Shown here: positions 1 through 38,267 of the stretch, piece by piece | Numbering within the stretch: the stretch's first letter is position 1 | Layout: each line of letters starts with the position of its first letter | Source: Candidatus Minthosoma equi | GTDB lineage: Bacteria > Bacteroidota > Bacteroidia > Bacteroidales > Bacteroidaceae | Direction of reading: 5' to 3' | NCBI GenBank assembly: GCA_018064885.1 | Contig: JAGHUI010000012.1 | Location: 1-38,267, forward strand | Length of the DNA: 38,267 nt | Made by a program: the position numbers and the translations under genes | The notes under the pieces: generated by a model | What the model was told of the DNA's origin: nothing | What the model saw: only the letters and a program-made list of their open reading frames with translations | Database searches by the model: none

Positions 1-693
1 GGAGGACTCTACCATAAGACTCAGGTGCAGCTCGCCTACAATTCCAACCGAATCGAAGGCTCAAAGCTGACCGAGGAGCAGACACGCTACATCTTTGAAA
101 CCCGCACCATCGGATTCAAGGATCAGGAAGCTGTGCCTGTGGATGACATCATCGAGACAACCAACCACTTCGTTGCCTTCGACTATCTTCTCCGCACCAT
201 CGACCAACCGCTCACAGAGGAAATGATCAAGGAGTTCCATCGCATCCTCAAAACAGGTACCGCCGATGCTCAGAAATCGTACTTCAATGTTGGTGACTAC
301 AAGAAGCTGGCAAATGAAGTCGGTGGACGCGAAACATGCAAACCAGCCGATGTCTCAAAGGAAATGCAGTCGCTGCAAGAATGGTATCATGCCCAGAAGG
401 ACGTAACCATCCATACCCTCGCCGAATACCATTGGCGCTTCGAGAGCATCCACCCCTTCCAGGACGGCAACGGACGTGTAGGTCGCCTCATTCTCTTCCG
501 CGAGTGCCTCCGCCAGAGCGTCATGCCATTCGTCATCGACAACGAGCACAAGCTTTTCTACTACCGAGGCCTCTCCGAATTCCGCCAAACACCCGGTTTC
601 CTCATCGGCACCATGCAATCAGCACAAGACACCTACGAAGCATGGATCAAGTACTTCAACGAAGAATTGCTTGAGGGGTTGAAGGTGGAGTGA
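1..693 (+). CDS. Fic family protein (AMPylase-like), 5' end outside window
   Basis: Fic-domain enzymes usually transfer AMP from ATP to a Ser, Thr or Tyr of a target protein. The frame is open to base 1, so the true start lies upstream; the GTG at 25 is internal. The catalytic loop HPFQDGNGRVGR (about 451-486) is a full match to HPFxDGNGRxxR, with the catalytic His and the Mg/phosphate-binding residues intact. Near the visible N-terminus, NSNRIEGS fits the inhibitory-helix motif [S/T]xxxE[G/N], so this is probably an auto-inhibited Fic protein with the inhibitory helix N-terminal to the core. It ends 27 bp before a Bro-N gene and heads a run of co-directional accessory genes. Fic genes of this type are often carried inside type I restriction loci, which would have to lie to the left. 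The fold is sure; the target is unknown. Confidence 0.9.
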   Translation, partial: GGLYHKTQVQLAYNSNRIEGSKLTEEQTRYIFETRTIGFKDQEAVPVDDIIETTNHFVAFDYLLRTIDQPLTEEMIKEFHRILKTGTADAQKSYFNVGDYKKLANEVGGRETCKPADVSKEMQSLQEWYHAQKDVTIHTLAEYHWRFESIHPFQDGNGRVGRLILFRECLRQSVMPFVIDNEHKLFYYRGLSEFRQTPGFLIGTMQSAQDTYEAWIKYFNEELLEGLKVE

Positions 694-720
694 ATCGAGC
701 AAGATAACAGCATAAAAATT

Positions 721-1011
721 ATGAGCGATAAAAACCACAAGATACAGATATTCAACGGTCAGAAAGTCCGTACCGCATGGAACGATGATGAGGAGAAATG
801 GTACTTCTCCATCGTCGATGTGTGCTGGGTACTTGCAGAAAGCAAGGATTACCAGACGGCACGCAAATATTGGAACAAGTTGAAACAGAGGCTTGTAGCA
901 GAGGGAAATGAAACGGTGACAAATTGTCACCAGTTGAAAATGCTTGCTAACGACGGCAAGATGCGCCTAACCAGCCGACCGCTGGGAGGCGCTGCCGGGA
1001 GAGGATGGTGA
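721..1011 (+). pseudogene. Bro-N domain protein, probably truncated copy
   Basis: The 96-aa product matches the 119-aa protein at 2101-2460 almost residue for residue over its first part (IQIFNGQKVRTAW, EEKWYFSIVDVC, GNETVTNC). This is the Bro-N fold found in phage antirepressors and DNA-damage-related proteins. The two copies diverge after about residue 78, where this one reads DGKMRLT and then a low-complexity tail (SRPLGGAAGRGW) before stopping. In the other copy the same point continues into a longer conserved end. I infer a frameshift or an aberrant junction near 970. The DNA identity of the two starts, including the bases just before the ATG, points to duplication within the island. It may still be expressed as a short Bro-N protein. 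Confidence 0.65.
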
Positions 1012-1035
1012 TGAATAAAACTAACCAAGTAACGA

Positions 1036-1063
1036 AAACATTCAATTATGCAAAATACAATAG
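1036..1063 (+). repeat. 28-bp direct repeat, copy 1 (around the start of the DUF3791 gene)
   Basis: The 28 bases around the start codon of the DUF3791 gene (AAACATTCAATTATGC onwards) recur exactly at 5290-5317, and their 3' part recurs again from 3565. Here the repeat leads into a full gene. At the other two sites it leads into a 27-28 codon micro-ORF. Confidence 0.85.
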
Positions 1064-1284
1064 ATACACCCGCATACCGCAAGATACACTTTGCTGTAAT
1101 GGCTATTGAGAGCGGAGCCAAGAAACTTAACATCAGCGGTCGCGAAATGGAGCAACGCCTGCAAAAGCAAGACCTTATTCGCCGCCGACTGATTGGTCAC
1201 TACGACCTGCTGCACACCCAGAGCCTCGAATACGTGGCTGATGATATTGTAGAGACGCTTATCAATTGGGAAAGTGAAGACTAA
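1048..1284 (+). CDS. DUF3791 family protein (putative antitoxin-like partner)
   Basis: This 78-aa helical protein begins MQNTIDTPAYRKIHFAVMAI and contains GREMEQRLQKQDLIRRRLI and HYDLLHTQSLEYVADDI, the pattern of DUF3791. Genes of that family characteristically sit next to DUF3990 genes, and one does here, 15 bp downstream. By analogy with other small-protein/enzyme pairs it may neutralise the DUF3990 product or adapt it to a target; this is inference. The start is the ATG at 1048 inside the repeated leader. No membrane segment or signal peptide is visible. Confidence 0.75.
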   Translation: MQNTIDTPAYRKIHFAVMAIESGAKKLNISGREMEQRLQKQDLIRRRLIGHYDLLHTQSLEYVADDIVETLINWESED

Positions 1285-1299
1285 AAAACAAGAAACAAG

Positions 1300-1809
1300 A
1301 TGGAACTATATCACGGATCAAACATAGAAGTGGCACAACCATTGGCACTCGCCGGACGCAGAAACCTCGACTTCGGCAGAGGATTCTACACCACACGCCT
1401 CAAGAGTCAGGCACAGAAATGGGCAAACCTCGTCGCAAGCCGTAAAAAGCGTAACGCACAAAGCATCGTCAGTATCTACGAATGCGATGAAACAAAGATG
1501 ATGTCGGCAGGCTATGTGTACAAGAACTTCCCAACCTACGATATGGAATGGCTGGAGTTTGTCGTGGCTTGCCGTCAAGGTAAGGACGATACACCATACG
1601 ATATCGTGGAGGGCGGTGTGGCCAACGATCAAGTGATTGACACCGTAGAGGATTATGAGAATGGAAGAATCACAGCAGAGCGAGCTCTCGACCAGTTGCG
1701 ATACAAGAAGCCGAACAATCAGATCTGCTTCCGTAATCAAGAGGTCATTGACAAGTGCCTGCACTTCACGAATGCCGAAACCGTAACCCCACAAGATATT
1801 GCACTATGA
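1300..1809 (+). CDS. DUF3990 family protein, ADP-ribosyltransferase-like putative toxin
   Basis: The 169-aa protein starts MELYHGSN and continues with RRNLDFGRGFYTT, the hallmark of DUF3990. YHGS followed by a G-rGFY(T/L)T block is the arrangement of NAD-binding residues in ADP-ribosyltransferase-fold enzymes. From family knowledge, DUF3990 proteins are counted among predicted toxin or effector ART-like enzymes. The gene lies between two DUF3791 genes: 15 bp after the first, and with its stop overlapping the start of the second (ATGA at 1806-1809), so translation is probably coupled. The catalytic role is inferred, and I cannot assign a substrate. A regulatory or metabolic ADP-ribose-binding role is an alternative. 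Confidence 0.75.
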   Translation: MELYHGSNIEVAQPLALAGRRNLDFGRGFYTTRLKSQAQKWANLVASRKKRNAQSIVSIYECDETKMMSAGYVYKNFPTYDMEWLEFVVACRQGKDDTPYDIVEGGVANDQVIDTVEDYENGRITAERALDQLRYKKPNNQICFRNQEVIDKCLHFTNAETVTPQDIAL

Positions 1810-2009
1810 GAGATAACGTACTATGGCGAAAGATTGCCAGAATAATCATAATGATAGCAGACGGCTTGCACATAAGCAGCGAACGAGCACTTGACCTTTT
1901 CTACCAAAGCCACGTATACGAAATGTTGGTTGACCCTCGCTATGGGCTTCAAACGATGAGTGATACCTACATCTACGACGAGTTCATGATGGAATTGCGC
2001 GGACAATGA
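1806..2009 (+). CDS. second DUF3791 family protein, translationally coupled to DUF3990
   Basis: The 67-aa product starts at the ATG at 1806, which overlaps the upstream stop codon by four bases. An in-frame upstream start at 1755 would lie inside the DUF3990 gene and is unlikely. The protein (ARIIIMIADGLHISSERALD, then FYQSHVYEMLVDP) has the DUF3791 layout: one helical segment, then an HxYEML-like motif and a C-terminal YIYDEFMMEL stretch. It differs clearly from the DUF3791 at 1048, so the two are probably not a recent duplication. The coupled arrangement is typical of an antitoxin or immunity partner. Confidence 0.7.
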   Translation: MRDNVLWRKIARIIIMIADGLHISSERALDLFYQSHVYEMLVDPRYGLQTMSDTYIYDEFMMELRGQ

Positions 2010-2014
2010 CTACA

Positions 2015-2044
2015 AACCGAACGCAGAACGAAATGTTCACCGTC
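2015..2044 (+). repeat. 30-bp direct repeat, copy 1 (intergenic)
   Basis: Thirty bases reading AACCGAACGCAGAACGAAAT and on to ACCGTC recur exactly at 3677-3706. Both copies are followed by a similar tail (agacaaaa-agataag) and lie just upstream of a gene of the island (Bro-N here, the AlbA_2 protein at the second site). They may be remnants of a shared cassette junction. Confidence 0.85.
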
Positions 2045-2100
2045 AGCAAAAGACAAAACAGATAAGAAATCATAGCAGCAGAAAATTCTGCATAAAGATT

Positions 2101-2460
2101 ATGAGCGACAAGAGCCACAAAATACAGATATTCAACGGTCAGAAAGTCCGTACTGCATGGAACGCTGACGAGGAGAAATGGTACTTCTCCATCGTCGATG
2201 TATGCGGTGTGTTGACTGATCAACCAGACTACGGCCATGCACGCAACTATTGGAAAGTACTGAAACATAGGCTAATAAAAGAAGGAAACGAAACGGTTAC
2301 AAATTGTAACCAACTGAAATTGATGTCACCTAAAGACGGGAAACGATACAAAACCGATGTAGCCGACCAGCAGCAACTCTTCTTCCGCACCGTAGATGGC
2401 AAAGTCTTCAAGCAATACACCGAGGATGTATCCGAATGGGCGGAGATGTTGGTGAAATAA
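2101..2460 (+). CDS. Bro-N domain protein (complete copy)
   Basis: This 119-aa protein is a stand-alone Bro-N domain: IQIFNGQKVRTAW, then EEKWYFSIVDVCGVLT, then GNETVTNCNQLKLMSPKDGK. Bro-N domains bind nucleic acid in phage and baculovirus antirepressors. No second domain follows; the C-terminus (FFRTVDGKVFKQYTEDVSEW) completes a compact single-domain protein. The gene shares a long DNA match with 721-1011, including the bases before the ATG. It ends 16 bp before the RhuM-like gene and probably shares its transcript. The function is unknown; a regulatory role is inferred. Confidence 0.8.
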   Translation: MSDKSHKIQIFNGQKVRTAWNADEEKWYFSIVDVCGVLTDQPDYGHARNYWKVLKHRLIKEGNETVTNCNQLKLMSPKDGKRYKTDVADQQQLFFRTVDGKVFKQYTEDVSEWAEMLVK

Positions 2461-2476
2461 AAACAAGATTGAAATT

Positions 2477-3502
2477 ATGATCAACGACAATAAAGGACAG
2501 ATAGTGCTCTTCCAGACAGAGGACGGACAGACGAAACTTGAGGTGCAGCTTCAGGACGAAACGGTGTGGCTGACCATCGACCAGATGGCAGAGCTCTTTC
2601 AGCGAAACCGTTCGACCATCAGTCGCCACATCAAACGCATTTACGATGATGGCGAACTTAGCAAAGACACGACATGTGCAAAATTTGCATGCGTCGTAAA
2701 CCGAGGCATTCGTGGTATGATTGATGACGAGCTGGATTTCTACAACCTCGACATGATCATCTCCGTTGGCTATCGTGTCCACTCCCATCGTGGAGTGCAG
2801 TTCCGCATGTGGGCAACAGCCGTCCTGAAGGAATACCTCAAGAAAGGATTCGTACTGAACGACGAACTGCTGAAACGCGCTGGTGGAGGCAACTACTTCG
2901 ACGAATTGCTCGAACGAATCCGCGACATCCGCAGCAGCGAGAAAATCTTCTATCGCAAAGTTCTTGCCATCTATGCCACCAGCATCGACTACGACCCTCG
3001 CGTGGAAACCACTCAACTCTTTTTCAAGACCGTGCAGAACAAAATGCACTTCTCTGCTCATGGACACACGGCAGCCGAAGTAATATACGAGCGTGCTGAT
3101 GCCGAGAAGGACTTCATGGGGCTCACCTCGTGGACAGGTCCTCTGCCTCGACGCACCGACGCCGAGACTGCCAAGAACTACCTCACCGACGAGGAACTTG
3201 ACCTGCTCAACCGCATCGTCAACCTCTATCTCGAATTTGCCGAACTTCAAGCTAAAGCGCACATCCCGATGTACATGAAGGATTGGGTACAGAAACTTGA
3301 CGACTTCCTTCGCCTCAGCAACCGTGATCTCCTCACCCATGCTGGTAAGATAAGTGCTGAGGTCGCCAAACAGAAAGCCGATGCAGAGTACGACAAGTTC
3401 CGCGAGCGAACCAAATACGAACTCTCACCTGTAGAGATACACTTCATCGACCAGTTTGAAGCTGAACAAAAACGGCTGAAGGACAAAGGGGATAAGAAAT
3501 AA
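2477..3502 (+). CDS. RhuM family protein
   Basis: This 341-aa protein has the whole RhuM layout: an N-terminal helix-turn-helix-like part (VWLTIDQMAELFQRNRSTIS, then HIKRIYDDGEL), the conserved core YNLDMIISVGYRVHSHRGVQ and FRMWATAVLKEYL, and a long helical C-terminus. RhuM was named from a Salmonella pathogenicity island, but homologues are widespread in defence and mobile loci and often sit inside type I restriction operons. The N-terminal segment suggests DNA binding, and the molecular role is not established. It is co-directional with the Bro-N gene 16 bp upstream. A large antisense reading frame over it is a shadow. Confidence 0.88.
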   Translation: MINDNKGQIVLFQTEDGQTKLEVQLQDETVWLTIDQMAELFQRNRSTISRHIKRIYDDGELSKDTTCAKFACVVNRGIRGMIDDELDFYNLDMIISVGYRVHSHRGVQFRMWATAVLKEYLKKGFVLNDELLKRAGGGNYFDELLERIRDIRSSEKIFYRKVLAIYATSIDYDPRVETTQLFFKTVQNKMHFSAHGHTAAEVIYERADAEKDFMGLTSWTGPLPRRTDAETAKNYLTDEELDLLNRIVNLYLEFAELQAKAHIPMYMKDWVQKLDDFLRLSNRDLLTHAGKISAEVAKQKADAEYDKFRERTKYELSPVEIHFIDQFEAEQKRLKDKGDKK

Positions 3503-3564
3503 CTGACGATGTGGGTTCAAAGCACAGCGTGAAGAAGCAAGAACAAAGTAAACGAACATTTTGG

Positions 3565-3648
3565 TTATGCAAAATACAATAGCAAAAGATACGCTTCGCG
3601 AGTATGTACATCCTCCTACGACATTCTGGTTGAAGAGGAGAATATGCT
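3565..3648 (+). repeat. 84-bp direct repeat with micro-ORF, copy 1
   Basis: Bases 3565-3648 are identical to 5300-5383. The block encodes a 27-codon reading frame (3567-3650) beginning MQNTIAKDTLREYVHPPTTF and ending LKRRIC. Its first bases match the start of the DUF3791 gene at 1048, so it may be a truncated gene start that has been copied as a unit. Whether the peptide is made is unknown; no ribosome-binding site is visible, which is normal in this phylum. Confidence 0.8.
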
Positions 3649-3676
3649 AAAAGCATGTGAGTGGCGAAATGATAGT

Positions 3677-3706
3677 AACCGAACGCAGAACGAAATGTTC
3701 ACCGTC
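3677..3706 (+). repeat. 30-bp direct repeat, copy 2 (intergenic)
   Basis: This is the exact second copy of the block at 2015-2044. It lies 44 bp before the AlbA_2 gene and after the 84-bp repeat. Confidence 0.85.
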
Positions 3707-3750
3707 CATAAAGAAAGACAAAATAGATAAGTCAAATACAGCATACGATT

Positions 3751-5289
3751 ATGACAGAACAAGAACTTCAACAACACCTGAAAACTCACTACCCAAAGGA
3801 GAACGAGTGGTGCGAGTGGAAGGAATTCAAGAACCTGAAGAACGACTTCAATGGCAAGGAGAAGGATGACGTCGTCAGTTACGTCTCGGCTCTTGCCAAC
3901 ATGGAGGGCGAGCATCTGGTCATAGGTGTTGTTGACAAGACGCTGGAGATTGTGGGTACCGACACCTACAACTACGATGTCGATAAGGCTTGCCTCCGTC
4001 TGAGAGATCAGTGTGCCAATTTGCCTACAGAGGGTTTGCAGATTGAGGAGTTCGTTACTGATGACACGCAGAAGACGGTATGGGTTATCCATGTGCCTAA
4101 ACACATGCCCAAATTGCCTGTCTATGCTCATAGCAAAGCATTCCAGCGCTTGAAGGATTCGCTCATAGAGCTGACCGTTGAACGCCGTAATGCTATACTC
4201 GAAGAGGTCAGTATGAGCGCGGATTGGTCGGCGCAGACGGTAGAGGATGCAACGCTCGACGACCTTGAAGAGATGGCTTTGGCGATGGCTCGTTTCCAGT
4301 TCAAAAAGGTTCACCCTGACCTCAGCTCTGACATTGACGGCTGGGACGACATGAAGTTGCTCACTCATGCTGGCGTGGCTTCACATGGCAAACTGACACG
4401 CGCAGCACTTGTCCTGTTGGGAAAGAGCAGTTCCGCAATACTTCTCAACCCATCCGTGGTGCAAGTCACATGGATACTAAAGAACGAGGACGGCAGAAAG
4501 ATTGCCTACGAGCACTTCGGAATGCCGTTACTGACGAATGTAGATCGCATACTTTCCAAGATACGCAACCTCACCCTACGCGAACTGCCAGGCGGAACCC
4601 TTTTCCCCGACATTGAGAAACAGTATGATGACTACAGCATACGCGAACTCCTCCACAACTGCATCGCCCATCAGGATTATACGATGCAGGAACGCATTGT
4701 GCTGATCGAGGAACCAGGGTATCTGATATTCTCCAACGGAGGTTACTTCCTGCCCGGAACGCTCGAAAATGCCCTTGAGAATGGAGGTCCGCAGAAGTAT
4801 TACCGCAACTACTGCCTCTGTCAGGGCATGGTCAATTTCAACATGATAGACACCATCGGTCACGGCATAGAGAAGATCTTCTCTGAGCAGAAACGTCGCA
4901 AGTGTGCCTTGCCAGAATACACAATCAACAATGTGTCGAAGGAGGTCAGCGTGAAGGTGTATGCACGTCAGGAAAACATCAGTAAAGAGTCTTTCATGAC
5001 GTCAGAAAAGAGCGAGCAGCATCAGGATAACGTCAGAAAAGAGGCTTTTGTGACGTCTGAAGCATCAGGAAAAGTCCAAGAGAACATCAGGATAAATATC
5101 AGTAAAAACCAGGATTTCATCCTCCTTGCCCTGCAGCGCGACCCTCACATGACAATTCCTGAACTATCAGAACTGGTAGGAATCTCGGAAAGAAACATCT
5201 CTGAGAATCTGAAGAAACTACAGGCACAAGGATTGCTGGAGCGTGTGGGTGGTAGAAAGAAAGGATATTGGAAAGTGAATCAAAGATAG
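3751..5289 (+). CDS. AlbA_2 domain / ATPase-like transcriptional regulator with C-terminal winged helix
   Basis: This 512-aa protein has three parts. Residues about 18-140 form an AlbA_2 (Schlafen-like) nucleic-acid-binding domain (EWCEWKEFKN, then VVSYVSALANMEGEHLVIGV). The middle carries the HATPase_c_4-like block RELLHNCIAHQDYTMQERI, EEPGYLIFSNGGYF and later DTIGHGIEKIF. The end (about 450-512) is a winged helix: MTIPELSELVGISERNISEN, then LKKLQAQGLLERVGGRKKGY. Such proteins are annotated as ATP-binding transcriptional regulators and are frequent in islands with restriction systems; the role is inferred. A hydrophilic linker at about 410-450 contains a degenerate duplication (ISKESFMTSE and VRKEAFVTSE). 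Its stop is followed after a few bases by the second 84-bp repeat. Confidence 0.85.
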   Translation: MTEQELQQHLKTHYPKENEWCEWKEFKNLKNDFNGKEKDDVVSYVSALANMEGEHLVIGVVDKTLEIVGTDTYNYDVDKACLRLRDQCANLPTEGLQIEEFVTDDTQKTVWVIHVPKHMPKLPVYAHSKAFQRLKDSLIELTVERRNAILEEVSMSADWSAQTVEDATLDDLEEMALAMARFQFKKVHPDLSSDIDGWDDMKLLTHAGVASHGKLTRAALVLLGKSSSAILLNPSVVQVTWILKNEDGRKIAYEHFGMPLLTNVDRILSKIRNLTLRELPGGTLFPDIEKQYDDYSIRELLHNCIAHQDYTMQERIVLIEEPGYLIFSNGGYFLPGTLENALENGGPQKYYRNYCLCQGMVNFNMIDTIGHGIEKIFSEQKRRKCALPEYTINNVSKEVSVKVYARQENISKESFMTSEKSEQHQDNVRKEAFVTSEASGKVQENIRINISKNQDFILLALQRDPHMTIPELSELVGISERNISENLKKLQAQGLLERVGGRKKGYWKVNQR

Positions 5290-5383
5290 AAACATTCAAT
5301 TATGCAAAATACAATAGCAAAAGATACGCTTCGCGAGTATGTACATCCTCCTACGACATTCTGGTTGAAGAGGAGAATATGCT
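5290..5383 (+). repeat. 84-bp direct repeat with micro-ORF, copy 2 (plus 28-bp leader repeat)
   Basis: Bases 5300-5383 repeat 3565-3648 exactly, and 5290-5317 repeat 1036-1063 exactly. The micro-ORF here (5302-5388) has 28 codons; its first 27 residues are the same as at the first site and it gains one extra Cys before the stop. The block sits right behind the AlbA_2 gene, as the first copy sits behind the RhuM gene. Confidence 0.8.
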
Positions 5384-5497
5384 GTTAAGCATGTTGGGCA
5401 CGAATCGAAATTGATTAAGCATTAAGATTCCAAGTATAGCAACAATCAAGAGTCACAGGATTCATTCCTCTTGCTCTTAATCGTTTACAGCTCATCC

Positions 5498-6039
5498 TCA
5501 ACAATGTAATCCTTCGTTGATGTAACAGCATCGGTGAGGATTCATGGCATACTCTTTTACGAGGCGCTTGTTCTTGCGGAACGAGTAACGACCTGGCTCA
5601 TCTTGATCCATTGCCCAAGCGTCGAAGTATTCCACTATCTCTTCAGAGCCTTCAAACACCACTCGGCAACGCTTGTGCAGCTTTGCGTCAAATAAGAATC
5701 CATGTCCTCCCAACAGATGTAATCGTGTATCTCACTGAAGAAAAATGGACGCTGCTTCTCTTCGTTTCCTCCGCCCTCTCTACATGGTAAAGCGGCGTGC
5801 CATCGTCACCGAAACACACTTCTACCTCCTTGTAGCCAGCCAGGTCATCATCGTACTTGATTCCCTCACGCACAAAGAAATTGATCAACAGGTCGAGAGG
5901 CTTGTGCCTGCGCTCTGATTCCATTGGCATACGGAAGTTGAACAGTCGCACGATAGCCGTTCGGATATTTCTCTGCGAATGTCACAAACGCCAAGAACTC
6001 CTCATAGAGTTCATCTGTCTTTCTGATTTCAATTTTCAT
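5498..6039 (-). pseudogene. frameshifted hypothetical gene
   Basis: Read from the ATG at 6037-6039 leftwards, convincing protein-like sequence runs through several frames in turn: MKIEIRKTDELYEEFLAFVT, then (shift near 5951) FNFRMPMESERRHKPLDLLI and FFVREGIKYDDDLAGYKEVE, then (shift near 5765) FFFSEIHDYICWED, then (shift near 5705) GFLFDAKLHKRCRVVFEGSE to the end. The pieces join into one protein of about 175-180 aa that I do not recognise. Three shifts in 550 bp suggest an inactivated gene, although assembly errors in short base runs could also produce this. It points towards the nuclease operon promoter region at 6040-6261. Confidence 0.6.
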
Positions 6040-6138
6040 AGTTCCGTTTTGTTTTAAGTTGCTTATACCCTATAGTATAGAATGACAAGGAAATGTTACA
6101 GACTTGTAGTATTTTTTTCAAAATTAATTTATTCTGTC

Positions 6139-6160
6139 ACAAAATGTCACACCATTTTGT
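6139..6160. promoter_or_regulatory. inverted repeat, possible operator of the nuclease pair
   Basis: The perfect 8-bp arms ACAAAATG and CATTTTGT are separated by 6 bp (tcacac). TGTCAC also occurs twice here as a direct repeat. The site lies between the start of the minus-strand pseudogene and the -7 box of the nuclease operon, about 70 bp upstream of that box. No dedicated regulator gene is adjacent. Confidence 0.4.
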
Positions 6161-6231
6161 CATTGCCCCCACTATAATCAATTTTTAGCGTAATTATCCT
6201 TGCACCAAATGGTTATCTGCAATAAAATTGT

Positions 6232-6239
6232 TATCTTTG
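6232..6239 (+). promoter_or_regulatory. Bacteroidetes -7 box (TATCTTTG) of the nuclease operon
   Basis: TATCTTTG matches TAnnTTTG and lies 22 bp before the ATG at 6262. No clear TTTG -33 box is found at the usual 19-21 bp spacing, so the promoter may be weak or activator-dependent. Confidence 0.6.
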
Positions 6240-6261
6240 CAGTAAAAATATAATCGCCAAA

Positions 6262-7863
6262 ATGACAAAAGAAGAAATCTTCAACATACTTAACGAACTT
6301 ACATCATGCTATTCCTTTGGAAGAATACTTGGTTACATCCAATTTGAAACTGGAATGGGAGCTGTCGGCTTGCTTCAAAATAGCCAATTAGCTAACGACA
6401 AACGTTTGATGGCATCGGAAAAGAATTTGCTGACCGGAATGTGGGTAAACAACATTGATTTGAGCAAGACATCATGGAATGTTCATGAAGACCAAAGCAC
6501 CTTAGATAAGCTGTATTCAATAATGGATGACCTTCACAATTGTTATCAATACACAGAAGAAACGACTTTTGAAGAGCAAATCAAGGAAATTGCTTTCTAC
6601 GAAGGTGACGAAGGCTTTGATAAGCAGTTCGTTAGATTTGCCATGAAGAAATATGGTCATGCAGAACTAAATTACTGCCTTGAAAAACACTATTCGCTTT
6701 CTGTTTCACGCTTTGCATCCACATACTCAAAGATGAAACGACTCGTTGAGATGCAAATTTCACGTAGGATTGAAGCTACAAAAAACAAAAGCCACCGCTA
6801 CATTTCACCACTGAATGCATTCACGATCAAAGAAAAAGACTTGATAAAGCATTTCACTCCTGAAGAGCGTATTGTCATTGATACGTTTACAACAGTGTTA
6901 GGTGTTGATCGTGGCGAATCTCCTATAAGGGACATTGCAGATAGAAACGAATATCTTTTCCGACCCATCATCAAACTTCCAAATGACAAAGGACGTTTCA
7001 TCCCTGATTTTAACGCCATCGCAATCGCTTTTAACGAAACTCCAATGTTCTTTATCAGAGATACAAAAGAATTCAAAGAAAAGGAATTGGGACAGATTAT
7101 CGGCGAAGCTGCAGAGGATCTGGTCGTTGATATTCTATGCAAAAGATTTCCAAGTGAGAACATCATTGCGAGAAGAAAGATACGAAAAGCAAAGACAGGT
7201 AACGAGACTTCCGAGATTGATGTGTTGCTTCACGTACCGGAATCCAATGCCGTTGTGGTGTTTCAGGTGAAAAGCAAGCGCCTTAAAGAATCATCCAGAC
7301 AAGGCAACAAAAATGAACTATTCAAAGATTACGAAGCTGCTATAAATAAGGCTTACGAACAGGGATTGGCATGCATTGACTGCTTAAAGCACTATTCTGA
7401 TTATGAGAGCATAAAGGATTTGTCTTTCATGAACTCGCAAACACGTTTCTTTGCACTTTGCATTACACTCGATCAGTATCCTACAATTACGACCCAAGGA
7501 CATTGCCTATTGTCACCTTCTTATCGGCCAGATACTCCACCAATAACGATGACGGCACTAGATCTTGATGAAGTTATGGACATGATTCCACGTGACGAGT
7601 TCATAAACTATCTCTCCGTAAGAACAGAGCTTATAAATTCAGACATTCGTGGATTGAATGAAATGTTCTATATTGGCGCTTATGTTCTTAACGCATTAGA
7701 AGGACCCGTTTACATCACGAAGAAAAATATCACTCGTGAACATGCAATCTTTGGAGATTACATTTATAACGAATTCATTCAAAGAGGACGTAAAATTAAC
7801 TCCTTTGATGACATTGCTCAATTCATCAGCAAGAATCCTATTCCAACTATTCAATGCCAATAG
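6262..7863 (+). CDS. hypothetical protein with PD-(D/E)XK-like nuclease core
   Basis: I do not recognise this 533-aa protein as a named family. Residues about 280-340 fit a restriction-endonuclease-like core: a helix with E282 and E285 (IIGEAAEDLVVDIL), then D320 in SEIDVLL, a 14-residue gap, and QVK (Q335, K337) in the strand VVVFQVKSK. Q in place of the central E is accepted in many active members. The N-terminal 200 residues are mostly helical with no known motif; residues after 350 are mixed. There is no signal peptide or membrane segment, so it is cytoplasmic. It is followed 6 bp later by a PIN-like gene in an obvious operon and sits between an accessory island and a restriction-modification operon. 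I infer a nuclease in a defence system, not proven. Confidence 0.7.
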   Translation: MTKEEIFNILNELTSCYSFGRILGYIQFETGMGAVGLLQNSQLANDKRLMASEKNLLTGMWVNNIDLSKTSWNVHEDQSTLDKLYSIMDDLHNCYQYTEETTFEEQIKEIAFYEGDEGFDKQFVRFAMKKYGHAELNYCLEKHYSLSVSRFASTYSKMKRLVEMQISRRIEATKNKSHRYISPLNAFTIKEKDLIKHFTPEERIVIDTFTTVLGVDRGESPIRDIADRNEYLFRPIIKLPNDKGRFIPDFNAIAIAFNETPMFFIRDTKEFKEKELGQIIGEAAEDLVVDILCKRFPSENIIARRKIRKAKTGNETSEIDVLLHVPESNAVVVFQVKSKRLKESSRQGNKNELFKDYEAAINKAYEQGLACIDCLKHYSDYESIKDLSFMNSQTRFFALCITLDQYPTITTQGHCLLSPSYRPDTPPITMTALDLDEVMDMIPRDEFINYLSVRTELINSDIRGLNEMFYIGAYVLNALEGPVYITKKNITREHAIFGDYIYNEFIQRGRKINSFDDIAQFISKNPIPTIQCQ

Positions 7864-7869
7864 CCGACT

Positions 7870-9117
7870 ATGCTCAAAATCTACCTTGACTGGAACTGCA
7901 TCACTCATAGCAAAGACCGATTCCCATACATCCTTGAAATAGCAGAAGAATGTGCCAACCGCTTTATATTTCCATACTCCAATGCGCACGTTCGTGACCT
8001 GCTTGTAAGCCGTAAGAGCAATAACGAATACTATCAGCAAGATCTTGACCTGTTGACGCGCATCTGTGGCAAACACTTTCTGCATTTTGACGGAAAAGTC
8101 ATGCAGCCAATGTTTGGGTTGCCACAGGATTTTATTGACGAATGCGGTGACTTGTTGGAGATTATACAGAAAACGGAATTCATCAATCCTACCATTTATC
8201 AGCAGATAAAAGAGCACACACGCAGTTATATCCCAAAAGATCTGTATAAGCGCATTCAAGGGGCAGAACCGAAAGATGCTATCAAGCTGATTAACCATTA
8301 CATCCAGACAATCCAACCCGACAAGAATCTGCACTGCATTATGGAGGAGTCAAATCCTTTCAAACAGCTCTCTACTATTGAATCGCAGTTCAAAAGCGTA
8401 TGCCTAGGGCTTGACATTTTCGGTTTCCATCCGGAAAAGAAGAACAAGCAGATTACAAACATCGATGCTGATGCCAGTCATATCTTCTATGCTGCTCATT
8501 GTGACTACCTTGTGAGTGATGATAAAGGAATGATAGCCAAAGCAAAGGCGCTCTACTACACATATGGGTTCGCAACAAAGGTTATACGTCCAGAAGAACT
8601 GAAAGAAGTTGTGGATGAAGAATACGCAAAAGGCTTTAATCTTAGCTACATCGTGGATTGCATCGATACCTATGGGAAACCGCGCCATGAAGCTGACGGA
8701 GCACATTACCGCTTGATGCCAACACCAATATTCGGATTGTTCAATGCTTGTATGATGTTAGACGAGAAATTTTGTTATGAAGGCAAATTAAAATCAGCCA
8801 TCTTCTGCTATTCGTTCAATAGCACGCCATACCTGTACTATACTGAAATGGAACGTTTCTTTGACTTTGTCCGACAGATATTGCCACATTCGGAACTCGA
8901 TAGATTTGAGAAAGAATACGTCACGCCAATAACCTCCCGCGATGTACAAACTACAGCTACGGCACGTTACCTCATTGATGTCCCAGATTTAGATTTAGTG
9001 ATTCAATTCCTAAGTGACCCTCTTGCACCGGTTCCATGTCCGATGATGCAGATTGTAGTAGGTGATAATTGCAAGCAGGCAATAAAGAAATTGACGAAAA
9101 GTACTGATTCTAATTGA
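7870..9117 (+). CDS. hypothetical protein with PIN-like nuclease domain
   Basis: The 415-aa product opens with LKIYLDWNCIT, a beta strand ending in an acidic residue (D7), as in PIN-fold ribonucleases. A second acid (D43) follows in AHVRDLL. IDADASHIFYAAHCDYLVSD supplies D199/D201 and D217/D218 at the positions of the later metal-binding acids of PIN domains. The insert between them (about 50-190) is long and helical. Residues 240-415 form an extra unrecognised domain (PRHEADGAHYRL, LDVPDLDLVIQF-like strands). The gene starts 6 bp after the PD-(D/E)XK-like gene, so the two are surely co-transcribed. A metal-dependent RNase role is inferred from the fold. It is not a standard VapC, being three times longer and lacking a small antitoxin. 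Confidence 0.68.
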   Translation: MLKIYLDWNCITHSKDRFPYILEIAEECANRFIFPYSNAHVRDLLVSRKSNNEYYQQDLDLLTRICGKHFLHFDGKVMQPMFGLPQDFIDECGDLLEIIQKTEFINPTIYQQIKEHTRSYIPKDLYKRIQGAEPKDAIKLINHYIQTIQPDKNLHCIMEESNPFKQLSTIESQFKSVCLGLDIFGFHPEKKNKQITNIDADASHIFYAAHCDYLVSDDKGMIAKAKALYYTYGFATKVIRPEELKEVVDEEYAKGFNLSYIVDCIDTYGKPRHEADGAHYRLMPTPIFGLFNACMMLDEKFCYEGKLKSAIFCYSFNSTPYLYYTEMERFFDFVRQILPHSELDRFEKEYVTPITSRDVQTTATARYLIDVPDLDLVIQFLSDPLAPVPCPMMQIVVGDNCKQAIKKLTKSTDSN

Positions 9118-9142
9118 CGATTTGCATGCATAATGGGCTAAA

Positions 9143-9196
9143 ATTGAGTTAAAATCTCAATAATCTTTATTATTTGAGAAATTCTTATTATCTTTG
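9143..9196 (+). promoter_or_regulatory. promoter (-7 TATCTTTG at 9189-9196) overlapped by TTGAG/CTCAA half-sites
   Basis: Three half-sites lie just before the -7 box: TTGAG at 9144-9148, CTCAA at 9156-9160 and TTGAG at 9174-9178. The first two form ATTGAG-7 bp-CTCAAT. The last two form a longer, nearly perfect inverted repeat (TCTCAATAAT against ATTATTTGAGA, 9155-9179). A protein bound there would cover the -33 region. This fits autoregulated restriction-modification expression, which is inference. The TTG at 9174 cannot be the real gene start because it precedes the -7 box. Confidence 0.55.
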
Positions 9197-9245
9197 TACT
9201 CTTAAATGTTATTTCAGGTTTACACCTGTCGTCACCAATAGAATC

Positions 9246-12200
9246 ATGGCAGAAAACAAATACATACAAACTCCTTCACAATCTATCCAGAAGTCCTATC
9301 TCAGACAGCCTGTTGAGACAGGTATACTGGAGAAATTCCGTTCGCAGTTGTCAATACTCCTGAAAGAGCTTAACCCTACAGACATTGAGGAGGCAAACAA
9401 GGGGCGCGTCAAAACGTTCCTTGAGCATACTCTCTGGCCGTCTGCATTGTATGAGATCAATGCTGTTGGTAGAACCGACCTTACAATCAAGGATAAAAAC
9501 CTTGAGCGTAACGTTGTGCTGTTTGAGTTTAAGAGAGTCAACAGTTTGGAGATGGTGACAAAGGACGATATGGTCAGAAAGGGTATGTTTGAACTTATTC
9601 TGTACTACATCCTCGAAGAGCATGAGAACAAGAATAACAACATCAAGCATCTCATCCTGTCTGACGGATACAGGTATTTCGTTTTTGAGAAAGGATTGTT
9701 CTGGGATTTGTTTGGTAAAGACAAGAAACTGGTTCATGACATTATCTCGTCAGAGCATACAAGCGGAGAAAAGCGCGAATACATTTACACTCAGATTATC
9801 AAGCCCAAGGTTGAAGCCGTAAAGGACAAGTTGGAATATACATTTGTTGATTTAGATTCATTTACGAGGGACATTGAATCTGAAGACATTGTGTCTAAGC
9901 CAAAATTCAAGGCTCTGTATAAGTTATTCTCACCGACACACCTACAAAAACTGCCCTTCTCTGAAGACCATAATACACTTAACAAGCGTTTCTACACGGA
10001 ACTTCTCTACATCATGGGATTAGAGGAACGTGGACAGAAACACCAGATTCAGCGTCTTAAGGAGGAGTGCCAGCAGCCATATTCCCTCTTTGAGCAAGCC
10101 TATGCTATGCTTGCCGACTATGAGTTTAATGAAACTGCAATTGATGCAAATGAGGATAAGCGCTTTGAGACAGCCCTTGGTCTTGTGATTGTATGGATCA
10201 ACCGCACGCTCTTCATGAAACTTCTTGAGTCACAGCTCATAGCCTTTAACTCAGATAGGAAGAAGTTTGCCTTCTTTGAGAAGATAACAGATTTTGGCAT
10301 GATGCACTATCTGTTCTGCAAGGTGATGGCCATTCCAGAGAATGAGCGTTCGGAAGAGATGAAGAAGAAATTCGGTGAAGTGCCGTACCTCAACAGTTCG
10401 CTCTTTGAACTTACAGCCATTGAGAAGAAATTCTTCCCCGTGAGCAGCCTTCGCAATAGTGAAGTGGAAATAATGAAGGGAACTTGTCTAAAGAACAAGA
10501 AAGACAAGGTGGCGACAGGCAAGATCGGCATCCTTGACTACCTGAAGCAATTCCTTGACAGCTATGACTTCGGTGCTGATGCTGGCGAAAGCGGAAAAAC
10601 CATCATCAATGCTTCTGTGCTGGGCCTCATCTTTGAGAAAATCAATGGCTATAAGGATGGCTCGTTCTTTACCCCTGGTTACATCACGTCCTATCTCTGC
10701 CGTGAGACATTGAGACGTTGCGTTACGGACAAGTACAATGCCAAGTACGGAACAAGCTACAGTGATTTTGCAGAACTGGCATACGACTTCGACCATACCG
10801 ACAAGGTAAGGCGCGATGAAGTAAACAACATGATCAACAGTATTCGCGTCTGCGACCCTGCTGTGGGTAGTGGTCACTTTGTGGTGTCTGCACTCAACGA
10901 GTTTATTGCCATAAAGCGTGAACTGAATGTATTGAAAACTATTGACGGCAAGCGCTTCAAGTATCGTGTTGACATCGAGGACGACGAACTTGTTGTGACT
11001 GATGCTGATGGTGAGCTGCGTTACAATCCTGACGATGCTGAAAGCCAAATCGTACAGGAAACGCTTTTTGAGGAAAAGCGCACAATCATAGAGAACTGTC
11101 TTTTCGGTGTTGACATCAACCCCAATAGTGCTGAAATCTGCCAGCTCCGTCTCTGGATAGAGTTGCTGAAGCATGCCTATTACCAGCCAAAGGGATCGGA
11201 TGGTAAGCGCCACCTGCAAACCCTTCCGAACATCGACATCAACATCAAGTGTGGCAATTCGCTGGTAATGAAATACACACTTGATGCTCCTATCGATAAA
11301 GTGCTGCGTGGCGCAAATGTCACTATGGGTGAATACCGCAAGCATGTAGCCGACTACAAGAACTGCCCATCAAAAGAAAACAAACGTACCGTAGAACAAG
11401 ACATTGCCCAGATAAAGTCAACACTTGATGAGGGTTATGACAAGGAAACGTCCGAATACAAGAAATGGGTGAAAGTATGCTCCGACATTCTTGCACGTGA
11501 TAATTCCCTGTTTCCTCCTGAAGAAGAAGAGACAAAGGTTTTGATAGACTTGCGTAAGAAAGAGGCAAAGCTTCGTCAGGCACTTGAGGAGGTTTCTTCT
11601 CGTCATGCCCGACTTAAAGCCTTTGAGTGGCGTTACGAGTTCCCAGAGGTGCTGAACGACAAAGGACAGTTCGATGGCTTTGAATGCATCATTGGCAATC
11701 CTCCTTATGGTGTTTCTATTCAGAACGAATATCGAAAGACAGTGGAGGAGAAGTACGAACATGTGCCGGATTATAAAATATGCCTATATTTCATCTCGCT
11801 TGGACAGAAACTGCTGAAGAACAATGGTTATCTGGCTTATATCATACCAAATTCTTGGTTGTTTAATCAGAATGCGCAGAATTACCGAGAGACATTGAAT
11901 AAAATAGATGCTGATCATCCAAGTGCATGGACAATTCATGAACTTCTGGATTGCACGAATATTCAGATTTTTGACTCGGCAACGGTACGAAATACCGTAA
12001 TGATAATGCAAAAAAGCCTATCTCCATCAGAGATGATATTCTATAAGAATACGCGTGACCTGATTGAGAGTCAGGATGATGAGGATGCCGACGGAAAGAA
12101 GCAGAAGGACGATGGCAAGATTCTTTTCGGCAAGTTGGTGGCTCGTGAAACACGTTCAATTTCCTTCAACGACATAATAGCCGATTTTGCTCAGAACTGG

Positions 12201-13007
12201 GGATTGGCTTTCTTCTTGACCAAAGATGAAAATCGAGTAGTTGGTAAAATTGAAGAGAATACTGCCACCATAGAATCTGTATTCGAGGAAATATCGCAAG
12301 GTATCATTGCATACGATAAACTTAAAGGTGTAATCAAGTGTGATATAAAAAATAGAATTTATCATCATGAAACTTACCATGAAGGTTGTAAACAATGGTT
12401 GCGAGGTTTTGACGTGAACAAATATAAAGTTACTTGGAATACGGATCCTGCCAAACGTAGTGACAAGAAAACCGATAGGGAAATATACGTAGAATATGAC
12501 AAAATACCTAAGGCTCGCAACAAGAAGTATTTTATGGGTAAACGAATGTTGATTCGTGAAATTACCAATCCTTCTCTATTTGCAGCAATCACGGATGAGG
12601 AGTTGTATCATGATCCTGCAATTCTTGTTGTAAAGGATAGCGAGAAATATTCTCTGGAACTTGCATGTGCAATATTGAACTCTCAACTAGCTGCCTTCTA
12701 TCATTTCCGTCACTCTCCAAAAGCGACGAAGGGAGCATTTCCAAAGATTATGATAGCAGACGTAAGGTCTTTCCCTCTCCCTGTTGTCAATGAAGACAAT
12801 AGAGAAATTGCAGAGAAAATTGAAATACTCTTTGGTGACATACAGGATGAAGTTAAGAAGCCTGAATATGATAAAGATTCAATCAAAAGTTTACAATGGC
12901 AGATTGATTATTGGGTATTCAAACTTTATGGTATCGAAGGTGCCGACATTAATATAATCTCTGAGGACTTTATGGAAACGAAGCCTTCTGATATAAATAT
13001 AGAATAA
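9246..13007 (+). CDS. type IIG-like restriction-modification fusion (Eco57I-type methylase)
   Basis: One 1253-aa chain combines cleavage, methylation and DNA recognition. The N-terminus has a PD-(D/E)XK site: D78 (GRTDLTI), then E94 and K96 (VVLFEFKR). The centre holds the SAM-binding motif DPAVGSGHFV (about residue 536), the FGVDINPNSAEICQLRLWIE block (about 620), and the catalytic NPPYG motif (about 818), as in gamma-class N6-adenine methylases. The last 300 residues (YHHETYHEGCKQWLRGFDVN and RNKKYFMGKRMLIREITNPS) resemble a TaqI-like specificity domain. I chose the ATG at 9246 over the TTG at 9174 because the -7 box lies between them. The product should protect self DNA and cut unmodified DNA. 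The recognition site cannot be read from sequence. Confidence 0.9.
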   Translation: MAENKYIQTPSQSIQKSYLRQPVETGILEKFRSQLSILLKELNPTDIEEANKGRVKTFLEHTLWPSALYEINAVGRTDLTIKDKNLERNVVLFEFKRVNSLEMVTKDDMVRKGMFELILYYILEEHENKNNNIKHLILSDGYRYFVFEKGLFWDLFGKDKKLVHDIISSEHTSGEKREYIYTQIIKPKVEAVKDKLEYTFVDLDSFTRDIESEDIVSKPKFKALYKLFSPTHLQKLPFSEDHNTLNKRFYTELLYIMGLEERGQKHQIQRLKEECQQPYSLFEQAYAMLADYEFNETAIDANEDKRFETALGLVIVWINRTLFMKLLESQLIAFNSDRKKFAFFEKITDFGMMHYLFCKVMAIPENERSEEMKKKFGEVPYLNSSLFELTAIEKKFFPVSSLRNSEVEIMKGTCLKNKKDKVATGKIGILDYLKQFLDSYDFGADAGESGKTIINASVLGLIFEKINGYKDGSFFTPGYITSYLCRETLRRCVTDKYNAKYGTSYSDFAELAYDFDHTDKVRRDEVNNMINSIRVCDPAVGSGHFVVSALNEFIAIKRELNVLKTIDGKRFKYRVDIEDDELVVTDADGELRYNPDDAESQIVQETLFEEKRTIIENCLFGVDINPNSAEICQLRLWIELLKHAYYQPKGSDGKRHLQTLPNIDINIKCGNSLVMKYTLDAPIDKVLRGANVTMGEYRKHVADYKNCPSKENKRTVEQDIAQIKSTLDEGYDKETSEYKKWVKVCSDILARDNSLFPPEEEETKVLIDLRKKEAKLRQALEEVSSRHARLKAFEWRYEFPEVLNDKGQFDGFECIIGNPPYGVSIQNEYRKTVEEKYEHVPDYKICLYFISLGQKLLKNNGYLAYIIPNSWLFNQNAQNYRETLNKIDADHPSAWTIHELLDCTNIQIFDSATVRNTVMIMQKSLSPSEMIFYKNTRDLIESQDDEDADGKKQKDDGKILFGKLVARETRSISFNDIIADFAQNWGLAFFLTKDENRVVGKIEENTATIESVFEEISQGIIAYDKLKGVIKCDIKNRIYHHETYHEGCKQWLRGFDVNKYKVTWNTDPAKRSDKKTDREIYVEYDKIPKARNKKYFMGKRMLIREITNPSLFAAITDEELYHDPAILVVKDSEKYSLELACAILNSQLAAFYHFRHSPKATKGAFPKIMIADVRSFPLPVVNEDNREIAEKIEILFGDIQDEVKKPEYDKDSIKSLQWQIDYWVFKLYGIEGADINIISEDFMETKPSDINIE

Positions 13008-13009
13008 AT

Positions 13010-13210
13010 ATGGCGGACAATAATGGTTCTAAGGCAAACATTTACCCATGCATAGTTTGTGGACATGAGTCGTACGTGAACGAACAAGGATACTATGAAT
13101 GTCCTGTATGCGGCCACTACGGATGGGAAGGTGAAAGTTATACTGGCTATCCTGATAGAACGTTAGAAAAGTCAAAATCAAAATATGAACGACAAACAAC
13201 AATGGTTTGA
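13010..13210 (+). CDS. small zinc-ribbon protein (CPCC-like)
   Basis: The 66-aa protein has two CxxC knuckles, CIVCGH and CPVCGHYGWE, about 17 residues apart, the layout of a zinc ribbon resembling the cysteine-rich CPCC family. The ATG lies two bases after the stop of the restriction-modification gene, and the 3' end overlaps the next gene by 26 bp in another frame. It is therefore tightly embedded in the operon. Its role is unknown; zinc ribbons of this size often bind nucleic acid or a protein partner. Confidence 0.7.
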   Translation: MADNNGSKANIYPCIVCGHESYVNEQGYYECPVCGHYGWEGESYTGYPDRTLEKSKSKYERQTTMV

Positions 13211-14003
13211 GACACAGTGCCTGAAGCAGGGAATCTGTGCAGAAGATATTTTCGTGGTGGGCGATTACGCTACCAACAAGGAGGGTGACTTCCTCTACTC
13301 GGTGATACACGAGGAGGGGGAAGACACCATGAACCATGTAGCCGCTTGCGACCTTGCTGATTGCGAGAGCGACTATGCTGAGTGGCTGCTGAACCTGATG
13401 CAGAACCTCGAAGAAGGTTGCCGTGAGGGCGACATGATACTCACAACACGTTCGGAGAGTGATTGGCGTGAGATAGCCAAGGTGTTCAAGGAGTGCATCT
13501 GTCGCAATCAGGAGTTCAACGAGGAATGGCGCAACGAGTTGATGCAGAATCCTGCTGTAGGCGTTTACGAACCGGATGCGTCTGTGCAGATTGACTCTCG
13601 CATGGGCAAGTACCTCGGAATGCGCAATATAGAGCATACTTCCTGCGAGAACGTTCCTGCCGTCATTCTGCCTCGCGAATTTGAAGGAATGGGTGGCTAT
13701 CGCTTTGCACTAAAGGTGGTTGATGTGGATAACTTCGTTGAGATTTACTCCAATATTCAGTATGATGGTCAGCATAAGCCTTTCCGCATCCTTGCCGAAT
13801 TGGAAGAGGAGGTTGAGAAGGATTGGAAGAACGAGAGCAAAGTGCTGGAAGAGCACTACATTGACACGTATGATGAAGGTTTTGGTCCTGGTCATGGTGC
13901 TGACATGGCATGGTTCAGATTCTCGCACTTTGAGGTTGATAATGAGATTGATGACCGTTATCGTACCTTCTATGCTTGTTACACCATCAATTTTGACAAG
14001 TAA
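13185..14003 (+). CDS. hypothetical acidic protein in the restriction-modification operon
   Basis: I do not recognise this 272-aa protein. It is acidic, with no signal peptide, membrane segment or nuclease motif visible. Stretches such as DIFVVGDYATNKEGDFLYSV and the C-terminal YRTFYACYTINF look like ordinary mixed alpha/beta protein. The ATG at 13185 overlaps the end of the zinc-ribbon gene by 26 bp, pointing to coupled translation, and the stop is 8 bp before the next gene. Position suggests an accessory role for the restriction enzyme or an independent defence function carried on the same transcript. Confidence 0.75.
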   Translation: MNDKQQWFETQCLKQGICAEDIFVVGDYATNKEGDFLYSVIHEEGEDTMNHVAACDLADCESDYAEWLLNLMQNLEEGCREGDMILTTRSESDWREIAKVFKECICRNQEFNEEWRNELMQNPAVGVYEPDASVQIDSRMGKYLGMRNIEHTSCENVPAVILPREFEGMGGYRFALKVVDVDNFVEIYSNIQYDGQHKPFRILAELEEEVEKDWKNESKVLEEHYIDTYDEGFGPGHGADMAWFRFSHFEVDNEIDDRYRTFYACYTINFDK

Positions 14004-14011
14004 ACAGCCGA

Positions 14012-15007
14012 ATGTTTATTGATACACTAAAACAGTATCTCGCAGAACTTGAACAGACGAAGGTGGGAGGCAGAAGTGTCTCTCGCCTCGTTCTTGACGT
14101 GCGTTCGGGTAAGGTGGAAGTGGAATTTGCTGAAGATAATAGCGCAGACGAGGGGTTGCGTCTTGAACGATACGAACGTCACGATGCCACCAAGATACAG
14201 GGATGGAAAGACGATTTCGTGAAGTGGGAACGCAAACATCACGGACGCATAGGCGAACAGGATTACAAGGAGCGTGTGGTGAAGGAACTACAGTTGCTGC
14301 TTGGTTCTACATTCCTTGTGCCAGATGAAGATTTGCTGAACGCGCAGAAGATTCAGTCGGCAATGGATGAACTCGACAAATGGCAAATTGGTCGCGAACA
14401 TAAAGTGAAGTTCGCTTTGTTGTGCGACCTTGTGGAGTACCAAGATGGTTATTTCAGCTTTGATGAATTGGACGCCATTGAAGACTATCTGGAAGATAAT
14501 CATCACAGCCTGAGCGCCAAGGATATTGATGCTTTGCTACGCTTCAAGACCATGATGTGCCTCTGTTATGAACGTACACACAAGAAGGAGGATTTCGTGG
14601 CTCTGTCCGATTCGCGTAAGGAGATTATGCATGACATTCTGCGACTCATAGGCAAAGGCGATTGGATTTCGCCAGCCAGCGTTGACGGCATACGACTGAT
14701 GTTGAAGACCGTGTTGGGAGTTGTGCCTGGTGCGCTGACTACAGATGATGCTCAACGGTCAGCTTTGTTATGGAAACTACTCGAACAAGGCAAGGGCGAT
14801 CGTGTGAAGGTGACGATGCAGAACCTTATCGGCTACTTCATTTCGCGCAAGATGCTTTCGGAAGGTTCGCCAGCACAGAACAAGGCTTTCTTTGGAAACG
14901 ACGAAGGTTATTCGAATATAGACAAGGGTATCAACGAGAACGAAATGTCGAATGGTTTCAAAGCCATACTGCCACTCCTGGACAAGTATATTCCCAAGAA
15001 ACGATAA
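14012..15007 (+). CDS. hypothetical protein, last gene of the restriction-modification operon
   Basis: This 331-aa protein matches no family I know. It is rich in charged residues and predicted helix; the middle (QIGREHKVKFALLCDLVEYQ, then FDELDAIEDYLEDNHHSLSA) and the C-terminus (GFKAILPLLDKYIPKKR) are the most regular parts. There is no signal peptide, membrane segment or obvious catalytic motif. It follows the previous gene by 8 bp and is followed by a strong terminator at 15058, so it closes the operon that begins at 9246. Confidence 0.75.
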   Translation: MFIDTLKQYLAELEQTKVGGRSVSRLVLDVRSGKVEVEFAEDNSADEGLRLERYERHDATKIQGWKDDFVKWERKHHGRIGEQDYKERVVKELQLLLGSTFLVPDEDLLNAQKIQSAMDELDKWQIGREHKVKFALLCDLVEYQDGYFSFDELDAIEDYLEDNHHSLSAKDIDALLRFKTMMCLCYERTHKKEDFVALSDSRKEIMHDILRLIGKGDWISPASVDGIRLMLKTVLGVVPGALTTDDAQRSALLWKLLEQGKGDRVKVTMQNLIGYFISRKMLSEGSPAQNKAFFGNDEGYSNIDKGINENEMSNGFKAILPLLDKYIPKKR

Positions 15008-15042
15008 GCGCAGACGTAAGCGGAAATAAGCGAACGTAAGCG
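15005..15042 (+). repeat. short TAAGCG repeat behind the operon
   Basis: TAAGCG occurs four times (15005, 15017, 15027, 15037), the last three exactly 10 bp apart. The first overlaps the end of the coding sequence. It lies between the stop codon and the terminator and may be slippage-derived. Confidence 0.5.
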
Positions 15043-15057
15043 AAACGATTTACTGAG

Positions 15058-15100
15058 TGCTCAACTCTCATTTTTTTGAGGGTTGGGCATTTTTCTTTTA
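15058..15100 (+). terminator. rho-independent terminator of the restriction-modification operon
   Basis: A 13-bp stem (TGCTCAACTCTCA against TGAGGGTTGGGCA, two G-T pairs) with a 6-base loop is followed by a T-rich run. It lies 50 bp after the last gene of the operon. Confidence 0.85.
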
Positions 15101-15171
15101 TACTGTAATTCAAGTGGTTAGAGGTGAGAGTTGAGAAAAGTTGAAGTTTTTTCTCAGATTATTTCCACAGA

Positions 15172-15202
15172 TTTGCTTCGCTCTACCGCTTATCTACCTT
15201 TG
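15172..15202 (+). promoter_or_regulatory. complete Bacteroidetes promoter (TTTG-19 bp-TACCTTTG)
   Basis: The -33 box TTTG (15172-15175) and the -7 box TACCTTTG (15195-15202) are 19 bp apart, an ideal spacing. It should drive the Bro-N antirepressor gene at 15308 and the module behind it. Together with the terminator at 15058 it explains most of the 300-bp gap 15008-15307. Confidence 0.8.
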
Positions 15203-15243
15203 CACTCGAAATCAGACAAGCGCTGGTTTCGGGTGCTTTTTCG
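15202..15243 (+). promoter_or_regulatory. 5'-leader hairpin with T run, possible attenuator
   Basis: A 14-bp stem (GCACTCGAAATCAG against CTGGTTTCGGGTGC, two G-T pairs) with a 7-base loop is followed by TTTTTCG. It starts at the -7 box, so it would fold at the very 5' end of the transcript. Its shape is that of a terminator, and it lies about 70 bp before the start codon. Confidence 0.6.
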
Positions 15244-15307
15244 TTGTGGGCACCACCTAACTAACCAACACGTGAAAAGGCACGTGCACAACGCATTATA
15301 ATAAGGT

Positions 15308-16075
15308 ATGGATACACAGATTCAAGTTTTCAATCATGAGCAGTTCGGACAGATCCGAACCATGGAAATGCCAGACGGACAAGTTGGATTCGTGGGCAAG
15401 GATGTGGCAACGGTGCTGGGGTACCAAAACGGTAGTCGAGATATTAACCGCCACGTTGATACCGAAGACAGAATAGTTCTGAAAATCAATGATGGTTGTC
15501 AAAACAGAGACACCATCATCATCAACGAGTCAGGGCTTTACTCTCTCATCCTCTCTTCGAAGCTTCCTAAGGCACGAGAGTTCAAGCATTGGGTGACTTC
15601 GGTTGTCCTTCCTCAGATTCGCAAGACGGGAGGGTACATTCCGGTGAGCCGTGAGGATGATGAGAAGACGATCCTGGCTAAGGCGGTGAAGATTCTGATG
15701 AAGACGGTGGAGGTGCAGAAGCAGGAGTTGGCTGAGCAGGGCATGGAGATTGCACGTCTGGCACCTAAGGCTGAGTATGCGGAGGAGGTGCTTCTTTCTC
15801 CAACCTGCTACACCATGACGCAAGTTGCCAAGTCGCTCTCGATGACCGTTCAGCAGCTTCAGCACTGGCTTCACAAGAAGCGCATCATCTACCGTTCGCC
15901 TTCGGGATGCTGGATGCTTTACGCTGAGTACCTGAAGAAGGGTTACGAGGCTTACCGCACCAAGAAGGGTGAGAATCTTTTCGGCGAAGTGCTCTGGACG
16001 GACACTTACCTGGTGTGGACGGAGCGAGGCAAGGAGTTCATTTTCAAGACCCTCTCCCCAGCCCTCTCCCGTTAA
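15308..16075 (+). CDS. phage-type antirepressor (Bro-N plus KilAC-like C-terminus)
   Basis: The 255-aa protein begins with a Bro-N domain (residues about 1-105: VGFVGKDVATVLGYQNGSRD, NESGLYSLILSSKLPKAREF, FKHWVTSVVLPQIRKTGGYI). A coiled region (about 115-155) follows, then an antirepressor-type DNA-binding end (YTMTQVAKSLSMTVQQLQHW, LHKKRIIYRSPSGCWML). Proteins of this build counter repressors in temperate phages. The last residues, TLSPALSR, and the stop codon come from a palindromic repeat element that starts at 16049, so the native C-terminus has been replaced or extended. It is the first gene of the mobile-looking module. Confidence 0.88.
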   Translation: MDTQIQVFNHEQFGQIRTMEMPDGQVGFVGKDVATVLGYQNGSRDINRHVDTEDRIVLKINDGCQNRDTIIINESGLYSLILSSKLPKAREFKHWVTSVVLPQIRKTGGYIPVSREDDEKTILAKAVKILMKTVEVQKQELAEQGMEIARLAPKAEYAEEVLLSPTCYTMTQVAKSLSMTVQQLQHWLHKKRIIYRSPSGCWMLYAEYLKKGYEAYRTKKGENLFGEVLWTDTYLVWTERGKEFIFKTLSPALSR

Positions 16076-16094
16076 AGGGCGAGGGAGTAGTTAA
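16049..16094 (+). repeat. GC-rich palindromic element, copy 1 (supplies a stop codon)
   Basis: It reads ACCCTCTCCCC, GCCCTCTCCCGTTA, AGGGCGAGGGAGTAGTTA and is self-complementary around the TTA. Its left part encodes the last residues and the stop codon of the antirepressor. The same element, in either orientation, recurs near 17194, 17803, 17973, 19621, 19838, 20001, 37845 and 38113. Confidence 0.8.
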
Positions 16095-16143
16095 CAAATT
16101 GTACATTGGTAAATTGTAAAATTGTAAAATTGTAAATGAGACT

Positions 16144-16218
16144 ATGAGTATCTATTTCAGTTTCAACGTTTGGAAGGTGAGTTTCTCTTTCAACGTTAAT
16201 CTAAACTTCAACAAGTAA
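16144..16218 (+). CDS. 24-aa amphipathic peptide
   Basis: The reading frame MSIYFSFNVWKVSFSFNVNL, then NFNK and TAA, alternates hydrophobic and polar residues over almost its whole length and repeats FSFNV twice, as an amphipathic beta strand would. It ends 6 bp before the P5-like lysis gene and starts behind an A/T-rich leader resembling that of the primase gene at 17284. Bacteroides modules of this type are known to carry tiny proteins beside the lysis gene, and this could be the local counterpart. Regular composition and position argue for a real gene; there is no direct proof of translation. Confidence 0.55.
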   Translation: MSIYFSFNVWKVSFSFNVNLNFNK

Positions 16219-16224
16219 ACAACT

Positions 16225-16626
16225 ATGGCAACAAGAGGTATTAGAAACGACAACCCGCTCAACATCCGTCATGGCAAGAGCCAGTGGGTGGGTATGCGTG
16301 AGAAGCAGACGGATAAGGCGTTCGTGCAGTTCAAGAGCCGCGTGTATGGCTATCGTGCAGCGTTCGTGCTTTTGAGAAATTACATCCGCAAGGGAGTGAA
16401 CACCATCGGCAAGATCATCGCACGATGGGCGCCCAGTAGCGATGGGAATAACACTCGAGCTTACATTGATTTCGTGAGCAGAACAAGTGGCATCGATGCG
16501 AGTCGCACCATCACGTTCGAGGACAAGGATGACCTCGTGGAGATCGTGCGCAGCATGGCGCAGGTGGAGAGTGGGATAATAGAAAGCAAAGAAATCATTG
16601 AGCAAGCCTACGAAATGGCACATTAA
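16225..16626 (+). CDS. phage P5-like structural/lysis protein
   Basis: The 133-aa product starts with GIRNDNPLNIRHG and continues with WVGMREKQTDKAFVQFKS, GYRAAFVLLRNYIRKGVNTI and IIARWAPSSDGNNTRAYIDF. The pattern RNxNPxNIR ... F..F....G.RA ... WAP..DxNNT..Y is that of the phage 'structural protein P5' family, which has peptidoglycan-hydrolase-like features. No signal peptide is seen, as expected for a phage-type protein. In Bacteroidales the place beside a VirE-N/primase gene is usually taken by an N-acetylmuramoyl-L-alanine amidase; this gene seems to fill that place. Confidence 0.75.
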   Translation: MATRGIRNDNPLNIRHGKSQWVGMREKQTDKAFVQFKSRVYGYRAAFVLLRNYIRKGVNTIGKIIARWAPSSDGNNTRAYIDFVSRTSGIDASRTITFEDKDDLVEIVRSMAQVESGIIESKEIIEQAYEMAH

Positions 16627-16635
16627 TAATTAACG

Positions 16636-16707
16636 AACACGAATCTCTCAAATCTGACGAATAGTTAGCATGCAACAAACATTCGTGCTATTCGTGTAAT
16701 TCGTGTT
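16636..16707. repeat. 9-bp tandem repeat with long inverted repeat
   Basis: ATTCGTGNN occurs three times in tandem (16681-16707). Its last copy, ATTCGTGTT, is the exact complement of AACACGAAT at 16636-16644. A run of eight A follows. The site lies between two genes and may be a weak terminator or a slippage product. Confidence 0.5.
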
Positions 16708-16802
16708 TAAAAAAAACAACCCGAGTTGAAGTGAGGAACTTCATGCATGAACAAAGCTGGCCAGCGGTTCTGAAACTTCTCCTCACAAATTCGATTCGGA
16801 AA

Positions 16803-17192
16803 ATGAAGAAAGCAAATGTTTTTGTTGAGAATCTCAACATGGAGACACAGACAGTGTTTCACACCAGTGGCGACATTAACATCTATCCTTGCGACTTCGA
16901 GCGTGGTCAGCAAATAGTGGCAGGTGGCACTTGCGCTTCGCAGAAGGGGCGCATGATTACGGAGGATGATGGCACAAGCCACTTCAAGCACTACCGCCAC
17001 AACAGCGGCAGCCGTTACAACCGCCTCTTCACCACCGCGCATGGCGACATAAAGGAGAGCGAATCAACCGTAATTTTCACGCTTCGTTTTCCAAAGCGTA
17101 TGGGCAAGGCGCTCATCGAAGCTCTCTACAACGATGAGAGCGAGGAAATGAAGGCGTACATCAAGACACGCAGAACGATGACGGAGTGGTAA
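16803..17192 (+). CDS. hypothetical protein of the mobile module
   Basis: I do not recognise the family. From the ATG at 16803 the product has 129 aa (MKKANVFVENLNMETQTVFH onwards). An earlier in-frame start at 16731 would add an unlikely leader. Notable stretches are GDINIYPCDFERGQQIV and a C-terminal helix (MGKALIEALYNDESEEMKAY). No membrane segment is visible. It lies between the P5-like gene and the primase gene, co-directional with both. A palindromic element follows its stop codon directly. Confidence 0.65.
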   Translation: MKKANVFVENLNMETQTVFHTSGDINIYPCDFERGQQIVAGGTCASQKGRMITEDDGTSHFKHYRHNSGSRYNRLFTTAHGDIKESESTVIFTLRFPKRMGKALIEALYNDESEEMKAYIKTRRTMTEW

Positions 17193-17193
17193 A

Positions 17194-17238
17194 GAAGCCC
17201 CTCCCCCCTTACCCCCTCCCGTTAAGAGGGATGGGGAG
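17194..17238 (+). repeat. GC-rich palindromic element, copy 2
   Basis: GAAGCCCCTCCCCCCTTACC, then CCTCCCGTTAAGAGGGATGG and GGAGTAAA, begins right after the stop codon at 17190-17192, in the same orientation as the copy at 16049. Confidence 0.75.
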
Positions 17239-17283
17239 TAAATACAATTGTACATTGTAAATAACAAAATTGTAAATGAATTT

Positions 17284-19650
17284 ATGAGTTGCTATACAAT
17301 ATACTATAATGAGGGCGCGAAGATGATGCGTCCGGTCACAAGTCGTGACGAATACGTGCAGTTGCGAGATTCTGCTAAGCAGAAGGCAATAATTGCTGAC
17401 ATCCGCAACGGCAACGACAAGATGAAGCATCGTCTGTTGCAGATGAACTATAGCTGTATGCCTAATGAGGATGGCACATTGAAGGGAAGCACACGAATGA
17501 CTGCCACCGTGGGCATGGACGTTGACCACATCGACAAGGAGCAGATGCAGGAGGTGAAGGAGCGCATCCTTGCGAAGAAGGATGAGCTGGGATTGCTGAT
17601 GCTGGAGCTGTCGGCTCGTGGCGAGGGTTATCACTTGGTGTTCAAGCGCAAGGCAGAGCTCTCGCAGGAGGACAACCTGCGTTGGGCAAGCGACCTGCTG
17701 GGCGTGGAGTATGACAATGGTGCGAAGGACATTACGAGGGTGTTCTTCACGACCACGGCAAGCGAGGAGGATCTCATCTATCTGGATGATGAACTCTTTA
17801 GACCTTCCCCCCTTGCCCCCTCCCGTAAAGAGGGAGGGGGAGTAGTTACTCCTGTCGCTGATGCACCTTCCGATAGCAAAAGTAACCAAATTATGCATGA
17901 CAGCAAAAGTAACCAAACTATGCATGACAGCAAAAGTAACCAAACTATGCATGATAGCAAAAGTAACCAAACACCCTCTCCCTCAATAACGGGAGAGGAG
18001 GAGCGAAGCGGAGGAGAGGGTCTTCGAGAGGGTCTTTATGATGGTGTCTCTTACGCCGCCATCATCGAGGCATTGGAGAACCAACTTGGCGGTGTGCCTG
18101 CTCACGGCTCACGTAACCAGTTCATCTTCTCGATGGCTTGCTATCTGCGCTACATCTGCAATGATGATCCTGAGTGGATTGCACAGGTGTTGCCTGCGTA
18201 TGGCGAGGGGCGAGAGAAGTGGATGAACACTATCAAGAGCGCTTGCAACAGAAGTCAGAATAAGATGATTCCGAAGGTGCTGCTTCGTGCGCTCGACATG
18301 GCAAGATCGTTAAATGAAAACGATAACGAAAACGAAAACATTGTTGGCTACGACGGCAGCGGAAACGGTTGTGCGCCTCCTCCTATGCCGAAGAAGCTGC
18401 CTCCTCTGATCAAGCTCTTGATAAGCAAGACACCGAAGATCTATCAGCCAGCGGTGGCGCATGCGGTGTTCCCTGCACTTGCTACGCACCTGTGGAAGAC
18501 ACGCTTCCGCTACATTGATAATGTGGAGCATGAGGCAACGCTGATGAATGTGCTGATGGCAGGTACGGGTGCTGGCAAGAACTGCATCGCTGCGCCCATC
18601 GACTGCATCATGAAGGACATCAGAGAGCGTGATGCTGTGTCGCTTGAAAAGGAACGCCAATGGAAGGAGGAGATGAACACGAAGGGTGCGAACAAGGACA
18701 AGAAGAAACGCCCTGAGGGCATTGTGATTCAGGAGGTTGATGCCGACATGACCAATGCTGCCTTCGTGCTCAGATTGAGCGAAGCTGAGGAGCATTTCCT
18801 GTATGTGAGGATGAACGAGATTGACCAGTTTGATGCTCTCAAAACGTCGGCACGCAACAGGAGTCAGTTTCAGATCATGTGCCTTGCGTTCGACCCAGAC
18901 AACAGCTACGGACAGACGCGTGTGGGCAGTCAGTCGGTTAGCGCAAGGGTGTGCATACGCTTCAACTGGAATGCTTCGACCACCATTCAGAAGGGTCAGC
19001 AGTATTTCCGTTCGGTGCTGACCGATGGCCCTATCTCGCGCATCAATTTCTGCACCATTCCCGAGCAACCTATCGGTGCGGAAATGCCTATCTACGGCAC
19101 CTACGATGCGGAGTTTGAGAGTCAGCTGAAGCCTTACATCGACCGTCTGAATGCGGCTCGCGGCTTGATAGAATGCCCTAAGGCAACGGCTTTGGCGAAG
19201 AAGCTGAAGGAGGAGAATGCGGAGTTTGCACGTCTCTCACAGAGTCGCACTTACGAGAACCTGTCGTTTCGTGCCAACGTGATTGCCTTTCTGAAAGCTA
19301 TGGTGCTCTACGTGGCTCAGGGCGAGCAATGGGACAAGACGCTGGAGGACTTCGTGCGATGGAGTGAACAGTACGATCTGTGGTGCAAGATGCGTTTCTT
19401 CGGTGAGGCGATTGACGATGCCAACGGCGATACGAAGCCGCACAAGAGAGGTCCTAAGAACCTGCTTGAAGAACTTCCCGACCGTTTCACCCTCGAAGAA
19501 GCCGTGGCAGTACGCAGAAAGCAGAGCCTCCCAGCTGAGAACACTTCATCGATGCTGAGCAACTGGAAGAGTCGCGGGTACATTGCTGAGGATCCTGAAG
19601 GACAACCTAACATTTGGGTAAAGACTCTCTTCCCGCCCCTCTCCCGTTAG
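17284..19650 (+). CDS. VirE-N/BT4734-like primase-helicase (DUF3987-like) of a mobile element
   Basis: This 788-aa protein is of the kind Bacteroidales mobile elements use for replication. The N-terminus (MRPVTSRDEYVQLRDSAKQK, VGMDVDHIDKEQ, SARGEGYHLVFK) is a BT4734-like/VirE-N primase-related domain with conserved acids in DVDH. Residues about 265-330 (GSRNQFIFSMACYLRYICND) resemble a primase C-terminal helper. About residues 425-435 is a Walker-A-like AGTGAGKN, followed by a DUF3987-type ATPase. The linker at about 172-250 holds two in-frame palindromic elements and a 27-bp tandem repeat. The last residues, TLFPPLSR, and the stop lie in another element. The ATG at 17284 is preferred over 17248 because the latter falls inside the A/T-rich leader. 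Confidence 0.82.
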   Translation: MSCYTIYYNEGAKMMRPVTSRDEYVQLRDSAKQKAIIADIRNGNDKMKHRLLQMNYSCMPNEDGTLKGSTRMTATVGMDVDHIDKEQMQEVKERILAKKDELGLLMLELSARGEGYHLVFKRKAELSQEDNLRWASDLLGVEYDNGAKDITRVFFTTTASEEDLIYLDDELFRPSPLAPSRKEGGGVVTPVADAPSDSKSNQIMHDSKSNQTMHDSKSNQTMHDSKSNQTPSPSITGEEERSGGEGLREGLYDGVSYAAIIEALENQLGGVPAHGSRNQFIFSMACYLRYICNDDPEWIAQVLPAYGEGREKWMNTIKSACNRSQNKMIPKVLLRALDMARSLNENDNENENIVGYDGSGNGCAPPPMPKKLPPLIKLLISKTPKIYQPAVAHAVFPALATHLWKTRFRYIDNVEHEATLMNVLMAGTGAGKNCIAAPIDCIMKDIRERDAVSLEKERQWKEEMNTKGANKDKKKRPEGIVIQEVDADMTNAAFVLRLSEAEEHFLYVRMNEIDQFDALKTSARNRSQFQIMCLAFDPDNSYGQTRVGSQSVSARVCIRFNWNASTTIQKGQQYFRSVLTDGPISRINFCTIPEQPIGAEMPIYGTYDAEFESQLKPYIDRLNAARGLIECPKATALAKKLKEENAEFARLSQSRTYENLSFRANVIAFLKAMVLYVAQGEQWDKTLEDFVRWSEQYDLWCKMRFFGEAIDDANGDTKPHKRGPKNLLEELPDRFTLEEAVAVRRKQSLPAENTSSMLSNWKSRGYIAEDPEGQPNIWVKTLFPPLSR
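17803..17847 (+). repeat. GC-rich palindromic element, copy 3 (in frame inside the primase gene)
   Basis: ACCTTCCCCCCTTGCCCCCT, then CCCGTAAAGAGGGAGGGGGA and GTAGTTA, is read in frame as part of FRPSPLAPSRKEGGGVVT. The central TTA of other copies is TAA here but out of frame, so translation passes through. Confidence 0.8.
17872..17972 (+). repeat. 27-bp tandem repeat in coding sequence (DSKSNQTMH)
   Basis: There are three full units (17872, 17899, 17926) and a partial fourth (17953). The period is a multiple of three, so the frame is kept. It encodes a hydrophilic linker between the two halves of the primase-helicase. Confidence 0.9.
17973..18035 (-). repeat. GC-rich palindromic element, copy 4 (inverted, in frame)
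   Basis: CCCTCTCCCTCAATAACGGG, then AGAGGAGGAGCG and GGAGAGGGTCTTCGAGAGGG, is the reverse complement of the usual element and encodes PSPSITGEEERSGGEGLREG in frame. Confidence 0.7.
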
Positions 19651-19705
19651 TACCAAAGACCCTCTCCCCGCCCCTCTCCCGTTAGTAGGGAGAGGGAGTA
19701 GTTAC
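19621..19705 (+). repeat. GC-rich palindromic element, copy 5 (left half doubled, supplies a stop codon)
   Basis: The left half (AAGACTCTCTTCCCGCCCCT, then CTCCCGTTAG) is followed by a second one (AAAGACCCTCTCCCCGCCCC, then TCTCCCGTTAGTAGGGAGAG and GGAGTAGTTA). The first TTAG provides the stop codon of the primase-helicase. Confidence 0.8.
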
Positions 19706-19780
19706 CTTGCAAAATGAAGAGCAATTGTTAGTTGCAAACTGAAAGAAAATTATCAGTTATCAGTTTATCAGTTATTTTAA

Positions 19781-19824
19781 ATGGAAAAGAATAATCAATC
19801 TCATGGAAAAGAATAATCAATCTC
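19781..19824 (+). repeat. 22-bp tandem duplication of a gene start
   Basis: ATGGAAAAGAATAATCAATC followed by TC occurs at 19781 and again at 19803. The upstream ATG is therefore 22 bp away, out of frame, and its frame stops after 11 codons. The downstream ATG opens the real gene. Confidence 0.85.
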
Positions 19825-20264
19825 AGCAGAAATCACATTCTACTCCCCTCCTTGTAAGGGAGGGGCAGGGGGAAGGTCTTTTTTCTCTGGTGCAGCTCTG
19901 GCGAATGCTGGAGCGCACCGAAGAGATTCTTCATGCCTCGTACAAGCGTTTTTGTCCTCGCAACATCTTGAAGCTATGGCATGCTCAAGGTATCTTCAAG
20001 CCCTCCCCTAAGAGGGGAGGTTTGGAGAGGGCATTGGAAGAGGCTATCTTTGACGTGTGCATCCTATGCGAACTCGAAGGTTACGAGGAACTCCCCACCG
20101 TGCGTCTATACCCACGCAAGCACCGCGAATTCCTACGTGCCATCATCGCAGTAACACAAGGCATAGGCATGCGGAAGGTAGATACCCATGCCCTCGACCG
20201 TGCCTTCTCCCAAGCCTTCCCACACGCCACGTGCATCACCGTGAACAAGAAGAAACTGCAGTAG
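19803..20264 (+). CDS. hypothetical protein with two in-frame palindromic insertions
   Basis: I do not recognise this 153-aa protein, the last gene of the module. Two segments come from palindromic elements: STPLLVREGQGEGLF (about residues 13-27) and KPSPKRGGLERA (about 66-77). Without them the rest (SLVQLWRMLERTEEILHASY, then KRFCPRNILKLWHAQGIF, then LEEAIFDVCILCELEGYEEL and the basic C-terminus) reads as a continuous small helical protein. The ATG at 19803 follows a 22-bp duplication of itself, so an out-of-frame copy precedes it and could lower expression. A convergent terminator follows. Confidence 0.6.
   Translation: MEKNNQSQQKSHSTPLLVREGQGEGLFSLVQLWRMLERTEEILHASYKRFCPRNILKLWHAQGIFKPSPKRGGLERALEEAIFDVCILCELEGYEELPTVRLYPRKHREFLRAIIAVTQGIGMRKVDTHALDRAFSQAFPHATCITVNKKKLQ
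19838..19880 (-). repeat. GC-rich palindromic element, copy 6 (inverted, in frame)
   Basis: CTACTCCCCTCCTTGTAAGG, then GAGGGGCAGGGGGAAGGTCT, is the reverse complement of the element at 17803 with few changes. It lies near the start of the gene at 19803 and is read through in frame. Confidence 0.75.
20001..20032 (+). repeat. GC-rich palindromic element, copy 7 (short, in frame)
   Basis: CCCTCCCCTAAGAGGGGAGG, then TTTGGAGAGGG, is a compact copy with the palindrome centred on TAAG, coding for PSPKRGGLER. Confidence 0.7.
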
Positions 20265-20290
20265 GCGCTATTCTTGCCAAAAGTAAAAAA

Positions 20291-20326
20291 ATAGGGCGTG
20301 TCAAAAAGTTAACTGACACGTCCTAT
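20291..20326. terminator. bidirectional terminator between convergent genes
   Basis: A 13-bp stem (ATAGGGCGTGTCA against TGACACGTCCTAT, one G-T pair) with a 10-base loop is preceded by a run of A (a T run for the leftward transcript). It separates the mobile module from the efflux operon. Confidence 0.8.
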
Positions 20327-20354
20327 CTTTGTATATAATAATATGTGTGTGGCG

Positions 20355-20648
20355 TTAGATGCTCTGTTCTATGTTCCAAATGAAGGCGCGGAGGCCGAGC
20401 ATTGGATTTTCGTCGTCGAGAGCTTTGAGGCGCTCAAGGAGGGGTGCTACTTGCTCGTCCTTTACGACGGTGAAGATTGCGCTGTTCATTGATGGCCATG
20501 CATGACTGCCGAGGTGTGGCTCGCCTGTCTTGCTGCCTCGTCCGCCTACCTGCTCGAAGAATGTGTAGCCGCGAGCGTTGGAGTCGTTGAGGGCTTCAAT
20601 GACGTTTTCCTGATGTGCCTGGTCGTATGTTATAAATACTGTTTTCAT
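20355..20648 (-). CDS. PII-like small protein linked to RND efflux
   Basis: The 97-aa protein (MKTVFITYDQAHQENVIEAL, then GYTFFEQVGGRG and the core HLGSHAWPSMNSAIFTVV) has the length and the beta-alpha-beta pattern of PII-like (GlnB-fold) proteins, with a central loop in place of the T-loop (GGRGSKTGEPHLGSH). It is the last gene of the efflux operon, 13 bp after the pump gene. PII-like proteins beside RND pumps are known in other bacteria (for example the DUF3240 group), where they are thought to sense a ligand or touch the pump. The nucleotide-binding residues of classical PII are not evident, so the ligand is unknown. Confidence 0.7.
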   Translation of the reverse strand: MKTVFITYDQAHQENVIEALNDSNARGYTFFEQVGGRGSKTGEPHLGSHAWPSMNSAIFTVVKDEQVAPLLERLKALDDENPMLGLRAFIWNIEQSI

Positions 20649-20661
20649 TCTTGTGATGTTT

Positions 20662-23600
20662 TTAGTCTCTGTGTGAATTTAGCTCTCTCTGAGCGTTCTT
20701 CTCCATTACGCTGATGCGAGTTGTGCTGAGCTGCTCTTCTGCCTTGTGCTCTTTCCAGTACAGGTCGAGCTCACGCTGTGCTGCGAGCTTCTTGCGCTTG
20801 CGCTTTACGCCTACTGCTCCGAAGATGCAGAACATGGATGGAACGTAGATGAGGGTGAGGATTGTGGCTACGGTAAGACCGCCGATGACTGATACGCCGA
20901 GTGGACGCCACATCTCTGCTCCTACACCGTGGCTGACTGCCATTGGCACCATACCGAGGATTGTGGTGAGGGTTGTCATGAGGATAGGGCGCAGACGTGA
21001 GCGTGCTGCCATGACGGCTGAGCGGATGAGTCCGATGCCGCGCTCACGAAGGAGCTGGGTGTAGTCGATGAGCACGATACCGTTCTTCACTACAATACCG
21101 ATAAGCATGATGGCTCCGAGCATTGACATGATGTTGAGGTTTGTGCCTGTGAATACGAGCGAGAGGATGATACCTGATGCTGCGAATGGCACGGAGAGGA
21201 TGATGATGAACGGATATGTGAGTGACTCGAACTGTGCTGCCATTACGATGAACACGAGGATGATGATGAGGATGCCGAGTGTTCCGAGGTCACGGTTGGA
21301 GTCTTGCTGGTCTTCGTATGAACCGGCTACCTGTACGGTGATACCTGCTGGGATGTCGAGCTTGTCGTAGAAGGATTCTCCGAGTTCAACACCGTCTGAG
21401 AGGGCATAGCCATCGGCAAGCACTGCTGATACGGTGACGATACGCTGACGGTCTTTGCGCTCGATTGTTGGAGGGATGGCGCTCTCGCGAACTGTTGCTA
21501 CGTCTTTGATGCGAACCTGCTTGCCTGTTGCTGTAGGGATGATCATGTTCTCGATGCTCTCGATGCTCTGGCGTGCTGTTGGCTCGAAGCGTACCTTGAT
21601 GTCGTACTCTTCACCGTCTTCGCGATAGTATGACTGGAGGGAACCGTAGATGAGGTTGCGCACATAGCCTGCTGCTGCTGTGAGGGTGAGACCTTCCTTG
21701 GCGAGCTTGTCGCGGTCGAAGTCAACTACGATTTCTGGCTGGAAGTCAGAACGTGAGATGTTTGTCTGTGTGACCATCTCGTTCTCACGGAACATTTTTG
21801 CCATGTCTTCTGCTACGCGGCGTGTCTCGTCGAGATCGTATCCGTAAACCTCGAATGTTGCTGTTGACTGTCCACCCATTGCTGCGCCTTGCTGTCCGCC
21901 GAGGAGCACCTGGAACTTTGCGAGTTCTGGGATTGCCTTACAGTCGGCACGCATCTCGTCACAGATGGCTGCAAGTCCCTTGTCACGCTTGTTTGATGGC
22001 ACCATCATGATGTTGAAAGAGATGATGTGCGAACCGTTGTTCTGGAGGGATGCGAATGTGTTGTCGTCGCCTGCCTGACCTACGGTGAAGTTACATGACT
22101 GGAGGTCTTTGCCGTAGCGCTTCTGCCACTTTTCCACGAGTGTCTTGGCAAGTGCTTCTGCCTTTTCTACTCGGGTTCCTACAGGAAGCTCGAGTGTGAC
22201 ACCTACACGACCTGAGTCGTTCGTTGGGAAGAACTCGGACTTGATACCTATAATGGCTGCCAATGCTATAGATGCTGCGAAGAGTACTACGCAACCTGCA
22301 ATGACTGTCCAGCGGTGGCGCACGGACCAGTTGATTCGCTTCTCGTACCATTCATCAAGCTTGTCGAGCGAATGGCCGATAGGGCCGTAAATCTTCTTGA
22401 AGAGTGTGCTTTGCTTCTTCTTCAGCTTGAGCATCTGAGAACAGAGCATTGGGGTGAAGGAGAGGGCGCTGGTTGTGGAGATGGTCATGATGATACACAT
22501 CATCCAGCCGAGCTGCTTGAAGAGCACACCTGCCATACCGGTAACCATGGTGAGTGGGAAGAACACGGCAATCATGGTGAGGGTAGAGGCGATTACGGAG
22601 ATTGCCACCTCATTGGTTGCGTGGATGGCTGCCTGCTTAGGGTCGGAACCACGCTCGATATGTGTCGTGACATTCTCGAGCACCACAATGGCATCATCGA
22701 CGACGTTACCGATGGCGATGGAGAGACACGAGAGGGATATCATGTTGAGGGATCCTCCTGTCGCATACAGATAGATGAAGGATGCGATGAGGGACATTGG
22801 GATGGTGATGACGATGATCATCGTAGCACGCCAACGGCCGAGGAAGACGAACACAACGAGCGCTACGAAGATCATGGCGTACATGATGGTCTCTTCGAGT
22901 GAGCCGATTGTGTTGAGGATGTTGTCGGATGTGTTTACAATGATGCCGAGCTTAACATCGGATGGGAGGTTCTTCTGAAGCGTTGGGAGCGCAGACATGA
23001 CTTTGTTGGAAATCTCAACAGAGTTTGCTCCTGACTGTTTCTGAACGACGATAACGGCTCCCTGAACTCCGTTTGTGAAGGTCTTTTGTGCGCGTTCCTC
23101 AAGGGAGTCAACGATGCGTGCGACGTCGCGGAGATAGACGTTCACTCCGTTGTGTGAGCCAACTACGATGCCGAGCATCTGGCTTGGATCGTCAAACTCG
23201 CCTTCAACGCGGACGACGAATGTCTGTGAACCAACATCGACCGTACCGTTTGTGACGTTGCGGTTTTCGGCAGAGATGGCGCTTGCTACCTGGGCAGGGC
23301 TCAGATTGTATGCTTCCATCTTCTGTGGATCCATATAGACGTTGATTTCACGCTGTGGCGCACCTGAGATAGATACTGTACCCACACCATCGATACGTGC
23401 GATAGGGTTGGCTACGTTGTCATCAAGGATCTTGTAGAGTGCGCTTTGTGATTCCTCTGCCTGCACTGAGAGCAGGAGGATAGGAATCATATCTGTGGAG
23501 AACTTGAAGATGATTGGTTTCTGTGCTTCGGTAGGAAGAGCAGAGCTGACCATGTCAAGCTTGTCTCGCACGTTATTGGTGAGCACATCAATGTCGTAGC

Positions 23601-23892
23601 CGTACTCGAACTGGAGGGTTACGACTGAGATGTTTTCCTTTGAGCTACTGGTGATGTGCTTGAGGTGCTCTACGGAGTTGAGCGTGTTCTCAAGCGGACG
23701 AGTGACATTGTTCTCGATATCCTCGGCAGATGCTCCTGTATAGTAGGTCATCACCATGATTGTGTTCGTATCGATATCTGGGTAGAGGTCGATAGGAAGC
23801 TTAATCAGGGAGAAGACACCCAGAATGATCACTGCGAGGAAGCAGAGGCTCGTCATAATCGGTCTTTTGACCGCGCCTTCGTATATTGACAT
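20662..23892 (-). CDS. RND efflux pump, inner-membrane transporter (AcrB family)
   Basis: The 1076-aa protein is a full-length hydrophobe/amphiphile efflux transporter. It has the N-terminal membrane helix after the start (SLCFLAVIILGVFSLIKLPI), two large periplasmic loops, and twelve expected membrane segments in two repeats. The proton-relay residues are present: VVDDAIVVLENV (about residue 398, AcrB D407/D408) and VVKNGIVLIDY (K about 936, AcrB K940), so it is proton-driven. Heavy-metal pump signatures are not seen; substrates are likely drugs, bile salts or lipophilic compounds (inference). The start overlaps no upstream gene and lies 20 bp after the adaptor gene. The C-terminus has a long charged tail (about 35 residues). 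Confidence 0.94.
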   Translation of the reverse strand: MSIYEGAVKRPIMTSLCFLAVIILGVFSLIKLPIDLYPDIDTNTIMVMTYYTGASAEDIENNVTRPLENTLNSVEHLKHITSSSKENISVVTLQFEYGYDIDVLTNNVRDKLDMVSSALPTEAQKPIIFKFSTDMIPILLLSVQAEESQSALYKILDDNVANPIARIDGVGTVSISGAPQREINVYMDPQKMEAYNLSPAQVASAISAENRNVTNGTVDVGSQTFVVRVEGEFDDPSQMLGIVVGSHNGVNVYLRDVARIVDSLEERAQKTFTNGVQGAVIVVQKQSGANSVEISNKVMSALPTLQKNLPSDVKLGIIVNTSDNILNTIGSLEETIMYAMIFVALVVFVFLGRWRATMIIVITIPMSLIASFIYLYATGGSLNMISLSCLSIAIGNVVDDAIVVLENVTTHIERGSDPKQAAIHATNEVAISVIASTLTMIAVFFPLTMVTGMAGVLFKQLGWMMCIIMTISTTSALSFTPMLCSQMLKLKKKQSTLFKKIYGPIGHSLDKLDEWYEKRINWSVRHRWTVIAGCVVLFAASIALAAIIGIKSEFFPTNDSGRVGVTLELPVGTRVEKAEALAKTLVEKWQKRYGKDLQSCNFTVGQAGDDNTFASLQNNGSHIISFNIMMVPSNKRDKGLAAICDEMRADCKAIPELAKFQVLLGGQQGAAMGGQSTATFEVYGYDLDETRRVAEDMAKMFRENEMVTQTNISRSDFQPEIVVDFDRDKLAKEGLTLTAAAGYVRNLIYGSLQSYYREDGEEYDIKVRFEPTARQSIESIENMIIPTATGKQVRIKDVATVRESAIPPTIERKDRQRIVTVSAVLADGYALSDGVELGESFYDKLDIPAGITVQVAGSYEDQQDSNRDLGTLGILIIILVFIVMAAQFESLTYPFIIILSVPFAASGIILSLVFTGTNLNIMSMLGAIMLIGIVVKNGIVLIDYTQLLRERGIGLIRSAVMAARSRLRPILMTTLTTILGMVPMAVSHGVGAEMWRPLGVSVIGGLTVATILTLIYVPSMFCIFGAVGVKRKRKKLAAQRELDLYWKEHKAEEQLSTTRISVMEKNAQRELNSHRD

Positions 23893-23912
23893 TTGATTTT
23901 CTGTTTTGTTGA

Positions 23913-24926
23913 TTACTTAACCACTTCTACTTCTTTACCATTAGCAAGACGGCTCTGACCTGCAATGACTACGTCGTCGCCAGGGTTGACACCGCTGAGG
24001 ATTTCGTATTTGTTGCCCAAGAGCTTGCCGAGCTGTACCTTCTGGTAGGTAACCTTGCCGTTCTTGTAAACGTAAACGTAACGGTCGCCTGCACCAATCT
24101 GCTTTACGAGTGCCTCGTCTGGAACGAGTACGTGGTTCTTGTCGCCGAAGTTGACTGTTGCACGTGCGAACATACCTGGACGAACCTTCTGGCTTGAGTT
24201 GCTGATAGTGACTTCAACAGGGAAGGTATGTGTTGCCTCGTCGATAGTAGGGTAAACGATAGTTACTTTTCCGCTGAATGCTTCGTCTTCGTAAGCGTCG
24301 AGGGTGATGTCAACGTTCATGCCCTTGCTGATGAGCTTGTAGTAGTTCTCTGAGATGTTGATGAGAAGCTTGACTGGGTTTGTCTGCTCAACTGTGAGTA
24401 CAGGAACTCCGCCTGCGTACATGTCGCCGCTGTCGTAGTTGCGTGCTGTAACGACACCGTTGATAGGGGAGAGAAGCTGTGTGTTTACAGAGAGCTGCTT
24501 GAGCTGAGTAGAGAGAATGTCGAGCTGCATCTTTGCATTGTCGTATTCTGCCTTGCTTGCACCGCCTACCTGATAGAGTGATTCTGTGCGCTTGAACTCA
24601 ATCTTCTGGTTCTCGAGCTGGAGCTTCAACTGCTGGAGGTTGCTTGCGTCGAGCTGAACGAGCACCTGTCCTTTGTGAACGTAGTCGCCTACCTCAACGT
24701 AGATCTTCTCGATACGGAAAGGTGTGTTTGGAGAGATGTTGTTCTTCACATCGCTCTCAACTGTTGCTGTGTAAGTCTCTGTCTGAGGAATGTCCTCGCT
24801 TGTTGCCTTTGCAATCTTTACCTGTGGCTTCTGATCTGCCATTGTTGTTGCTTCCTTCTCCTTGTTGCTGCAAGATACTGCGAGAAGTGCAAGGATAGCA
24901 AGTGATAATGTCTGTATGTATTTCAT
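23913..24926 (-). CDS. RND efflux periplasmic adaptor (membrane fusion protein), lipoprotein
   Basis: This 337-aa adaptor links the pump to the outer-membrane channel. It starts with a lipoprotein signal (LLAVSC, Cys at residue 19) and so is anchored in the membrane. The lipoyl/barrel-sandwich halves (VEVGDYVHKGQVLVQLDASN and LSPINGVVTARNYDSGDMYA) flank a helical hairpin (NLQQLKLQLENQKIEFKRTE and on). A beta-barrel and a membrane-proximal domain (ITLDAYEDEAFSGKV, RPGMFARATVNFG) complete the family layout. The gene is second in the leftward operon, 46 bp after the channel gene and 20 bp before the pump gene. Confidence 0.93.
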   Translation of the reverse strand: MKYIQTLSLAILALLAVSCSNKEKEATTMADQKPQVKIAKATSEDIPQTETYTATVESDVKNNISPNTPFRIEKIYVEVGDYVHKGQVLVQLDASNLQQLKLQLENQKIEFKRTESLYQVGGASKAEYDNAKMQLDILSTQLKQLSVNTQLLSPINGVVTARNYDSGDMYAGGVPVLTVEQTNPVKLLINISENYYKLISKGMNVDITLDAYEDEAFSGKVTIVYPTIDEATHTFPVEVTISNSSQKVRPGMFARATVNFGDKNHVLVPDEALVKQIGAGDRYVYVYKNGKVTYQKVQLGKLLGNKYEILSGVNPGDDVVIAGQSRLANGKEVEVVK

Positions 24927-24972
24927 AAACTAATTATTTACTGAAGTATGTTTCTCTTTGCCTGAAATATCT

Positions 24973-26322
24973 TTACTTGAGATATGTTTCGCGACCAAGT
25001 GTGTAGTCAAGGTCTGCCTTGTTCTTGAGATAGTCGTAAATTGACTGAACGTATGTGAGTTCTGCCTGTGTGAGTGCTGTCTCGCTCTGGTTGAGTTCGA
25101 GGATTGTGCCGCGGCCCACTTCATAGCGCTTGCTTGAGATTGAAACGGCTTTGCCTGCCTGCTTCACAGCTTCTGCGTTGCTTTCAACCTGTGCGATTGT
25201 AGATGCCATATTTTGTTTGTAGCTCTGAACTTCCATGTTGAGCTGGCGCTGTGTGTTAAGACGAGTGTCTTCGAGCTGTGCAAGCAGGATGCGGTTTGTC
25301 TTGAGCTTTGTCCAGTTGCTTGCATGGAAGATTGGCACGTTGACAGCTACGGCAAGAGTTGATGATGGTGAGTAGCTGTAGCCAAACACGTTCCAGTTTT
25401 TGTTTGAGTATGATGAATACTGACCTGTGAGCTGGAGTGCTACGGTTGGCATGAAGTTCGTCATGAGGACTTTGCGGGTGCGCTCAAGGATTGTGCGGTT
25501 CATGTCGAGCTGACGGAGTGCTGAGTTGTCTGAAAGCACTTCTTCGTTCGCAATGTTAGGAAGAACGAGGCTTCCTTCGTATGCCTTGAGTGAATCGTTG
25601 ATGTTGATGTCGATGTCTGGTGTTATGCCCATGAGAACCTTGAGCTGGAGCATAGCGAGGTTAAGACCTGTCTTTGTGCTGACAACATTTGAGTTCATGG
25701 CGCGCATCTGAACTTCTGCGCTGATCTTGTCGTATTCGCTTACGGAGCCAACCTGATACTTGTTGTTCACCACCTCGAAGTTCTGCGAGCTTGTCTTGTA
25801 GCTCTTCTGCATCACTTCGTAAGAATCCTGTGCCAAGAGAGCTGCATAGTATGCCTTTGTAACTTCCTTGATGAGGCCGAGCTTAGAGCTGCGTGACTTC
25901 TCTTGAGCAAGCTTGATGTCTTCCTTTGTAAGTTTCATATTCTGGTAAACAGTTGGAGCGAACACAGGAAGAGCGAGGTTGAGAGCACCTGTTGCTGTTG
26001 TAGAACCGTCGAAACCCATTTTGAATTCACCCATGGCAGTTTTGATGGCTGCTACCTGAATGCTGTGAGAGAGTGAGAGATTGGCATCGAGGGTAGGTAG
26101 GAGAGCTTGCCAAGCTTCCTTGTCGGCAATTTTCTTCAGCTCGATGTCTTTGTCTGCGACTTTGATCGTCGGATTTTCGGCGAGAGCAATCTCAATCGCC
26201 TGAGCAAGCGTGAGGTTCATCGTGCCGACTGATGCGCCTCCTTGCTCTTGTGCCTTCATTCCGAGAGTGCTTGCTATCAGCATTCCGAGGCACATCATGA
26301 GTTTTCTGCTTCTGATTTTCAC
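24973..26322 (-). CDS. TolC family outer-membrane efflux protein
   Basis: The 449-aa precursor has a signal peptide ending near MKAQEQ. Two repeats of the TolC helix-barrel fold follow, opened by MNLTLAQAIEIALAENPTIK and a second block (NSALRQLDMNRTILERTRKV). The C-terminal signature VGRGTILELNQSETALTQAE, with SIYDYLKNKADLDYTLG, is characteristic of these channels. It is the first gene of the operon and is preceded by a -7 box on the minus strand at 26385-26392. The product would form the outer-membrane exit duct for the adaptor and pump. Confidence 0.93.
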   Translation of the reverse strand: MKIRSRKLMMCLGMLIASTLGMKAQEQGGASVGTMNLTLAQAIEIALAENPTIKVADKDIELKKIADKEAWQALLPTLDANLSLSHSIQVAAIKTAMGEFKMGFDGSTTATGALNLALPVFAPTVYQNMKLTKEDIKLAQEKSRSSKLGLIKEVTKAYYAALLAQDSYEVMQKSYKTSSQNFEVVNNKYQVGSVSEYDKISAEVQMRAMNSNVVSTKTGLNLAMLQLKVLMGITPDIDININDSLKAYEGSLVLPNIANEEVLSDNSALRQLDMNRTILERTRKVLMTNFMPTVALQLTGQYSSYSNKNWNVFGYSYSPSSTLAVAVNVPIFHASNWTKLKTNRILLAQLEDTRLNTQRQLNMEVQSYKQNMASTIAQVESNAEAVKQAGKAVSISSKRYEVGRGTILELNQSETALTQAELTYVQSIYDYLKNKADLDYTLGRETYLK

Positions 26323-26384
26323 TTATATTTGCGTTTTATTTTATTTATCGTTATTTTTCCTGAAAATTTCATTCAAATCAAGTG

Positions 26385-26392
26385 CAAAGTTA
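26385..26392 (-). promoter_or_regulatory. -7 box (TAACTTTG) of the efflux operon
   Basis: On the minus strand TAACTTTG fits TAnnTTTG, 62 bp before the start of the TolC gene. No TTTG is present at the -33 spacing. The 583-bp gap 26323-26905 otherwise holds only A/T-rich sequence, the orphan promoter and leader at 26684, and two hairpins. Confidence 0.55.
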
Positions 26393-26660
26393 GTTCTTTT
26401 TTTCCTATTGTAAGACTTTAATTAACACATATTATAATAATAGCTATAATTTGGGATAGCACAAACGACATTTAGAACTATTTTATGTCGAAAATAATAA
26501 GGAAATAATGTCATTTGTAGTCAATTAGATAAATGAATAGCTATATAAGGCAATCGATTATTGCCTTTGCTGATAGAAAAAAAGAGGTCATGAAATAGCT
26601 GAAAATGTCAATTTTTCGTGGTGTGTACGAGCACACATGTTTTCAAACATACAATTTGAG

Positions 26661-26691
26661 TTGTTCAGGAATACTAAAGTTTGTACCTTTG
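26661..26691 (+). promoter_or_regulatory. orphan promoter (TTG-20 bp-TACCTTTG)
   Basis: The -7 box TACCTTTG (26684-26691) has a partial -33 box (TTG at 26661-26663) 20 bp upstream. There is no coding sequence behind it on the plus strand; the next gene lies on the other strand. Confidence 0.6.
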
Positions 26692-26697
26692 CATATC

Positions 26698-26784
26698 CTA
26701 AAAACAATCTTTTTACCTTAAAAAAAATTAATACTTATTGAGACAGAAAGCGTTGATCGTGATGATTAGCGCTTTTTCTTTTTT
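26698..26784 (+). ncRNA. candidate small RNA between promoter and terminator
   Basis: The transcript expected from the -7 box at 26684 would run about 85 nt to a hairpin (stem AAAGCGTTGATC against GATTAGCGCTTT, 26747-26775, two G-T pairs, 5-base loop) followed by TTCTTTTTT. The intervening sequence is A/T-rich with no start codon in a useful frame. The family is unknown. An attenuated leader that has lost its gene is an alternative. Confidence 0.45.
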
Positions 26785-26833
26785 CGGGGGGGTGGAAGTG
26801 TAAAAAAACAAGGTGGCAAGCAATGGAATAAAC

Positions 26834-26878
26834 AAAGCAAGGGAACATCCTGCGATGCTCCCTTTGCTTTTATTTTAA
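26834..26878. terminator. hairpin terminator behind the phosphohexomutase gene
   Basis: The arms AAAGCAAGGGAACATC and GATGCTCCCTTTGCTTT pair with one bulge and one mismatch around a short loop. T-rich sequence follows on the plus strand and GTTTATT on the minus strand. It would stop leftward transcripts of the gene at 26906 and rightward ones from 26684. Confidence 0.7.
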
Positions 26879-26905
26879 TGATTTAATGTGCCGAGTTTTC
26901 TCGTT

Positions 26906-28639
26906 TTAGATCTTGAGGTCTGCCTTGATAGCTGCAACCTTTTCCTTTGCTGTAGCAACTGCTGAGTCGTAGCACTTAGGACATCCCATTTCGCCCTTAA
27001 CCTCAACGTAGAACTTGATCTTAGGCTCTGTACCAGAAGGACGAACAGAAATCTTTGTTCCGTCAGCTGTGAACCACTGGAGAACGTTGCTTGTTGCTGG
27101 CATGTCGAGTGCTGATTCTGCATCGTCCTTAACCATCTTGAGAGTCTTGTAGTCCTTAACGCAAACTACAGGGCTTCCGCCAAGAGTTGTAGGAGGTGTA
27201 GCACGGAAATCTTCCATCATCTGCTTGATCTCGTCTGCACCTGACTTACCAGGCTTAGTAACAGAGATAGCATCCTGATAAGCGAAGCCGTAGTCAAGGT
27301 AGATCTTCATGAGGAGGTCGTAGAGAGTCATGCCGTTGTCCTTAGCCCATGCAGCAACCTCACAGATGAGACAGATAGAAGCTGGAGCATCCTTATCACG
27401 AACCTTGTCGTATGGGAGGTAGCCGAATGATTCCTCACCACCGCCGATGTATTTCTGCTTGCCTTCAGAGATAGCGATTTCACGAGCAATCCACTTGAAG
27501 CCAGTGTAGCAGTCGCGGATTTCCACGTTGTTCTTCTTTGCAATCTCAACGATGGCTTCAGTAGTAACGATTGTCTTAACCATGAAGTCTGTAGAGTTGA
27601 GAAGACCGAGCTTCTTCTTGTTCTCGATGATGTAGTATGAGAGCATGAGAGCTGTCTGGTTACCGTTGAGGATGCACCATTCGCCCTTAGGATCGCGGCA
27701 AACAATAGCGAGGCGGTCAGCATCAGGGTCAGTAGCAACAACGAGGTCAGCATTGAGCTTTGTGCCAAGCTTCATACCGAGAGTCATAGCCTCAGCATTC
27801 TCTGGGTTTGGAGAAACGACAGTAGGGAAGTTACCGTCAATTACCATCTGCTCAGGAACTACGTTGATGTTCTGGAATCCCCAAGAACGGAGACAGAGAG
27901 GAACGATAACGCGACCTGTTCCGTGCATAGCAGAATAAACGATGTTGAGATCCTTCTGGCGATTGATAACCTCCTGATCAACGAGAGCTTCGTGAACTGC
28001 CTGCATGTAGTCATAGTCCATTTCGCCACCGATAATCTTGATGAGATCTGGGTTTGGCTCAAACTTAACGTCATCGATAGTAACCTTGTTTACTTCGTCG
28101 ATGATGCCAGTATCGTGTGGAGCAAGCACCTGAGCACCATCTGCCCAATATGCCTTGTAACCATTGTATTCGCGTGGGTTGTGAGATGCTGTCACGTTAA
28201 CACCTGCCTGTGCGCCGAGCTGACGGATAGCGAAAGAGATTTCTGGAGTAGGGCGGAGGCTCTCGAAGAGATAAGCCTTGATGCCGTTAGCAGAGAAGAT
28301 AGCAGCAACAGTTTCAGCAAACATGCGGCCATTGTTGCGGCAGTCGTGACCAACAACAACAGCTGGCTGAATGTCTGGGAAAGCCTTATTGATGTAGTTA
28401 GCAAAACCCTGAGTAGCCATACCGACGATGTACTTGTTCATGCGGTTTGTACCAACACCCATGATACCGCGGAGACCGCCAGTACCAAATTCGAGGTTCT
28501 GATAGAATGCGTCGATGAGAGCAGACTTATCCTCTGCTTCGAGCATAGCCTTTACTTCTGCCTGAGTTTCTGCATCAAATGCAGGAGAGAGCCACTTCTG
28601 TGCCTCATTCTCACAATACTTAATAAGTTCTTGATCCAT
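26906..28639 (-). CDS. phosphoglucomutase/phosphomannomutase (phospho-sugar mutase)
   Basis: The enzyme interconverts hexose 1- and 6-phosphates in the cytoplasm, feeding glycolysis, glycogen and sugar-nucleotide synthesis. The 577-aa length is usual for the long bacterial group. All four active-site parts are intact: the phosphoserine loop TASHNPREYNGYK (S152), the metal-binding DPDADR (D304, D306, D308), the sugar-binding GGGEESFGY (E402 to S404), and the phosphate-binding RPSGTEPKIKFY near residue 545. The N-terminal FGTGGLRGIMGVGTNRMN is also typical. It is a single gene with its own -7 box and terminator. Which sugar is preferred cannot be told from the sequence. Confidence 0.94.
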   Translation of the reverse strand: MDQELIKYCENEAQKWLSPAFDAETQAEVKAMLEAEDKSALIDAFYQNLEFGTGGLRGIMGVGTNRMNKYIVGMATQGFANYINKAFPDIQPAVVVGHDCRNNGRMFAETVAAIFSANGIKAYLFESLRPTPEISFAIRQLGAQAGVNVTASHNPREYNGYKAYWADGAQVLAPHDTGIIDEVNKVTIDDVKFEPNPDLIKIIGGEMDYDYMQAVHEALVDQEVINRQKDLNIVYSAMHGTGRVIVPLCLRSWGFQNINVVPEQMVIDGNFPTVVSPNPENAEAMTLGMKLGTKLNADLVVATDPDADRLAIVCRDPKGEWCILNGNQTALMLSYYIIENKKKLGLLNSTDFMVKTIVTTEAIVEIAKKNNVEIRDCYTGFKWIAREIAISEGKQKYIGGGEESFGYLPYDKVRDKDAPASICLICEVAAWAKDNGMTLYDLLMKIYLDYGFAYQDAISVTKPGKSGADEIKQMMEDFRATPPTTLGGSPVVCVKDYKTLKMVKDDAESALDMPATSNVLQWFTADGTKISVRPSGTEPKIKFYVEVKGEMGCPKCYDSAVATAKEKVAAIKADLKI

Positions 28640-28680
28640 GATATTATCTTTTTTATTTATGTATAATGATTTTCTTCTTG

Positions 28681-28688
28681 CAAATATA
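28681..28688 (-). promoter_or_regulatory. -7 box (TATATTTG) of the phosphohexomutase gene
   Basis: On the minus strand TATATTTG lies 42 bp before the start codon at 28639 and directly behind the terminator of the upstream gene. Confidence 0.6.
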
Positions 28689-28691
28689 AAA

Positions 28692-28722
28692 CAAAAATCC
28701 GAAAGCGGTTGTATGCTTTCGG
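28692..28722 (-). terminator. terminator of the GH2 gene
   Basis: On the minus strand CCGAAAGC and GCTTTCGG form a perfect 8-bp stem with an 8-base loop, followed by ATTTTTG. It lies 13 bp after the stop codon of the gene ending at 28735. Confidence 0.85.
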
Positions 28723-28734
28723 ACTTTTTTTCAA

Positions 28735-31200
28735 TTATTTTGTTTTAAGCAACAATTTTGCATGTTTTAGTGTAGGCGAAGAAACATTTATGTTAACCTT
28801 ACCTGCATTTTTTGTACTGCGGAGAACACATTGCATGAAGCCTGTCTGCATCTTCTTTGTCTTCACATCAAGGAAAAGATTATCTGTGTAATGATCGCCA
28901 TTATCCATTGCCACAAACTTAGCTTCGCCGTTTACCGAGATGGTGATTTCGTCGGTAGCATTAGGCACGATTCTGCCTTTAGCGTCAACAGCATAAATCT
29001 TGAGATACTTCAAGCTCATGCCGTCAGCTTTCCATTCTGGCTTCTCCTCAACAATCTTCATTGCCACAGCCTTTCCTGTTGTGCAGATTTCGTTGCGAGC
29101 AATCTCCTTGCCGTTTGTGCGAGCAATGGCTGTGAGAGTACCTCCAGTTCCATAGTCAATGCCGCTCCAGAGGATGATATTGCGCTTTGCCACATCGGTG
29201 GTGTCATTCTTCTGAATGCCAAGAGATTTTCCGTTGTAGATGAGCTCAACCTCCTCAGCATTTGTATAAGTGAACACATTAGGATGCGAGCCCTCCTTCT
29301 GATTCCAGTTCTGGTTTATCTTCTGCTGACCAACCTTAATGTCGTTCCATTCAAGGCTTTCTCCCTTGCCGTCAACAACGCCAATGCACACAACAGGTTC
29401 CTCTGGCTTTATGCTTGCCTTGATGAGCGATGCTTGAGGATAAGGTTCGAGCGTGTGAGAAAAGAAAGAATAGTTCCATCCCTTCTTTGGCCATCCGTTG
29501 CTTTCACCCCAGTATTCAATAGCACCCCACCAGCAAAGTCCTACTCCACGCTTGCGATCCATGCCGTAGAAAGGCTGCTGAAGCTGATTGGTCACAGCTT
29601 CCGACTGGAAGAGAATGAGATCTGGCTTATGGTCATAATATCCGTGATAAGCATCCCACTGGTAGTTGAAAGAAGCAACCTCTGTAGCGCAGGCAAGCTC
29701 TGGTGGAACGAGGTATGTCTTGAAGTCAGGAGTGTTTCTCTGAGCGCCAGCACGAGCAGGGAACATAGCCACAGTCGTAGGGCGAGTATTGTCGTATCTC
29801 TTCAGGAACTGATCAAAGATGCGGTAAGTCGTAATGCCCCAGTCGTCAGTTTGATAGCCACTCCAGTCGCTGCGAGTTTGCAATTCATTTCCAAGACTCC
29901 AGAGGACGATGGAAGGATGGTTTCTGTCTCTCTTCACCCATTCCTTCATCAGTTCAGGCCATATCTGCATGAAAGGCTTGCGACCGCCCCAATAATCCTT
30001 GTCCGACCATTTGTCAATAAGCTCATCCACAACAAGCAAGCCTATCTCGTCACAGATGCGGTAGAAATCCTCGGAATAAGGATTGTGAGAGCAACGGATA
30101 GCGTTGTAGCCGTATTCCTTCAATGTGCGCAACTGTCTCTCCACGCCATCGCTGAAAGCTGCGACGCCAAGAGCTCCGAGGTCATGATGATTGGCAATAC
30201 CTGCAAGGAAAACCTTCTTGCCGTTAAGCTTGAAACCGAAATCTGTGCCGTATTCAATAGTGCGGAAGCCGAACTTATCAGCAACGGAGTCAATCACGAT
30301 GTCATTCTCTGTGAGAACAGCTTCAACTGTGTAAAGTGTAGGTGAATTGATGTCCCAAAGCTTAGGATTGTCAACAGTCATGTCGGTAAGCAGCACCTCT
30401 GTGTTGTTCTGTGTGGTATGGTCAGGCATTGTCTTCTTGGCTGTAGCCACAACATTGCCATTAGCATCCTTCACGCGTACATTTATATAAAGGTTATCAT
30501 GCTTCTGCCAATTCTGCACCTGAACCTGTGCGTTGACCTTCCATGTGTTGCCATCGCCTTTCTTTGGAGCTACATAAAGACCATGACGCGCAATCCTTGT
30601 ATCGTTGCTTGCACGGAGCCATACGTTACGATAAATGCCTCCTCCTGTGTACCAGCGAGAAGCGTTTGTCTTGCAAGTTGAAGCATAGACGGCAATGGTA
30701 TTCTCGCCATCCTTGTTCAACGCCTTTGTGATGTCTGCCTCAAAGCCTGTGTAGCCGTATTCATTGCTTGCCACCTTCTTTCCGTTGACATAAACATCGC
30801 TGATATACATCACGCCCTCGAAGTCGAGAATCAAGTGCTGTCCATTTTTCAGAGATGCAGGCGCTTTGAACGTCTTGCGGTACCAACCCTCGCACATCTG
30901 CTTGAAACCTCGTCCCTTGTCTGCCGTCTCGTCCCAAGGCTGCTCAAACTGGAAGTCATGAGGCAAGTCGAGCTGACGCCACGAAGAGTCGTCGAAATCT
31001 GCCTTTTCTGCGCCTTCAGGATTGCCCAACTGGAATTTCCAACCGAAGTTAAACAATTGTGTCTTGTCTTGAACGAACTCGCTCAGCGGCACATTTTTCA
31101 CCGCTTTTCCATCATGCGTTTCAATGTACTGGGCATGAAGGCTCAGGGATGATAGGCAAAGGAGTATTGCCGAGAAAATAATTGAGGATTTTCTCTTCAT
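28735..31200 (-). CDS. secreted glycoside hydrolase family 2 (beta-galactosidase-like)
   Basis: The 821-aa precursor has a signal peptide cleaved near LSLHAQ (residue 24). Family 2 domains follow in order: a jelly-roll sugar-binding domain (about 45-200), an immunoglobulin-like domain (about 215-315), the TIM barrel (about 320-620), and C-terminal beta domains. The acid/base is E439 in IVLWSLGNEL. The likely nucleophile is E534 in LILFQSEAVTN. RCSHNPYSEDFYRICDEIG is a conserved family 2 block. Bacteroidales members of this build are usually periplasmic beta-galactosidases. The endo-galactanase gene about 3 kb away makes a galactan-derived substrate plausible. Other family 2 activities (beta-glucuronidase, beta-mannosidase) cannot be excluded. 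Confidence 0.9.
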   Translation of the reverse strand: MKRKSSIIFSAILLCLSSLSLHAQYIETHDGKAVKNVPLSEFVQDKTQLFNFGWKFQLGNPEGAEKADFDDSSWRQLDLPHDFQFEQPWDETADKGRGFKQMCEGWYRKTFKAPASLKNGQHLILDFEGVMYISDVYVNGKKVASNEYGYTGFEADITKALNKDGENTIAVYASTCKTNASRWYTGGGIYRNVWLRASNDTRIARHGLYVAPKKGDGNTWKVNAQVQVQNWQKHDNLYINVRVKDANGNVVATAKKTMPDHTTQNNTEVLLTDMTVDNPKLWDINSPTLYTVEAVLTENDIVIDSVADKFGFRTIEYGTDFGFKLNGKKVFLAGIANHHDLGALGVAAFSDGVERQLRTLKEYGYNAIRCSHNPYSEDFYRICDEIGLLVVDELIDKWSDKDYWGGRKPFMQIWPELMKEWVKRDRNHPSIVLWSLGNELQTRSDWSGYQTDDWGITTYRIFDQFLKRYDNTRPTTVAMFPARAGAQRNTPDFKTYLVPPELACATEVASFNYQWDAYHGYYDHKPDLILFQSEAVTNQLQQPFYGMDRKRGVGLCWWGAIEYWGESNGWPKKGWNYSFFSHTLEPYPQASLIKASIKPEEPVVCIGVVDGKGESLEWNDIKVGQQKINQNWNQKEGSHPNVFTYTNAEEVELIYNGKSLGIQKNDTTDVAKRNIILWSGIDYGTGGTLTAIARTNGKEIARNEICTTGKAVAMKIVEEKPEWKADGMSLKYLKIYAVDAKGRIVPNATDEITISVNGEAKFVAMDNGDHYTDNLFLDVKTKKMQTGFMQCVLRSTKNAGKVNINVSSPTLKHAKLLLKTK

Positions 31201-31251
31201 ATTAAGTCAGGTATTCAAATAGTTTAGTTAGTATAGGTTTTTCTTTATAGC

Positions 31252-32934
31252 TTATTTCATCAGATACTTATCGCCTGTCTCTTTCACAATCTGCTTGCGG
31301 AATGCTTCTGGATAGCCAGGGCGCTCAGGTGCTTGCGCAAAGCCGTAAGGAGTCTTGAGGAAGTTGCCATTATCGTCAACCTTCTTCACAGCCATGTCGT
31401 TGTGCTTCACCACGAGGTGCTTGAAGAGCTTGTTCCAAGCCTGCATCATCATAGAAGAAATCTGCTGACAAGACTGTGTAGTAGCTTTCACCATTGTATC
31501 CTTGGCTTTTCCCTCGTCGTCTGTCTGGATTTTTGCGACTTGTGCGATTATCTTTGGCTCGTTCTCAATGATGGCAAGCTCCATGTTGCGATATTTGAGC
31601 AGGTCAGGGAACATCTTGTCATAGTAAGGGTAAACCATGTTGCTGACCGTGTTCTGAAGCCAGAATGCAGAATCCCAAGAGAATGTCACGTCGTCTTGCA
31701 CTCCTTCGATGCGCTGGAAGCACTTAGGTACTTCGCTCACGCCGCAGTAGATAGGCATGAAAGGAGCCATGTTAGGATCGTCGTTTGTGAACCAAACAAC
31801 ACCTCCAACACAGTCAGGGTACTGCGAGCGCATCTGACCAACGAAGCAGAAGCTTGTCTGCTGAGTGGAGATAGGACGCTCGTTGAAGTACTTCTTTCCA
31901 TCAACCTCAAAAGAGAGAGGAGTAGGGCGGTAAGGCATGTTGTAAGGGCCAGCGCCGATTTCGTTCTGAATGTCGAAAGGAGTACCCTCGTAATGGTCGC
32001 GCATGCAAGCCATAACATCCTGAAGCTTCACTGGCTGCTTAGGTTTCATGAAAAGAGGCATTTCCTTAATAGCTGCAGGATCGGTAGAGTTGATGGTGTT
32101 GCCCTTGGCATATTCAAGGTATTTGTCCATGCCATCGCAAAGTCGGTTGAAGATGCTCCAAGCACGAGTGTCGCAATAGCGAACGCCGCTGAAGTCGATA
32201 GGAGCGTAAGCGTCGCGGAAAGAGAAGTCAGCATCGTTCTTGCCTGTGAAGTAGCCTTTTGTGCGGGCGAACTTTATCACGTCTTTAGAATAAAGCACGT
32301 TCTCCTTGTCCTTGAGGTTGAAGCGAGTGATGCGGCTCTGGTTAGCGTGAGCGCAAACGCAATCATCAGGGATGCGGATAGCCACCCACACAGCACCCTT
32401 GCTGCCAGGACCCTTGCCCATCATCTCCATGATCCAAGCCTCGTTCTTGTCGCATATAGAGAATGTCTCACCCTCAGAATAGTAGCCGTACTGAGCTACG
32501 AGGGAAGTCATGATGTCAATAGCGTTGCGAGCAGAAGTGGCACGCTCAAGAGCGATGTAGATGAGTGAGCCGTAGTCGATAATGCCTGTAGAATCAGCAA
32601 GTTCCTCACGACCTCCGAAAGTGGTCTCTGTGATGCTAACCTGATTCTCGTTCATCTGACCAACAACATTGTATGTTCTCTCTGCTTGAGGAATTTCACC
32701 GAGATATTTGTTTGTATCCCAGTCGTACACCTTGCGCATCTCTCCCTTAGCATGGGTGCCTCCAACGTGGCGATACAGGTTGCCGTACATGCCGTATGAA
32801 TCGGCGTTATAGCTTACAAACACGCTGCCATCAGCACTTGCTTTCTTGCCCACAATGACATTGGTGCAGGCGAAGCTTAAGGCTGGCAGCAAACAAAGAC
32901 ATACTGCCAATGCGGAGATTATGATTTTTTTCAT
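31252..32934 (-). CDS. C69 family dipeptidase
   Basis: This is a secreted N-terminal nucleophile peptidase that trims dipeptides. From the ATG at 32934 the protein has 560 aa; an ATG three codons earlier (32943) is possible. The signal sequence MKKIIISALAVCLCLLPALS is followed by FACTNVIVGKKASADGS, where the Cys becomes the catalytic N-terminus after cleavage, as in the PepD/C69 family. Further family blocks are NENQVSITETTFGGREEL, IMEMMGKGPGSKGAVWVAIR and GGVVWFTNDDPNMAPFMPIY. It is 51 bp upstream of the GH2 gene with no terminator between them, so they may share a transcript. The peptide substrate is unknown. Confidence 0.9.
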   Translation of the reverse strand: MKKIIISALAVCLCLLPALSFACTNVIVGKKASADGSVFVSYNADSYGMYGNLYRHVGGTHAKGEMRKVYDWDTNKYLGEIPQAERTYNVVGQMNENQVSITETTFGGREELADSTGIIDYGSLIYIALERATSARNAIDIMTSLVAQYGYYSEGETFSICDKNEAWIMEMMGKGPGSKGAVWVAIRIPDDCVCAHANQSRITRFNLKDKENVLYSKDVIKFARTKGYFTGKNDADFSFRDAYAPIDFSGVRYCDTRAWSIFNRLCDGMDKYLEYAKGNTINSTDPAAIKEMPLFMKPKQPVKLQDVMACMRDHYEGTPFDIQNEIGAGPYNMPYRPTPLSFEVDGKKYFNERPISTQQTSFCFVGQMRSQYPDCVGGVVWFTNDDPNMAPFMPIYCGVSEVPKCFQRIEGVQDDVTFSWDSAFWLQNTVSNMVYPYYDKMFPDLLKYRNMELAIIENEPKIIAQVAKIQTDDEGKAKDTMVKATTQSCQQISSMMMQAWNKLFKHLVVKHNDMAVKKVDDNGNFLKTPYGFAQAPERPGYPEAFRKQIVKETGDKYLMK

Positions 32935-32944
32935 ATTGTGCATT

Positions 32945-32990
32945 TTTTTCGATTATACGATTACTCGATTACTCGGTTATTCGATTAATT
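32945..32990. repeat. short CGATTA-type repeats upstream of the dipeptidase gene
   Basis: CGATTA or close variants with an ACTCG or TTATTCG spacer occur about five times in 46 bp, mainly at 9-bp spacing. They fill the gap between the dipeptidase and aroB genes. A similar low-complexity TTATCG run lies at 34060-34085, behind the GH53 gene. Confidence 0.5.
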
Positions 32991-32996
32991 CTTTTT

Positions 32997-34046
32997 TTAA
33001 TTCCCTTCTCTGAAGAAGTCGAGCATTTCATAGATTTCTTCCTTGTTGGCAGATTGGTTGATGCGTATGTCGCCTATGCCGCCGAGGAGAGTGAAGTTGA
33101 TGATGCCGGCTGTGTTCTTCTTGTCGTGAGTCATGTATTCGTACAGCTCAGGATAGTCGTCGCAGGTGATAGGCAGAGTGCCGTAGTTCTCGTTGATGAA
33201 GCGTACTGTCTGGCGCATCTTGTCTGTAGGGAAACCTGTCTTTGTGACAGAGAGATACAGCTCGCAGATGAGTCCCCATGCCACAGCATATCCGTGCAGG
33301 TAAGGCTTGCGTGAAAGAGCCCAGCTCTCGAATGCGTGACCAGCTGTATGACCGAGGTTGAGCGCCTTGCGTATGCCATGCTCGAAAGGATCCTCCGTAA
33401 CGACACGCTCCTTGATTGCCACCGATGTTCCAACCATCTCGCCGAGGTGCTTGTAGTCAACATTGTTCAGGTCGAAATTGAGCAGCTCAGCATAGTTCTC
33501 ATTGTTGGAAATAAGACCGTGCTTGAGCATTTCAGCATAGCCAGAGCAGATGTTCTCGTGGTCGAGAGTCTTGAGAAACTCCGTGTCGATGATAACCGTC
33601 TCAGGAGAGTTGAACACGCCAATCTCGTTCTTCAAGCCATTGAAGTTGATGCCCGTCTTGCCTCCCACGCTTGCATCGACCATAGAGAGCAGGGTGGTAG
33701 GGATGTTGATGTACTTAATGCCGCGCTTGAAGGTGCTTGCGGCAAAGCCTCCAAGGTCGGTCACCATGCCTCCTCCGAGGTTCACCATGAGAGAATGGCG
33801 AGTGCCTCCGCCGTTGCCCATCTCTGTCCAGACATGAGCAAGCGTTTCGAGTGTCTTGTGGGTGTCTGTGGCACCGATGGTGATGCTGATGGCATCCTTC
33901 ATGCAAGGGATATCCTTGACAAGAGGAAGACACAGCTCGTGAGTTGTCTCATCAGTCAGGAGGAAAAGCTTGTCGTGCTTAACCTCGCCAACAGCCTCTG
34001 TGAGCGTTTTTGTTATATCTGTTGAAATTACAACCTTGTTTGCCAT
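32997..34046 (-). CDS. aroB: 3-dehydroquinate synthase
   Basis: AroB turns DAHP into 3-dehydroquinate, the second step of the shikimate pathway, in the cytoplasm with NAD and a divalent metal. The 349-aa protein has the family's key blocks: NAD-binding NLGGGMVTDLGGFAASTFKR, the substrate loop VGGKTGINFNGLKNEIGVFN, SGYAEMLKHGLI, and the metal-binding LNLGHTAGHAFE with its two His. The residue spacing and length are normal. It lies between secreted enzymes with which it has no pathway link, as housekeeping genes often do. Confidence 0.96.
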   Translation of the reverse strand: MANKVVISTDITKTLTEAVGEVKHDKLFLLTDETTHELCLPLVKDIPCMKDAISITIGATDTHKTLETLAHVWTEMGNGGGTRHSLMVNLGGGMVTDLGGFAASTFKRGIKYINIPTTLLSMVDASVGGKTGINFNGLKNEIGVFNSPETVIIDTEFLKTLDHENICSGYAEMLKHGLISNNENYAELLNFDLNNVDYKHLGEMVGTSVAIKERVVTEDPFEHGIRKALNLGHTAGHAFESWALSRKPYLHGYAVAWGLICELYLSVTKTGFPTDKMRQTVRFINENYGTLPITCDDYPELYEYMTHDKKNTAGIINFTLLGGIGDIRINQSANKEEIYEMLDFFREGN

Positions 34047-34086
34047 ATTGGTGTTTTCGTTATCGTTATCGTTTTGGTTATCGTTA

Positions 34087-35226
34087 TTATTTCGCGTATT
34101 TCTTATTACCTTTTATGTAAATGCCTTTGGAAGGCTCGCCGTTGAGCCTTTGTCCCTGAAGATTGTAGATGCTGCTGTTGTCTTTCTTGGACACAGAAAC
34201 AGATTCGATGCCGTCAGGGATGCTCATCTCCTTGAACGCATCCATTGCTTTCGTCAGCTTTACCTTTGTGCCAACCTTTGTGGAAGCTCCTAAGGAATAG
34301 CCGCCGTTGTAGCCAGAGTATGCATCAGGCTCCCAGTAGAACACGCCGAGGCAATGACCATCGGCAGAATTCTTTGAGAGGTCGAGCACCTTCTTCAGCG
34401 TCTTGTAGCTTTCTTCTGGCTGACCTACAGGCACGCCAACCTCTACGAGCATGCAGTTCTTGCCGAATTTCGTGTATAGATGCTTCACGTTGGCAATGTA
34501 TTCGCTGATCTTCTGTTCGGTGATCTGCTTTGAGAAATCGTCAGGATAGAGCGACATTCCGATGATGTCCAGTTTGTTCTGGTTGAGCAAGCCGATGTTC
34601 CAGTCGAAGAGGCTCTGGTCGTTAGCGTTTGAAATGTGGACAATGACGAGGATGCTGCTGTTGAAAGCCTTCACGGCATCATATCCTGCAGCCACATAGT
34701 TCTTGTAGTTCGTTGGATATTTCGAAGCCTTGCCAAGATCCCATAGCAAGCCGTCGTTTGTCTCGTTGCCAATCTGCACCCATTTAGGAGTCACACCAGC
34801 ACCTTTCAGGGCTGTGAGAACATCTGTTACATGATTGGCGATGTCCGTCTTCAGCTCAGCTGCAGAGTGCGATTTCCATGCTGAAGGAATAGTCTGGTTG
34901 GAAGGGTCAGCCCATGTGTCGCTGAAATGGAAGTCTATCATCACGTCAAGCCCAGCCGCCTTAGCCGCAGCCGCCTTCTTCACCACATCGTCCTTGCCGC
35001 AGTATGAGCCAGCAGGATTCACCCACACCCTCAGGCGCGCAGCATTCATGCCAGCCTCCTTCATCAGTTCTGGACAGTCTTTCACCTCGCCCTCAGCATT
35101 GTAGAACTTAAATCCTTTTGACTGTATCTCCGTGTACCAGCTGATGTCTGCTCCGAGAGTGAAATCCTGTGCTGATGCAAGCATGGAAATGGCAAGCAAT
35201 GCCATAGAAAGTATTGTTTTCTTCAT
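34087..35226 (-). CDS. secreted arabinogalactan endo-beta-1,4-galactanase (GH53)
   Basis: The enzyme cuts beta-1,4-galactan side chains of pectin. The 379-aa precursor has a signal peptide (MKKTILSMALLAISMLASAQ). The family 53 barrel starts with FTLGADISWYTEIQSKG, MNAARLRVWVNP and LDVMIDFHFSDTWADP. The acid/base is E155 (WVQIGNETNDG) and the nucleophile E262 (MLVEVGVP). The last 40 residues (SIYNLQGQRLNGEPSKGIYI, then KGNKKYAK) form the short tail common on secreted Prevotella proteins, possibly a sorting or anchoring element. No SusC/SusD pair is visible in the window. It has a -7 box at 35272-35279. Confidence 0.94.
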   Translation of the reverse strand: MKKTILSMALLAISMLASAQDFTLGADISWYTEIQSKGFKFYNAEGEVKDCPELMKEAGMNAARLRVWVNPAGSYCGKDDVVKKAAAAKAAGLDVMIDFHFSDTWADPSNQTIPSAWKSHSAAELKTDIANHVTDVLTALKGAGVTPKWVQIGNETNDGLLWDLGKASKYPTNYKNYVAAGYDAVKAFNSSILVIVHISNANDQSLFDWNIGLLNQNKLDIIGMSLYPDDFSKQITEQKISEYIANVKHLYTKFGKNCMLVEVGVPVGQPEESYKTLKKVLDLSKNSADGHCLGVFYWEPDAYSGYNGGYSLGASTKVGTKVKLTKAMDAFKEMSIPDGIESVSVSKKDNSSIYNLQGQRLNGEPSKGIYIKGNKKYAK

Positions 35227-35271
35227 AAGTGGAAAAATCGAAAAGTAATTTGTACTTCATTTATTTCTGTA

Positions 35272-35279
35272 CAAAGTTA
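35272..35279 (-). promoter_or_regulatory. -7 box (TAACTTTG) of the GH53 gene
   Basis: On the minus strand TAACTTTG lies 45 bp before the start codon at 35226. It is back to back with the promoter of the S9 peptidase. Confidence 0.6.
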
Positions 35280-35323
35280 GTCATTATTTTTTAAATAATG
35301 GCATAGTGTGTCAATAAAAGTCG

Positions 35324-35331
35324 TAAATTTG
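35324..35331 (+). promoter_or_regulatory. -7 box (TAAATTTG) of the S9 peptidase gene
   Basis: TAAATTTG fits TAnnTTTG and lies 52 bp before the ATG at 35384. No exact -33 box is found. Confidence 0.55.
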
Positions 35332-35383
35332 CAATTGAATAAACTATTCGTGAAACAATAAAAACATAAATCCACTATATTAA

Positions 35384-37837
35384 ATGAAAAAAATCTTGTT
35401 CCTATCCGCCATGGCTCTCGCCAGCATGCCTGTTCTTGCTGACGGCACCGATGTGACCACATTCAAATATGCTGGCCCCTATGCTGTTTCCCGACCTGTT
35501 CTCATGGACAGCGTTGACGTGAATTCTGCGCAATACAGAAAGAGCAGCCTCCTCTCCACGCCTCTCGACCTCAAGACTGTTGAGAACGGCAAGACCGTGA
35601 CTCAGGCAATCATAGCAGGTCAGCCAACCGATGCTATCCACTTGCTCGGATTCACCCTCTCCAACAGCATCTACACCACAGCCGACATAAGCGTGAAATG
35701 CTCTGGCGACTACAACCTCTATGTCGATGGAAAACAAATCACAGGCGGACATGTCACACTCTCTCCTGCCGTTCACAAAGTGGTCCTGAAATGCCTCACA
35801 GAGAGCGGCGCAGCAGCCGACACCGTCAGCGTGAGCTACGAGGGCAAGAACCTCACAGCAGGCACGCTGGGCGAAGGAAAGCGCACCTACACCATCGACG
35901 ATGTCTTGGAGCAGAAACTCTACACAGCAGCCAATGTCTCCCCAGACGGACGATGGATGATTTCCAGCACATACCAGATGCAGCAGGGTGGTGCGGAGAA
36001 GCGCGAGAACTTCCTCTGGAACCTCGCTAACGGCACGCGCCAGAAGATTCAGAGCACACGCTGGATGCCTCGCACAAGCAAATACCTCATCAGCCGCAAG
36101 GAATCAGGACAGACAGGCTACACGCTCGTTGCCGTTGACCCAGCCACACAGCAGGAAACCGTCCTCACAGAGATGCTCCCAAACAATTCCTTCACCATGT
36201 CGCCAACCGAGGATTTCGTCATCTACAGCGAGGTGACCGAAGGCCCTAAGGAGAAGAAAGACGTGTATGAGGTTGTCACTCCCGACGATCGTCAGCCAGG
36301 GTGGCGCAACCGTACCAACATCTTCAAGTTCGACCTCAAGACAGGCATGGTTCAGCAGCTCACATACGGATACCACAATGTCTATCTCAACGACATCAGC
36401 AACGATGGCAAGAAGCTCCTCATCTCAAGCACACGCTACGATGCCTCAAAGATGCGTCCTACCGACTTCACATCGCTCTATGTGCTCGACCTCACAACCA
36501 TGAAGCTCGACACCATCTTCACCGACGACGGCTTTGCCAGCGGAGGACAATTCTCGCCAGACGGCAAGCAGGTGCTCGTGCAGGGCTCTCCAGAGGCATT
36601 CGGAGGCATAGGATTGAACATTGCCGAGGGACAGACAGCATCAATGTACGACTATCAGCTCTTCCTCATCAACCTCGACAATCCTTCACGCGTCATTCCG
36701 CTCACAAAGGACTTCAACCCAAGCGTCTCTTCTGCCGTATGGAGCAACAGCGACGGACAGATATACGTGTCTGCCGAGGATAAGGACTGCAAGAATCTCT
36801 TCCGCATCAATCCTAAGACTCTCAAGATTTCAAAGATCGCCATTCCAGAGGATATGATAGACCGCTGGACAGTATCCTCTGCAAGTCCTGTGCTTGCATG
36901 GTACGGAGAAAGCGCTGTCAACGGAAACCGCCTCTACACGCTCAATACCAAGTCGCTGAAGAACACCCTCTTGGAGGATATCTCAAAGAACGACCTCAGC
37001 AACGTGGAGCTTGGCGAATGTCATCCTTTCACATGGGTGAACCCTGAGGGCGACAGCATCTGCTGCCGTTACTATCTGCCACCTCACTTCGACTCCAGCA
37101 AGCAATATCCGATGATCGTCAACTACTACGGAGGATGCTCGCCAACAAGCCGCTCGTTTGGCGGACGCTACTCTTCACAGGCATACTCAGCCCTCGGCTA
37201 CATCGTCCTCATCGTCAACCCACGCGGCGCAACAGGCTTCGGTCAGAAATGGTCGGCTGCCCACGTCAATACAGCAGGTCAGGGCGTTGCAGAGGACATC
37301 ATCGGCGCAACAAAAGCATTCTGTGCAGAGCATTCATACGTCAACGCAAAGAAGATTGGCTGCATCGGCGCATCCTACGGAGGCTTCATGACTCAGTACC
37401 TGCAGACCGTCACCGACATCTTCGCAGCAGCCGTATCACATGCCGGTATCTCCGACCACACAAGCTACTGGGGCGAAGGCTACTGGGGCTACAGCTACAG
37501 CCAGACATCAATGGCAAACTCATACCCTTGGACACGCAAAGACCTCTACGTTGACCAGTCACCCCTCTTCCGTGCCGACAAGATACACACACCTCTCCTC
37601 TTCGTTCACGGCACAGGCGACACCAACGTTCCTGTAGGCGAATCCATACAGATGTACACAGCCCTCAAGCTCCTCAACCGCCCAACAGCCATGGTGCTCG
37701 TAGAAGGTGAAAACCACTGGATCATGGACTACCAGAAGCGCATCAAATGGCAGAACACCATCTGGGCATGGTTCGCCCGCTACCTTCAGGACGACTCCTC
37801 ATGGTGGGACAGCATGTACGGACATAAGGATTTGTAA
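35384..37837 (+). CDS. secreted S9 family peptidase (prolyl oligopeptidase / DPP-IV-like)
   Basis: The 817-aa precursor has a signal peptide (MKKILFLSAMALASMPVLAD) and a non-catalytic N-terminal part with WD-like beta-propeller repeats (NVSPDGRWMIS, TMSPTEDFVIYSE, DISNDGKKLLIS, GQFSPDGKQVLVQ). An alpha/beta hydrolase domain from about residue 560 holds the triad: S664 in GASYGGFM, D746 in GTGDTNVP, and H778 in GENHWI. The order and spacing are those of prolyl oligopeptidases. It probably removes or cuts peptides in the periplasm or at the cell surface. The stop codon is directly followed by a palindromic element. Confidence 0.93.
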   Translation: MKKILFLSAMALASMPVLADGTDVTTFKYAGPYAVSRPVLMDSVDVNSAQYRKSSLLSTPLDLKTVENGKTVTQAIIAGQPTDAIHLLGFTLSNSIYTTADISVKCSGDYNLYVDGKQITGGHVTLSPAVHKVVLKCLTESGAAADTVSVSYEGKNLTAGTLGEGKRTYTIDDVLEQKLYTAANVSPDGRWMISSTYQMQQGGAEKRENFLWNLANGTRQKIQSTRWMPRTSKYLISRKESGQTGYTLVAVDPATQQETVLTEMLPNNSFTMSPTEDFVIYSEVTEGPKEKKDVYEVVTPDDRQPGWRNRTNIFKFDLKTGMVQQLTYGYHNVYLNDISNDGKKLLISSTRYDASKMRPTDFTSLYVLDLTTMKLDTIFTDDGFASGGQFSPDGKQVLVQGSPEAFGGIGLNIAEGQTASMYDYQLFLINLDNPSRVIPLTKDFNPSVSSAVWSNSDGQIYVSAEDKDCKNLFRINPKTLKISKIAIPEDMIDRWTVSSASPVLAWYGESAVNGNRLYTLNTKSLKNTLLEDISKNDLSNVELGECHPFTWVNPEGDSICCRYYLPPHFDSSKQYPMIVNYYGGCSPTSRSFGGRYSSQAYSALGYIVLIVNPRGATGFGQKWSAAHVNTAGQGVAEDIIGATKAFCAEHSYVNAKKIGCIGASYGGFMTQYLQTVTDIFAAAVSHAGISDHTSYWGEGYWGYSYSQTSMANSYPWTRKDLYVDQSPLFRADKIHTPLLFVHGTGDTNVPVGESIQMYTALKLLNRPTAMVLVEGENHWIMDYQKRIKWQNTIWAWFARYLQDDSSWWDSMYGHKDL

Positions 37838-37844
37838 AGACCCC

Positions 37845-37895
37845 AGACCCTCTCTCCCCACAAGGGGGTATCTCCCCCGTGGAGGGGGAGACCAT
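37845..37895 (+). repeat. 51-bp palindromic element, copy 8 (left arm of inverted pair)
   Basis: AGACCCTCTCTCCCCACAAG, then GGGGTATCTCCCCC and GTGGAGGGGGAGACCAT, is the reverse complement of 38113-38163 with one mismatch. It starts a few bases after the S9 peptidase stop codon. Confidence 0.9.
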
Positions 37896-37934
37896 TCGGG
37901 ACAATAGGGTAACAAACATACATACATCATCTAC

Positions 37935-37972
37935 AAAAGCCATTCGGAACTCAATCCGGATGGCTTTTCTTT
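37935..37972 (+). terminator. terminator of the S9 peptidase gene
   Basis: AAAGCCATTCGGA and TCCGGATGGCTTT form a 13-bp stem (one G-T pair) with a short loop, followed by TCTTTT. It lies between the two arms of the 51-bp inverted repeat. The rest of the 326-bp gap 37838-38163 has a short CACAGATT repeat at 37977-38001 and no gene. Confidence 0.85.
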
Positions 37973-38112
37973 TGCCCACAGATTACACAGATTTCACAGA
38001 TTTTTCTCATCCAAAGATGAAGAACAGAGAAGAAGAGCTCCGCATGGTCTTATTCAGCGAAGCGTTCTTCTTTCTCTTAGGATGCCCCAGTTTAGGTTTG
38101 CCCTCGTCCCGC

Positions 38113-38163
38113 ATGGTCTCCCCCTCCACGGGGGAGATACCCCCTTGTGGGGAGAGGGGGTCT
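38113..38163 (-). repeat. 51-bp palindromic element, copy 9 (right arm of inverted pair)
   Basis: It is the inverted copy of 37845-37895 and lies directly after the stop codon of the minus-strand gene at 38164. Both convergent genes thus read stop codon, AGACCCC, element. Confidence 0.9.
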
Positions 38164-38267
38164 TTACTCCTCAGCCGTGAAAGCCCTGTACACAAGCCTC
38201 TCGAACCTGCGGAACGTCTCCTGCTGCAGCCTTATCTTATGGTACTCAGGAAGCATCTCGGCATCGC
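38164..38267 (-). CDS. 3' end of a minus-strand gene, product unknown
   Basis: The minus strand is open from the window edge to the TAA at 38164-38166 and encodes DAEMLPEYHKIRLQQETFRR, then FERLVYRAFTAEE. The charged, helix-like sequence and the symmetric palindromic element after the stop codon support a real coding end. Thirty-three residues are too few to name the family. Confidence 0.55.
   Translation of the reverse strand, partial: DAEMLPEYHKIRLQQETFRRFERLVYRAFTAEE

Follow-up and report, generated by a model that had tools for sequence, protein, structure and literature searches.

The coupling of DNA restriction to suicide at the RNA level was proposed in 2012, with PrrC as the worked example (PMC3506569). 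The prrC gene lies beside the type I restriction-modification system PrrI and encodes an RNase that the restriction system keeps silent until an anti-restriction factor sets it free (PMC3506569; PMC2610378). A role as suicide back-ups has likewise been proposed for the stand-alone RNases of PIN and HEPN type and the NERD-type nucleases that occur at Dnd and BREX loci (PMC10853773, section 17; PMC12839542, section 35). Here, we describe a locus in which two nuclease-type genes, designated P1 and P2, lie next to each other in a defense region. The window analyzed spans the whole of contig C12 (38,267 bases), one of the 114 contigs that make up a 3.5-Mb genome. A sequence-only reading of the window had taken the two genes for an undescribed two-gene system, an assignment that we rejected, as a second P1-P2 pair was absent in all searches; P1 and P2 each have other partners elsewhere. 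Our preferred reading, which we hold with about even confidence, is of a composite locus rather than a dedicated two-gene system, with P1 as a DNase and P2 as an exchangeable RNase released by its partner.

Layout of the locus and the predicted nuclease P1

P1 (positions 6262-7863, forward strand, 533 aa) and P2 (7870-9117, forward strand, 415 aa) are separated by a gap of 6 bp (7864-7869, forward strand), a spacing that makes it likely that they share one transcript. Both open reading frames, their sizes, their common strand and their spacing were as first read, and the two are genes, not chance ORFs, because homologues that span most of their length conserve the key residues. The restriction neighbor and defense setting were also confirmed: a type IIG restriction-methyltransferase gene (9174-13007, forward strand; DUF7149, DUF7814, Eco57I and TaqI_C) lies downstream of P2. 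Its frame comprises 1277 aa, although an in-frame ATG near 9246 appears from the sequence to be a likelier start than 9174, and enzymes of the same kind adjoin P2 homologues elsewhere. Behind it, at 13185-15007, are genes of 272 and 331 aa that both lack a Pfam match; the second gave a weak match to JetB in PADLOC (E 0.033). Upstream of P1 is a gene for a protein with Schlafen AlbA_2, HATPase_c_4 and winged-helix regions (3751-5289, forward strand), which we regard as context outside the module; the Schlafen AlbA_2-type class is listed as a BREX back-up effector in section 35 of PMC12839542. The start of the window holds PDC-S04 (SoFic-like, 25-693), DUF3990 (1300-1809) and RhuM (PDC-S05, 2477-3502). 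An Rfam scan of the window returned nothing at the gathering score, and the promoter and terminator counts in the window were about those in shuffled sequence.

The PD-(D/E)XK signature takes the form E ... D ... (Q/E)xK. P1 carries it as E285, D320 and Q335-x-K337: when P1 and 15 relatives were aligned, E285, D320 and K337 were invariant (16/16), and position 335 was Q in 14 sequences and E in 2, such that every position of the signature was retained in all 16. These residues of the core first proposed for P1 are therefore firm, whereas E282, which had been named with them, was E in just 3 of the 16 sequences. The AF2 model of P1 was weak (mean pLDDT 56.6), with 8 of the 13 ten-residue blocks of residues 271-400 at 70-83. 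In this low-confidence model, a helix (273-293) is followed by three strands (301-309, 315-325 and 330-337), a second helix (350-376) and a final strand (395-402), a predicted alpha-beta-beta-beta-alpha-beta PD-(D/E)XK core at residues 273-402 (7078-7467, forward strand) that contains the signature residues. Structures matched by the model include N.BspD6I, FokI, HindIII, Can2 and McrBC. P1 is most likely a NERD-type PD-(D/E)XK nuclease, a predicted DNase that would act against invading DNA.

P1 itself had no match in Pfam (including NERD, PF08378), PADLOC or NCBIfam. Its relatives carry Pfam NERD, often with SEC-C as well; when seven of them were scanned against PF08378, three scored above the cut-off and four below. 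The NERD/SEC-C proteins (e.g., one of 709 aa at locus L009) align to P1 over residues ∼1-480 with invariant catalytic residues, but P1 has neither their C-terminal SEC-C region nor a Pfam NERD match of its own. The closest relative found over the full length (525 aa, 36% identity, locus L164) likewise lacks SEC-C. It is encoded 1 bp behind a gene (6644-7600) that barely passed the DUF5677 cut-off, the locus contains no P2-like gene, and the DUF5677 gene is possibly an alternative partner for P1 kin. An apparent count of 352 of 399 family genomes with P1 relatives was rejected as unusable because most of the matches listed cover the SEC-C tail only; these, mostly frames of ∼1,100 aa, were taken to be SecA. 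P1 matched none of the phage records, and viral scans with P1 and with profiles A5 and A6 recovered no relatives. The scan with profile A7 recovered seven viral loci of the P1 family, none of which has a P2-like gene. A literature search on NERD with the SEC-C motif found no paper.

A further likeness involves Upx, reportedly introduced in the 2020 Gao paper. The low-confidence P1 model resembles residues 32-537 of Upx (PDB 9wuf), which form its N-terminal half, at 8-10% identity. The Upx chain has 1212 residues, compared to 533 in P1, and P1 does not have its full architecture. The structure 9wuf was not among the profile matches of P1, although the sequence set may lack 9wuf, just as PADLOC may lack a Upx model. 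P1 may be a relative of the N-terminal half of Upx, a protein that PMC10855318 places under nucleic-acid degradation.

P2 as a predicted PIN-domain protein

PIN domains have three to four conserved acids. P2 combines a PIN domain with a helical insertion (residues 1-254; 7870-8631, forward strand), containing D7, H40, D43, D201, H204 and D218, with an alpha/beta C-terminal domain (residues 255-415; 8632-9114, forward strand) that is seen in the predicted model and lies outside the structure-match rows. The PIN domain was confidently predicted (AF2 pLDDT 87.7). VIA-align matches span residues 1-254, with the named rows being mostly of PIN type, and the best Foldseek matches include unrelated folds. 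We assessed conservation with 79 sequences of at least 380 aa, a set that includes the window and some near-identical copies. D7, D43 and D201 were invariant (79/79) and D218 was present in 78, so P2 exhibits both the fold and the conserved acids of a PIN protein. H40, H204, C211 and K224 were also invariant, none of which had been pointed out earlier. By contrast, D199 and D217, which the sequence-only reading had counted among the PIN-type acids, were D in 5 and 14 of the 79 sequences, respectively, and are therefore unlikely to be catalytic; the PIN-type protein and extra C-terminal domain that it proposed both agree with the model, which places that domain at ∼255-415. P2 is most likely an RNase, with RNA as its presumed substrate, and probably an exchangeable single-gene module.

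No Pfam or NCBIfam model matched P2. When six homologues were compared to NCBIfam, five had no match and the one at L071 had two that were far below the cut-offs. PADLOC PDC-M11A was considered as a name for P2 and rejected; the match had an E value of 0.025 over 75 residues, and none of nine homologues matched any model at E 0.1. Among plasmids, one record contained a 49-residue match to P2. A literature search, with poor reach into subscription papers, found no account of this PIN family.

Partners of P2 in other genomes

Two genes that adjoin in a single genome give little evidence of a joint system, and in the loci and genome samples covered, P1 and P2 were paired in the window alone. From 89 collected P2 loci, 87 gave a P2-like ORF (L055 and L122 did not), and removal of six duplicates and the window left 80, of which 70 extend 1.7 kb or more upstream of P2. 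A P1-like gene on the same strand upstream of P2 was present in none of the 80. The hosts were also disjoint in two genome samples. Six other genomes among 395 from the phylum have P1 relatives and seven others have P2 relatives, with no overlap; among 399 family genomes, eight others have a NERD-core P1 relative among the matches listed (only rows covering the nuclease core were counted, with at most two candidates scored per genome) and seven others have a P2 relative, again with no overlap. The claim of an undescribed two-gene system thus failed on gene-neighbor conservation, the outcome that the sequence-only reading had itself named as speaking against it. L103 (7001-10879), the sole other collected locus with both kinds of gene, has them in convergent orientation, its P2-like gene facing a NERD-type gene of 783 aa. 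At L114 and L117, the P1 match is confined to the SEC-C tail.

Close relatives of P2 were defined as those with ∼27% identity or more, a cut-off chosen after the loci had been seen. By this definition there are ten close members including the window, nine of them intact and with seven partner types; all nine lie directly behind another gene, at distances of -7 to 74 bp. In addition to P1, the upstream partners are DndH (L057; PADLOC 1068 bits), a SacI methylase and endonuclease (L058), an 845-aa protein with a GIY-YIG match just under the cut-off (L056, with L066 homologous), an HSDR_N plus DUF2971 protein (L060), an AbiL-like PDC-M12A/B (L061, with L125 homologous), and a type IIG enzyme (L135). 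The close member that was left out, at L059 (7001-7717), looks broken: the match starts at 7001 and the open frame only at 7175. In the next relative (L136, 22% identity), 161 bp separate the P2-like gene from the one upstream.

Genes in all of these loci were called as mechanical ORF picks. More distant homologues are found beside type IIG enzymes (L063, L071, L111, L116 and L119), AAA_13/PDC-S06 proteins (L034 and L087) and a PD-T7-1/PD-T7-5 protein (L096), and also beside non-defense genes, namely an ABC transporter (L083) and a subtilase (L090). All six type IIG-like genes found in the 80 loci (874 genes) adjoin P2 on the same strand, an adjacency that is partly built in because the loci are short and centered on P2. 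At L111 (7001-7459; L053 is apparently the same site), a 152-aa N-terminal PIN piece overlaps the end of a DUF7149/DUF7814 type IIG gene. The type IIG gene at L119 (2168-5851) also matches a Y1 transposase model in frame at residues 604-703. In Flavobacterium (L034, L091, L105, L116 and L117), a gene of ∼320 aa with common homology follows P2 by 21-22 bp and the partners differ; the L034 copy of this gene has no Pfam match. We abandoned operon membership as a trait of the entire P2 family: for 28 of 68 members, the gene upstream is on the same strand and no more than 100 bp away, compared to 229 of 517 control genes. Coupling across the family thus equals background, and close coupling would at most characterize the near subfamily.

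Loci L056 and L057 provide one clear exchange of partners. Their DNA is 94.3% identical from 17 bp before the P2 start codon to 47 bp past the stop codon and 79% identical further downstream, whereas an upstream match is absent, and P2 lies behind the GIY-YIG-like gene in one and behind DndH in the other. We examined this type of boundary in every P2 pair that reached 80% DNA identity and had 400 bp of sequence upstream. Homology was lost within 25 bp of the P2 start codon for 20 of 33 pairs, versus 4 of 26 for other genes of at least 200 aa (Fisher p 5e-4). This control was too kind, because 11 of its 26 rows are genes directly behind P2, which extend upstream by construction; with those rows removed, the control was 4 of 15 (Fisher p 0.06). 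Seventeen of the 20 sharp pairs came from one cluster of seven loci, and sharp pairs occurred in three of the seven clusters, with none in the other four. For those three clusters the boundary test supports exchange, but it does not establish exchange as a rule.

Proposed role of P2 and comparison to known systems

In the composite locus that we favor, P1 would attack invading DNA as a DNase, and P2 would be a single-gene module that follows P1 in this window and other DNA-targeting defense genes elsewhere. P2 would stay quiet while its partner works and would be unleashed once the partner senses a phage or is blocked by one; the RNase would then cut RNA and stop the infected cell, presumably with an abortive outcome. 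The computed PIN fold with its invariant active-site acids, the diversity of partners, the position behind DNA-targeting genes and the one clear exchange fit with a back-up RNase of this kind. A portion of the partner pattern could stem from the clustering of mobile genes in islands. A bolder extension casts P2 as the founder of a type of plug-in effector that is indifferent to its partner: one PIN RNase would recombine as a single gene behind almost any DNA-cutting defense operon in Bacteroidota, respond to a shared cue (DNA ends, an anti-restriction protein of a phage or a common surface) and provide each with a second, RNA-level line of defense; we judge this extension to be unlikely.

The main competitor is that P2 is an autonomous defense or toxin gene that clusters in defense islands and has no functional tie to the gene upstream. 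The background level of operon coupling in the whole family speaks for such independence, as do the several homologues that stand apart or beside non-defense genes, but two findings argue for a tie: another gene immediately precedes P2 in each of the nine intact close members (by the cut-off set afterwards), and all six type IIG genes adjoin P2 on the same strand. We view full autonomy as possible although rather unlikely. A dedicated system in which P1 and P2 work as one complex would account well for two nuclease-type proteins encoded on one strand with a 6-bp gap, yet it is very unlikely given 80 loci that lack a second pair, disjoint hosts in both genome samples, and a nearest full-length P1 relative that instead lies 1 bp from a DUF5677 gene. 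VapBC modules control their own operons, and P2 of the close subfamily sits behind a potentially toxic DNase gene; P2 might by that precedent act not as a suicide effector but as a regulatory RNase that trims the mRNA of its own operon and so limits the dose of the DNase. One module would then presumably need to recognize several unrelated mRNAs, and we give this explanation little credence. The coupling hypothesis would become directly testable here, with one effector, many partners and the same read-out: the same PIN gene is found nearly unchanged behind DndH and a GIY-YIG-like gene, and related forms occur behind SacI, type IIG, AbiL-like and NERD-type genes.

P2 resembles the VapC toxins in having a PIN fold with conserved acids, but it is ∼3 times longer, and no small gene lies between it and P1 or the type IIG gene. 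In place of a small antitoxin, its neighbors are the 533-aa P1 and the 1277-aa type IIG frame, and no ORF of at least 60 aa fits between P2 and either of them. PrrC shares with P2 the linkage of an RNase gene to a restriction system, and its logic of silencing and release is the model that we adopt, by analogy, for P2. Physical coupling to a restriction or defense gene applies to 9 of 9 intact close members by the cut-off chosen afterwards and not to the whole family. PrrC differs in having an N-terminal ABC NTPase domain (PMC3506569), whereas P2 has a PIN domain and no ATPase match. The Dnd and BREX back-up effectors are similar in that a PIN RNase or NERD restriction endonuclease is located at the edge of a DNA-defense operon, as is the PIN gene behind DndH at L057; some of their PIN proteins may belong to the P2 family. 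The difference is that one PIN family here adjoins several unrelated partners (type II and IIG restriction-modification, AbiL-like and NERD-type). The back-up concept is already published, and what this locus adds to it is a PIN family that has no significant match in the model libraries scanned, adjoins unrelated partners and shows clear exchange within a few clusters.
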